Shown here piece after piece: positions 1-64,000 of a stretch of DNA of 64,000 nucleotides (within the stretch, counting starts at the first letter, position 1; every line of letters begins with the position of its first letter). The notes beneath the pieces were generated by a model. It searched no databases, was not told the DNA's origin, and saw only the letters and a program-made list of their open reading frames with translations. A program made the translations under genes and the position numbers. Location of the stretch: NCBI RefSeq assembly GCF_026151205.1, contig NC_087072.1, positions 23,205,603 through 23,269,602 on the forward strand, written 5' to 3'. Source of the stretch: Bolinopsis microptera. Lineage: Eukaryota > Ctenophora > Tentaculata > Lobata > Bolinopsidae.

Positions 1-1326
1 CGATACAGTGAAGCGACCGTAGGGGTCACCACGTGATACAACATGTGACTATTGACAATTGTTAATGATCTGGCCCGGCGCGCGCTACTTCGTAGCTCGT
101 TCCATGATCGGGCCATAACATTTTGAGAAGAAAGCGGCGCGCGCTACTTCGAAGAAATTTAGACGAGTAACATCCGTCAAACGTGACTAGCATTCACGTG
201 ATCGATCAGCTACCCAATTACAGTCGCGCATAAGATCAATAGCACGCCAACTACCAATAAGAAAGAAGTGAAGTATGCGCTACAAAAGCCGCGCGCTGAG
301 TTAGATTGTAAAATCTGATTATTTGATTGTAAAATCGTATAAACACTGCTGCGCGCAGTGCCGTGACCGGTATGCGTCGTAATTAGCTCGTATTCATATT
401 TGAACAATTTTGAAGCCAAATTAAGGTGTTTGTTTTAGATTTGAATAAATAATATGGACACAGTTCGAAAGTAATTTGTCTACTAAATAGTATTATGAAA
501 GAATGAACAAAATTGGTTAAAATTTGCCATAGATGTGACAAAAAAACTACGCACAGGATTGAATATTTCTCCACCAACGCGTGAAAATTTCTGAGTTCAA
601 CATTATATATTTCAGCTTGGTAATTGTAGTACTCAATTTTTAATAGCCTAATCCGATTACTAAGTATTTTATTTATACGACAGTATAAATTTTTTTGAAT
701 ATTTGCTAGATTAAAATAATAATAGGAGTAGGAACGTCGAAGGTCTTGCGCTTATTTTAGTCCCAAAATATATCCTAATCATTAATTTCATAAAAAATCA
801 CTGAAAGTGATGTCTACAGGTATATTTAGCCCTAACACCTTCCCAAATCATTAAGCAAGGGTTCATAGTCAGTTTTTAAGATCAACTTCAATATCATTGT
901 TAAGACAGTGAAAGACATAATACTAAAAGTAAATCATAAATGAGTGGTTTCTCTTTCTCTTTCATTTTAACACATCATGCATTAGTAGAAGCAAGTCCTC
1001 TTTAGTGTCTGATTACCTATACTCCTGAAAAGATATTAGGGATATTATCAATTATGTAAAAAGAAAACAATATTGAATATGTGTGCAGCATGAAACATTG
1101 GTAGCTTATGTTTTTGAAAGCTCGCTTATTCGTTTAAGCGATCAAATAGTCAGTGTGCAGTGCACAGTGGAGAACAGTTTAAGGCACCGGAAATGTTCCA
1201 AATAAATCCCCTGTCTACTATCAGACCACACACTCCACTATGCACTACAAGGTATCGTATAACAATGGCAGTTGAAATGTGTTCCCGCCATTTTAAAATC
1301 AAAAATGTGCGCAGCATCTTACGGGT
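1..1326. other. No gene seen; fragments of dispersed repeats
   Basis: I see no convincing coding region. Bases about 8-45 match, in inverted orientation, a stretch near 46630-46680 (shared GGGGTCACCACGTGATACAA-like text). Bases about 150-180 (AAATTTAGACGAGTAACATC and what follows) recur at about 11237-11270. These are pieces of interspersed repeats. The short open frames here lack splice context and protein-like composition. Confidence 0.6.
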
Positions 1327-1391
1327 TATGCGCCGTGATCAATGGTCACGGCGCAATGGTTATGCGCCGTGACCATTGATCACGGCGCATA
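1327..1391. repeat. 65-bp perfect palindrome with 29-bp arms
   Basis: Two 29-bp arms (starting TATGCGCCGTGATCAATGG) are exact reverse complements around a 7-bp loop. Each arm is itself nearly palindromic (TGCGCCGTGA / TCACGGCGCA), so the site could form one long hairpin or two small ones. It is GC-rich inside AT-rich DNA. Confidence 0.9.
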
Positions 1392-2016
1392 CACATTGCG
1401 TTTAAATTGTCATATAAATGTCCAGCTTCTCAGTGAAATTTGGTTGACTCGACTAATTTAAAAATGTAATACTCTTTGTTTCATTCTAGTTCAATTGTAT
1501 TTCTATTATGGTCGGAAAGAATTATAATGTTTTTTTCTTCTACTGGGCCACATTCAGCCTGACATTCCGCCATATTTTCAACGGCTATGAACACTAACAT
1601 ATGAACACTTATATGAGCCTGGCCCCATGTAAGATGTTTCTTTGTAGTCAGTAGTGTATTACTATTTCGGTTTTATAGTTGCATTTAATGCAGTAAATAT
1701 TAATGGTTTCTTCACCTCTTCAATGTAATTGGTTTGGAGGTCATTTGAAATAAGGAGGTAAAATAACTCACATAGCTTCCGGCAAGTTCCAAGGATACAG
1801 TGATTGAGTTTCTAGTCAACCTAGCCTCTTTGCCTGACTGATTTCTTGTTCGGCAGGGTGACTGCTTAGTGCTTAAACGTCAACTTCAACCTCTTCCACT
1901 GCATCGAATCGTACTAGTAGAATTTGTACCTGACATATTACATTTAGTTTAGCGACCTTCACATGTGGGTCAAACTTAGTATTTCTGAAAGTTTCGCCAA
2001 ATTTCATTGATTTCAG

Positions 2017-2562
2017 AAGGTGTGGCAGGGTGTAGGCCATACACTGAGTAACATCTGCTTATTTAGTCAAACATTTAGTGTGGCCTTGCCCATCAGCAGC
2101 CTGTCCGATACTTGGAAGCTGGAGAAATGTCGACTCCTACAGTCCTACCAGCAGTCTTCTGATGACATGATAAGGGCGATTCAACCGCAAGTCAGGTCAG
2201 GGAGAGTTTGGAGACCAGACAAGGAACTAGATTGTGCTGAGAGGGACTTAGTCTGTGAAGAGGTGAGAGGAATGGTCCAGCCGTACAGCAGGGCAGGGAT
2301 TTGTTTTGGAGAATGGAAGAAACCGTGGAAGAAGATGAACGCCCGGGAACAACAAGCTGATGTCCTTCAGAGAGTTAAAAGAAACCTCGAGCATGAAAGG
2401 GAAGTTCAATGCGGCTCTCTTGAGATGCAGTCAAGATGGGGTCAGTGGAGGGAAGAGGTTATGAAGACGGACATGAGCTGGCACACACTCTTTAAGTATG
2501 GTGATTCGCTCACAGGTTTTATGCTCAGTGCGACTTATGGTACTGTGGTCACACCAAATTGA
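2017..2562 (+). pseudogene. Non-LTR retrotransposon remnant, C-terminal part of the RT polyprotein
   Basis: An open frame of about 180 codons follows an acceptor-like TTGATTTCAG. Motifs IQPQVRSGRVWRPDKEL, a central RAGICFGEWKKPW block, and MSWHTLFKYG...LSATYGTVVTP near the end follow the order I recognise from the region after reverse transcriptase in LINE-like ORF2 proteins of cnidarians and fish (AIQP.VRSGRKWR / RAGLG / .SW..LW / L..ATYD.LP.P). No RT catalytic motif is present upstream, so it is a 5'-truncated, dead copy. The family assignment is from memory of the pattern. A low-copy host exon is the alternative. Confidence 0.5.
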
Positions 2563-3362
2563 TTTCTTCAAATAATCCAAATACAGGCAGCGATTTAGTC
2601 AACTTAAGTTTATCATTTATGTAATTGAACATTAAAAATGAATCCTTCATAGAATTTTGCATTTTTCATTATCTCGAGGGTATAAAATTGTCAATTGAGA
2701 AACACGTCAAATCTAAACAAATAAGTTCATTAAAATAGCTATCAATCAGTAAATGAACGAACCTGTACATCTAGAAGATATGATGTAGGTCCACACTTGT
2801 AACTTGTCAGACCGGTTGTTGTACAGCTTCCTGTTCAGCCTGAAAACACATTTCTGTTACCATGACAATGTTACCATTACAAGATACCCGTGATGAGGAG
2901 TGTCATGACGTTACGTCACTGATAAAGTTAATACACCTCCTCCCCACTAATAGTGCACTAACCTGGAAATGAGGGAGTAGTGAGGACCAGCGTCAGTAAC
3001 TATAAAAAAAGCCCCCTATCATGATACTTTAGTTTCTCATGCAGGATTAAAAAATAGTAGTTGAACCCAACTTACACCAGATAAGATATGACTCAGTCAC
3101 TTTATCTACATTACCTGGCAGACGTAACAGCCGAAGTGCCGAACTTATAGACCACAAAGTCTTGAGGGGAGAGGTCGTTAAGATCAACAGGTATTAGCTC
3201 AGTATCAAAATCGTGTTCAGAGTTCAATTTTGAGATATACCCTACTGAGGGTGAAAGTTTGGTTACCAAGTGAGATGACACAGTCAGTTACTTAGATACC
3301 GTGGTTACTAAATGACGGCAAATCAGTGACTGTAGGGACGGAATTGTATAATAATTGCCAGA
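2563..3362. other. No gene seen
   Basis: AT-rich sequence without a supported exon, RNA gene or repeat array. The 114-bp repeat family begins to appear near 3363. Confidence 0.5.
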
Positions 3363-5550
3363 ATTATGTCAAATATGAAATAAGTGCCAAGAGTCAGTTT
3401 TGTGGGTTATCTTACTGGCTTTAACTTAGGGGTTTTAAATAAAATGGTTGGATAAGTGTAAAACACATTATTTGGCCGTTTGAGATCCTGAAATTAGTGC
3501 CAGGAGTCAGTTTTGTGGGTTATCTTACTGGCTGTAAAGGGGTTTTAAAAAATGTAAATGGTTGGATAAGTGTAAAACACATTATTTGGCATCCTGAAAT
3601 TAGTGCCAGGAGTCAGTTTTGTGGATTGGGGGGGGGGGGGGGGGGGGTCCAAGGGGAACTTTGGGGAGTTTTGGGGAACTTTTTTTTGGGGAACTTCAGG
3701 AAACCTGGGGGACTTTCCCAAAGTTCCCCAAAAAATTATCAATGAAACAAATAATTTTGGGGAATTTTGGGGAACTTTTTTTTGGGGAACTTCAGAAAGT
3801 TCCCCAAAATTCCCCAAAGTGCCCCAAAGTTCCCCAAAGTTCCCCAATAAAATTATCATGCCAAAAAAATTATCATGCTGCAAGTATCAACAAGTAAGTT
3901 AAGATTATACCTTATAATAACATACATGTTAACATTAATGGGTATTAATGTATATTAGAGAAATTTTGAATAATTTTGAATAATTTTGAATAATTTTGGA
4001 TAATTTTGAATAATTTTGGGGAATTTTGGGGAACTTTGGGGAGTTTTGGGGAACTTTTTTTTGGGGAACTTCAGAAATCTTGAGGGACTTTCCCAAAGTT
4101 CCCCAAAGTTCCCCTTGGACCCCCCCCCTGGATTATATTGTTGGCTTTAAAGGGGTTTTAAAAAGTGTAAATGGTTGAATAAGTGTGAAACACATTATTT
4201 GGCCGTTTGAGATCCTGAAATTAGTGCCAGGAGTCAGTTTTGTGGGTTATCTTACTGGCTTTAAAGGGGTTTTAAAAAGTGTAAATGGTTGAATAAGTGA
4301 AAAACACATTATTTGGCCGTACGAGATCCTGAAATTAGTGCCAGGAGTCAGTTTTGTGGGTTATCTTACTGGCTGTAAAGGGGTTTTAAAAAGTGTAAAT
4401 GGTTGAATAAGTGTAAAACACATTATTTGGCCGTACGAGATCCTGAAATTAGTGCCAGGAGTCAGTTTTGTGGGTTATCTTACTGGCTGTAAAGGGGTTT
4501 TAAAAAGTGTAAATGGTTGAATAAGTGTAAAACACATTATTTGGCCGTACGAGATCCTGAAATTAGTGCCAGGAGTCAGTTTTGTGGGTTATCTTACTGG
4601 CTGTAAAGGGGTTTTAAAAAGTGTAAATGGTTGAATAAGTGTAAAACACATTATTTGGCCGTACGAGATCCTGAAATTAGTGCCAGGAGTCAGTTTTGTG
4701 GGTTATCTTACTGGCTTTAAAGGGGTTTTAAAAAGTGTAAATGGTTGAATAAGTGTAAAACACATTATTTGGCCGTACGAGATCCTGAAATTAGTGCCAG
4801 GAGTCAGTTTTGTGGGTTATCTTACTGGCTGTAAAGGGGTTTTAAAAAGTGTAAATGGTTGAATAAGTGTAAAACACATTATTTGGCCGTACGAGATCCT
4901 GAAATTAGTGCCAGGAGTCAGTTTTGTGGGTTATCTTACTGGCTGTAAAGGGGTTTTAAAAAGTGTAAATGGTTGAATAAGTGTAAAACACATTATTTGG
5001 CCGTACGAGATCCTGAAATTAGTGCCAGGAGTCAGTTTTGTGGGTTATCTTACTGGCTGTAAAGGGGTTTTAAAAAGTGTAAATGGTTGAATAAGTGTAA
5101 AACACATTATTTGGCCGTACGAGATCCTGAAATTAGTGCCAGGAGTCAGTTTTGTGGGTTATCTTACTGGCTGTAAAGGGGTTTTAAAAAGTGTAAATGG
5201 TTGAATAAGTGTAAAACACATTATTTGGCCGTACGAGATCCTGAAATTAGTGCCAGGAGTCAGTTTTGTGGGTTATCTTACTGGCTGTAAAGGGGTTTTA
5301 AAAAGTGTAAATGGTTGAATTAGTGTAAAACACATTATTTGGCCGTACGAGATCCTGAAATTAGTGCCAGGAGTCAGTTTTGTGGGTTATCTTACTGGCT
5401 GTAAAGGGGTTTTAAAAAGTGTAAATGGTTGAATAAGTGTAAAACACATTATTTGGCCGTACGAGATCCTGAAATTAGTGCCAGGAGTCAGTTTTGTGGG
5501 TTATCTTACTGGCTGTTAAGGGGTTTTAAAAAGTGTAAATGGTTGGTGTA
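3363..5550. repeat. 114-bp tandem repeat array
   Basis: About 12 nearly identical 114-bp units run from about 4149 to 5545; the phrase GAAATTAGTGCCAGGAGTCA recurs every 114 bp. Two or three degenerate or shortened units lie at about 3363-3620. The array is interrupted by the foldback element at 3628-4128. The 114-bp period is a multiple of three, but the units contain stops and I see no coding role. Confidence 0.95.
3628..4128. mobile_element. Foldback/MITE-like element with poly-G termini
   Basis: The left end is a run of about 20 G followed by TCCAAGGGGAACTTTGGGG. The right end is the reverse complement, ending CCTTGGACCCCCCCC. Inside, GGGGAACTTT and its complement TTCCCCAAAG alternate many times, giving a strong hairpin. 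It splits the 114-bp array. A short direct repeat TGGATT flanks both sides and may be a target duplication. There is no coding capacity. Confidence 0.7.
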
Positions 5551-7030
5551 AATGTGAAATGGTTCGGAATAAAACCGAAACCAAGTATGAAATAACAGAT
5601 ATAAATAACAATTAATAACTTACCGGTTCGTAAAAGTTATCCGACTGGCATTAATTAAAAACTTAAATCAAAACCCTATTATCTGTTATCGTGAATCGTT
5701 AATTGCAATATATAATACAACAGTCGATAACAGCTGACATTTTACAACGAGCAGAAATAACAAAATGGCGCGAAGTTATAATCTTCACATACGATCAGGT
5801 AAAAATGGCGCCATAGTGCTCCTTCATCAACTATTTTACGTTTTTGACGATTTTGACACGTGAATAGCGCGCTTAGATTTGCGCGGCGCATTAAAAAAAT
5901 TTAAACCTTTCGGATAGGGGTTAATTTATTTTTCTACTGTCAACACAGCCCAAGTTATACATGTTTTAATATCAAAAAATGTCCATTTTTTTTGTATCAG
6001 TTTTAGCTAAATTTCTTTTCAAATCGCTGCCACGTCAAAACTATTTTACGAAAGTATATCAAATTTTCACGAAAAGCAAACTTAATCGATTTACAACTGT
6101 ATTGAAAAAGAATTTAATACAAAAATATTGAAACTTTTAAAATTATCAATGGAATAAATTGCCGACCTCTAAATATGTGTAAAATACTGCGAATAACGCT
6201 GCGCGTGGGGGTGATAAACGCGCCTATTTGCGTGTTTTAGAGGATTCAATTACGCCAGGCTATATGTTTATGAACATAATAGCCTGGGGTCCACAGGTAA
6301 ATTTAACGGGTGATACTTGTAAAATATATGTTTCAAATATTATACCGGCGAAATAGTTGGTCGCGCGCAGTACGACATGTTTTTGGTGTTGACCATTGGT
6401 GGCAGGTACTTTTTGTCCTATTACGTCACGGCGCAGTACTGCACGGACACTACACACTGATAAAGCTTCTCTCAGATCACAGTTTAAGTTAGAAATAAAA
6501 CCTAATTAGATCATCGATCAGTTAGTGATTAACAAAGAAAACAAAATATTGAAATAACGGATTATAATATATAATGTTTATCTTTCTAAATCTAAATCCC
6601 GTGCACAGTGTCAAGTGTAACATTATGAACTGGAATTGTCATATTAAATTCTTTGATCGGAGCAACATCTTGAAGATTAACTCAATCTTCAAGTTCAAGC
6701 GTTCGGCATCATTGTAGAGGATTTGTAGAAGAATGTTTTGGCAGTAACTGAAAGTAATTCATTTTAATTGATCAAAGAGGTCGAAACTCGGTTTATCAGA
6801 TGGTTTGGGAGTTATAAGACATGATGCATTACTGATTTAACTACAAAAACTTGACCCACAATTATGACTGTTCACAATATTGAGCCTACAGTGTGACTGA
6901 ATTGTATTTTAATTTGTAAGCCATATAATTATATTCCAAAAATTCTAATATGTCCTCACCTACTGTATGTTTTACAGTTTTAGGAGAAAGAGACCATTAA
7001 AATAGAGAATAGATTATTCCCAGCAGTACT
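5551..7030. other. No gene seen; dispersed repeats, possible 3' region of the minus-strand gene
   Basis: An inverted repeat around 6255-6300 (TATGTTTATGAACATAATAG plus CCTGGGGTCC) also occurs near 46130-46190. TTAACGGGTGATACT near 6305 recurs near 13240 and 46520. If exon 23 of the KIND gene (7031-7169) is real, its 3' UTR lies just below 7031; ATTAAA on the minus strand at 6907-6912 is the only nearby poly(A)-signal candidate. Confidence 0.4.
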
Positions 7031-7169
7031 TTATCTTCCAGAAATAACAAGGGCACGACATTCCGGCACAGTAAAATGAGAGTCAGAGATGAGAGAAGAA
7101 AGAAAATTCTGAGTAACTTTGTCAGACGTCAGTATAGCCGTTTTCATGTCAGAGAGATCCTTCGGCGAA
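7031..7169 (-). CDS. KIND gene exon 23, candidate terminal exon
   Basis: The minus strand reads SPKDLSDMKTAILTSD, then LISDSHFTVPECRALV, and stops at 7031-7033. Composition looks like real protein and the phase fits exon 22. The acceptor used (TACTGATAG) is weak. A much stronger acceptor (TTTTATTTTCAG, about 35 nt upstream) would put another frame in register and end early. Treat it as a tentative 3' end. Confidence 0.3.
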
Positions 7170-7892
7170 CTATCAGTATCACACAATGGCAGGTCAGTCC
7201 ATCAGTAACTGAAAATAAAACCCATTACGTCAGTATTGCTATTGGGAAGGTTGGTAAGATATAATCAGAATTCGGCTAACTAGATATTTGATTTCAAACA
7301 AGTTATTTTTTCCCGATCCATGACTCAAGTGCCGAAGGCACAAAAGAGTCAAGGACAAGGGTTAGCGATCGAGGTTTTTTTTGGGATATGGTAGCTTTGC
7401 GACCGTACCTGCGTGCGAGCGTGCGTGTCTGCGTACGTTTCGCCCACGTGTCTGCCTGCGCAAAGTTATTTTGCGCGAAAATCTGAATTAAACAATTGTT
7501 GGCGCGCGGTGCTGAAATGTTCAAGTACATTGTTAATTTCATCATGTACGCATCCCGCTAGGGACTAATTGATAGCATATTATTATTATTTTGAGTTAGT
7601 ATTACTATTTTGCACAAATCCGTGTCAGGTTGCATAAACAATAAACATATGGTTACATAGAAATATACACGATTTTCAAATTAAATATGGAATTATATCA
7701 ACTGGGCGGCGCTCGGCCTGTCACTCCGCCATATCTGCATGCTTATAAACAGTAAAGACTGGGGTCCACAGGTGGTATGGAATATGATCAAATACTCCAT
7801 CACGGATCGGGAAATTGAGCGGCCATCCACAAAAGAAAAGCGGCCGCATTTCTTGTTAGGTTATATTATTCCGGGAACATTATATATATCGT

Positions 7893-8605
7893 ATTTCTGT
7901 CAATGAATGGTTACATTTTTAAGTACCATTTATCGACAAAAATGGGCAATTTGTGCGTGTGCATGGTAATTTTTAATTTTAAGTGGAATGATACACCCAT
8001 GTGCAGTGTGGAACCTACAGCGTGTAAAGAAATGTGTGTAAAGTATGATTATTTATAGATTACCAGCCTGCCGTAATAAAGTAATGACAAAGTAAGCGAA
8101 CATGTACATCTCGTGATAACATTTCGGTCATGAAGTTGGGATATTACAACAACATATTATTTTAATTGCCCACTTCACTTGGAGAGAATTCAGGTACGTG
8201 TGCTAATAATTGTGTACATAATTCTGATAGGAACTTTAACGAAAATATAATACAAAATTGGTCGGAAAATTGAATATGGGATACTTAGGAGGATTATTAG
8301 GACAAAATTGGAACATTTGTTACATCAGTTCTAGGACTAGACATGCAGTGATTCCCAAACTTGGTTTGAGTAGTCCTATGACCAATATTAACTCTTTCCG
8401 ACCAATTTTGAACCATTCTGAGCACGTTGAGGAGAATGTTCATGTTTGTTCATTTCCGTTCATTCCATGAACCTAGCCAATTTGTGCGTGTATTTCTGTC
8501 GATAAATGGTTACATTTTTATGTACCATTTATCGACAAAAATGGGCAATTTGTGCGTGTGCATGGTTAATTTGAATTTTAAGTGGAATGATACGCCCATG
8601 TGTAA
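7893..8605. repeat. Direct duplication of about 115 bp, about 596 bp apart
   Basis: Bases about 7893-8005 and 8489-8605 share CCATTTATCGACAAAAATGG, GGGCAATTTGTGCGTGTGCA and AAGTGGAATGATAC with few differences. No gene is seen between 7170 and 9327 apart from these copies. The pair may be the ends of a degenerate element; I found no coding sequence between them. Confidence 0.7.
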
Positions 8606-9327
8606 CGAGCTGGACAATTGCAACATGTTGAATCAGAATGTTGACGAGTTTCTTATATTGACTTCTTATTATTAGTAATATTCTACCTTTGCAGTTGCTA
8701 ATCTCATTAACGTTTTCTGTAAAACGCTAATTTGGAAATAAAATTCGTTAAATGATAACAAAAATTCTAAAAATGCTTGAGATTTCAACTGCTAAAAATG
8801 TAATGTATTTAAATATTGATTATTGAACCTCGAAACACACTGCGGTAAACTAATTTTAGGAGATTCAAAGTGTTATTTGACTAATAGTAATAAAAGTTAT
8901 CAATTGATTTTACTACTATCGCTGCCTGATGTTCTGTAAAATAACGAACTAATATTTTCATTAAGAACAGTTCAGTATGGTCAATTTATTAACGCCCATT
9001 ACGATAAAATTACTTTAACAACATTTTTTAAAAATCTGATAATTAAGAAAAAGTTATTATTAGTAAATATAACGCTCCCTCCCACTCCCAGCCCGGCCTG
9101 CGCCTGGTTGCTTTAACAGTGAAATTAAATTAATTAACGATACTGAACTATGAACCTATAAAATTTTCAAACTCTTATAGTCTCTAATGTATTACAGGCC
9201 ATCAAGCAATTGTCTTAAAAAATGCCCCAAAATATTTTATGTTACATGAAACAATATCTATTGTGTTTTTCTGCCTCAAATCTTTCTCAAACGCATAACT
9301 TGTGTGATCGTGTTAGAAAGTTGTCAC

Positions 9328-9407
9328 ATGAACGAAGGAAGCTGGTAACTGGAGTGAGAAGGCTCAGTGGATTTGCTGAAGTACTTCGGAGGGGCTGGCG
9401 TCTTCAT
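9328..9407 (-). CDS. KIND gene exon 22 (tentative)
   Basis: Minus strand, acceptor ACTATGAACCTCAG and donor TTCAT|gtgaca. The 80-nt exon enters in phase 0, as needed after exon 21. It encodes MKTPAPPKYFSKSTEPS and what follows, proline- and serine-rich like the rest of the C-terminal region. The upstream open frame contains a stop, which supports a splice boundary here. A dispersed repeat begins right beside it. Confidence 0.35.
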
Positions 9408-9489
9408 CTGAGGTTCATAGTTTTCAGAAATAATTTCAAAAGAAAATACAACAGTTGTGATTTAGTATTCTCTGGTGTTGGGCCATCCT

Positions 9490-10565
9490 TTGGGTTGTGA
9501 AGCTCAGTTCTGCTTCCTACAGGTGCATTAGGCTGGTTTAAAATTTGAAACTCGAAAAGTTGCACACGTGGGGACACGCCCAAATTGATATAAAATTGCC
9601 AAAATCATTGAAAATTGCTATTTTCACCATTCTCTGTCAACTTTGGAGTCCCGTTGTGATCCACGTTCTTTTTGTAATCGTTTGAAACTTTGCATGCTTA
9701 TCAAACAATATATAAAACACTAACATGCAAAAATTTACGGTGATTCAATATTTTATGCGCAGTGCGCACGCAACGTCCGCTCAAAGTTTGCACGTGCGAA
9801 AGGTTGATAATTTTGCTCATTCGTGATTACGAACAAATTTTGATTTCCCACGACAGTTAAATGGCATTATAAATGAATTTAATGCCAACTTGAATGAGTA
9901 TAAAGTGACATACTCAGTCAGTGATCGACAGATATGCTTACCTAAACACAAGGAAATTTTTTCATAGGTTAAATTTCGAAATCATTGAAATTACCTCCTT
10001 ATTAATGAAGTTATCAGTTTATATTTCGACTTTGTAAAGTACCCTGACATTATAAAAAAATAGATGATATTTGACCAAAACCCATAATTGGGTAGAGTGG
10101 ACCGCTGCCAGTATCTCTCTTTCCTAAGCAAAAGGAAATGATATTAATTTGAATGACCGTCTGCAAATGCAAAATTATACCCAAAATTAAATCGGTCGCT
10201 CGCTTTTCCTATTCATTTACAATTGTAATAGATTAAGAAGAACTACCCGAAGGCAGCTGTATTCGGCACTAACGATTCAATAAACACCAGCTAATTGGAC
10301 ACTCATTACTGCCCTTGTCCCGCAATACTAAGTATCGACCCGAAAGCAACCCAAGGCCAAAGAGATTTTTACAGCATGTGATTGATGCAGTTAATCGGAA
10401 CTTATTACAATTCGTAAGCCTTGTACGGTTTTTCATTTCATTCTCGGTATCATTTTGCATTTGCGGACGGTTATTCAAATTAATGTCATTTCCTTTTGTT
10501 TGGGAAAGAGAGACACTGGCAGCAGTTCACTTTATTACCCATGATCATGAGTTTTGGTCAAATAT
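9490..10565. mobile_element. About 1.1-kb non-autonomous element, copy 1
   Basis: This stretch is repeated in inverted orientation at 42428-43570. It includes a foldback block (about 10070-10565) whose ends ACCAAAACCCATAATTGGG and CCCATGATCATGAGTTTTGG are inverted copies, with AAAGGAAATGATATTAAT inside each arm. The adjoining part (about 9490-10070) also matches the other copy in inverse order. No transposase frame was found. Confidence 0.75.
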
Positions 10566-10684
10566 TTTAAACAAATAATGTATGGGCATCACCCGTTTAG
10601 TTAATAAATTTAATCACACTCGACATGATAGTCCAATTATGTAAAATGATTTAAAATCATTTGGATTAATACGCAGTATTCTTA

Positions 10685-10975
10685 AGGGGTCGTTCACATA
10701 TATAGGGGTCGTTCACGTATTACGTAATCAATTTTGGATAATATTTACCACCCCCCCCCCCCCCCCTTCGTAATCAGTTTCACAAATAGCTAGCTATTGT
10801 GTCGAAATTACACTAGCATAATCATTTGGAAACCCCCGGCCCCCCCACGACTGATTACGTAATATGTGAACGACACCATATTACATGTAAAACTGAGTAC
10901 TGACTACGGAGGGGGGGGGGGGGGGGGGGGTAAAATTGTCCAAAAAGTGATTACATAATATGTGAAGGACCCCTA
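10685..10975. mobile_element. TIR element with poly-C/poly-G tracts
   Basis: The left end AGGGGTCGTTCACATAT... and right end ...ATATGTGAAGGACCCCT are inverted copies. Inside, the same motif with ATTACGTAATC is repeated next to C17-type and G20-type homopolymer runs. A related left end (AAGGGGTCTTTCACACATTA) is at 52921. It is non-coding. The target duplication is ambiguous. Confidence 0.75.
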
Positions 10976-11057
10976 AAATAAACAAAACAAAAATAATTGT
11001 GTGTTTTTAAAAGTATAAACTTTAAAAATTAACAGGATAATTTTACAATTTACTAAC

Positions 11058-11179
11058 CTTGTCAATGTGAAAGTGAGATAATTTGCTGTTGTAAGCAAAT
11101 GCTCTCTTTCCATCCATATCCCTATTATTTTCTTTCTTGGTAGCTTGTATAACCACCGGACCAATGTCGAACGTTGGAT
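11058..11179 (-). CDS. KIND gene exon 21
   Basis: Minus strand; acceptor TTTGCCTAAG, donor GACAAG|gttagt. The first two bases complete the codon left by exon 20. It reads PTFDIGPVVIQATKKENN, then GKRAFAYNSKLSHFHIDK, without stops, and leaves in phase 0. I recognise no domain. The clean phase chain across exons 19-21 is the main support; the acceptor's pyrimidine tract is short. Confidence 0.6.
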
Positions 11180-11411
11180 CTTAGGCAAATTTAGTTGTTA
11201 TACTTGGTGTGGATAAATCTTGACGGCCTTTTTCGAGGAAATTTAGACGAGTAACATCCGTCAAACAAAACTTTAACCCAAAACCTTTCCATACCTCCAA
11301 AGCTTAGCAAAATCCTAATCCTAAACCGAAACTCAAAGAATCGAATTAGTGTTTTACTATAAAAAGTCGCATGATAACTCGCCGGTTGGTGTTTTATAAG
11401 TTAAAACTTAC

Positions 11412-11478
11412 AGTTGGTATCAGGAAAATGTGCACCATCACTATCAACAGATGTGCAACCGTATGCCGAACATATCTC
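11412..11478 (-). CDS. KIND gene exon 20
   Basis: Minus strand; acceptor TTATTCGTACAG and strong donor ACCAACT|gtaagtt. The 67-nt exon enters in phase 0 and leaves in phase 1, exactly bridging exons 19 and 21. It encodes EICSAYGCTSVDSDGAHFPD and two more residues. Too short for homology; supported by splice signals and phase. Confidence 0.6.
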
Positions 11479-11589
11479 CTGTACGAATAACGGTGGGGAA
11501 TCGTTAAACATCGTTAAGTAATTTCGATTAACCGTTTATTGATTTATAATGTATTAGTTTATTAATATAAATATATAAACACTTGTTGT

Positions 11590-11905
11590 AACAGGTATCT
11601 AAACGGCTTTTAGTTTTACTATAATTCGCTCGCCCAAAAATTATCATTTGACTTTGATTTTTATGGTTTTGCATAAACCCTAATCCCAACCCTAACCCAA
11701 GCCCTAAACAATCAATGTCGTGTTTTACTAGCGTGTCACGTGACCAAAACTATTTTTTGCCCATAACTTTCCATGGAAGCAATTTTACCATACGTCATGG
11801 TGGTTGTTTCGGAATCAGCGTCCATAATACACCGAACAAGATTAAATTCATACCTTTAGGGCCTTTTCACAAGAATTTTCTTAAAATTTGGGCGAGCGAT
11901 TTATA
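11590..11905. mobile_element. TIR element containing telomere-like CCCTAA text
   Basis: Ends TTCGCTCGCCCAAAAATT and AAAATTTGGGCGAGCGATTT are inverted copies. The interior has degenerate CCCTAA/CCCTAACCC units near 11675-11710 followed by CACGTGACC. Related sequence lies inverted at 48671-48900 and about 46735-46850. It is non-coding; the short open frame at 11715-11909 is part of the repeat. Confidence 0.6.
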
Positions 11906-11947
11906 TTAGTAGGAGCGTATCTAAACAGTAACCCTGCTCGCACTTAC

Positions 11948-12063
11948 TGCTTTAGTAGTAGTTGTTGTGACAGAACCTTCGTTATCACTAGTTTCATCAT
12001 CCTCACTGAGATTGAGGAACTGCTCTTCACTGCATATTGCTAACTTCCTCTGCTGCGAATGAA
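11948..12063 (-). CDS. KIND gene exon 19
   Basis: Minus strand. The donor AAAGCA|gtaagtg is strong. The frame reads RKLAICSEEQFLNLSEDD, then TSDNEGSVTTTTTKA, acidic and Ser/Thr-rich like exon 18. The acceptor at 12063/12064 (AAATTAAAAG) gives the right phase after exon 18 but is weak. Nearer CAG sites at 12053 or 12050 look better but would need an extra exon. Confidence 0.5.
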
Positions 12064-13598
12064 CTTTTAATTTTAGATTTAATATGACTAATAAATTGTG
12101 TGTACATTTTGTGTGAAATTTTATGATTAATTTTGAATTAAAAACTAACCACTAACAATGTTAGTTGACATCAGTTAACATGATATATTTTGAGAGTGGA
12201 GAGGCAAAATTCATATGATTGGGATGAAGGAGTGTGTCTCATGTCTCTGTAATTTGAAATTTAATTCATTTGCGTTACCACTTACAGTTACAAATAATTT
12301 TGTGTTTATTTTTCTTGCAACTTACAATTACGATTACAATTAAAATTACAATTACAACTTATAATTACAACTTACTTACATTATATATTGGAAATTTATT
12401 CGTCTCTTTAATGGCTGATAACGCTTTCCCGTCGTATCCAAGTGCTCCTGAAACTTAAATTCAAGTTGAGCCTAACAAAAATACTGCTACAAAAACTTGT
12501 CCATTTGTGGGGTTATATTATTATTTGATGCCACACGAATTTTCTCACCCTACAGTCTACACCCCAACGTTTTATGAATACAACTAGACTGGTGTAACCC
12601 GTGCCTACGGCCGGGACTTCGCTATCGCAGTTGAATTGTAAAAGTATAAACGCGGTGCAAAAGTTAAAACGGTACAAAGGCATGAACTCGCTCAGTTGAA
12701 ACCGGCGGCCGGCCGCATTAGAGTAAATTGAATTCTGAGCTGTATCCAATAATAATAGTTAATATTTAAAGTCACTATTGTGACGGTACATTAGAACTAG
12801 ACAGAAACAAAGTGTGAAGGGCCTGAACGGAACCCCTCGGTTTCAGTTCCTTGTTTAACACTGCCGTACAGCAAGGACATTCGCCGGGTTCTCCACTTCT
12901 CCAAGGATGGGCACATAGCTCACTCCACACAATGCTCTGTCAAATGTTGCTTATATACCAAGGATCTACAGGAAATATTTCCTTGTAAGTTTTTAGAGGG
13001 CGATCTGTGAACAGACAACTACCTCATTCCCAACTATAGGAACTAGAATTCTTATACTATCCCAACAAGCTCCTGGCTCCTGGCTCTACTGCCAAATTAC
13101 CTAATTATACACCAAAGCCATGTAATTAGGGGAGCTGTAAATGGGGAGATTGTACATTGTAGGTTTACAACCTACCAGGACGCGCGCCGAGTTGGACTCG
13201 TCGACGGTCCTAACAAATATTTTACGAGTATCACCCGTTAAATATGGAGAGAGAGTGTGAGAAAAAGTGAAACACTTTTGTATCACATTTATAATAAACC
13301 TAAATTAAACCCCTTACCACCGGCTGATTTAAAAAAATGTACCTATTGGTTTCGTCAGAGTTTTGTCGAAACTATACCGAAGAAACCAGTTCCATGACAA
13401 CTCTTAATTTTACCGTTTTCTTGATTAAGACGTTTTAAAATTACACACGTACAGATTTTAGGGTTTGGGTCATGGCGCAATTTGATTTCACATCTCCGCA
13501 AAAATATACACTCCCAACTTCATTTCATACCCTAAGGGCACCTTTTCAACAAAAAACCTGAAATAAATCCAATTTGCAAAGATAAAATATATATTTAC
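12064..13598. other. Intron 18; imperfect ATTACA repeat and a dispersed repeat
   Basis: No exon is seen. About 12280-12378 is an imperfect run of ATTACA/CTTACA units. About 13140-13245 (GGTTTACAACCTACCAGGAC, GTTGGACTCGTCGACGGTCC) matches 46510-46625 in inverted orientation, so it is a dispersed element copy. Confidence 0.6.
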
Positions 13599-15186
13599 TT
13601 GTTTTTAGGTCTTCTTCTTTTGAAACTTCTAAAATGTTTCCTCCCAACGACTCCATGACATTATGTGAATCTTGCTCCGGCAAATGTCGTTGGAAAAACA
13701 TCATCAACTGATCCTTTGGAATGGAAACTTTTTGTGAATTATTCGATTTCGATATTGAACCTTCTGCGGGCCGGCGGTCATTTTCAGATCTGGGGCTCAG
13801 CAGAGATTCATGCTTGTTAATGATGTTCTGCATGAGATTGTATTGATCATTCCTTTCCGTCTGATCCTCTGTAAAGTGGAGGGGAGATTTGGAGATCTCT
13901 CTAAGGTGTTCTAGAATCTTTTTATTGAGTCCAATAATTCCACTCTCTGCTACGAAACTCCCCTGTGACGGTGCTTGGTGCGCTCGCAGCTCTTCTTCGA
14001 AACCCTCGCTGGCTTTATACCCCGGAAAGCCGCTCATCTTGGCTTCATTTGTGCTCGAACTGGAGTCACTGTGTATCTTAGAGAGTTCCTCCTCATCCCG
14101 TCTGGTCACCTTTCTCATGGCGTCAACTTGAAGGATTTTGAACTCTATGTCGGACTCTATTCCTGCCAGAGCGTTGAAAACGTTATCACCCTCTAATCGA
14201 TCAAGGTTCACTTCTATTCTTTTCTCAAGATACTCCAGAACGTCGTTAATGTCAACCTCCAGACCTAAAAGAGCCATGATTTCCTGTAGGACACTGCTCT
14301 CCGGGGGGATCCTACCTTCGCTTTGAAACTGAGTAAGCGTTTCCGCTATACTGGCTCTACGCACTAACTGCTTCTGTACAGGGTGCTCTAACTGAGCATG
14401 CTCAAATGGAGTTTCTTTGATCGGAGAAATGCTGAACTCGTCCAGATCATCAATACTGCTGTTCAGTGGAGAGCTGGTCATGGGGGTGGAGCAAACGTCA
14501 TGTGACAGGGTCCTGATCATGTGACCCTGGTTATGTGACAAGGTGTTGGTCCCGACGGGGGAAGAGAAGAGGTGGGAATGCTCCAATAATTGACTCACTT
14601 GGGATCGTAGCGAGCTCATACCCTCTGTTAAATCCGTGAAAGCTTGATTATCAGGCATATATTCCCCGTCTAAAGTCTTATTTTTCTTTTCTTTTATGTG
14701 GACGAAATGCCTAGGTTTGAAAAGGCTTTCATCCCGAACTTTTGGTTCCTCCAATTTAACAGAATACTTACTAATAGTAACTTCTCTCTTTGTGTCTAGT
14801 TTTACGGGTATGCGACCCTCACTCTTCATCTTCTGCATTGGTGAGCTGAACTTCGAATTTTCAATAGACAAGAAGTCAACAAACTGTTTCTCCGCCCCCT
14901 CATCTTGTGATTGCTTGGCTGGGTTTGGTGTACTAGATAGCATTCCTCTCTCGTCAAAAAACAGCGGTTCGCCATCAGGTTGTTGGAGACAGATATCAGC
15001 GTTATCTGTCTTATCTCGGACAGGAAGTTGAATTACCCTACTTTTGTTCAAATCCTCTGTTCTTTCGTTTATGGTTATAGAGGGGTCGAGTCTTAAACTG
15101 CGGTTGGCCATGTCATCCTTGTTTATGATTATCTGTATAGAAGGTGTAGCGTATTGTTTCTGAGTCACCATACTAACTGACAAGTT
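13599..15186 (-). CDS. KIND gene exon 18, large C-terminal linker exon
   Basis: A 1,588-nt exon, open throughout. The acceptor is CTGATATATTTCAG at 15187 and the donor CTAAAAACAA|gtaaat at 13598. It enters in phase 0 directly after exon 17 and leaves in phase 1. It encodes about 529 residues rich in Ser, Glu, Asp and Lys, with SSPLNSSIDDLDEF, then a more hydrophobic helical stretch (SVLQEIMALLGLEVDINDVL and a following ILEHL segment) and a short amphipathic MMFFQRHLPEQDS near the end. No named domain is recognised; the helical stretch could be a partner-binding segment. This is the longest unique coding piece of the gene after exon 10. Confidence 0.85.
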
Positions 15187-15377
15187 CTGAAATATATCAG
15201 ATAGGTGGTTATCAGAGTAAGAATATCATTTATTACAAAACCTTGAAATAAAACTAAATGCAAAATTCTCTCAGGGAAAATTTCTTTAACGGTAGCTGTG
15301 TACTGAATGGTAGAGAGTAAGATTGAATATTAAACACTAAACACGGTATATAATAGAGGGTACCTCCGGTATATACC

Positions 15378-17438
15378 GTGCCTCTCTATACCGGGTACCT
15401 CTATTATATACTGTGCCTCTCTATACCGGGTACCTCTATTATATACCGTGCCTCTCTATACAGTGTACCTCTATTATATACCGTGTCTCTCTATACCGGG
15501 TACCTCTATTATATACCGTGCCTCTCTTTACCGAGTACCTCTATTATATACCGTGTCTCTCTATACAGTGTACCTGTATTATATACCGTGCCTCTCTATA
15601 CCGGGTACCTCTATTATATACCGTGTCTCTCTATACAGTGTACCTCTATTATATACCGTGTCTCCCTATACCGGGTACCTCTATTATATACCGTGTCTCT
15701 CTATACCGGGTACCTATATTATATACCGTGCCTCTCTATACCGGGTACCTCTATTATATACCGTGTCTCTCTATACCGGGTACCTTACAAGACATTTTTG
15801 TGGCGGACCAATTTGCGACGACCGAAATTTTGGCGGTCCGAAAATATGGCGAAATTGAACAAAAACCGTCACATTTCGGACGTCACAGAAAATTCTGACA
15901 CAAAGGAAATTCAAAATTTTCTAAAAATCGGTTAAATCATGTTGAAACAAAATGATTTCTTCATCTTCCTCTATACTTAAGGGGTCCGGCTCGACTCTTT
16001 CAGTTTCACGCTGTTCTCCAGTGTACTCCCAGGAGTAAGATTCTCGGATAAGCGTATTACTTGAAATTAAATTCATCATGGAATATTGTGTTTATTTGTC
16101 CCACCATCATTGATCATATCACTAACTTTTCAAGAACAAAATGAATCGATGAAGCCACAATTATTGGAATGAGCTAAAAATAATGAGACGGATTCTATTA
16201 CGACGACCGAAATTTTGGCGGTCCGAAAATATGGCGAAATTTCGGGCTATATTATATACCGTGCCTCTCTATACCGGGTACCTCTATTATATACCGTGTC
16301 TCTCTATACCGGGTACCTCTATTATATACCGTGTCTCTCTATACCGGGTACCTCTATTATATACCGTGTCTCTCTATACCGGGTACCTATATTATATACT
16401 GTGTCTCTCTATACCGGGTACCTCTATTATATACCGTGTCTCTCTATACCGGGTACCTATATTATATACCGTGCCTCTCTATACCGGGTACCTCTATTAT
16501 ATACCGTGTCTCTCTATACAGTGTACCTCTATTATATACCGTGTCTCTCTATACCGGGTACCTCTATTATATACCGTGTCTCTCTATACCGGGTACCTAT
16601 ATTATATACTGTGTCTCTCTATACCGGGTACCTCTATTATATACCGTGCCTCTCTATACAGTGTACCTCTATTATATACCGTGCCTCTCTATACAGTGTA
16701 CCTCTATTATATACCGTGCCTCTCTATACAGTGTACCTCTATTATATACCGTGCCTCTCAGCTCTATACCGGGTACCTCTATTATATACCGTGCCTCTCT
16801 ATACCGGGTACCTCTATTATATACCGTGTCTCTCTATACCGGGTACCTCTATTATATACCATGTCTCTCAATACAGTGTACCTCTATTATATACCGTGTC
16901 TCTCTATACCGGCCACCGGGTACCTCTATTATATACCGTGCCTCTCTATACCGGGTACCTCTATTATATACCGTGCCTCTCTATACCGGGTACCTCTATT
17001 ATATACCGTGCCTCTCTATACAGTGTACCTCTATTTTATACCGTGCCTCTCTATACAGGGTACATCTATTATATACCGTGCCTCTCTATACAGTGTACCT
17101 CTATTTTATACCGTGCCTCTCTATACCGGGTACCTCTATTATATACCGTGCCTCTCTATACAGTGTACCTCTATTTTATACCGTGCCTCTCTATACAGGG
17201 TACCTCTATTATATACCGTGCCTCTCTATACAGTGTACCTCTATTTTATACCGTGCCTCTCTATACCGGGTACCTCTATTATATACCGTGCCTCTCTATA
17301 CCGAGTACCTCTATTATATACCGTGTCTCTCTATACGGCTATACCGGGTACCTCTATTATATACCGTGCCTCTGTAAACCAGGTACCTCTATATACCGTG
17401 CCTCTGTAAACCAGGTACCTCTATATACCGTGCCTCTT
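15378..17438. repeat. 35-bp tandem array, two blocks
   Basis: Unit ACCGGGTACCTCTATTATAT plus ACCGTGYCTCTCTAT (35 bp), with variants CAGTGTACC and CTATTTTATA. Block 1 (15378-15782) has about 12 copies; block 2 (16248-17438) has about 34. All three plus frames stay open because 35 is not a multiple of three and the unit has no stop. I do not call a protein. Confidence 0.95.
15783..16246. mobile_element. TA-type MITE (copy 1) inserted in the 35-bp array
   Basis: The left end CCTTACAAGACATTTTTGTG is preceded by TA. Its subterminal block CGACGACCGAAATTTTGGCG recurs near the right side. It matches the complete copy at 50975-51553 in inverted orientation; the right terminus is lost here, where the 35-bp array resumes. 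Non-coding. Confidence 0.8.
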
Positions 17439-17836
17439 TATCATATATTATTGGAAGGCAGTAAAATTTTCAGCGATTCCTTACCCTTAATTGTGATCTG
17501 TAGAGATTGTAAAGGCTCTTTAATGTCCTGCTGTCTTGTCCCATGTGTTTCTTATACGCCTGTTTGGTGGTACTGTTTGGATCATTACGTTAACAATTTG
17601 GTTGGTCTCCAGATCAAATTACATAGTTATTGGTAATATCTTGAAAGGTTAGTAGTAGTTATTATAATATTGGCCAGGTAAGATCTTGAAAGGTAAGATC
17701 TGCTACAAACAATTTTGATCTTTATTGGAATTTTAAATTCCGCTGGTGGAAATAATGAACTGAAAATAATTATCGGAAAAACAGCGCAGCACAAATAATC
17801 ATGCTGCAGAAAAATTAGAGTATTTGTGACTCTGAC

Positions 17837-17995
17837 CTGTATGAGTTGCTGTAGAGTTGGTCTCTCTTCCACGGCAGACTTTGTCATGTCGACCAACAAA
17901 TTCTGTAAAGTCCTGCTAAGAACAGGCTCTTCCGCCTCAATAAGCCCATAGTCAGCACAGTACCACAGACAGGCTCCTACTGAGAACACTGCTCC
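17837..17995 (-). CDS. KIND gene exon 17, C-terminal half of KIND domain 2
   Basis: 159 nt, phase 0 to phase 0. The acceptor is TGTTTACCCAG at 17996 and the donor CATACAG|gtcaga at 17836. It encodes 53 residues: GAVFSVGACLWYCADYGL, an EEPVLSRTLQNLL segment and ERPTLQQLIQ at the end. This matches the KIND pattern (YSLG..LY.AADYGL, EPVLSP.LE.LL, ERPTL) and exon 3 of the same gene. In KIND proteins this half is the kinase C-lobe-like helical core. Its acceptor and first 45 nt are the seed of the neighbouring 58-bp array. Confidence 0.9.
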
Positions 17996-19368
17996 CTGGG
18001 TAAACATGGTCAGCACAGTACCACAGACAGGCTACTACTGAGAACACTACTGCCTGGGTAAACATAGCCAGCACAGTACCACAGACAGGCTCCTACTGAG
18101 AACACTACTGCCTGGGTAAACATAGCCAGCACAGTACCACAGACAGGCTCCTACTGAGAACACTACTGCCTGGGTAAACATGGTCAGCACAGTACCACAG
18201 ACAGGCTCCTACTGAGAACACTACTGCCTGGGTAAACATAGTCAGCACAGTACCACAGACAGGCTCCTACTGACAACACTACTGCCTGGGTAAACATAGT
18301 CAGCACAGTACCACAGACAGGCTCCTACTGAGAACACTACTGCCTGGGTAAACATAGTCAGCACAGTACCACAGACAGGCTCCTACTGAGAACACTACTG
18401 CCTGGGTAAACATGGTCAGCACAGTACCACAGACAGGCTCCTACTGAGAACACTACTCCCTGGGTAAACATAGTCAGCACAGTACCACAGACAGGCTCCT
18501 ACTGAGAACACTACTGCCTGGGTAAACATAGTCAGCACAGTACCACAGACAGGCTACTACTGAGAACACTACTGCCTGGTTAAACATAGTCAGCACAGTA
18601 CCACAGACAGGCTCCTACTGAGAACACTAATGCCTGGGTAAACATAGTCAGCACAGTACCACAGACAGGCTCCTACTGAGAACACTACTGCCTGGGTAAA
18701 CATAGTCAGCACAGTACCACAGACAGGCTCCTACTGAGAACACTACTGCCTGGGTAAACATAGTCAGCACAGTACCACAGACAGGCTCCTACTGAGAACA
18801 CTACTGCCTGGGTAAACATAGTCAGCACAGTACCACAGACAGGCTCCTACTGAGAACACTAATGCCTGGGTAAACATAGTCAGCACAGTACCACAGACAG
18901 GCTACTACTGAGAACACTACTGCCTGGTTAAACATAGTCAGCACAGTACCACAGACAGGCTCCTACTGAGAACACTAATGCCTGGGTAAACATAGTCAGC
19001 ACAGTACCACAGACAGGCTCCTACTAACAACACTACTGCCTGGGTAAACATAGCCAGCACAGTACCACAGACAGGCTCCTACTGAGAACACTACTGCCTG
19101 GGTAAACATAGTCAGCACAATACCACAGACAAGCTCCTACTGAGAACACTACTGCCTGGGTAAACATAGTCAACACAGTACCACAGACAGGCTCCTACTG
19201 AGAACACTAATGCCTGGGTAAACATAGTCAGCACAGTACCACAGACAGGCTCCTACTAACAACACTACTGCCTGGGTAAACATAGTCAGCACAGTACCAC
19301 AGACAGGCTCCTACTGAGAACACTACTGCCTGGGTAAACATAGTCAGCACAGTACCACAGACATTGCT
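17951..19368. repeat. 58-bp tandem array copied from the exon 17 splice acceptor
   Basis: About 24 units of 58 bp. On the minus strand each unit reads TATGTTTACCCAG, then an exon 17-like start (GCAGTAGTGTTCTCAGTAGG), and ends GTACTGTGCTGAC. The unit nearest the gene is the real acceptor plus 45 nt of exon 17. The other units differ mainly in the first bases after the AG. The 58-bp length breaks the reading frame, so using an upstream copy would run into TGA. Confidence 0.95.
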
Positions 19369-19377
19369 ACATGTAGT

Positions 19378-20157
19378 CAGTTCTGCTCCATGTAGTCAGC
19401 TCAGTACTGCTCCATGTAGTCAGCTCAGTACTGCTCCTTGTAGTCAGCTCATTACTACTCCCTGTAGTCAGCTCAGTACTGCTCCCTGTAGTCAGCTCAG
19501 TACTGCTCCCTTAATTCAGCTCAATACTGCTCCATGTAGTCAGCTCAGTACTGCTCCCTGTAGTCAGCTCAGTACTACTCCCTGTAGTCAGCTCAGTACT
19601 ACTCCCTGTATTCAGCTCAGTACTGCTCCCTGTATTCAGCTCAGTACTGCTCCCTGTATTCAGCTCAATACTGCTCCCTGTAGTCAGCTCAGTACTGCTC
19701 CCTATATTCAGCTCAATACTGCTCCCTGTAGTCAGCTCAGTACTGCTCCCTGTAGTCAGCTCAGTACTATTCCCTGTATTCAGCTCAATACTGCTCCCTG
19801 TAATCAGCTCAGTACTGCTCCCTGTAGTCAGCTCAGTACTGCTCCCTATATTCAGCTCAATACTGCTCCCTGTAGTCAGCTCAGTACTGCTCCCTGTAGT
19901 CAGCTCAGTACTATTCCCTGTATTCAGCTCAATACTGCTCCCTGTAATCAGCTCAGTACTGCTCCCTGTAGTCAGCTCAGTACTGCTCCCTATATTCAGC
20001 TCAATACTGCTCCCTGTAATCAGCTCAGTACTGCTCCCTATATTCAGCTCAATACTGCTCCCTGTAATCAGCTCAGTACTATTCCCTGTATTCAGCTCAG
20101 TACTGCTCTCTGTAGTCAGCTCAGTACTGCTCACTGTATTCAGCTTAGTACTGCTGT
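19378..20157. repeat. 24-bp tandem array
   Basis: About 32 copies of CAGCTCAGTACTGCTCCCTG+TAGT with TAGT/TATT/TAAT and AGT/AAT variants. Both strands stay open (SQLSTAPC-like on plus) because 24 is a multiple of three and no stop occurs. With no splice signals or start context I treat the open frames as by-products. Confidence 0.95.
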
Positions 20158-20482
20158 TTGTTAAAAGTAGTTCCTAGTATCAAATTACATTTCTCGATTA
20201 TTATAACTGGCTCAGGTTTCCTTACTACTGCGATGAGTCTGCTTCCTTGTTCCTTTAGCATTTCCAATTTTCTGAGTTACTACTTAGAATACATTATTAA
20301 TAGTATTAGTGTAGCCCGGCCTCATTCGATAATATTGTATAAACAGTTTTAATATTTTTATGTGGGATGTTGTCGTCAAATTAGCGTTAACTGTTCCCTA
20401 TTAAACACTATAAAACATATCACCATGAGAAAGTAAGGCTATGTGATCTAGACTGCAATAAAGGGATTGCAACTACAATAAT

Positions 20483-21890
20483 AATTGTTAATGCGGTACA
20501 CCCTGTATGATGTTGCAATCTTGCAACTAGATAATTGTTAATGCGGTACACCCTGTATGATATTGCAATATTGCAACTAGATAATTGTTAATGCGGTACA
20601 CCCTGTATAGTGTATGATATTGCAATCTTGCAACTAGATAATTGTTAATGCGGTACACCCTGTATGATATTGCAATCTTGCAACTAGATAATTGTTAATG
20701 CGGTACACCCTGTATGATATTGCAATCTTGCAACTAGGCTTTTTACTTTCTATACAGGACTGGATAGTCTTCAGACAGTTTTAAAGCTTATTTTTAGTGC
20801 AAGAGTTGGTTGCTAGGCATTGCATTTATCTAAGCAGCGCCTGTATTCAATAATTAATGAAATCTTATTAGCGGATTTAGGTATATAATTATTGTATATA
20901 TTATTGTATGTATAAATTCTTGAGTAAACATTAACCAGTAAACAAAGCTGGTTCCCAATCAGATAATTGTGATGTTGATGCGGTACATCCTGTATGTTGT
21001 TGCAATCTTGCAACTAGATAATTGTGATGTTAATGCGGTACATCCTGTATGATATTGCAATCTTGCAACTAGATAATTGTTAATGCGGTACACCCTGTAT
21101 GATATTGCAATCTTGCAAGTTGATAATTGTGATGTTAATGCGGTACACCCTGTATGATATTGCAATCTTGCAACTAGATAATTGTTAATGCGGTACACCC
21201 TGTATGATATTGCAATCTTGCAAGTAGATAATTGTGATGTTAATGCGGTACACCCTGTATGATGTTGCAATCTTGCAGCTAGATAATTGTTAATGTGGTA
21301 CACCCTGTATGATATTGCAATCTTGCAACTAGATAATTGTGATGTTAATGCGGTACACCCTGTATGATGTTGCAATCTTGCAGCTAGATAATTGTTGATG
21401 TGGTACACCCTGTATGATATTGCAATCTTGCAACTAGATAATTGTTAATGCGGTACAGTGTACACCCTGTATGATATTGCAATCTTGCAAGTAGATAATT
21501 GTTAATGTGGTACACCCTGTATGATATTGCAATCTTGCAACTAGATAATTGTTAATGTGGTACACCCTGTATGATATTGCAATCTTGCAACTAGATAATT
21601 GTGATGTTGATGCGGTACACCCTGTATGTTGTTGCAATCTTGCAACTAGATAATTATTAATGCGGTACACCCTGTATGATGTTGCAATCTTGCAATTAGA
21701 TAATTGTTGATGTGGTACACCCTGTATGTTGTTGCAATCTTGCAACTAGATAATTGTGATGTTGATGCGGTACACCCTGTATGTTGTTGCAATCTTGCAA
21801 CTAGATAATTATTAATGCGGTACACCCTGTATGATGTTGCAATCTTGCAACTAGATAATTGTTAATGCGGTACACCCTGTATGTTGCTGC
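20483..21890. repeat. 50-59-bp tandem array, two blocks
   Basis: The core unit is GCGGTACACCCTGTATGATA, TTGCAATCTTGCAACTAG, ATAATTGTTAAT (50 bp); some units have an extra TGATGT. Block 1 (about 20483-20738) has about five units; block 2 (about 20958-21890) has about 17. The sequence between them (20739-20957) is unrelated. No gene is seen in 20158-22248. Confidence 0.95.
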
Positions 21891-22688
21891 AATCCAGCGA
21901 ACTACTCACTTTGCTTTCTTTGCATACATTTTTAAGAATATTCAAAGTAATCAATTAATGCAAAATGATTTTTGATCCAGGTTTAAATAACTTAACTACT
22001 CATATAGAAATGTATCAAAAACTTCGATATAATTAGCTGGCAGCAGTAAATTAGATACAATTAGTTTTGTCGAGTTATCACTAATAAACGCACGGGTTAC
22101 ACTAGTCACTAATACTGCCGCGATAGGAAATGATAGCTAAAATGTTTACTGCAATATTCACAACTTGTGCATGGTAAATTGTATGTACATCGCGGTTTTA
22201 TACAATAATTGCACTGTAGAGTGTACAATTTATATTAGATGTGAACATTTAACTAATAACAACTCTTATTTTGTTTGTAGTTTAACTTATTTTGTTTGTA
22301 GTTTAACTAATAACAACTCTTATTTTGTTTGTAGTTTAACTAATAACAACTTTTATTTTGTTTGTAGTTTAACTAATAACAACACTTATTTTGTTTGCAG
22401 TTTAACTAATAACAACACTTATTTTGTTTGCAGTTTAACTAATAACAACTTTTATTTTGTTTGTAGTTTAACTAATAATAACTCTTATTTTGTTTGTAGT
22501 TTAACTAATAACAACATTTATTTTGTTTGTAGTTTAACTAATAACAACTCTTATTTTGTTTGTAGTTTAACTAATAACAAAACTTATTTTGTTTGTAGTT
22601 TAACTAATAACAAAACTTATTTTGTTTGTAGTTTAACTAATAACAACTTTTATTTTGAGTGGAGTTGGGTTAGAAACATATAAGAGAT

Positions 22689-22738
22689 ACGACGATTTAA
22701 CTTGTAGAAGCTTTCAATAAACATGTGTTAATCGTCGT
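22689..22738. other. Stem-loop in the PLE 3' UTR
   Basis: ACGACGATTTAAC (22689-22701) pairs with GTTAATCGTCGT (22727-22738), a 12-bp stem with one bulged T and a 25-nt loop. It lies between the stop codon and the end of the element. It could mark the 3' end for the element's own RT, but I see no hammerhead core. Confidence 0.6.
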
Positions 22739-22863
22739 CAGCTGAATGTGATGGGGTGGACAATGCTTATATCATTGTATATGTGATTGAGTGGTGTCAG
22801 GGATGGAGGGTGGGGGAGGTGTGGGTGGGAAAGTGAAAATTACAGTACAATGTCAATAAAAAT

Positions 22864-23778
22864 TTAGTCTTCTGTTGAGGTTGAGAAGGAAATGCCAGAT
22901 GGTCTGGACTTTAAGGATTTGGCAATTTTAGGAAGAATGGGGTCCCAGAGGGAACTACATTTGGGTGCGCGGTCTGTTCTGTTCATGGCTGGTTGTCGTA
23001 TTTGTATAGCAGCGTGTTCTGTGAGGTCAAGTTGGGAGCGTGAGGTGAGGGATTTGAGGACTTCGATGTTGTTCCAGGAGATGGTGTGGCCGGTGGTCAG
23101 GGCATGATGTGCAGGGGCTGATTTGATTCTGTCTGTGGATTCGTCGATGGCGTTGTTGAGTCTGTAACATCGTTCGTGTTCTTTCATGCGGTGAATCAAG
23201 GGTCTGTAGGTCTGTCCGGTGTATTTGGAGGGGCACTGTGAGCAGGAAATTTCGTAGATGGTGTTGGGAGTGAGGTGAGTAGGGGGTGTGGTCTTCGTTT
23301 TGGTGAGGAGGTTGCGGAGGGAGGTAGCAGAGGAGTGGGTAACTTTGATGTCGTGTTGTCCGAGTATCTTGGAGATGGGTTTGGATAGGGAGGGATGGAA
23401 AGGAAGAGAAACACTAAGGGCATGTTCACGGGTCTGTCGGTTGAATGAGGCTAGGGATTGGTGGCGAGAGGGGTTGGTGAATTTCCGTTGTACTTCGTCC
23501 ATGATGGTGGTGATGCGGTGAGGAGGGAAGCCGTTCTGGAGGCAAACGTGTCGTACTGTCTGGAGTTCGTCGTCAAGGTGTTGGGGTGAGCAGATGTTGT
23601 GGGCTCTTCTGGTCAGTGATCGGATGACTGCGTTCTTAGATGAGTTGGTGGTGCAGGAGGAGTACTTGGTGTAGAGGTTGGTGTGGGTGGGTTTTCTATA
23701 GACTGATGTGGATTTGTCAGGGTGGATGAGATCGTCAAGGAAGGGTATAGTTCCGTCTGTAGAGGGATGTTCTTGGGT
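22864..23778 (-). pseudogene. PLE polyprotein fragment: RT C-terminus plus GIY-YIG endonuclease
   Basis: The open frame starts at the truncation point. It has the late RT motif IPFLDDLIHPDKSTSVYRKP followed by THTNLY, a helical linker (RRAHNIC, NGFPPHRI), then the GIY-YIG region: TIYEISCSQCPSKYTGQTYR and LIHRMKEHE, as in Penelope-family proteins. Reverse transcriptase plus GIY-YIG nuclease is the defining PLE architecture and serves target-primed integration. The RT catalytic core is missing, so this copy cannot move by itself. It ends at TAA 22864-22866. Confidence 0.9.
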
Positions 23779-23899
23779 AACTTTTATTTTGTTTGTAGTT
23801 TAACTAATAACAACTTTTATTTTGTTTGTAGTTTAACTAATAACAACTCTTATTTTGTTTGTAGTTTAACTTATAACAACACTTATTTTTGTTTGTAGG

Positions 23900-24409
23900 G
23901 GTTTACACAAAATATATATGTTTGCGTCATCGACCTGTTTATAAAAATATAAAAGCTGATATTAATTGCAGTTTTTTACCTGCTCTTCAAGCTTGCAGAC
24001 TGTGTCATTCTTTTTCAGCTTTTCTTTGCCTGGAATTGTAAAGTTAACATCGTAATTTCAAGCAGACATGCCTTAAAAATGTGCAAAAATGAAACCTGAA
24101 TAGAAATGCAAAAGTAAAAGTGAAAGTGAAGGACAACAGAACTATGCAGCGCGGAAACACACTACTTGTAGATGGGCAACAAGGAGTGAGTAATGTTTAA
24201 TATGAGGGGGGGGGGGGGGGGGGGGGGGGAGGCCGGAGGGGGTAATATGATATTACCGAACTTTATTTCAACGGATATTAATTGGACACTGAAGGCTCTA
24301 ACATTCATTTTAATGTCCGTTCAAATAAATTCTGCCCGTTTCAAGTCAAAAATCCGTTCAAAATTGTTCCCAAAATTATTCCACTACGTACTTATTGTAC
24401 AATATACAG
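23900..24409. other. No gene seen; G-rich homopolymer tract
   Basis: A run of about 22 G near 24207-24229 and flanking AT-rich DNA. No exon or RNA gene is supported. The G run may be the end of another poly-G-terminated repeat. Confidence 0.5.
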
Positions 24410-25141
24410 GGGGGGGGGGGGGCAAAGTTAGTACCCATACGTTGGGTCTTATACCACCGCCGTGCTTTATATTTGAGAGTTGTTTCTTTGCAGATGTACC
24501 TACTTGTTCGAGGATTCCGACACCAAAATTTTAAAATTCAATTTTTGGAGGCCACACCCAATCAACATTGAATTGCTTATACTCGTGTTTGTGAATATTA
24601 TAGAGACTCCGTTATAAAATATTGCAATAGGTCATTTAATCCGGAATATAATCTGAAAAGATGGTGCGAAACGGATTTAAAATGACAAAGTTATCAATGA
24701 TCAAGCAATTTGTTTATCTCGTTAGCAAAATTGATTGGGTACTCAATACAATGATTACCCAATAACGACACCGTGATGGGCTCTCTGCACGATTCCCATA
24801 ATGCGGATCTAGCCTCAACCTAATCACCCGATCACACGTAATGAACAGACTTGTTAAGCTTCATATCTCGGTCATCTGAGAAGCTAGAACTCTCACTTTT
24901 TCAGGACAAACGTAATTTAAACGGCCAAACACCATTCAATAAAATTTGGCTCGATCCGACTATCCAAACTATCAAATAAATGCGAAAATGAACCTTGACA
25001 ATTAACCTTGACAAATGAACCTTGACAAATTCCTCGAACCAGTGGTGGTAGTAAGTCATACCAGAAAGAATTATTCCAATTGGGCACTCAGTGACTGAGC
25101 TATTAAGACCAACGTATGGGTACTGACTTTTGGCCCCCCCA
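24410..25141. mobile_element. TIR element, diverged copy of the 49566 family
   Basis: Left GGGGCAAAGTTAGTACCCAT + ACGTTGG and right CCAACGTATGGGTACTGACTTTTGGCCCCCCC are inverted copies. The interior text (GTTCGAGGAATTTGTCAAGG on the minus strand, AATTTTATTGAATGGTGTTTGG) matches 49566-50282. No transposase frame. Confidence 0.75.
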
Positions 25142-25159
25142 TTCCCCAAGTTATAATCG

Positions 25160-25425
25160 AGGGAGAGGGAGAGGGAGAGGGAGAGGGAAAGGTACTCAGT
25201 ACCGACTAACAGACTGGTACCCAGTACTGACTAACAGACTGGTACCAGTCTGTTAGTCAGTACTGAGTACCAGTCTGTTAGTCAGTACTGAGTACCAGTC
25301 TGTACCGACCAACAGACAGGTACTCAGTACTGACTAACAGACTGGTACTCAGTACTGACTAACAGACCGGTACTCAGTACCGACTAACGGACTGGTACTC
25401 AGTACCGACTAACAGACTGGTACTT
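25160..25425. repeat. GGGAGA microsatellite and inverted tandem repeat upstream of the channel gene
   Basis: GGGAGA is repeated about five times (25160-25188). It is followed by about ten units of CAGTACTGACTAACAGACTG+GTACT. Two or three central units are inverted (CAGTCTGTTAGTCAGTACTG), giving perfect local palindromes. This array ends about 50 bp before the channel start codon. Confidence 0.9.
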
Positions 25426-25477
25426 AGTGATCATCACTACGAGGGTTGTTTAATAGTTGTTAACTTATTTTCTCTAG

Positions 25478-27547
25478 ATGCCGACCCTCTGCTACACGAC
25501 CCCGTTCCAGTACGGAGCTCAAGTCAGGACCTTCCAAGATTACAGGATCCACGAGTACATAGACGAGCAGAAACTATCCCTCTTCAGATCACCTTTTGAC
25601 TCACCGTATCCTAAGATAGACGTGGACTTGAAATACTTTAAGATAGTGTGTGAGGATGCAGAAGATAAGAACAAAGGAGATATAAATGGCCAGACAGCAC
25701 TGCATGCTATGTGCCTGTACGGATCTGTCAACTCTCTGAAGATCCTTCTAGAAGCGGGATCAGATCTGGGATGTGAGGACCTTGCTGGCTTCTCGGTAGC
25801 TCACTATTGCACCATGTCAGACAGAGCGGACTTGCTGTCTTATCTAGATAGAAATGGTGTGTCGATCACTAAACAAGCTCTTACCACAAGCAGGACGCCA
25901 CTCCACGTGGCTAGCATTTGTAACAGTGTCCAGTGTGTCAAGTACCTGCTGGAGTCTGGAGTTAACTGTAATCAGGTTGATAACTTTGGTTACTCTCCCC
26001 TATGGCTCGCTCTTTACTATGGTAACGATAAAATCTGTCAGCTGCTGTCCCAACACGGGGCCCAAATAAATCTCAACGAAGTGGACAAAGTATGCTTCGT
26101 GTTCCGGACAGTTGAAAAGAGCACAGAGTTTGGAACGTGGTTGCTGGATTCCTATATCACTACTTGTAAGTACAGGGGTGTGTCCTGTGTGTGGCTCAAC
26201 AACTTTGTGAACGGGGTTTCTTACGAGAGTACGGACTTATCACACCCTTATCTCTACCTCGCCTCTCTAAAACAGCAGGTCATTGATCACCCCGTCATCA
26301 GAGCCTATACTCGAGCAGCTTGGCAATACTTTGGCAGAAAATCTGCAGTCTTGAACGTAGTTACCTATTTCACATTTAGTCTCCTGTGGACTCTCCATTT
26401 CTTGTCCGATAACGGGAAAACGTTTAGAGATAAGAGCAATGTGGGGAGGATAATAACCTTCTCTTTACTCCTTCCTTACGCTGGGTTAATGATATATTAC
26501 CTGGTGGTGAAGATAAGGTGTATTTACAGGAAACAAGTGGATTGCATTCTGTTCGAGATGAGACTGGTAGATAAGGAACTGGATAATATACATCCTTGTA
26601 TGTGGCGAGCTTATCTAGTGCTGCTACGAGACAAGAGGGGACTCGCTCTCAAGTTAGATCAGCTCAAGATTGGGAAGGTGCTTGTGCAGCAGGTTAACGA
26701 GCTGGTTGTAATGTTATTGACGGTTATTATTCTGGTTCTAGACCTGGTGATGACAGTGGCTAGTGAGGAGGAAGAAAGAAGACAGGAGATTAATGTAGCG
26801 TACATTGTGATCAGTAGTTGCGTCTTAGTCCTGGTCTGGCTGAACACCCTCTTCAAGCTCCGTTACTTTCGAGAGTTTGGAACTTTCCTCGTCTCTGTAA
26901 AGAGACTCGCCAGTCTTCTTCTTAAATTCTCTGTAATGTTTATATTTTTCTACATTCCCATAGCCTGCGTGTTTTGGAAAACAATCTACCAAAGTACAGA
27001 CGTACCCCACGTGACGCCCCACGTGACACCCCACGTGACAGCCACTGTTGATAATACTACGATAGTCACCTTCCCTGATGCTTTCTACAGAGTATACCGC
27101 ATGACCTTTAGTGACTACACGTACAGTGATGGGCTAAAGATAGCGGCTAAACAAGGTCTGCCCGCCTGGTGGAACATTCTGACCTTCTACTGGCTGACAG
27201 TGGGCGGGCTCATCTTACTCAAGATCTTAGGAGCTATGGTATTTTCAGCCCTGTCTCAACCTCTCAACCAGGCCCTCCTTATAGCGTACACAGAGCGACT
27301 TCGCTACATCTGCGAATTGGTAATGAACCAGAGCAGTTCTAGCAGACAGGACTTCGCCAGATTCCTCGAAATGGAGTGTAAACCCTACGTGAGTGAAGGG
27401 GAGCTTATCAGGGATGTTAGGACGGCGGAGAGGGAGGTGGAGATGGAGATGGAGAGGATTAATCAGCGCCTCAATCACCTTTCTGATCACGTGTTCCAGA
27501 GCGCGGCAGAACGGTCCGTGAGTTCTAGCTCTGGTTTGAATATTTAA
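25478..27547 (+). CDS. TRP-like cation channel with ankyrin repeats, single coding exon
   Basis: 689 residues from ATG 25478. Ankyrin repeats lie at about 70-102, 103-135, 138-169 and 170-203 (GQTALHAMCLYGSVNSLKIL, RTPLHVASICNSVQCVKYLL). Six membrane segments follow at about 290-309, 326-346, 408-428, 437-459, 478-500 and 564-590. A pore-helix-like segment AFYRVYRMTFSDYTY (about 535-549) lies before the last. A charged helical tail (about 641-672) may be a coiled coil. This order is that of TRP channels; TRPA/TRPV-like is possible but I cannot place it. Unusual points are a 60-residue S2-S3 linker and a thrice-repeated HVTP in the S5-pore loop. The ATG directly follows acceptor-like TTATTTTCTCTAG, suggesting a 5' UTR intron, a missed first exon or spliced-leader addition. 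It is nested in intron 16 of the KIND gene on the other strand. Confidence 0.85.
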   Translation: MPTLCYTTPFQYGAQVRTFQDYRIHEYIDEQKLSLFRSPFDSPYPKIDVDLKYFKIVCEDAEDKNKGDINGQTALHAMCLYGSVNSLKILLEAGSDLGCEDLAGFSVAHYCTMSDRADLLSYLDRNGVSITKQALTTSRTPLHVASICNSVQCVKYLLESGVNCNQVDNFGYSPLWLALYYGNDKICQLLSQHGAQINLNEVDKVCFVFRTVEKSTEFGTWLLDSYITTCKYRGVSCVWLNNFVNGVSYESTDLSHPYLYLASLKQQVIDHPVIRAYTRAAWQYFGRKSAVLNVVTYFTFSLLWTLHFLSDNGKTFRDKSNVGRIITFSLLLPYAGLMIYYLVVKIRCIYRKQVDCILFEMRLVDKELDNIHPCMWRAYLVLLRDKRGLALKLDQLKIGKVLVQQVNELVVMLLTVIILVLDLVMTVASEEEERRQEINVAYIVISSCVLVLVWLNTLFKLRYFREFGTFLVSVKRLASLLLKFSVMFIFFYIPIACVFWKTIYQSTDVPHVTPHVTPHVTATVDNTTIVTFPDAFYRVYRMTFSDYTYSDGLKIAAKQGLPAWWNILTFYWLTVGGLILLKILGAMVFSALSQPLNQALLIAYTERLRYICELVMNQSSSSRQDFARFLEMECKPYVSEGELIRDVRTAEREVEMEMERINQRLNHLSDHVFQSAAERSVSSSSGLNI

Positions 27548-27957
27548 AGAAGAACGGTCTGTGAGTTCAACGTCGTGAGTTCTAGCTCTGGTTTGAATAT
27601 TTAGTGAAGAACGGTCTGTGAGTTCCAGCTCTGGTTTGAATATTTAGATAAGAACGGTCTGTGAGTTCCAGCTCTGCTTTGAATATTTAGAGAAGAACGG
27701 TCTGTGAGTTCCAGCTCTGCTTTGAATATTTAGAGAAGAACGGTCTGTGAGTTCCAGCTCTGCTTTTAATATTTAGAGAAGAACGGTCTGTGAGTTCCAG
27801 CTCTGGTTTGAATATTTAGAGAAGAACGGTCTGTGAGTTCCAGCTCTGGTTTGAATATTTAGAGAACTAGAAGAACGGTCTGTGAGTTCCAGCTCTGCTT
27901 TTAATATTTAGAGAGGAACGGTCTGTGAGTTCCAGCTCTGGTTTGAATAATTAGAGA
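27509..27957. repeat. 43-bp tandem array seeded from the channel gene's last codons
   Basis: About ten units of GAACGGTCTGTGAGTTCCAG + CTCTGGTTTGAATATTTAGAGAA. The first unit is the end of the channel coding sequence (ERSVSSSSGLNI and stop, 27509-27547). The later units are therefore 3' UTR copies of coding sequence. One unit is lengthened to 57 bp and another has a small insertion. Confidence 0.95.
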
Positions 27958-28537
27958 AGCCTGAATTTTCCTCCAAAGTATTAGTATTATTTTTTTAACT
28001 AATCCAAAAACATAAATAACTGTACGTTCCTATTGTTTGATTTTAATATTGACTTATATAAGTAGTATAGTAACAAATCTCCCTCCAGGTATACTACTTA
28101 TATTTATATAGTAACTATACTACTTATATTCATTGTGTTGTGTTGATAACTATACTACTTATATTCATTGTGTTGATAATCAATTTTTGATTCTTTAATT
28201 TACTTTCATTTGGATATTATGTTTTCACATGAGAAAATTGAGATTTAAATCAATTGTTGTCTTTGATCCACTGCAATCCCCCCAAAAATACATGGTATGT
28301 ATGGTATCTTTGATGCAATTAGTTACGACTAGCATAATTTTTTCGACCGCCGAAAAGAAACAAGCGCGTCACGCAGTACGCGTATACACATGGCTATGTG
28401 AAATTGTAGCGTAGTATATTGCGCAATGAAACAATTGCTCAATGTCATAAGTTTTTCACGAACAACTGTTCACACACACACCTGTTCGCGAACAGGGGTC
28501 GGGTTATCTGGATACTGCCATAAATTGCTGTACTGAC
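27958..28537. other. No exon seen; short repeats
   Basis: ACTATACTACTTATATTCAT is repeated three times at about 28110-28170. The rest is AT-rich intron 16 sequence of the minus-strand gene. Confidence 0.5.
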
Positions 28538-28647
28538 CTTTCTATTCAGTAACAGGTATTTGTACTGACCTTCACTTTCAGTAAGAGGTATGTGAACGAG
28601 TCCGTTGCTGTCGACACTGATCATCGTGGGGTTCAAAGTAGGGTAAC
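28538..28647 (-). CDS. KIND gene exon 16, middle of KIND domain 2
   Basis: The acceptor is CATTGTAG at 28648. The first two bases complete a Gly codon with exon 15. It reads GYPTLNPTMISVDSNGLVHI, then PLTESEG..YKYLLLNRK, and donates at AGAAAG|gtcagt (28537) in phase 0, as exon 17 needs. A second, nearly identical donor (GTGAAG|gtcagt) lies 32 nt earlier at 28569. It would shift frame and hit a stop in exon 17. The TMISVDSNGLVHI segment parallels the TVFLGTEGNIKIDI part of KIND1. Confidence 0.8.
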
Positions 28648-28662
28648 CTACAATGATTCATA

Positions 28663-28893
28663 ATTTAGTGAGAAGACATTGCTTTATTTAGTGAAAAGAC
28701 AGTGCTTTATTTAGTGAGAAGACATTGCTTTATTTAGTGAGAAGACTGCTTTATTTACAATTTAGTGAGAAGACATTGCTTTATTTAATGAGAAGACTGC
28801 TTTATTTAGTGAGAAGACAGTGCTTTATTTAGTGAGAAGACAGTGCTTTATTTAGTGAGAAGACATTGCTTTATTTAGTGAGAAGATTCAGCG
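28663..28893. repeat. About 24-bp tandem array
   Basis: About nine units of TTTAGTGAGAAGACATTGCT+TTAT between exons 15 and 16, with some units shortened. No coding role is seen. Confidence 0.9.
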
Positions 28894-28915
28894 AGAAGTT
28901 TATTTATGATTTTAC

Positions 28916-29021
28916 CTTCAGTTGATTGGAGTGATTTTGCTGTTCCAAGAAGTAGTAGCCACAGTTCGTTCTCGTCTAATGGTCTGTCCAGCACTTTCAT
29001 GAGCTCCTCCACATTTACCAT
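28916..29021 (-). CDS. KIND gene exon 15, start of KIND domain 2
   Basis: The acceptor is GTCTGTTTACAG and the donor AACTGAAG|gtaaaa. It enters in phase 0 at an internal ATG and encodes MVNVEELMKVLDRPLDENEL, then WLLLLGTAKSLQSTE. It aligns with exon 1 (EFTLEEIVGLIKGPLNDEDL), the N-terminal helix of the KIND fold. It leaves in phase 1 to exon 16. Confidence 0.85.
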
Positions 29022-29732
29022 CTGTAAACAGACATATCATTAAGTTGTAAGTAGGATAAAATTAAACTTGCTCGGATTTTCAAAATTTTTGTACCATTGT
29101 AATTTTGAGAATGTGAGCTTTTCACTAAATTAAATTTGTCGTACTTTTTTTGAAATGATTAGTGAGTTTAATTTCTTGTCTCGGCTTAGTGCTATATTTA
29201 ATGAAGCGCAGCTTTTGGATCGTAAAAGTCGTTGATATACGTTGTATACACTATACCGGCAGCCGCGCGAAAAGAGATATCAACGTGTATCAAAAAAAGT
29301 CGCGTAATTTGACGAAATTCATTATTTTTCGTCGTATATTATTCCGTCATATCTTCAGTTCCTGGAATAAGATCATTCTGAAAATGTTTAAAGACCTTAC
29401 AATTCACTAATTTGTAATTGGACTTTAAAAACTGTTGGAAAAACTTGGTGAACATTGAAGTTGATATCGTAATGAAAATTGGACAAAAGATGTTGCTTTG
29501 AGTTTATAGTTGAGCTGTAACATGATGTTTGATAATTGTATATATATAATGCTCCATATGCTCTAACTGTTTCCAATTTTTTTTGTAAAATTATAAGTCA
29601 GCTTACCAATTTTTGTTAAGATTGGATTGAAGGAAGGTTAACAAATATGCAATGGTTTCAAGAATTTTGTGCTGGCCGAAATTAGCGCTAAAAAACACCC
29701 TATGTCGGCACGCGCGGTTACCTGTAACATGC
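29022..29732. other. No exon seen
   Basis: AT-rich intron 14 sequence. A segment at about 29040-29400 (GATAAAATTAAACTTGCTCGG) resembles 45410-45640, so it is a dispersed repeat copy. Confidence 0.5.
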
Positions 29733-29990
29733 GCAATTAACTGTAACACACGCGGTTACCTGTAACACGCGCGGTTACCTGTAACACGCGCGGTTACCTG
29801 TAACATTCACATAGCTATGTGTATACGCGTACTGCGGGACGCGCTTGTGTCACGTGCCACCTTCGGCGGTCGCGCGCAACTGCAATCGAGAGGGCTCTGG
29901 GTAGAGCAACCTGCAACACGCGCAGTTACCTGTAACACGCGTGGTTACCTGCAAGTGTAACACGCGCGGCTGTGTAACACGCGCGGCTGA
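29733..29990. repeat. CACGCGCGGTTACCTGTAA repeat cluster
   Basis: About ten imperfect copies of CACGCGCGGTTACCTGTAA (19 bp) in two clusters around an unrelated core. It is GC-rich against an AT-rich background. Confidence 0.85.
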
Positions 29991-30146
29991 CTGTCGATGG
30001 CGCACTACTTACTGATTAAGGGTAAGGAGAGGCTTAACTATATTGGCTCCTTTAACCTGGTGGCCCACAAGAAAAGAGCTTGCCTGTTCCCAACTTAACT
30101 AGTTCATTTGCTTTTTTATTTTCATTGCCCCACAACCCTGTGTGTG

Positions 30147-30976
30147 CTGCTATCCATCGGATCTCCAGAGTGTTCGTGGATCCAAGAGCATTAACAAATT
30201 TGTTATGCTAAATGTCTACAGAACTCTAGTTCGACCTCACATCGAATACGCTGTGCAAGTGTGGAATCTACCAGCAGAGCACGGAAACTGGAGGACTATT
30301 AAGAAGATAGAAGACGTTCAGAGAGAATTTACACGAATAATCGACGGGATTGGTATCCTACCATACGATGAGAGACTGAGAATCCTCCAGTTAACAACAC
30401 TACTGGAGCGCCGTATGAGGGGTGATCTTATTGAAACCTTTAAAATAACGACGGGTAAAGTGGACTATGGACAAGATCTTTTCAGGATATCACGTAGCGG
30501 TACCAAGATCCTAAAAGATAAAAGAGGAAATCAGGTCCTCAGTAACCGTGTTGCCAATTACTGGAACAAAGTACCAAGTTCGGTTAAAGAAGCCAGTTCA
30601 GTAGACGCATTCAAAGCTCGACTTCAATGTTATAAAAATGAACTGATAGCGAGTGGAGCATCGTCAAAGGGTCACTTCTGGGATCTCAGCGAAACCTTGA
30701 TGTCAAAAATAAATACATGTGAGCATGATTCATATGCACATTTCATGTCTAATAACCCATTGATTGCTAAATACCGAGGAATCAATGTATCTTGATTGTT
30801 AAATTCAGAACTACATGTTAAGTTTAACGTCCTAAAAATAATTAATCATTAAATGTTCCGGATAGGAACATTTTTCTTTTTGATAATATTGTGCGAACTG
30901 CAATAGCGTAGAGTGCAGTTGGGTTTCAAGTTTTGTCGAGATGGCCATGTGGCCATAATCCTATTATTATTATTAT
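30147..30976 (+). mobile_element. 5'-truncated LINE (CR1/L2-like) 3' end
   Basis: The open frame to 30795 encodes the post-RT region of a non-LTR retrotransposon: VMLNVYRTLVRPHIEYAVQV, then KKIEDVQREFTRII, LPYDERLRILQLTTL.ERRMRGDLIETFK and NRVANYWNKVPSSVKEA. These motifs follow the order seen in CR1/L2/jockey-type ORF2 proteins. The element ends in (ATT)n at about 30962-30976, a usual CR1/L2-type tail. The RT core and 5' end are missing, so it is not autonomous. Confidence 0.85.
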
Positions 30977-31028
30977 TAAGCTAGGGAGTTATAAAAATCT
31001 CTAGCTCTAGTGTTTCTGCTCCTCGTGA

Positions 31029-31257
31029 TCGAGCGTGCTAAATCACTCTACAGTCGATCCTCGAGATTGTTCTAAAAGGGCCCCCGACGGTTGTAACCAA
31101 CTTCAATCGATGTATTTTCGGACGCTGATTCCGAATCACCCCCCTCAGATAAGAGGGTTATAAGAGGGATATTAGGGTTTCGAAAAGTCGTTCAGAACCA
31201 GCTAGAGAACGGGTTGAAAAAGTCACGTGACAGTCGAGTGTAGAGTGATTAATCATC
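31029..31257. mobile_element. Short TIR element, second copy of the 44314 family
   Basis: Starts GAGCGTGCTAAATCACTCTA and ends GTGTAGAGTGATTAATCATC, inverted near-copies. The interior matches 44320-44690 (GTAACCAACTTCAATCGATG, GTTCAGAACCAGCTAGAGAA) but lacks most of the TTAGGG-like part. The 13-bp satellite starts right at its right end. Confidence 0.8.
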
Positions 31258-31261
31258 AACC

Positions 31262-34037
31262 CTCCCTATGGCTCCCTGTAGTGGTTCCCTATAGTGGCTC
31301 CCTATAGTGGCTCCCTATAGTGGCTCCCTATAGTGGCTCCCTATAGTGGCTCCCTATAGTGGCTCCCTATAATGGCTCCCTATAGTGGCTCCCTATAGTG
31401 GCTCCCTATAGTGGCTCCCTATAGTGGCTCCCTATAGTGGCTCCCTATAGTGGCTCCCTATAGTGGCTCCCTATAGTGGCTCCCTATAGTGGCTCCCTAT
31501 AGTGGCTCCCTATAGTGGCTCCCTATAGTGGCTCCCTATAGTGGCTCCCTATAGTGGCTCCCTATAGTGGCTCCCTATAGTGGCTCCCTATAGTGGCTCC
31601 CTATAGTGGCTCCCTATAGTGGCTCCCTATAGTGGCTCCCTATAGTGGCTCCCTATAGTGGCTCCCTATAGTGGCTCCCTATAGTGGCTCCCTATAGTGG
31701 CTCCCTATAGTGGCTCCCTATAGTGGCTCCCTATAGTGGCTCCCTATAGTGGCTCCCTATAGTGGCTCCATATAGTGGCTCCCTATAGTGGCTCCCTATA
31801 GTGGCTCCCTATAGTGGCTCCCTATAGTGGCTCCCTATAGTGGCTCCCTATAGTGGCTCCCTATAGTGGCTCCCTATAGTGGCTCCCTATAGTGGCTCCC
31901 TATAGTGGCTCCCTATAGTGGCTCCCTATAGTGGCTCCCTATAGTGGCTCCCTATAGTGGCTCCCTATAGTGGCTCCCTATAGTGGCTCCCTATAGTGGC
32001 TCCCTATAGTGGCTCCCTATAGTGGCTCCCTATAGTGGCTCCCTATAGTGGCTCCCTATAGTGGCTCCCTATAGTGGCTCCCTATAGTGGCTCCCTATAG
32101 TGGCTCCCTATAGTGGCTCCCTATAGTGGCTCCCTATAGTGGCTCCCTATAGTGGCTCCCTATAGTGGCTCCCTATAGTGGCTCCCTATAGTGGCTCCCT
32201 ATAGTGGCTCCCTATAGTGGCTCCCTATAGTGGCTCCCTATAGTGGCTCCCTATAGTGGCTCCCTATAGTGGCTCCCTATAGTGGCTCCCTATAGTGGCT
32301 CCCTATAGTGGCTCCCTATAGTGGCTCCCTATAGTGGCTCCCTATAGTGGCTCCCTATAGTGGCTCCCTATAGTGGCTCCCTATAGTGGCTCCCTATAGT
32401 GGCTCCCTATAGTGGCTCCCTATAGTGGCTCCCTATAGTGGCTCCCTATAGTGGCTCCCTATAGTGGCTCCCTATAGTGGCTCCCTATAGTGGCTCCCTA
32501 TAGTGGCTCCCTATAGTGGCTCCCTATAGTGGCTCCCTATAGTGGCTCCCTATAGTGGCTCCCTATAGTGGCTCCCTATAGTGGCTCCCTATAGTGGCTC
32601 CCTATAGTGGCTCCCTATAGTGGCTCCCTATAGTGGCTCCCTATAGTGGCTCCCTATAGTGGCTCCCTATAGTGGCTCCCTATAGTGGCTCCCTATAGTG
32701 GCTCCCTATAGTGGCTCCCTATAGTGGCTCCCTATAGTGGCTCCCTATAGTGGCTCCCTATAGTGGCTCCCTATAGTGGCTCCCTATAGTGGCTCCCTAT
32801 AGTGGCTCCCTATAGTGGCTCCCTATAGTGGCTCCCTATAGTGGCTCCCTATAGTGGCTCCCTATAGTGGCTCCCTATAGTGGCTCCCTATAGTGGCTCC
32901 CTATAGTGGCTCCCTATAGTGGCTCCCTATAGTGGCTCCCTATAGTGGCTCCCTATAGTGGCTCCCTATAGTGGCTCCCTATAGTGGCTCCCTATAGTGG
33001 CTCCCTATAGTGGCTCCCTATAGTGGCTCCCTATAGTGGCTCCCTATAGTGGCTCCCTATAGTGGCTCCCTATAGTGGCTCCCTATAGTGGCTCCCTATA
33101 GTGGCTCCCTATAGTGGCTCCCTATAGTGGCTCCCTATAGTGGCTCCCTATAGTGGCTCCCTATAGTGGCTCCCTATAGTGGCTCCCTATAGTGGCTCCC
33201 TATAGTGGCTCCCTATAGTGGCTCCCTATAGTGGCTCCCTATAGTGGCTCCCTATAGTGGCTCCCTATAGTGGCTCCCTATAGTGGCTCCCTATAGTGGC
33301 TCCCTATAGTGGCTCCCTATAGTGGCTCCCTATAGTGGCTCCCTATAGTGGCTCCCTATAGTGGCTCCCTATAGTGGCTCCCTATAGTGGCTCCCTATAG
33401 TGGCTCCCTATAGTGGCTCCCTATAGTGGCTCCCTATAGTGGCTCCCTATAGTGGCTCCCTATAGTGGCTCCCTATAGTGGCTCCCTATAGTGGCTCCCT
33501 ATAGTGGCTCCCTATAGTGGCTCCCTATAGTGGCTCCCTATAGTGGCTCCCTATAGTGGCTCCCTATAGTGGCTCCCTATAGTGGCTCCCTATAGTGGCT
33601 CCCTATAGTGGCTCCCTATAGTGGCTCCCTATAGTGGCTCCCTATAGTGGCTCCCTATAGTGGCTCCCTATAGTGGCTCCCTATAGTGGCTCCCTATAGT
33701 GGCTCCCTATAGTGGCTCCCTATAGTGGCTCCCTATAGTGGCTCCCTATAGTGGCTCCCTATAGTGGCTCCGTATAGTGGCTCCCTACTCCCTATAGTGG
33801 CTCCCTATAGTGGCTCCCTATAGTGGCTCCCTATAGTGGCTCCCTATAGTGGCTCCCTATAGTGGCTCCCTATAGTGGCTCCCTATAGTGGCTCCCTATA
33901 GTGGCTCCCTATAGTGGCTCCCTATAGTGGCTCCCTATAGTGGCTCCCTATAGTGGCTCCCTATAGTGGCTCCCTATAGTGGCTCCCTATAGTGGCTCCC
34001 TATAGTGGCTCCCTATAGTGGCTCCCTTTACTGGCTC
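31262..34037. repeat. 13-bp satellite array, about 213 copies
   Basis: GGCTCCCTATAGT is repeated over about 2.77 kb with only a handful of variant units (for example near 31370, 31767, 33770 and a partial unit near 33787). A small remnant (GCTCCATATAGTGGCTCTC) sits at about 34555. Every frame contains stops. It lies in intron 14 of the KIND gene. Confidence 0.98.
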
Positions 34038-34176
34038 TGCGTTTTACCGATCGAGGTACTATTGTATTTCCTCGGACCTGAATACATGATATTCGATGGG
34101 AAAACAAGCGATTTAAAATCTGGTTAGAAAAAGTTCACTTAATTGCAAACATAATTTCCATAATCAAAAAACTAAC

Positions 34177-34253
34177 CTCGGCTGAAAAGTTGAGAGGTTT
34201 CACAAGATCTCGCATTATCGCAACGGGACTCATTGGCTCCCCCTCACTCGGAC
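34177..34253 (-). CDS. KIND gene exon 14
   Basis: The acceptor is CAATGGTTTCAG and the donor CAGCCGAG|gttagt. It is open only when one base is carried in, which microexon 13 supplies. It reads PSEGEPMSPVAIMRDLVKPL, then NFSAE, and leads in phase 0 into KIND domain 2. Confidence 0.8.
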
Positions 34254-34417
34254 CTGAAACCATTGGAACCATTACACATTAGAATCCGGTAATTTTCCCA
34301 GCTATCTACCTTGATTGAGCGATTGACATGGTTAACATGACTTTAGAAAAACATATAAACTGCCTTATCAGGAGGGAACAGTATCAATATAGTAGCAGAA
34401 CAACCTCCTTAACTTAC

Positions 34418-34443
34418 TTCTATATGCAGGATTTAGCAGCACC
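34418..34443 (-). CDS. KIND gene exon 13, a 26-nt microexon
   Basis: The acceptor is AATTCCCTACAG and the very strong donor ATATAGAA|gtaagtt. The 26 nt take the two-base carry from exon 12 and leave a one-base carry, the only combination that keeps exon 14 open. It adds GVLLNPAYR. Support is splice strength plus phase; length alone would not be enough. Confidence 0.7.
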
Positions 34444-34449
34444 CTGTAG

Positions 34450-35572
34450 GGAATTCTTGATGAGACAAATTTCCAAATAAAAAACAAAATATTTCAAATA
34501 ACAGTGCTGGCGAGCACGACCGTCGCCCTCATAACCCTGGGCTATTCAATGTTAGCTCCATATAGTGGCTCTCTATAGTAAAGATGACAGGAATAAAAAT
34601 AGTTATGTTGAGACAGGGGTGTAGGATTTTCTTCAAAATCTTAAACTTTTTATAATATAATGTGCGCCAAAGCCTGAATTTCAAAAATTTCATGTCATAC
34701 GTTGAGAAAAGTTTAATGTGCAGGCAACATAAAACATTCAGTGTCAACCATGCCTTTAAAAAAGTTGAAGGTTATGGCCGAAACCTGCTTTATGTCAAAA
34801 TGTTATTGGCAAAATACTAGCAATGGCGTACAGTTTGCTAAAAATATTTTTAGCATTTTGCTCCTGCAAAAGGCCTAGAAGCAATTTGGCAATAGAGATA
34901 ATTTTGAAACACAGTTTCAAGACCGATTTAAATAATGCGATTTTATGCATATTAGGCCATCACAGCAGTTTTTTCGAAAAGTGTTCTTCAAAAAAGTAAT
35001 GCACATTGTAGTCTTTCGGGAAAAGGGATGAATTTTATCAATGAGAAATGTAAATTTGGACTACAAGGGGTGACTATTGTTCAAACAGTCTGCAGATGGC
35101 CTAAGTGTCAACATTTTGATATTTTCTGAACAAAGCCAAAAAGTTGGCCCCTTTTCTGCAAATGGCAGAACTTCACTGCAGGTAACTTAGCTGCAAGTGG
35201 TAAAACTACAAAGTTATCTGAGAAATATTTTTTTAAATGTCCAAATTTTGTTATTTTCTGAGCAAAGGGAACAAATGAGGTAAAAACGTTGGCCCCTTTT
35301 TGCCCCTTGCCCAGATTTCATGGGGGCGGTCGCTCCCCCTGCCCCCTGCCCCCTGCCCCCTGCCCCCTGCCCCCTGCCCCCTGCCCCCTGCCCCCTACCC
35401 CCTGCCCCTGAATAATAATAAATGATTCAACACCATCTTCGTTGACGCCGAAAATTTGCCTACATTCCTAACTTCCTGTTTCATTTGTCCTTGTCTCTTT
35501 CAACCGGATATTATCCAACTATCAGTATTTCAAGTCAGATAAGACCAACCAAGTCAGATAAGACCAACTCAC
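34450..35572. other. Intron 12; TGCCCCC repeats
   Basis: No exon is seen. About ten copies of the 7-bp unit TGCCCCC lie at 35338-35408. The rest is unique AT-rich intron. Confidence 0.6.
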
Positions 35573-35960
35573 CCAAGTTTGGGGAAAAATGACGCCTCAT
35601 TTTCGTCAGCTAAGTCTGCTGGTCGGGTTGGGACAGGCCTAGAGACTATATTAAAGTTGAAACCATCTTCTGTGGTTTGTTCTGCGCTTTGTTCCTCATC
35701 TTCTGTGGTTTGTTCTGCGCTTTTTTCCTCAGTCGATTCCTCCGTGTCCATCTCAACTTCCTTCCTCTGGACCTGTTCTGCTATTGTATCCATGATCAGA
35801 ACTGGTTGAGGTGTATCCTCTGTTGGATTTACTCCCGCATTTTCTGTTTCGGATTGAGAATTCTGAATATAACCAGCTTGATCTGCCCTATCAGGCTGTA
35901 TAGGTTGAAACGTGAAGATGGAATCTACTTTTACTGCTTCTGTTGCTTTCGGTTTTCTCA
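35573..35960 (-). CDS. KIND gene exon 12
   Basis: The acceptor is CTGTTTTTTACCAG and the donor AAACTTGG|gtgagt. 388 nt, two bases in and two bases out. It reads RKPKATEAVKVDSIFTFQP, an acidic centre with EEKSAEQTTEDEEQSAEQTT (an internal near-duplication), and ends RPADLADENEASFFPKLG. Probably a disordered acidic linker. No domain recognised. Confidence 0.85.
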
Positions 35961-36310
35961 CTGGTAAAAAACAGGCGGTAGAACGTTATAAACGTTATAT
36001 AAATATTATTTCAATTTAAATGTCCTTAAATTATTAATAAATTATCTTAAGGATCGTAATTTGGTTTTTGAACAATTTAAAAGAGTTGAATGAAATAAAG
36101 AATATAGTATAGACTATAGCTCGCTGTAGGCAATGTTGGAGGAATCTTATGTAATTTTGTGCACATTTTACGGTGTGAAGATGTTTTTACCACGGTAGAT
36201 TCTATTTGTACTGTATGATCTTGTTAATAATAATAATAAATAATTGCAATTAATATGGTTCCCGGTAAAACCCCAATCATGTGCATAATGGCTGAATAAA
36301 ATAAAATTAC

Positions 36311-36527
36311 CGTTAGATTTCATTCGTTTGTATCGGCTGGAGGGGCTCCATTTCTGTTTCCCTGTCTCCGTAATGGTAACATCTGGTAAATCAGCCTGAA
36401 CAGTAATGGTAAGATCTGGTAAATCAGCCTGAACAGTAATCGTAAGATCTGGTAAATCAGCCTGAACAGTAATCGTAAGATCTGGTAAATCAGCCTGAAC
36501 AGTAATGGTAACATTTGGTAAATCAGC
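36311..36527 (-). CDS. KIND gene exon 11 with five 11-residue repeats
   Basis: 217 nt, phase 0 in, phase 1 out; donor ATCTAACG|gtaatt. The first 55 residues are five copies of ADLPDLTITVQ (33 bp each), then ETGKQKWSPSSRYKRMKSN. Each DNA unit begins TTCAG|GCTGAT, so every repeat carries its own acceptor-like AG in the same phase. The exact 3' splice site could be any of them; I chose the first. Confidence 0.75.
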
Positions 36528-36663
36528 CTGAGCCCTGAACAGTATCATGATTCGTATCGATTCTCGTATACTTATTGAAACTATCTGAAGAACATATAGT
36601 ATTTATACTGTTGAAACCTTAATAATTCCATTTCTACTAAATTCGGGGTTTACAATTACTAAC

Positions 36664-38643
36664 CGGTTTTATTTGGGGATCATTTAAGAGTCGTTTCATT
36701 TGATCCTGCCTAGCCGTTTCCGTTACCTCCTCTTGCAACTCCAGGTGGTAATAAGTATTTGTGATCTCGCTGTCTCTACTGGTCTCTAAAATAGTCTCTA
36801 GGCCTGTCTCCACTGAGATTTCCAGAGATGTCTCTAAAGGTCTTCTCTCAGGTGAAGTGAGCTGAGACTCTGTTGAGTCTAACTCAGGGGGATCAAGTTG
36901 AACAGCGATTTTAAAACTAGTATTCATGTTTGTCAGATCTGCAATTCCTTTCTTTGGGATTACTGGTACTGGTACTGGCATGGGGAATTGAAGAGGTTCT
37001 GGTATCTTGCAGGGATCTACGGTTGTTTGCCCTGCTTGTTCTAATAGCTGACAGGATTCTTTAGGAATGGCATGGTCAGTGATTATTTGGGGCGCCTCTG
37101 GGTGGGCTACAAAATCATCAACCTTACTATCTTCTTGAGTTTGTTGGGTTTTTATAACCTCAGACTGTTCAATAAGTTTAGTGTTTTTGATCGGCTCCAA
37201 GTCATTATCTTGCAGGGTACTTTTAGGCTCGACACTTTCTGTCGATTCCGGGACCACATCTGCGGTATCTAGCTTTGGTGACCCGATAGATAGAATTCTC
37301 TCGCTCCGCTTAAATCCTGAATCAACTAGATCCTTCCTGGGGACCATGACCGGTTCTAGATCCTTCCTGGGGACCATGACCGGTTCAAGATCCTTCCTGG
37401 GGACCATGACCGGTTCTAGATCATTCCTGGGGACCATGACCGGTTCAAGATCCTTGCTGGGGACCATGACCGGTTCAAGATCCTTCCTGGGGACCATGAC
37501 CGGTTCAATATCTTTCCTGGGGACCATGACCGGTTCTAGATCATTCCTGGGGACCATGACCGGTTCAAGATCCTTCCTGGGGACCATGACCAGTTCAAGA
37601 TTCTTCCTGGGGACCATGACCGGTTCAAGATCCTTTCTGGGGACCATGACCGGTTCAAGATCCTTCCTGGGGACCATGACCGGTTCAATATCTTTCCTGG
37701 GGACCATGACCGGTTCAAGATTCTTCCTGGGGACCATGACCGGTTCAATATCTTTCCTGGGGACCATGACCGGTTCAATATCCTTCCTGGGGACCATGAC
37801 CGGTTCAAGATCCTTCCTGGGGACCATGACCGGTTCAAGATCCTTCCTGGGGACCATGACCGGTTCAATATCTTTCCTGGGGACCATGACCGGTTCAAGA
37901 TCCTTTCTGGGGACCATGACCGGTTCAAAATCCTTCCAGGGGACCATGACCGGTTCAAGATCCTTCATGGGGACCATGACCGGTTCAAGATCCTTCCTGG
38001 GGACCATGACCGGTTCAAAATGTTCAAGCACTTCTTCATTCGAGTCTTTTTTTGAAGGATTCTTTGCAGCTGGCAGATTTTTCTTAATTTTTCCAGACTT
38101 TGTGTCGATTGCGCTGGTTGATTTTCTTCTCGTAGCCGGAGTACCTCGTGCTCCAGATATCGGAGGAAGTGAAACCTTCCGTTTAGGAAAAATGTTCACT
38201 TTATTTTCAGGAATTGTCTTCATATTCGGTTTTGTCGACGACACTTTCTTCAGTATAGAAACTGTAGGAGCAGGTTTAGAAACTGTAGGAGCAGGTTTAG
38301 AAACTGTAGGAGCAGGTTTAGAAACTTTAGGAGCAGGTTTAGCAACTTTAGGAGCAGGTTTAGAAACTTTAGGAGCAGATTTAGAAACTGTGGGAGCAGG
38401 TTTAGAAACTGTAGGAGCAGGTTTAGAAACTGTAGGAGCAGGTTTAGAAACTGTAGGAACAGGTTTAGAAACTGTAGGAGCAGGTTTAGTTAGAGACGGT
38501 GTGGAACCTGAACCTTTTCTTTTGATAACCGGGGAAGCGGTAGACGACTTACTGGCGGAGGTTTTGTTTCCCTTAACTGTGGCACTTGTTGTTGCAGATG
38601 GTTTTTCTTTTGGAGTGATAGTCTTCTGGATTTTCGTGCTTCC
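36664..38643 (-). CDS. KIND gene exon 10, 660-codon linker with two coding minisatellites
   Basis: The acceptor is GGGCTATTCAG at 38644 and the donor ATAAAACCG|gttagt at 36663; exactly 660 codons, phase 0 both sides, no stops. The order is a Lys/Ser/Thr/Pro-rich start (STKIQKTITPKEKPS); eleven KPAPTVS heptads (38258-38488); a basic stretch (NIFPKRKVSLPPISG, PATRRKSTSAIDTKSGKIKK); 23 decapeptides LEPVMVPRKD (37331-38020); and an acidic Ser/Thr/Glu-rich tail to VTETARQDQMKRLLNDPQIK. It looks intrinsically disordered and basic, possibly cytoskeleton-binding (inference only). Two long open frames on the other strand are shadows of the repeats. Confidence 0.9.
37331..38020 (-). repeat. Coding minisatellite: 23 x 30 bp
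   Basis: Each unit encodes LEPVMVPRKD. Substitutions are mostly at the first position (L/I/F) and in the RKD triplet (RND, RKN, MKD, WKD, SKD). The period keeps frame, so copy-number change alters linker length in steps of ten residues. Confidence 0.98.
38258..38488 (-). repeat. Coding minisatellite: 11 x 21 bp
   Basis: Eleven units encode KPAPTVS heptads with variants KPAPKVS, KSAPKVS, KPAPKVA and KPVPTVS. Like the 30-bp array it preserves frame. Confidence 0.95.
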
Positions 38644-38712
38644 CTGAATAGCCCATGAATAGTTTGATCACTGGTGCTAATAAAAAATGTGATGAAAATT
38701 AAACGATTTTTT

Positions 38713-39264
<552 letters not shown>

Positions 39265-39269
39265 CTAAC

Positions 39270-39355
39270 CGATGGTTTGGGTTTTGAGATGGGTCTAGGG
39301 GGAGGCTTTTTATTTGCGGTTTTGGGAGGCAGTTTCTTCGTCAAGACAGTTGAAC
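39270..39355 (-). CDS. KIND gene exon 9
   Basis: The acceptor is ATATACATCCTAG and the donor AAACCATCG|gttagt. 86 nt, two bases in, phase 0 out. It encodes STVLTKKLPPKTANKKPPPR and PISKPKPS, a basic proline-rich segment continuous in character with exon 10. Confidence 0.8.
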
Positions 39356-40102
39356 CTAGGATGTATATATTTTATAACTGTGGTCTTCAACAGGATATTA
39401 TCCAACTATCAGTATAACAAACATTCAAGAAAATTTGGATTTGATGAGCGGGAAAGAGCCAGATTATATAATGATTACTGATGGAAGTCTTACAGTTACA
39501 TTGATTACTAATAACCAAACCTAAGGATACATTGCAACGGGCAATCACACTTATATATAACATAGTATGTAGTGTATAATACATATGACTTTATAAAATG
39601 ATCTATCCCCATCTGATTTTCCTTACAAAGTACACAAATATTTCGGGGTCAAAACTTTACACACCGGCTATATCAGCGATCTAGGAATTTTTCCCCCATT
39701 TGTGTGTAAACCATACATTATCGGTTTTCATTTACAAAATCCTATTTTTGTTATGAAGTATTGCCCCCTTCACTGTTGAACATTTTTGGGTGAACGTTTC
39801 CGAACATCTTACATACGACTATTTGTTTTCTTTCGATATTAACTTTGTGTTTCATATTCATAATAAAACACAATGTTAATATGGAAAAAAATATTCATAT
39901 AAAGTACTGCAATGAAATGTATTGTATTGCTTTGTATTAGTTAGCAGTTGTAGTATATTTACCAAGGTTGGTGTGTGGTTTTGAGTATTGTTTTAAAGTT
40001 GTTTGTTTTGTGCTAGAGTTTAAATTTTGCTTTATGAATTCAGTAAAATTAAATTAAAATATTGTCTTCAATCTAAAACTAAATATAATTTAATGAGCTC
40101 AC
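39356..40102. other. Intron 8; no other feature seen
   Basis: AT-rich unique sequence. GATATTATCCAACTATCAGTAT (39393-39414) also occurs at about 35508-35529, a short dispersed match. Confidence 0.5.
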
Positions 40103-40800
40103 CAGCAACTGATTTTCGGCGTGGTTTTGTTTCCTTGACTGCTGATTTTAACTGTTTGGTTGCAACTGAAGCTGATCTAGGCCGGGTAACAGGAGCTTTC
40201 TTTACGTTATCAAACTTATCACGTTGTGACTTTTTAGAGAAAGTTGATTCAGATTTTTTTGACACGGATTTCTCAGCATCTTCTTGCTTGATCTTTGCAT
40301 TTTTATGATCTTTCTGATTTATATTAATTTCTGTAGACTCAAAATATTGCGGCATTTTGTCGTTTGCAGCCAAATCTGACGGCTCACCTAGTTTCCAACT
40401 TTTTTCATGATCTTTTGCAGCTTGTTGTTTTGCCATTGCTGATATAGCTTTAGTTATGTTTCTATTAAACATTTTGGGCTTAAGCTGACCTTGTGCTTCA
40501 GCCTGTTTGACAACTCCAAGCAGCCCTTTATTACCAGGCAAATTGAGCTTTGATCTAATGTTCATTCCAGCTTTTCTCCAGAGGTCTGATGGCTTCGGTT
40601 TTGGTTTCAAAGGTTTTTTGATAAACGTGGCAGCCACAGTTGTGTCTTGCTCTTCATTTTTACTATCCTCATCTTCCTTCGATTCGATAACCTCTTCTTT
40701 GAGTTTAATAACCGCCTCCACTGCATGTTTGACAGGTAAAGGAGAAACTGGAATGACTGGGGTTTCGCTGCTGAGTTGGTCGTTAGAGAGACTTCTGAAC
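40103..40800 (-). CDS. KIND gene exon 8
   Basis: 698 nt. The acceptor is GTTTAATTGGCAG and the donor CAGTTGCTG|gtgagc. The first base completes an Arg codon with exon 7. It encodes FRSLSNDQLSSETPVIPVSP, then a Lys/Glu-rich region (EAVIKLKEEVIESKEDEDSK), a TFIKKPLKPKPKPSDLWRKA block, then GLLGVVKQAEAQGQLKPKMF, and ends KPRRKSVAGE. No named domain; a charged linker. It ends in phase 1. Confidence 0.9.
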
Positions 40801-40970
40801 CTGCCAATTAAACATGTCTACTGATCAGCATTGTAAACGTATTCATATATTATTAATTAGCAAAATCTTAATACATAAATGTGCGATAGATAATTGCAAT
40901 TGTGATCATAAATAGAATTCGTAAATGGTGCCACATCGATTTATCATATCACTGAACATTTGTAATGAAC

Positions 40971-41242
40971 CTGTTGGTGGGTGGCTCCTCTTTACATGTA
41001 GACTCTCCAGACTCACTAGTACTGTCACATAAAATAGGGGAGGTGTTTAACAAGGCAGCTACCTCCCGGTCTTCACTCGTTTGTTTAGACAGTATTGTTG
41101 AGAGGTTACAATGTTTCTGATCAGCTGTTTCTAATTGGATGTTCTGGGAGAAATTTTCCTCTGTTTCATTGGTGACGCTGACATCCATATGATCGTAGTC
41201 CCATGTACCCTCGGTCGGAGGATTGCTGTCTAAATCTGTTTC
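40971..41242 (-). CDS. KIND gene exon 7
   Basis: The acceptor is CGTTAATATTCCAG and the donor ACCAACAG|gttcat. 272 nt, phase 0 in, two bases out. It reads ETDLDSNPPTEGTWDYDHMD and continues to a Ser/Glu/Thr-rich SESGESTCKEEPPTNR. Probably disordered linker. Confidence 0.85.
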
Positions 41243-42427
41243 CTGGAATATTAACGATTTTTTATATGTATGACATTATTGATTGTAGTTATCGAAAACA
41301 TAAGGCCCTTATTGTTTATTTGAAACTTCAATTAATAATTGTATATATAAATCAAGCGTTACATTTTAGCCATGCAAAATTACAATGACATATTTTGATA
41401 TACTAATTGATAAATGGTACTGCAATATAAATTATAAGTTGCTTATTGAGTGGCTGGATGACAACTAACTACACTATAAAAATAAACTTGGTTGTATAAT
41501 AATTAATTCGGCTGAACCAACACATAGCAAGAGCCACATTAACGTTGGGACCGTTCAATACGGAGATTTTCTGCTCGATACCCTAGAATGATCAGACCCA
41601 TCTTATTTTTGACCGCTGAATTTGTTTTAAATGGGAGTAACCATTAACCCAGTATTATTTCAAAAAAACGATTTTTGGTCCTAAAAATGGCAATTTGTTG
41701 AGGTTTTTAAGAAATTTTTAAAGGTTAATCATTAATCTAAAGGACTAGTCGTACTTTTCAATTCGACGGTTTCATATGTACTTTTAAATTTTTATTGAAA
41801 AGTACTGTCCCAAAATCCATGCGCGAGAGAAACATTTTGAAATACGACTGTTTGAAAATATATATTTTCAAACAGTCGTATATATAGGACTGTTTGAAAA
41901 TAGAGACTCGAGCTAAGTTTACTTTTATTTTTATCCTGATTGTTTAGTACCTGAATATTTACCTTTAAAAATTACTAGTTTTTATTTGTTCATTGGCTAA
42001 CAACTTGAATATTTACCTTTAAAAATTACTAGTTTTTATTTGTTCATTGGCTAACAACTTGAATTTTCGAAATATTGCGTCCAATACCACAGTGCTGGCA
42101 AGCACGACCGTTGCCATTACACTCACTATACTACCATTATACTCAGAATTATGAAATAGTTATGTGGAGGTTTTTAAGAAATTTGCGCAAAGCACTGTTA
42201 TACGAAATTCGGTAAAAAACCCAAAATCGTCATATTCAGGTGCCTTAAAAACCATGTTAAATTTGAGTTAGAGATCTGAAATTTTGCAGGGCGACGAGAC
42301 GTTGACCAAATCGATTGCAAAAAAGTTTCAAGTTTCAGGAGTATTGGGAATAGGTTTTCTGGAACCACTGTTTTACAACATGCAACAGATTGTCGTGAAG
42401 TATATCAATATGTATTTATCTATTTTA
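41243..42427. other. Intron 6, first part; duplicated segment
   Basis: About 41745-41930 (AATTCGACGGTTTCATA, CCAAAATCCATGCGCGAGAG, GACTGTTTGAAAATA) recurs in direct orientation at about 51735-51880. A 54-bp unit ending AATTACTAGTTTTTATTTG is present twice at 41950-42060. No exon is seen. Confidence 0.65.
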
Positions 42428-43570
42428 CCAAAACCCATAATCATGGGTAGAGTGGACCGCTGCCAGTGTCCCTCTTTCCCAAACAAAAGGAAATGATATT
42501 AATTTGATTGACCGTTCTCAAATGCAAAATGATACCGAGAATGAAATCGGTCGCTCGCTTTTCCCATTCATTCACGGCTTACGAATTGTAATAAGTTTTG
42601 ATTGATTACATTAATCAGATGCTGTAAAAATCTCTTTGGGTTGCGTTCGGGTCGATACCTAGTATTTCGGGGTAAGGGTGGTAGTTTGTAGTTATTACTT
42701 ATTAAATTAGCTGAAGTTTATTGAATCTTTATTGCCGAGTACAGCTGCCTTTGGGTAGTTCTTCTTAATCTATTACAATTGTAAATGAATGGGAAAAGCG
42801 AGCGACCGATTTCATTCTCGGTATCATTTTGCATTTGAGAACGGTCAATCAAATTAATATCATTTCCTTTTGTTTGGGAAAGAGGGACACTGGCAGCGGT
42901 CCACTCTACCCATGATTATGGGTTTTGGTAAAATATCATCTCTTTTTGATTATAATGTCAGGGTACTTTATAAAGTCGAAATATAAAGTTAAACTGATAT
43001 CTTCATTAATAAGGAGGAAGTTTCAACGAGAATTTCGAAATTTTTCCTTTAAAAACATTTCCTTGTGTTTAGGTAAGCATATCGGTCGATCACTGACTGA
43101 ATATGCCACTTAATAAGCTCATTCAAGTTGGCATTAAATTCATATATAATGACATTAAACTGTCGTGGCAAAGCAGAATTTGTTGGAAATCACGAATGAG
43201 CAAAATTCTCACCTTTCGCACGTGCAAATTTTGAGCGGACGTTGCGTGCGCATCCAATATTGAATCGCCGTAAATTTTTGCTTGTAATTGTTTTATATAT
43301 AGCTTGATAAACATGCAAAGTTTCAAAGTATTTCAAGAAGAACTGTAATCACAACGGCACTCTAAAGTTGACAGAAAATGACGAAAACAGCAATTTTCAG
43401 TGATTTTAGCAATTTTTTATCAATTTGGGCGTGTCCCCTCGTGTGCAACGTTTCGATTTTTAATTTTAAAACTAGCCTAATGCACAATTTATACCTATAG
43501 GAAGCAGAACTGAGCTCCACAATCCAAGGCATGGCCCAACACCAGAGAATACTAAATCGCAAAATTGACG
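42428..43570. mobile_element. About 1.1-kb non-autonomous element, copy 2
   Basis: The foldback core (about 42428-42940) has about 150-bp inverted arms: ACCAAAACCCATAATCATGG at the left, CCATGATTATGGGTTTTGGT at the right. The rest (to about 43570) matches 9490-10070 in inverted orientation. No transposase frame. Confidence 0.8.
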
Positions 43571-44313
43571 TTTTTATAAAATAATTCTTCAAAACACAAA
43601 AAAGCACATACTTCAATGACGAATATCTTTATGAAGGAGCAAGCTAGAAAAACTTTCCGGTAGATTTTCAGAATTTTATTTTTAATTGTAGTTGACGAAA
43701 TGAGAGTCTCCACTCAGTGTGAACTCTCATTTCGTCAACTACAATTAAAAATAAATGATTGACCCACTCATAAGAGCAAAACAAGATTACCAGATTTTCA
43801 GAATGCTTGAACAATTATCTAAGATAAAAATTTCCTCAGATTTTGAATACAATTACTTTTTAATGGTGTAAAATCATTTTAAAAAGTTATTACTTTGTCA
43901 AAAATCAAGTTTTAAAAACGGTTAACTTGATGACGTCATCAAGGGGTGTTCATGACGTCAAATAATTTGTTTATACAATGTAAACTAAAGTGTAAACAAT
44001 TATTTTTAAGACCTGTGGTCGGAAATGGCTGTATCTTTTATATTTTTGAATCTATGGACAATTAAATACAGGCTACAATTGACTGGCAAAGCGTCTATCC
44101 CTGAATATATGTATGTATATATGTATGTATCACGACAATCTATCGTAAAACAGGGGTTCTAGAAAACCCATTTCCCGGTGCTCCTGAAACCTGAAACTTT
44201 TTTTGCAGTCGATTTGGTCAAGGTCTAGACGCCCTGAAAAATTTCAGATCTCTAACTCAATTTTAACATGGTTTTTAAGGCACCTGAATATGGCGATTTT
44301 GGGTTTTTTACCG
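43571..44313. other. No exon seen; short inverted repeat
   Basis: TAATTGTAGTTGACGAAATG and its inverse flank GAGTCTCCACTCAGTGTG at about 43684-43752, a 30-bp-class hairpin. About 44165-44313 is an inverted copy of 42160-42350. Confidence 0.55.
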
Positions 44314-44693
44314 AGCGTGCTAAATCACTCTACAGTCGATCTTCGAGATTGTTCTAAAAGGGCCCCCAATGGTTGTAACCAACTTCAATCGATGTATTTT
44401 CGGACGCTGATTCCGAATCACCCCCCATGACATACTCATAGGGTTAAAATTCTCTCCTGACGAGATATTGGCGAAAAACCGTATCGATCACGTGATATGA
44501 CCGTATAAGGAAGTTAGTCTAATTTCTCGTTAGGGTTAGGGTTTTAGCATATGTTTTTGTTAAGGATTGGGTTAGGGTTAGGGTTGGGATCAGATTAGAG
44601 GGTTAGGGTTTCGAAAAGTCGTTCAGAACCAGCTAGAGAACGGGTTAAAAAAGTCACGCGACAGTCGAGTGTAGAGTGATTAATCATCATCCG
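44314..44693. mobile_element. MITE-like element with 10-bp target duplication
   Basis: Inverted near-copies of TAAATCACTCTACAGTCGA at the ends. The direct repeat TTTTTTACCG lies at 44304-44313 and 44694-44703. The interior carries TTAGGG-like units (about 44530-44610). An empty-site equivalent (CGGTAAAAAACCC on the plus strand) is present near 42209-42221. Confidence 0.85.
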
Positions 44694-46891
44694 TTTTTTA
44701 CCGAATTTCGTATAACAGTGCTGGCGAGTATTTTATGCAAATTTCTTAAAAATCTCAACATAACTATTTTTTATTCCTGTCATCTTTGACATCAAATTAG
44801 AATGTTTTGACTAAAAATAAATCTGCTGAACGACTTCCGATGAGTCTTAGTGCCTGAAAAACTCCGGCCGGAGTGCACGCTTCGCGTGCACGAAAGAGGC
44901 TTGTAACGTGTACCAAAGGGGGTATAATAGTAAAGGGGGTATAATAGTAAAGGGGGTATAATAGTAAAGGGGGTACATAGTATACCCACAATAAATGCAA
45001 CGGTCGTGCTTGCCAGCACTGTGATAGACGCTTTGGCAGTCAATTATAGGTTACATTCAAGTGTCCATCGATTCAAAATCTTTAAAGTTACAGCCATCTT
45101 GATTACAGGTCTTAAAGATAATCGTTTAGAATTTAGTTTACGTTATATGCAAAAATAATTAAATGTCATTTTTACCACTTTCAACCGGCCGGCGGCCATA
45201 CGCGCTTTCGCGCTGCACTGCGGGCGTGCTTGTTTCACAAGCGGGGAAGTGGGCGCGCGACACTGCAAGCGCAAGGGCTTTGGATAGAGCAGCGGGCCAC
45301 GTGACTTGGGGTTTTTAGTTTTATGACCGAAAGAAACGATATTATCGAAATTGCATATTCCCACCTATAACCTTGTAGCGCGATGCGTTACTGTGCCTAG
45401 GCGGTGCATGATAAAAATAAACTTGCTCGGATTTTCAAAATTTTTGTACCATCGTTTTCTAGAGACTGTGAGAATTTTCACAGTAGCAAATTTATCATAC
45501 CTTTTTGGAATGATCAGTGAGTTTCGCCTAGGTGCCATATTTGATGGTGCGCGGCTTTTGGAGCAAAATTAGGTTTAAAAGTCGCGTAATTTGACGAAAC
45601 TCGTTGATTTTTGTCGTATTATTCTGTCATATCTTCGGTTCCTGAACATAAATCATGCTTAAAATTTGTCAGGACCTTTTAATCATACTTAACTACCGAA
45701 CCTAATTTAGTTTGGAGAGATTGGCCTTGATTAAGAGGTCTAAAAATGACAAAATAGGTATAAATTCGTTGATAACTCAAATTCTGAGCATCGAAATTGC
45801 TCAAACTAAATTAGGTTCAGTAAAACATAAGTGTTTACGTAAGCTGACCAAATTTCAACAAAATTGTTATATGGGAAGTATAATAACTTTTCGATTGTTT
45901 CCAAAATAATGTGCTGGCCGAAATAAAAGCAAAAAAACCATTCAATGGTCAGCGCGCGCGTTTTATTGTCGATGGCGCACTGCCTACTGTGCCGCACCGC
46001 GCACTCAATGAGGCTTCTCTAGATCGGCGAAATGCGCTACTGTGCTGCGCCGAGCTGAGATGAATTGACATCGTCAATTAACCTAAAACCCTAACGGCCT
46101 AACCATAACCCGCACTGGGCCAGATTACCTGGGGACCTCAGGCTATCTTACCTGGGGACCCCAGGCTATTATGTTCATAAACATAGCTTAGAGATTCGGC
46201 GAAATGACAGGCTGAGCGCGGCCCATACCAGTAAGCACCAAAACGATACTGTAACCTCAATTGTAGAAAGTGTTACGGAAAAATGGCGCGCATTGCTCCA
46301 TGCTATGGCCCCTACCATGCCGCGCACAAGTGCGCCGTTACTTCGCGGAAAATAGTCATAAAATCAGATACTGCGACGTTTTATTTAACGGATAATAATT
46401 GTAAAGTATTTATTTGCAATTTGCTCCAAATATTAAGACCGTCGACGAGTCCAATATTAATAGGTTATAAAACTACAACGTGAAACAAGGCGCGCACTTG
46501 TTTCCTATACACGTGCGCTCTTAACGGGTGATACTCGTAAAATATCTGTTCCATATATTGGACCATCGACGAGTCCAACTCGGCGCGCGTCCTGGTAGGT
46601 TGTAAACCTACAAGTGCGCTCCTATTAAATCGTTAATTGTATCACGTGGTGACCCCCACTGTCGCTTCACTAGAGTTTCTACGATACAGGGGAGCCGCGC
46701 ACTCGTGCGCGGCGGGTCATACAACGTATGACAATTAAATCGCTCGCCCAAATTTTAAGAAAATTCTTGTGAAAAGGCCCTTTGGGTATGAAATTGATCT
46801 GAGTCGGTGTATTTTGGACGCTGATTCCGAATCACCACCCATGAAGACGTAGTATCAAGTATAGGGTAAAAATGCTTCTCTGGAGAGTTAT
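44694..46891. other. Intron 6, middle; several dispersed repeat pieces
   Basis: Four copies of AGGGGGTATAATAGTAA lie at about 44922-44975. About 45410-45700 resembles 29040-29400. About 46130-46190, 46510-46625, 46630-46740 and 46735-46850 match pieces at 6255, 13140, 8 and 11800 respectively, mostly inverted. No exon is supported. Confidence 0.55.
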
Positions 46892-48665
46892 CCCAGGAAA
46901 AGTTACCGGCTGGTGGTGGTACTAGAGTTGGTTTAATTTAAACAGACGGCTCGACCTCGCGCGCAACAACAAGCATGATTTGCACGCGTGGCGTATTCCA
47001 ATGTTCAAGCAGCTACCACGTGACACAATTCAGCCAACCAGAGTACAGGAATCCGCAAAGTTAAAGTTGCAAACTTTTGATCGGCCCGAAAGGGGACTTT
47101 TCTGGAGATTTTGAGATAACTCATTAATTACGTTGTCTTGAATTTTCCTCCTGGAGAGGTAACGTTACTTTTAAAAGAGGAACATGTTACAAAAAACCGG
47201 AAGTCTCCAACTCTTTTACTTTCAAAGTTAAGCCCCATCCGGTCAGGGTTCCTGGGTGCAGCTGGCTGACGCCGAATAGGGTGTTTTGGCCGTTCTAACT
47301 TAAGACTTTTAAGAATTAAAGCAGCCGTATTGATCTTCCAAACCTACAACTTTCAAGGGCTAGAATTCGCTGTATTTTGCCGTTAAAACACAACTTGTAC
47401 TGTTTCACTTCATGATTGGGCCGTAATTCAAAAGCAAATTGGCAAGAAGTGGTGCTCACGGTCTCACTTAACGTCACTTATCGCTCAGTTAAGAGCGACC
47501 ATGGTCTTAAGCGACAAACAGCCTGCAGGCATATGATCCGAATACGAAATATCCTTGTGTTCGGCATTTAGTAGCCCTAATTGGTTACTTCGTATACCCA
47601 GGAAAAGTTACCGGCTGGTGGTGGTACTAGAGTTGGTTTAATTTAAACAGACGGCTCGACCTCGCGCGCAACAACAAGCATGATTTGCACGCGTGGCGTA
47701 TTCCAATGTTCAAGCAGCTACCACGTGACACAATTCAGCCAACCAGAGTACAGGAATCCGCAAAGTTAAAGTTGCAAACTTTTGATCGGCCCGAAAGGGG
47801 ACTTTTCTGGAGATTTTGAGATAACTCATTAATTACGTTGTCTTGAATTTTCCTCCTGGAGAGGTAACGTTACTTTTAAAAGAGGAACATGTTACAAAAA
47901 ACCGGAAGTCTCCAACTCTTTTACTTTCAAAGTTAAGCCCCATCCGGTCAGGGTTCCTGGGTGCAGCTGGCTGACGCCGAATAGGGTGTTTTGGCCGTTC
48001 TAACTTAAGACTTTTAAGAATTAAAGCAGCCGTATTGATCTTCCAAACCTACAACTTTCAAGGGCTAGAATTCGCTGTATTTTGCCGTTAAAACACAACT
48101 TGTACTGTTTCACTTCATGATTGGGCCGTAATTCAAAAGCAAATTGGCAAGAAGTGGTGCTCACGGTCTCACTTAACGTCACTTATCGCTCAGTTAAGAG
48201 CGACCATGGTCTTAAGCGACAAACAGCCTGCAGGCATATGATCCGAATACGAAATATCCTTGTGTTCGGCATTTAGTAGCCCTAATTGGTTACTTCGTAT
48301 ACCCAGGAAAAGTTACCGGCTGGTGGTGGTACTAGAGTTGGTTTAATTTAAACAGACGGCTCGACCTCGCGCGCAACAACAAGCATGATTTGCACGCGTG
48401 GCGTATTCCAATGTTCAAGCAGCTACCACGTGACACAATTCAGCCAACCAGAGTACAGGAATCCGCAAAGTTAAAGTTGCAAACTTTTGATCGGCCCGAA
48501 AGGGGACTTTTCTGGAGATTTTGAGATAACTCATTAATTACGTTGTCTTGAATTTTCCTCCTGGAGAGGTAACGTTACTTTTAAAAGAGGAACATGTTAC
48601 AAAAAACCGGAAGTCTCCAACTCTTTTACTTTCAAAGTTAAGCCCCATCCGGTCAGGGTTCCTGG
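46892..48665. repeat. 705-bp tandem repeat, 2.5 copies, apparently identical
   Basis: CCCAGGAAAAGTTACCGGCT begins copies at 46892, 47597 and 48302, exactly 705 bp apart. The third copy stops at about 48665 (GGTCAGGGTTCCTGGG). By eye the copies are identical. No coding frame. Confidence 0.95.
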
Positions 48666-48670
48666 GATGG

Positions 48671-48900
48671 GCAAAAAACAGTTTTGGTCACGTGACAAGC
48701 TAGTAAAACATGAATTTGATTGTTTATGGCTCGGGTTAGGGTTAGGGTTAGGGTTAGGGTTGTGGTAAGGGTTATGGATAGTTTCAGGGTTATGGTAAGG
48801 GTTAGGGTTGGGATTAGGGTTTATGTAAAACCGTTTTGTACGGCTGCAAAACCATAAAAACCAAAGTCACGTGAAATTTTTGGGCGAACGAATTAGTGTT
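48671..48900. mobile_element. Repeat element fragment with TTAGGG-like core
   Basis: TGGTCACGTGAC at the left and AAAGTCACGTGAAATTTTTG at the right are inverted. Between them GGGTTA is repeated (about five perfect units at 48733-48762, then degenerate ones). It matches 11626-11760 in inverted orientation. Confidence 0.7.
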
Positions 48901-49339
48901 ATATCCCATACCCGCATGGCACTCCGCCCACAAAATTTGTAGAGATGAAAAATGGACCACTTCATTTGTGCTTCGGAACAACTAAAGTAAAAGGTTCAAG
49001 GAACGCCGCGCATATTTCTACCAATTTGCGTCGTCAACCATACTTTGAAAGTCGAGCGCTATTAACAAAAATATCATGTTACGATTTTTACAGTAACTGT
49101 TACTGTATATTGTATACTGCAATATATATACTATAGTAATTTGTGTTATAATATTTCTATCTTTGCATTAATTTTATTTATTCCCATTTAAATCGTTAAT
49201 CGAATGTATTGTCGTTCTAACATTACGCGTTAGTGCCAATCGGGTATATTTCCATATGTATGTTACTCTGTATGGTATCCAGGAGATTAAAAATGGCGGG
49301 ATACTATATCTGACATCCTATCCTGAGCTATTGGCCAGT

Positions 49340-49480
49340 GTTTTAGTCTAGTCTTATGGGAACCTCTGCATGGTAGAACACAGCAAGGCAGACCTAGACA
49401 AAGCTATGTGTCTATGCTAAAGAGGGAAGTTGGGACAAACTCTAAAGAGGAACTGTATGCATTATGGATAGGGTTTTCTG
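49340..49480 (+). pseudogene. LINE reverse-transcriptase C-terminal remnant
   Basis: The frame LVLWEPLHGRTQQGRPRQSY followed by VSMLKREVGTNSKEEL has the HG.R..GRP..SY...L..E.G.. pattern common at the C-terminus of RTE/craft-type LINE polyproteins. The rest of the element is missing and a TIR element begins 90 bp downstream. Confidence 0.6.
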
Positions 49481-49565
49481 GCGTAGATCCGACTTCGACG
49501 TTACGTACAGAAGTTAGTACCCGAACCTCCCCCGCTCAAATATATAAAAATGCAATTTATTTACA

Positions 49566-50282
49566 GGGTGGGCCAAAAGTCACTGGGCATACGTTGGCCT
49601 TAATAGCTCAGTCACTGAGTGACCAATTGAAACAATTCTTTCTGGTACGACTTACTACCACCACTGGTTCGAGGAATGTGTCAAATTGAAAAATATTGAG
49701 TTCATTTTTTCAAATCAAGGTACATTTTTGCATTTATTTGATAGTTTGGATAGTTGGATCGAGCTAAATTTTATTGAATTGTGTTTGGCCATTCGAATTA
49801 CGTTTGTCCTGAAAAAATTACAGTTTTAGCTTCTCAGATGAACGAGATACAAAGCATAACGAGTTTATTCATTACTTGTGATCAGGTGATTGGCTTACCT
49901 GATCACGTGATAAGGTCACCCCGTTAACCACCACATTAAACATTATGGGAATCGTTAAGGCTGCCCAATTAAGGTGTCGTGTCATGGTTTCACATAATCA
50001 CCCAGTCAATTTTGTTAACGAGATACAGAAAATGCTTGATAACTTCGTCATCTCTAATCCGTTTTCTCTGAAAAAATCAGGCGTCCAGCATGTCCAGAGA
50101 GAACAATATAGGTGTTTTAATTTTGAATGGGCGTGGTCTAAAATATTCGAATTTTCAAATTTTGGCTACAGAATCCTCGAACCAGAAGGTACAGTATGCT
50201 ATCTGCAAAGCAACAGCTCTCAAATATAAAACACGGCGGAGCTATTAAGGCCAACGTATGTCTAGTGACTTTTGGCCCACCC
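49566..50282. mobile_element. TIR element, about 717 bp
   Basis: The left end GGGTGGGCCAAAAGTCACTG and right end CTAGTGACTTTTGGCCCACCC are inverted copies; the similarity runs about 45 bp inwards (ACGTTGGCCTTAATAGCT). Related to 24410-25141. No transposase. Confidence 0.85.
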
Positions 50283-50330
50283 ATAATTAAGGAGTACTTG
50301 AGGATACCCTTAATACAGTGAACAACTCAC

Positions 50331-50492
50331 ATCTAGACTATCATGTGTATCATGTGATGAGACACTTTCATCTGGGTCAACTGTCCCTTGCTCGATGTCA
50401 GTAATTTTTGGAGGTCCAGCTTCTACCTCAGTTTGTTCCTCTATCAAACTACCGTCTCTCAATTCTCCTCCTTTATCTTCAATGCTTACCAA
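50331..50492 (-). CDS. KIND gene exon 6
   Basis: The acceptor is AAACTTTGCTCAG and the donor AGTCTAGAT|gtgagt. 54 codons, phase 0 both sides. It reads LVSIEDKGGELRDGSLIEEQ and ends DESVSSHDTHDSLD, acidic linker. Confidence 0.85.
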
Positions 50493-50621
50493 CTGAGCAA
50501 AGTTTATAAATTATAACTATGTTATGTCACTAACTATATTATAAGGATTCATGTTTATTTATTATCTATTACTGGCTATCAATGACCTAATACTGAAACT
50601 AGTGACTAAATGTAAATGTAC

Positions 50622-50695
50622 CTGATATGGCGATTTAGTTCTGGGTTTTATTAGTGGTCCTTTCAATCTAAATTTTTTTCTTTTCTCCACCAATG
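50622..50695 (-). CDS. KIND gene exon 5
   Basis: The acceptor is CTGCTAATTTCAG and the donor CCATATCAG|gtacat. The first two bases complete a codon with exon 4; phase 0 out. It encodes LVEKRKKFRLKGPLIKPRTK and SPYQ, strongly basic and adjoining the end of KIND1. Confidence 0.85.
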
Positions 50696-50974
50696 CTGAA
50701 ATTAGCAGTTCAAGCTTTCAAGGCTGAAACCGAGCAACATGGCTAATTAATTAATTGACCAATAGATTAAGATAAAATTGGTGAATAGTTCTTATTGTGG
50801 TAGCTGATGATAAATACCCAATTTTAACATGATTCACTGTCGCAGTTAAAAAGGTGCAAGATTACAAAAGCGCTCAGATAGTCTGTATTTCAAGCAACAG
50901 GAAAACAAACCCAACAAAATTATGAAATCACCAGTGATTTAGAGAATTTAGAGATTTCACAGATTTTCTCTATA

Positions 50975-51553
50975 CCTTACAAGACATTTTTATAACGTAC
51001 GAAATGCGACGGTTTTCCCGAAATTTCGCCATATTTTCGGACCGCCAAAATTTCGGTCGTCGTAATAGAATCCGTCGCATTATTTTTAGCTTATTCCAAT
51101 AATTGTGGCTTCATCGATTCATTTTGTTCTTGAAAAGTTAGTGATATGATGGTGGGACAAATAAACACAATATTCCATGATGAATTTAATGTCAAGTTAT
51201 ACGTTTTAAATTTACAATAAATTACATTTATGTGCTAACATAAACGTCTTATAGACTAAGTCAAGATAAACAATTTAATACCAAACTCAATAAGTGAAAC
51301 TGAAAGATTCGAGCCGGACCCCTTAGAGGAAGATGAAGAAATCGATTTATAAGTTTCATTTTGTTTCAACATGATTTTACCGATTTTTAGAAAATTTTGA
51401 ATTTCCTTTGTGTCAGAAAACAAAATGATGAAAAATACCCTTATTTTCTGTGACGTCCGAAATGTGACGGTTTTTGTTCAATTTCGCCATATTTTTGGAC
51501 CGCCAAAATTTCGGTCGTCGCACATTGGTCCGCCACAAAAATGTCTTGTAAGG
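50975..51553. mobile_element. TA-flanked MITE, complete copy
   Basis: Ends CCTTACAAGACATTTTT and AAAAATGTCTTGTAAGG are perfect inverted copies. TA flanks both sides (50973-50974, 51554-51555). Subterminal GACCGCCAAAATTTCGGTCG occurs near both ends in the same direction. A truncated inverted copy lies at 15783-16246. Confidence 0.9.
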
Positions 51554-53579
51554 TAATTAGAATTAGAAAATTTATAATCAAATTCACACACAGCAATACT
51601 ATACAATAAAAATAGTAAATAATTTAAAGACGCTTCGATCTGATGTGCAAGACATGGTACTAGTTCATTCCATTTTCATATCTTAGTTAAAGTTTGAGTG
51701 TGTTCTTTTCAACCCTAAGATGAGAAGTACAGACTTTTCAATTCGACGGTTTCATACATACTCTTAAATTTGTATTGAAAAGTACAGTCCCAAAATCCAT
51801 GCGCGAGAGAAACATTTTGAAATACGACTGTTTGAAAATATATATAGGACTGTTTGAAAATAGAGACATGAGCTAAGTTGACTTTTATTTGTTTGATTTG
51901 TTCATTGGCTAACAACTTGAAGTTTCGAAATGTTGCGTCTTATAAAATTTTTGTACCAAAAAGTATTTTGTACTATACTAGTCGTACTTTTCGATTTACG
52001 TATTTCATACGTCATACTTTACGGGTCCATACTTCTCATCTAAGTTTCAACCTCCCTGGTAATGTTTCATAATTATAAATATCGGTATATTATATTCTTT
52101 TAAAACTTTTTGCAGGCTAACTGCAACAGTGGAATTCAGCCAAAGGCCGGTTTACCCTAGTCATATTATATATATGATATAAAATATTATATACTAGAAA
52201 GCTTGTGGTCACAGGGGGGAGTCAGTTTTATTGCATCAAAATATGTCCATCACAACATTTTTATATTCTGAATTTTTATTTGGTCATCATTATAAAGTTT
52301 TGTGATTGCTTGAGATATTTAGGCACTGAGAGCAAAGTTGCTTTCTTTCTGAAGAATCAGTGGCAACACGTACCTATGTGCTGCCCCTGCTAAATTTATT
52401 TGCTGCCCCTAACATTTTCTAATTTCCTTAAAATAGAAGAAAAAAGGTCAGCCCTTTTTGCCACCCCCTACAGCTTTTTATCACCCCCCCCTCCTGCTAG
52501 AGCCTATTTCGCCTAGGACTGAACGTTTAAGTAAACGGGATAATACAGGGGTGGGTGAGGGGGTGACATGCCAAAGTCTGCTTATCTCATAGAATCCAGA
52601 AAGTATAGGACAGGACAGTACATAAGCGGACATAGGCCAACATTGGCGGACATTGGTGGACATTATAAGCAGACAATAGCGGACAGTAAAATGTTATGTG
52701 GCACACCCTGTTGATGCTCTTGACAGGGCTGTTGGCAAGCAGCCACTGTCTGAAACAGTGGTAATCACAGTCTAGAGCTGAGTCACGTGACTGTCAAGTA
52801 TGGAGTCACGTGAGTTAGCTACCCTGAACACGTGACCTTGACAATGCTGGTGATCATGATCTTCATTTATTTGTTCAATAAAACTCCATGGGTTAAGTAC
52901 TCCTATCAATTTACCCAGCTAAGGGGTCTTTCACACATTAGGTAATCAAAATTGATCACGGTTGATTACAAGGAGGGAGGGGGTTGTTTGGCTGTTGATA
53001 ATTTTCTTTTTTACCCTCTAAAATAATACCAATTCGACAATATTTCAATTTAAATTCCACTCAATTTCACTTACACTCTCATAGTGACACAATTTAGGAA
53101 TTGATCGGATATCTGGTTAAAGTAAGTAATTTAGAAGCTGCTTGGCCGCACATCAAAATACTCTAGGGGAAGGAACGGAACAACATTTCCAGCTCAGAGG
53201 AGCCCTGCCTTCAGATATCGCATTACAAAGGGGAAGCCTCGATTCCAAGATCGTACATCAAGGAGTAGGTAGAGAAAGTGAGAAAAGTGGTTTTCATGAT
53301 AATTTTTAAAAATTTATAGCTTAGAAATTTTTGTGTTCATTAATGTTTGTCAATGTCCGCAAATTGCCGTCTAATTCCGCTTCCGTCCCAAAATACATGT
53401 CTGTAATCTCATAGAATCTAAAAAGGACAGGACATAGGCGGACATGTCACCCCACCCCCCCCCCCCCCCCCCCCCCCCCCCAATACATAAATCAGACGTA
53501 TTTTCTTTTTAAAATACCTACAATTCGCAAAAATGCTGCCCCCCTTACGCACAGAAGTAAGAAATAAGTAGTTATTTAC
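51554..53579. other. Intron 4 remainder; duplicated segment and poly-C tract
   Basis: About 51735-51880 duplicates 41745-41930. AAGGGGTCTTTCACACATTA at 52921 resembles the end of the 10685 element. A run of about 30 C lies at 53451-53480. TCTCATAGAATC and GGACAGGACA phrases recur at 52590 and 53410. No exon is seen. Confidence 0.5.
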
Positions 53580-53673
53580 CTGATGCGCTAGGATTTCGGA
53601 CACAGTCATCATACATCACATTCAGAATATCTTTTGATGACACTTGGAAGCGCTGTAGTATCATTTCACAAGC
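53580..53673 (-). CDS. KIND gene exon 4, just after KIND1
   Basis: The acceptor is CAACCATCAG and the donor GCGCATCAG|gtaaat. 94 nt, phase 0 in, phase 1 out. It encodes ACEMILQRFQVSSKDILNVM followed by YDDCVRNPSAS, a helical continuation after the KIND core. Confidence 0.85.
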
Positions 53674-53794
53674 CTGATGGTTGATCAATGGATATTAGCT
53701 TTGCAAATTAAAAGTTAATTCCATGTTTTTGCAGAATCGTTTGCTTTTTAAAACATATATTAAAATGTTTCAATGATTTAACAATGTTTAAAAC

Positions 53795-53944
53795 CTGTGA
53801 AACTATTTCCAGAGTTGGTCTGTCAGTAGGTGAAGCGTTCATCATTTCAGACATAAGATTCTCCAACATCTGATCTCTATCTCTCTTTGGCGATTTTGAC
53901 TTTGCTAGCCACAGCAAAACTGTTCCAATTGCATATATGTGATT
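53795..53944 (-). CDS. KIND gene exon 3, C-terminal half of KIND domain 1
   Basis: The acceptor is ACTTCAATTTCAG and the donor GTTTCACAG|gtttta; 50 codons, phase 0 both sides. It reads NHIYAIGTVLLWLAKSKSPK and ends SPTDRPTLEIVSQ. It matches exon 17 position by position (YAIG..LLWLA against FSVG..LWYCA; DRPTLEIVSQ against ERPTLQQLIQ) with the same boundaries and phases. Confidence 0.9.
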
Positions 53945-54033
53945 CTGAAATTGAAGTACTATATTATACAATGTTTTATGTACCTAAGTGAACATTACAA
54001 ATTAGGCTACGCTATGTTGAAGATGAGCAGAGC

Positions 54034-56242
54034 ATGAAAATTGAAATGGAAAATTACGAGAAAAAGGAAGTTATAAAGAACTTTAATGTTGCAGATAAAG
54101 ACATTGTAAAGTGTAGCCATTACGGAAAACTACATGGCTTTGTTCATTTCTCCAAAAAAGAGCTTAATGAAAAGCGCACTTGTACAATCTCAGGTATTTT
54201 TCTTTCAAATTTGTTAAATCATATTTAGAAAAAGCAATTCGTGACTCAATTTTATCATTTATCACCAATCAACCTAACGATCAAATTATTTTCTATATCA
54301 GAGCTCAAGTTTAACAATGTTGAGTTAAATTTTGCTAAGTCACTAAAACTCTAAAAATGTGACAGAATTAATATTTTGTGCCCCAACAATATAAACTTAA
54401 TGCGGAAAACTGGTATGGGCTGCTAAAAATTTCTTGTATTAATCAATTTCAACCATAATAAAAAACAACTTATGCATGACGAAATTAAGATTGCTTGCCC
54501 TATTTTGAAGTTCACCATATATCTCTATTAGAATTCAATATAATTTTATCATCATACAAATTTCGATAAACTAATTATCTTCCAGCAAGGAGCAAACAGA
54601 GTTATAATAGTTTTTGTGACAAAATTAACGTATTTTTTACCATGTTTCGATGTTTTAATTGTGACACTGCAAACAAATTACTACCACAGAATAATTTATG
54701 TGACTGGTGCATGGCTGTAATAGTGTTGATTGATCCAGTACGTAATATAGGGTGTTTAAGATGGTATATCAATATTTGCTCAATTTCAAACATGTGTAGA
54801 TATCATCAAGAGTATGTGACAAAGTAAACTTATTTGTGCCTGCTGTGTGCTCTTTGCTTGCGACTATATGATATTATAACAATTTCCAGCACTTCCAGGT
54901 CACAAAGTAATCCTACACTACTCAGCATTCCTTGTCAGGCCCAGGGTGCCCTAAACATTCCTCATATATTTTCTTAAATGTGTGACGGAGTAAACCAGAT
55001 ATTAAATTTTTGAACCAATTCTGATTCCAAGATTGGTACAAAGAAAGACGGTTTCTTCATTTTTCCACTAAAGTGTTTTAGGGCTTGAATTTTCCTAACA
55101 TGTCCGGAAATCGATTTTGAACAATTTTTATCAATTGCGACTGAAAAAAAATAAGTGTTTTAGAGCTTTAAGAACCTTTCCAATCGATTCGTCGTGCAAA
55201 AAAACATAGATTTAGACCCCTAACATGTTAGGAATGACATTATTATATATATTTCTCTCAAATTGCGCCTGGAAATTTTGTTCCAAAAATGGGCGTGGCC
55301 AAACAGGCGATTTTCCCAGTCTGAATTTTAGGGCTCCGAAATTTTTTCGGTTCTAAAGACCTTCGAGAGCCCCCAAAAAAAATTCAGCCCTCTACTATGA
55401 AATGCAGGTAAATATCCATAACTGACCGGACTAATTTGTTTGCTTTTTAGCTGTTATAATTAACATACATAAGTTATGCTGCAGTGTACTTAAAGCTAAA
55501 CTGATTTGACATTTATATTACGAACTATATTATATTATATTTGATACAAGAGAAACGCCATTTTCCGACGTGAAAATATAATAACTTAGGTATTGGTGGA
55601 GCAGTAAACAAAGCAGTTAGCACAGCAGAGCTCTTGAAGAAGAGCATTCACCTCCACCAGACAAACACTATTTATTTTGTAACCATAACAGAAATCTGGA
55701 CACCTAAGAATGATCAGGTACAGTAATTCATGTACATTAAAGTGTTAATTTCATTTTGTGCACACCCAAAAATTGTACCCTTCATTTTAGTCCTTTGACA
55801 CTATTTATGATAATTTCAGAACTTGCAAAACATCGAAGTGGAAAGAAAAGTTCCTGCTATATCCATAAAGCTTGACATCGAAGAACCAGCCAAGAAAGAA
55901 GCTGGTTATCAGCCTCCTGAACTGAAATCTTCTCCTGGCAAACCAATTCCGAGACAACAAAAGTTCAAGAAATTTAACTCTAGACCTAAAGAGAAGGATG
56001 ACTATCCATTCCCTCATCACCAAAAGAGACTTGAAGACAAGTTTAAGCCTAAGAAAGGAAGAGAAAATGGACGAATGGAACATTGGCACAAAAATGACAA
56101 CAATTCAAGAAAAAATAATAATATTCAACCTCAGAAAGAAAATAAAAATTCTCTTACAGAAACTGAATCGGTTAAAAAAAATGACCAAGTTACTCAGTCA
56201 AGCTTGGAGCAGAGTAGGGAAAATGATGACCTTTTGAATTGA
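54034..56242 (+). CDS. Rpp25-like Alba-domain protein, three exons
   Basis: Exons 54034-54193, 55590-55717 and 55820-56242 join in phase (TCTCAG|gtattt; acttag|GTATTG; GATCAG|gtacag; tttcag|AACTTG) to give 236 residues. The Alba domain covers about residues 20-115: IVKCSHYGKLHGFVHFS, TISGIGGAVNKAVSTAELLK, and VERKVPAISIKLDI. These match the Rpp25/Mdp2 pattern (GxGxAxxKAVxxAEIxKR ... V.R.VP.ISI.L). Rpp25 subunits bind RNA in the RNase P/MRP complexes. The C-terminal 120 residues are basic and Asn/Lys/Pro-rich. An acceptor-like ACAAATTAG precedes the ATG by about 30 nt. AATAAA lies at 56697-56702. Nested in intron 2 of the minus-strand KIND gene. Confidence 0.85.
54194..55589 (+). other. Intron 1 of the Rpp25-like gene
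   Basis: 1.4 kb with no further exon seen on either strand. The open frames near 54602-54827 on both strands overlap each other, have no splice context and are not called. Confidence 0.6.
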
Positions 56243-57650
56243 TATTTCCTATTACCTGTTCAAGAAAAGTTATGGCATGAGCGATTAATTGACAGTATAA
56301 CTTTGTTATTTGCTTAAACTGTTTAGGATGCAACCTAATGTCATGATATTTTTGAACTTATTAGCAATTAGACTGTTAGCTCGCTTCATAAGCATGTCAT
56401 CTTCGTTCCAAAACTTTTTATGACCTATGCATACACTCCTTGATAGTTATCTTGATCTAGTATCTTTGTTTCACACAATAGAGCATAAGTTTTGTGGTTT
56501 ATCCACGGGGCTTAGATTTTTTGTTTAAGCTACCAAATTTTATTATTTATTATTTAGAGGTACCTATTGTGGAAAATTCACAATCATCACTTTCTTACCA
56601 CTTATTTTAAACTTTTTTTATCGCAGCTTCTGAATATTTTAAGGACCTCCAAATGGACTAAAACGAAGCGGAATCATCACATCTATATTCAAGTTAAATA
56701 AACAAACAATGTACCCTAATTCCTTCGGTTTGTGAGGAAATCGAAAAAATATGTTTCGGGAATCAACAATAATAATGCCACAATAATAATGCCGGCGAAA
56801 TGGCAGCTTTTGCCGGTTTTTACAAGTACAATAATTGCTGTATAGTGTACTTGCTTACTTGTAAATCACGTTAATCAAGTTTGACTGTGGTTCCTTAATC
56901 TTTGCTGGTGATTTTTCATAATTTTGTTTTATAAATGTATCTTGATTGCTTGACAAATTTTTTGCAGGTTCGACTAAGTGGGTTCATACTTTTTAAATGC
57001 GACAGTGAAATCCGGCTGGGTTGCACTATCATTATTATAACACGAAAAATTCTTTTTGTCTGATCAAAAAATACATTTAGATCATTTTCTGGTGATTATG
57101 TTGTGTTTAGTATGTTTTATGTATAATAATCGGCTGTATCTCTAGTTGGGATGGATATTTTTTGATGCGATAAAAACTGACTATCAGTCTTACTTAAAAT
57201 TTGAAAGTTTATTTTTGCACGTATGACCGCCCACGTGCAAATTGGGTAAAATTTTATAGGTCGCATAGTAACGAGATGGAAACGTGCACGTGTGTGGCAT
57301 TCTAATCGTTTTTCTGTGATTACGTTGTGTTTAGATTGTTTTACAAAATAATCGGCTGTACCTTCGGTAAAGATAGATTTTTTTAATGGGATGAAAACTG
57401 AATATCAAAAAATATTATTAGCTTCTTCCCTGTGACTACAGGCTGTCTAGTAGTATATAATTGAGTAGCGATGGAACAAATTTTACTAACAGGAATAAAG
57501 GAATGTGCTAGACACTTCTGTTTAGATGTCCACTGACTTGGAGGTCTATACAATCAATACAAGCTTAGATAAAAAGGTTGAAAATAAGTACTAAGAAAGT
57601 GGGACCTGTCTTGAAAACGTTTAAAACACATAATTACTAGAGTTACTTAC
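56243..57650. other. 3' region of the Rpp25-like gene and intron 2 of the KIND gene
   Basis: The AATAAA site at 56697 probably ends the Rpp25-like transcript. A diverged duplication (GTTGTGTTTAG, ATAATCGGCTGTA, GATGGATATTTTTT) is found at about 57100-57190 and 57318-57415. No exon. Confidence 0.5.
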
Positions 57651-57691
57651 AGCCATAAGATTCTCGTTTGTTATCTTTTGTCGGTGCAGAT
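57651..57691 (-). CDS. KIND gene exon 2, a 41-nt exon
   Basis: The acceptor is CATGATATTTTCAG and the donor CTTATGGCT|gtaagt, both strong. It takes one base from exon 1 and leaves in phase 0 to exon 3. It encodes LHRQKITNENLMA inside KIND1. Confidence 0.85.
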
Positions 57692-58010
57692 CTGAAAATA
57701 TCATGTTCAGAAATACATAATTACACTTTCAAACAATAATTTGGCCCTGATGTGACCCGATTACAAATACTGACACACTGTACCAGCACTGTGTGACATT
57801 TACTCCTAACATCACTACTTATGTTGATCACAACCCTTCATTCTTCTAATGATCAAAATATTATCTTGCTCTATGCATCACAGGCCAGTTGACACTCAGG
57901 TAAAGATATATTTTCTCTTCAACCCTCAGGGCTGCACGGTACGATTTGGATCCGATCCCAGTGTTCTATAGTTCTATGTGCAATAATAATTAACTGACAG
58001 GAGTCACACG

Positions 58011-58601
58011 CAGTGATCGACCGAGGGCAGGATTTGCGACCGAGGCCGAGGAAGGCATATTGTAATTTAACCGAGGCCGAGGAAGGCATATTGTAATTTA
58101 ACCGAGGCCGAGGAAGGCATATTGTAATTTAACCGAGGCCGAGGAGAACCGAGGTTTTATTTTTTCAACCGAGGCCAAGGCCGAGGAGTACTAATTTGAA
58201 CCGAGGACGAGGCCGATGAATTTTGGTTCAAAAAAGTATTAATTGCATCAGATATTTCGCTAACGATTCGGATGTAGAATGAGGTAGAATTTCTCAGGAT
58301 TGCTGTTTATGTAAGTATGTTTCAACCTTGAACAATCTATTTAAAAAATACTTTCAACAAAAGTTGCGTACCAATTTTCTAAAATTACGAAATTTTAAAG
58401 TGCCTAGATGTTGTTCCATGGTAACATTTGTACAAAATCCTCGGTCAAATCCTCGGTTAAATTTGAAGATTGCAATGGCAACTCGATTTTTTACTTAGGC
58501 AAACCGAGGAATCATTCTTCTGGAATTCTGGCCGAGGCCGAGGAAAAATCGTCATTCCTCGTTAAAACCGAGGCCTCGGACTCGGACTCAGACGATCACT
58601 G
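58011..58601. mobile_element. hAT-type MITE with 8-bp target duplication
   Basis: The element starts CAGTGATCG and ends CGATCACTG, perfect 9-bp inverted termini. GTCACACG is duplicated directly at 58003-58010 and 58602-58609. An 8-bp duplication with CA-starting TIRs is the hAT hallmark. The interior carries CCGAGGCCGAGGAAGGCATA tandem units (about 31 bp, 58040-58150) and, near the right end, more CCGAGG motifs. No transposase. Confidence 0.9.
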
Positions 58602-58709
58602 GTCACACGACTTGTGACATGACACTGATGGTATAGTAAAGTGTAGTTACAATGTACAGACAGCCTTGTTACAGTTACACTACTTACACACCCTCAGCAA
58701 TGTGTCACA

Positions 58710-58890
58710 CTGCACTGTAGTGACAGCCCCACTACTAATGTTACATTACTGTGACAGCCCTACTACTAATGTTACATTACTGTGACAGCCCCACTACTAA
58801 TGTTACATTACTGTGACAGCCCTACTACTAATGTTACATTACTGTGACAGCCCTACTACTAATGTTACATTACTGTGACAGCCCTACTAA
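58710..58890. repeat. About 29-bp tandem repeat
   Basis: Six units of CTACTAATGTTACATTACTG+TGACAGCCC/T. Unique AT-rich sequence follows to about 59170. Confidence 0.9.
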
Positions 58891-59222
58891 TTCTTTAAGT
58901 CATTAGAATTTTTAAGAGTAAATGCAAGTATTCAATTTGTTTGGAGACAAGGCGAGGTTTGCGCCAGGGTGATTACTGATTATAGTTTATACTATAACTA
59001 TATCTTTCCAAAATAGCTATTACTTGTTTTAATCATTTCTTTTCACTGAATTTCAATAATTGTGTTGTCGTTGAGAAATTGATAAATCATTTTTACCACT
59101 TTTATGCCATTGGTAAGCTGCAAAAATTATTTCATTTTGAATTACACAATTCATGCGATTTACAATAATTTATTTTTTTAAAGGCTCTATCTATTTTGAA
59201 TAATCATCTCTTCAGTAACAAT

Positions 59223-60329
59223 ATGACTCACAAGCTGAAGCCAAACGATCTTACAACCTTGCTCCTGAAGTCCAACTTCGAGTTTTCATGGGGATTGGGC
59301 AAAGATCGTCTTGTAAAATTCGACATCTTTGTAAATGAGCTAAAATCGAAGTTTTGTGTTGTAGACTGGGGCCAATGTAATGAGGCTGATGCAAACCTAG
59401 AAGCAGAGAAAGCTAAGATTGAACTCATGTCCCTTTGTGCCGGACCTCAGCTCAGGGACATCATAAACTCACTGATCAGTGACAAACCTATCCTGTTCAA
59501 AGAAATAGTAAACCTAACTAGGAAGAAATTAATGAAAGACACGCCACCATTATTACTGCTTGCCACACTGTTGTCTGAATCACAAGGCTTCGCTGAATCA
59601 TTTGAAGACTATTACAACCGTGTTCAAGTTTCGGCTAACTCAATTCACTGGGATTCATTCACTCCTGAAAACATAAAGAAGGCTCTTATTGCCACCACAT
59701 TTGCGAGCCGATCCCTTAACCCATTTGTAAAGGGACATTGTCTTGCAGTGCGAGATATGAGCTCTATAAACTTGCAGGATATATTAAACACAGCACATGA
59801 ATATGAGGAGAAGAATCCTGCTCCCGCTTCTTTTCCGCAAGTGGGGAACTCTGGCTCACTATTTGGTCGTGCCCAAACTGGAGCAGGAGGTGGGTTGTTT
59901 GGTGCAGCGCCCACTGTTAAAACTACACAGCATTATAGGTATGATAAGGCCGGGAATCTTGACCCAAGTTCAACTAATAGTGGCGTTTTTCGGGGCTTCT
60001 CATTTAATGCTTCAGCTGGAGGCAACTCCCTGTTTGGGGCCAGCCCAGGTATGTGCCAGGTTGTGCCAGCACCAAGCCAAGCTCCAGGCGGGAATGATGC
60101 CCCTAGTGGAAACAGTGCTCCTGGAGGTATGTTTGGAGCACCAGCATTCTCCGCTGCTCCGTTTGGGGGCTTTAAGAACAATATCTTCATGTCTGACGGG
60201 AAGGGAGCAAAAGAAGAAGAAGGGGGAAGGAGTGAGGGAGGTGAGCCGAGTACGGAGGTTGAAGGATTGGCTGTCAAACGGGTCAAGAGACAGAGATCTG
60301 ATGCAGGTCCTTCTGACAAGGCGCCCTAG
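59223..60329 (+). CDS. Gag-like protein with FG motifs and basic tail
   Basis: 368 residues from ATG 59223. Residues about 10-196 are helical and follow the order of retroelement Gag/capsid domains: ELMSLCAGPQLRDIINSL, EIVNLTRKKLM, ESFEDYYNRVQVSANSIHW, FTPENIKKALIATTF, and INLQDILNTAHEYEE. After this, with no zinc knuckle, come FG/GLFG-like motifs (SLFG, GGLFG, NSLFG, GMFG, APFGGF, about 211-318), as in nucleoporins. A basic cluster (AVKRVKRQR, about 350-358) suggests nuclear import. There is no protease, RT or LTR nearby, so it may be a domesticated gag. An acceptor-like TTTTTTTAAAG lies about 40 nt before the ATG. It is nested in intron 1 of the KIND gene. The Gag assignment is by pattern only. 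Confidence 0.65.
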   Translation: MTHKLKPNDLTTLLLKSNFEFSWGLGKDRLVKFDIFVNELKSKFCVVDWGQCNEADANLEAEKAKIELMSLCAGPQLRDIINSLISDKPILFKEIVNLTRKKLMKDTPPLLLLATLLSESQGFAESFEDYYNRVQVSANSIHWDSFTPENIKKALIATTFASRSLNPFVKGHCLAVRDMSSINLQDILNTAHEYEEKNPAPASFPQVGNSGSLFGRAQTGAGGGLFGAAPTVKTTQHYRYDKAGNLDPSSTNSGVFRGFSFNASAGGNSLFGASPGMCQVVPAPSQAPGGNDAPSGNSAPGGMFGAPAFSAAPFGGFKNNIFMSDGKGAKEEEGGRSEGGEPSTEVEGLAVKRVKRQRSDAGPSDKAP

Positions 60330-60447
60330 AAATCCTCTGCTTTGATAATTAACTATTTTGCCATTCATTATTTATTCATAATTTCCACAGTATAATGAAT
60401 ATTCTATTTCAATAAGAACTTGGCCGTCCATTCCTAGTCCCTACCAT

Positions 60448-60522
60448 CAAGTAAGGTTAGCAAGCTGCACCTCTGTTATAATATATCAAGTAAGGTTAGC
60501 AAGCTGCACCTCTGTTATAGTA
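60448..60522. repeat. Two copies of a 38-40-bp unit
   Basis: CAAGTAAGGTTAGCAAGCTG+CACCTCTGTTATA occurs twice in tandem beside the left end of the next element. Confidence 0.85.
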
Positions 60523-60524
60523 TA

Positions 60525-62590
60525 TGGGCAATTCCACGTAGTGTAATTCACACTTTGCACAAAATTTAGCTTTTAATTGCATGCTAATTGTAGGCTAACA
60601 TTAGCAGCATGATAATATAAAGTCAGAATGAAGTTTAAACGTTTGTGATGATGTGGCAACAAAAGTTTAATGTCTATCTCTTATACTTTTTATGTGAGCA
60701 GCATTTTAAAAAGTAGGCGTTATTCACAGGCATAATTTGGTGTTTTAGAAATCTTGCCTTAAAATTGCAATTCGTGCCCCAGTGTAATAGCAGAAGTTAC
60801 AATAAGGCTTGATCATAATAAAGTACACATTTTTTCAACTTCCTATGTCCTTCCTAACATAAATTTGTGGAATGTGTGTAGTACAGGGACAATATAGGAA
60901 GTAAACGTTATTCACATTTGGACGTAGTGTAACTCACACTCTGCCCAGTTGCTCTGTTTGTGCGTTGTATTGATGTTTGCTTGTTCTTAATTTGGTTGCT
61001 GCTATTGTAAAATGGTGAAGTAGACTGACTATTACTAATTTTAAATTAAATTGACCACTAATTGGTCCAATTAGATACTGGTAATGGTGTAGATTACACC
61101 CTACTGCCATACCACAGTGGTCCGGGCGCCCATGCGAGGTAGACATAAGACATAGGCATGACTAAGGGGTATGATATACCACAAAATATGTATTCTAGGG
61201 GTATCTTGCCCCAAAATAACGTTTAAAAAGGTTTTTAGAATGATTAAATGGATATTTGACCTCAAATATTAATTTTACCTCATTTTTTGTCAAAAATTGC
61301 ATTTTTTGGCCATTTTTTGCCATTTTTTAGGACAAACTACAAAAATAAGTTGCAAATTAACTTTGGTAAGCATCTATAAGTTGATCTATCTGTAAGTATA
61401 GGACATTTAGAGTAATCCTAGAAAAATGTACAGTGTAATATTGTGGCATGATTTTTTTATGAGCTCTCAAAGGTTCATGATTAGACAGAAATTAGGTGAA
61501 ATTTATAACTTTTTTAATCCATTTTTAGACCATTTTATCACTTATAATATCAATTTTAAACTACTTCTTTGTGTTTTTAAAGTGAAGAGGTCATCAAGAG
61601 CTTTAATTTGATACCTCTATACATGGATTTTGATAAAAATTAGAATTTTTTGGGGCAAAAACACTGCTCTTTTGAGCAAAATTTAGTTACGTGACAAGAA
61701 AATAAGGTAATTTTAGCCCCAAATTGCTCATATTTTCTGAAAATAAGCCTTTAAATTACTCAAATAAGTGTTCCCAGACCTAACAATGACTATAAAACAC
61801 TTTCAAATCAATTTTGATGTCCTAATCCATTTAAAAATCATTATTTTTGCGATTTAAGGTCTAAAAGTGGCACATTTTGCCCTGGCGGAACCCTAATTTC
61901 GATTAAATTACCAACACTTTCAGGCAGTTGTTGAAAATAGGTCCCTGGAATTGCCCTGGAAGTATTGAAAGTACAATTTATTTCACAACAAAGCATTTAA
62001 ACCACTTGTTTTATTAATTTTCCGCTGTGTAAATTACACTACCAAGCTGTGAATTACGCTACCTGTGAATCACACTACCCCTACTTTTTGCACTTCCAGT
62101 GTGACAAAACGAATGAAATTTTCTGACCTTTATAGATGACTAAAGTTGCCGTTAGAGAGAGAGTTACGAATCAAACAGACTTATAGTGTAGCCACAGTAA
62201 AACATTTTTCACTATTTGGTAGCGTTATTCACACTCGAAGAGGAAAAATTTGATCATAAGACACTCAAAAAGTAAAGAAATTTGGCCCTCAAAATTAGGC
62301 TGGCCTTCTATCTGAAGCCCACTAGGTTGATATACAGGATAAAATATTGAATTCTACGATTAATAAAGCTCCCTAAAATCTTTCGGAAAATAACGGGATA
62401 TTCACACTAAAGATACACTAAATTTAAGCCAACTTTGACGCGCTACAGTTTTTAAACTAGGCTAGATATCAACAAACGGTTTTTTGCCCCTGAAAATATG
62501 GTCAAATATCTTAAAGATTTTCTATCTCTCCCAAACCACCTCCAAACTTTATTATTTTGTTACTGGTTACCGTTATCGTGGAATTGCCCA
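60525..62590. mobile_element. TA-flanked 2,066-bp TIR element
   Basis: The left end TGGGCAATTCCACG and right end CGTGGAATTGCCCA are perfect inverted copies; TA flanks each (60523-60524, 62591-62592). No long frame is present, so it is non-autonomous. A motif GTAGTGTAATTCACACT and variants recur at about 60538, 60923, 62027-62090, 62219 and 62399. Confidence 0.85.
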
Positions 62591-62645
62591 TATAAAGCTT
62601 TTTAGCTCATTCACCCGAGTAGTTACATATTTCGTGTGACCAGTA

Positions 62646-62933
62646 TGGTGGCTCAGACCCGCCACTGAAAAAAAGACCTGCCACTAAGAAAAACCAATGT
62701 CAATTTTAAAACAATGGCGGATATAAGCCAAGGCAGCTGAAGACGATTTACACACGTATTTTGAAAGCTCCTGCTAAAACAAACTTTTTATATCTCTTAT
62801 ATGTTTTTAAAAAATCCCCCTCCAGCTCCAGGTTTAAGCTATGAAATTCCAATTCAATATCAAAATATAAATTGATTTGACATTGGGTTTTTTCGCAAAT
62901 CAATTTTAAAACGGTGGCGAGTCTGAGCCACCA
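62646..62933. mobile_element. TA-flanked 288-bp MITE
   Basis: TGGTGGCTCAGAC at the left and GTCTGAGCCACCA at the right are inverted copies, continuing inwards as CCGCCAC / GTGGCGA. TA flanks both sides (62644-62645, 62934-62935). The open frames across it are not called. Confidence 0.85.
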
Positions 62934-63116
62934 TAGACCATTCAGTTGTGTCATATATGGCTAACGTGCAATTCTTTAAAAGTGTGCGCGATTGCAGTTC
63001 AGTTTGTTGTATTGTTGTTATTGTACCTTTATTGTGTACCCAATAATTGATTTGCATTTATACATTGGCATGTTGTTTTTTTTCAAATGTTTAATTCAGT
63101 ACTAGGGTCTGTATTG

Positions 63117-63406
63117 GAATATATAGTAGCAGGTAATAATGTATAGTAGCATGTAATAATGTATAGTAGCAGGTAATAATGTACCTGTGTATAAAACAGC
63201 GTTAAACTATAATATGGGGGGGGGGGGGCAACCTCATTTATGTATATTTATGAGGTTGCCCCCCCCCCGCCCCCCTATTGTACCTATGCCCCCCCCCCCC
63301 CTATTGTACCTATGGGCTATGTCCCCGCCCCCCCACCTATTGTACCTATGCCCCCCCCCCCCTATTGTACCTATGGGCTATGTCCCCGCCCCCCCCCCCC
63401 CCCCAC
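63117..63406. repeat. 20-bp repeat and C/G homopolymer cluster
   Basis: ATAGTAGCAGGTAATAATGT is repeated three to four times (63117-63182). It is followed by G and C runs with CCTATTGTACCTATG and GGGCTATGTCCCCGCCCC units (63217-63406). The last unit touches the donor of exon 1. Confidence 0.9.
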
Positions 63407-63415
63407 CTATTGTAC

Positions 63416-63596
63416 CTATGTCGATCTTGATGTTCCCTTCAGTCCCCAGGAACACAGTTTCCCTGGTGATGATAATGTTACGAGACTGGTCTAGTGTGAG
63501 AACTGCTAGACACATCTTCTCACAGATAGCGTACAGGTCCTCGTCATTGAGGGGCCCCTTTATCAGGCCCACTATCTCCTCTAATGTAAACTCCAT
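63416..63596 (-). CDS. KIND gene exon 1, start of KIND domain 1
   Basis: From ATG 63596, 181 nt, donor GACATAG|gtacaa. It encodes MEFTLEEIVGLIKGPLNDED, a helix (YAICEKMCLAVLTL) and RETVFLGTEGNIKIDI, the N-terminal part of a KIND domain (pattern L.EIL.....P.....LWA.C...C). It is possible that this is not the first exon: CACTACTAG just upstream is acceptor-like. A 17-bp duplicate of the ATG region (TAATGTAAACTCCATCA on plus) lies at about 63623-63639. Confidence 0.85.
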
Positions 63597-63606
63597 CACT
63601 ACCTAG

Positions 63607-64000
63607 TAGTGTTACTTGTTAGTAATGTAAACTCCATCATCAGACTACCATTCTAACACACGCATTGTTAGTACATCAATTAAGCAGCTAACTAATTACT
63701 TAATATTTAGATTCAAACAAACGAGCTACTCTCTAGCGGTTAGAGTAGCAGAGAGTTTTCAGTAGTGACACATCAGACAAGGTATCCAAACTAGAAACAC
63801 ATTGCAATGTGCAGAATGTACCATACACTTGGTACAACTAGCAGACCAGGTGGCCTCGTTACCATGGTGATCATCCTCTGGGATTCTTCTTTCTTAATTT
63901 TATAGGATGTTAAACTCATAGTTCACTAGGTGCAGGTAGAGGTGTGATAAATCGAATAAGATAAGTTAATAATGAATGTGGACCCCCCCGGCCCCGGCAA
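63607..64000. other. Upstream region of the KIND gene model; nothing firm seen
   Basis: Holds the duplicated TAATGTAAACTCCATCA. No promoter motif or further exon could be supported; additional 5' exons may lie beyond the window. Confidence 0.4.

Follow-up and report, generated by a model that had tools for sequence, protein, structure and literature searches.

A splice acceptor and exon start amplified as a 'mirage'-type minisatellite in a KIND-domain gene of the ctenophore Bolinopsis microptera

Minisatellites that run across exon-intron boundaries have been described from amphioxus under the name of 'mirage' minisatellites, in the globin genes BflGb6 and BflGb9 and in Adh3 (PMC3087553). Similar repeats are reported for lancelet PGBD5 and troponin C (PMC3902484). 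According to the available text of these sources, both 5' and 3' boundaries are affected in amphioxus and the repeats undergo concerted evolution (PMC3087553; PMC3902484). Many of the units carry AG/GT signals, copy number varies between haplotypes, and the Adh3 data, together with RT-PCR of the globins, suggest that mirages leave regular splicing undisturbed (PMC3087553). In the Rogers model, as cited in PMC3087553, introns are gained via tandem duplication of AG/GT proto-splice sites. Among ctenophores, TRF calls amount to 13% of the Hormiphora genome (PMC8527503), and Bolinopsis microptera has 13 chromosome-scale scaffolds, its genome size being put at about 254 Mbp from k-mers (PMC10232365). 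A limited literature search, in sources available in part, found no mirage minisatellite attributed to a ctenophore.

The window analysed here, a stretch of 64,000 nucleotides of B. microptera DNA, contains a tandem array at the intron-exon boundary of a gene that encodes KIND domains. TRF places this array at 17947-19363, with a period of 58, 24.4 copies, 96% matches and 0% indels. The gene is encoded on the minus strand, so its transcript runs through the array from 19363 to 17947 and then into the exon. The features of the boundary are as follows.

17947..19363, minus strand: 58-bp mirage-type array; 24 full copies, each made of the intron end TTTACCCAG and 49 nt of the KIND2 exon start.
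19339..19363, minus strand: partial copy of 25 nt at the 5' (high-coordinate) end of the array, beginning within exon-derived sequence and without an acceptor.
17996..18014, minus strand: authentic acceptor module GCTGACCATGTTTACCCAG; the branch-point-like CTGAC within it derives from exon sequence of the copy before.
17837..17995, minus strand: authentic exon for the C-terminal part of KIND2 (Pfam KIND); 159 nt, phase 0-0, with nt 1-49 lying in the last array copy.

In minus orientation, the 58-bp unit consists of TTTACCCAG, the 9 nt that end the intron, followed by exon nt 1-49. The module GCTGACYATGTTTACCCAGG occurs 24 times, with 0-1 mismatches where as many as two were permitted, and is absent from 100 shuffles; the AG is present in 24 of the 24 full units. 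One of these 24 modules, the final copy of the array, is the real acceptor, and the remaining 23 full copies are therefore decoys. The original prediction, that an acceptor and the start of its exon had been amplified as the unit, is thus borne out by the TRF array, the unit alignment and the GCTGACYATGTTTACCCAGG count. Its split of the unit into 13 intron and 45 exon bases is as valid as our 9 + 49 parse, given the likeness between exon nt 46-49 (TATG) and the bases that precede TTTACCCAG. Its figure of about 24 decoys holds for the two dozen acceptors, but these comprise 23 decoys and the real site, the partial copy having no acceptor. Among the 23 full decoy units, 11 of the 58 columns are variable, some of them in shared blocks. 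For instance, inspection reveals variants common to units 10-11 and 16-17, and also to units 17-18 and 21-22. When the 264.65-Mb genome was searched with the 58-bp satellite, using a procedure that leaves out simple repeats and very common words, the single match was the array's own locus.

The position of the authentic acceptor depends on the gene model, which includes the following additional exons.

23980..24029, minus strand: 50-nt KIND2 exon, which the model splices to 17995.
28570..28647, minus strand: KIND2 exon in the four-exon model.
28916..29021, minus strand: first KIND2 exon in the four-exon model.
53795..53944, minus strand: KIND1 paralogue of the 159-nt exon, with identical intron position and phase.
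63416..63596, minus strand: first KIND1 exon, beginning at its ATG.

Joining 29021-28916, 28647-28570, 24029-23980 and 17995-17837 yields a KIND2 model of 131 open codons, with GT-AG junctions in phase. The model scores 39.6 bits (E 6.6e-10) against Pfam KIND, PF16474, for which the gathering score is 26.7; without the 50-nt exon, the score falls to 29.6 bits. SPIRE1 KIND structures also match the model (E 0.004). A second KIND domain in the gene, KIND1, reaches 26.3 bits against PF16474, just under the gathering score. The intron that precedes the 159-nt exon in the model spans 23979-17996 (5,984 nt), and the exon shares its starting position in the alignment, and its phase, with KIND1 53944-53795 (NHIYAIGT versus GAVFSVGA). 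The open KIND2 model, the Pfam match and the matching KIND1 intron together place the authentic acceptor at 17996|17995. The 159-nt exon, equivalent to 53 codons, has an intact frame and keeps the KIND pattern; judged by this homology, it is ancestral coding sequence. Exonisation of the satellite into the gene was considered and rejected, as the exon is KIND sequence and has a paralogue with an identical boundary. Protein searches returned no homologue containing KIND2 (three matches, all over the large downstream exon; 0 of 1,068 candidates), so it is homology that points to use of the KIND2 exon. A search for the PF16474 family in the species' own genome gave no match, and 14 controls were likewise without a match. 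With its two KIND domains, the gene is a candidate very-KIND / KNDC1, in which two KIND domains are followed by RasGEF; no RasGEF exon was noticed when the minus-strand ORFs were read by eye as far as 30 kb past the window.

Splicing at any of the 23 decoys would lead to a stop after 17-40 codons. As read from the sequence, this is TGA after 33 codons for 18 decoys and TAG or TAA for the other 5, such that the frameshift and early stop proposed for every decoy stand in all 23 cases, but the TGA in only 18. The bases just after the AG do differ from those of the real exon, as had been proposed, and might weaken the decoys: position +2 is C in 22 of the 23 decoys and G at the real site, and position +5 is T in every decoy and C at the real site. 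Position +1 is G throughout. Upstream, decoys 1-23 depart from the real acceptor at 0-2 of 26 nt, and near-exclusive use of the last acceptor is consequently not self-evident. The branch-point-like CTGAC ('branch point' denoting here a motif call) lies 15 nt before the exon in 19 of the 23 decoys, where it falls in codons of the exon copy just before. Its A is kept in 20 of 23; decoys 1, 2 and 18 have lost it, and in decoy 20 the motif reads TTGAC. The pair nearest to the exon is located as follows.

18053..18130, minus strand: acceptor modules of decoys 1 and 2, closest to the exon; CTGAC changed to CTGGC in both.

Exons that began at these two decoys would measure 217 and 275 nt. The loss of the A from both is suggestive, although it was recognized in hindsight, and a single event may account for the two, which lie side by side. 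By our own count, variation in the splice elements of the array shows neither excess nor deficit, with 3 of 14 columns variable in the branch-point-like motif and acceptor as compared to 8 of 44 elsewhere in the unit. Folding of four units revealed no unusual RNA structure that might hide the decoys (z +1.08), and no Rfam family reaches its gathering score within 17400-24200.

Besides the 58-bp array, tandem copies occur at three further junctions of the KIND gene, all of which the original prediction had overlooked.

28529..28591, minus strand: 32-bp duplication of the donor GAAG|GTCAGTAC at 28570; 2 copies, the second 32 nt downstream.
62615..62693, minus strand: putative KIND1 50-nt exon (62664-62615), the one candidate to pass the splice-site filter, with a 19-bp acceptor duplication (62655-62693) whose second copy lies 19 nt upstream.
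63274..63420, minus strand: first-exon donor of KIND1, CATAG|GTACAATAGG, and four more exact copies (15 nt) in the intron.

To put these in perspective, a 20-nt stretch spanning each exon end was compared with the 250 nt on either side, a second copy being called at 15/20 or more. The exon ends tested were 13 from the KIND gene and 8 of those visible in tankyrase. A nearby second copy was found at 4 of the 21 (4/13 in the KIND gene, 0/8 in tankyrase), which are small numbers. Counting the first KIND1 exon at its start-codon end as well gives 4/14 for the KIND gene, and omission of both ends of the putative KIND1 50-nt exon gives 3/19 overall. The corresponding background is 10.0% for 4,000 positions drawn at random from twenty 10-kb genome samples and 24.8% for 3,000 drawn from the window. 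Set against these two figures, 4/21 does not show targeting of junctions, and the notion that splice junctions are special duplication hotspots was set aside as unsupported. Tandem repeats of period 10 or more occupy 21% of the window versus 9.2% of a 200-kb genome sample. In tankyrase (C1:16808501-16813000, positions 580-665 of the reverse complement), a 22-bp array of 3.9 copies opens at the first intron bases; the donor GTTAGT, which the array repeats and which looks amplified by eye, scores 12/20 in the junction test.

Several other features lie in and near the gene. The KIND2 intron 28569-24030 contains, on the opposite strand, a single-ORF ankyrin-repeat protein (25478-27547, plus strand; Pfam), whose closest relatives (74% and 55% identity) have uninformative names; inspection and a weak named match both suggest that it is TRP-like. 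At 22864-23799, on the minus strand, is a retroelement-like ORF, presumably Penelope-like, for which Pfam gives no family above cut-off; one 33-bp satellite flanks it on both sides (22286-22657 and 23779-23898), as if the ORF had been inserted into an array. Most of the short intron between KIND2 exons 1 and 2 is occupied by a 23-bp satellite with TCACTAAAT (28663-28886, minus strand), and TCACTAAAT is also found before the acceptor at 28647. A 13-bp satellite at 31269-34037 (213 copies, 99% matches), in an intron of the KIND gene, was tried as a relative of the acceptor and dropped, with scores of 7.1 and 10.9. Minisatellites whose periods (33, 30 and 21 bp) are all divisible by three fall within long open frames at 36370-38489 (minus strand) and may be coding repeats of the KIND gene. 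Farther along, ORFs at about 46925-48690 (minus strand) repeat at a spacing of about 705 bp in three copies, which exceeds the TRF period limit, and an interstitial, telomere-like GGGTTA repeat is present at 48733-48821 (14.8 copies, 71% matches).

Next to the 58-bp array is a second satellite, which had been missed in the original prediction.

19377..20155, minus strand: 24-bp satellite, minus-strand consensus GGAGCAGTACTGAGCTGACTACAG; 32.5 copies, 90% (TRF).

In alignment with the boundary, the consensus GGAGCAGTACTGAGCTGACTACAG resolves into CAGGGAGCAGT (exact) and GTACTGTGCTGACTA (14/15). The 24-bp satellite is, apparently, the 58-bp unit minus two internal stretches, that is, a deletion derivative of the KIND2 boundary. 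The alternative, a fortuitous likeness between the satellite and the exon boundary with no shared origin, can point to another satellite in the window, at 25191-25428, with a local score of 18.8 against the boundary. This is, however, the top score among 14 other window satellites taken in both orientations and each cut to 72 bases, whereas the 24-bp satellite scores 27.2, a value not equalled in any of 2,000 dinucleotide shuffles (maximum 21.8). The 24-bp satellite is, in addition, adjacent to the array and shares both strand and block order with the boundary, and we consider a chance likeness very unlikely. Queried against the same genome, the 24-bp satellite also matches its own locus only. 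Being more diverged, it is probably older than the 58-bp array. Its branch-like A falls only about 7 nt from the AG, for which reason the 24-bp unit would be expected to make a poorer acceptor; three of the units, treated as acceptors, lead to a stop after 5 codons.

The 58-bp array is, in our estimation, probably a tolerated 'mirage' minisatellite, with splicing mainly at the exon-proximal site. Of the possibilities raised in the original prediction, a tolerated accident is the one that fits best, and the available text of the amphioxus work provides a published precedent (PMC3087553). Tandem duplication, in a genome rich in minisatellites, would have happened to fall on the junction, and unequal exchange, of which the shared variant blocks seen by inspection are suggestive, would then have expanded and homogenised the array. 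Most transcripts would still be joined at the exon-proximal acceptor because exon definition, as generally understood, should pair that acceptor with the donor at 17836. RNAs spliced at a decoy would be rare, would carry early stops and would be cleared by nonsense-mediated decay, leaving an array that is tolerated, not used.

The splicing buffer or switch also put forward in the original prediction finds no clear support in the column counts, the folding result or the exon ends, whose repetition does not significantly exceed background. As a functional buffer, the decoys would compete for the splicing machinery, and nonsense-mediated decay dependent on copy number would set the output of the gene. 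Twenty-three near-identical decoys with an early stop from each would suit such a role, as would the absence of the branch-point-like A from decoys 1 and 2, which leaves only decoys yielding exons of at least 333 nt. Yet the A to G change affects just 3 of 23 decoys, in the adjacent pair perhaps by one event and spotted after the fact, the splice elements are as variable as the rest of the unit, and the four folded units give no structural signal; a buffer is accordingly an unlikely reading. A more elaborate proposal makes the array a length-tunable splicing rheostat, in which copy number would set the share lost to decoys, and the loss of the A from decoys 1-2 would have been selected, keeping the real site competitive under exon definition; we hold this to be less probable still. 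Impairment of the acceptor by the array, with frequent skipping of the 159-nt exon and loss of the C-terminal part of KIND2, or decay of the gene as a whole, is about as improbable as the buffer. The 53 codons in phase 0-0 mean that skipping would preserve the frame, and the protein searches found no homologue over KIND2, but the exon retains an intact frame and the KIND pattern, and none of the sequence features examined indicates skipping. Least probable by our reckoning, and highly so, is that the length or the presence of the array is an assembly artefact: the copy number comes from one assembly, but 11 of 58 columns vary among the full decoy units, partly in shared blocks, and the partial unit links the array to a related, more diverged satellite. 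Tolerance of a mirage minisatellite thus remains the reading that we prefer.

Should cDNA show near-exclusive use of one of 24 near-identical acceptors, the locus would constitute a natural experiment on 3' splice site choice in a setting where local sequence says little and position, exon definition and kinetics come forward as factors. Two satellites from one junction would also offer material for studying intron growth.

By its structural features, as read from the genome, the comb-jelly array belongs to the 'mirage' minisatellites. The likeness consists of a tandem array across an exon-intron boundary, a splice signal in the units and an authentic copy of the exon at the edge. The unit, at 58 bp, differs from the 150-160 bp of BflGb6 and falls inside the 10-72 bp cited for Adh3. 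In copy number, the 24 found here, along with the roughly 32-copy 24-bp satellite from the same boundary, contrast with 6 and 3 in two BflGb6 haplotypes, as far as the available text of the amphioxus work gives these figures. Splicing in amphioxus was followed by RT-PCR; the comb-jelly array is described here from genomic sequence. The Rogers model shares with this locus a tandem duplication in which splice signals are included; there, however, an intron is gained, whereas the intron here looks old, as KIND1 and KIND2 have it at an equal place and phase, and no new intron is shown. The described mirages are hosted by amphioxus and the present one by a ctenophore, which suggests that mirages extend beyond lancelets and may appear in any genome with a high density of minisatellites.
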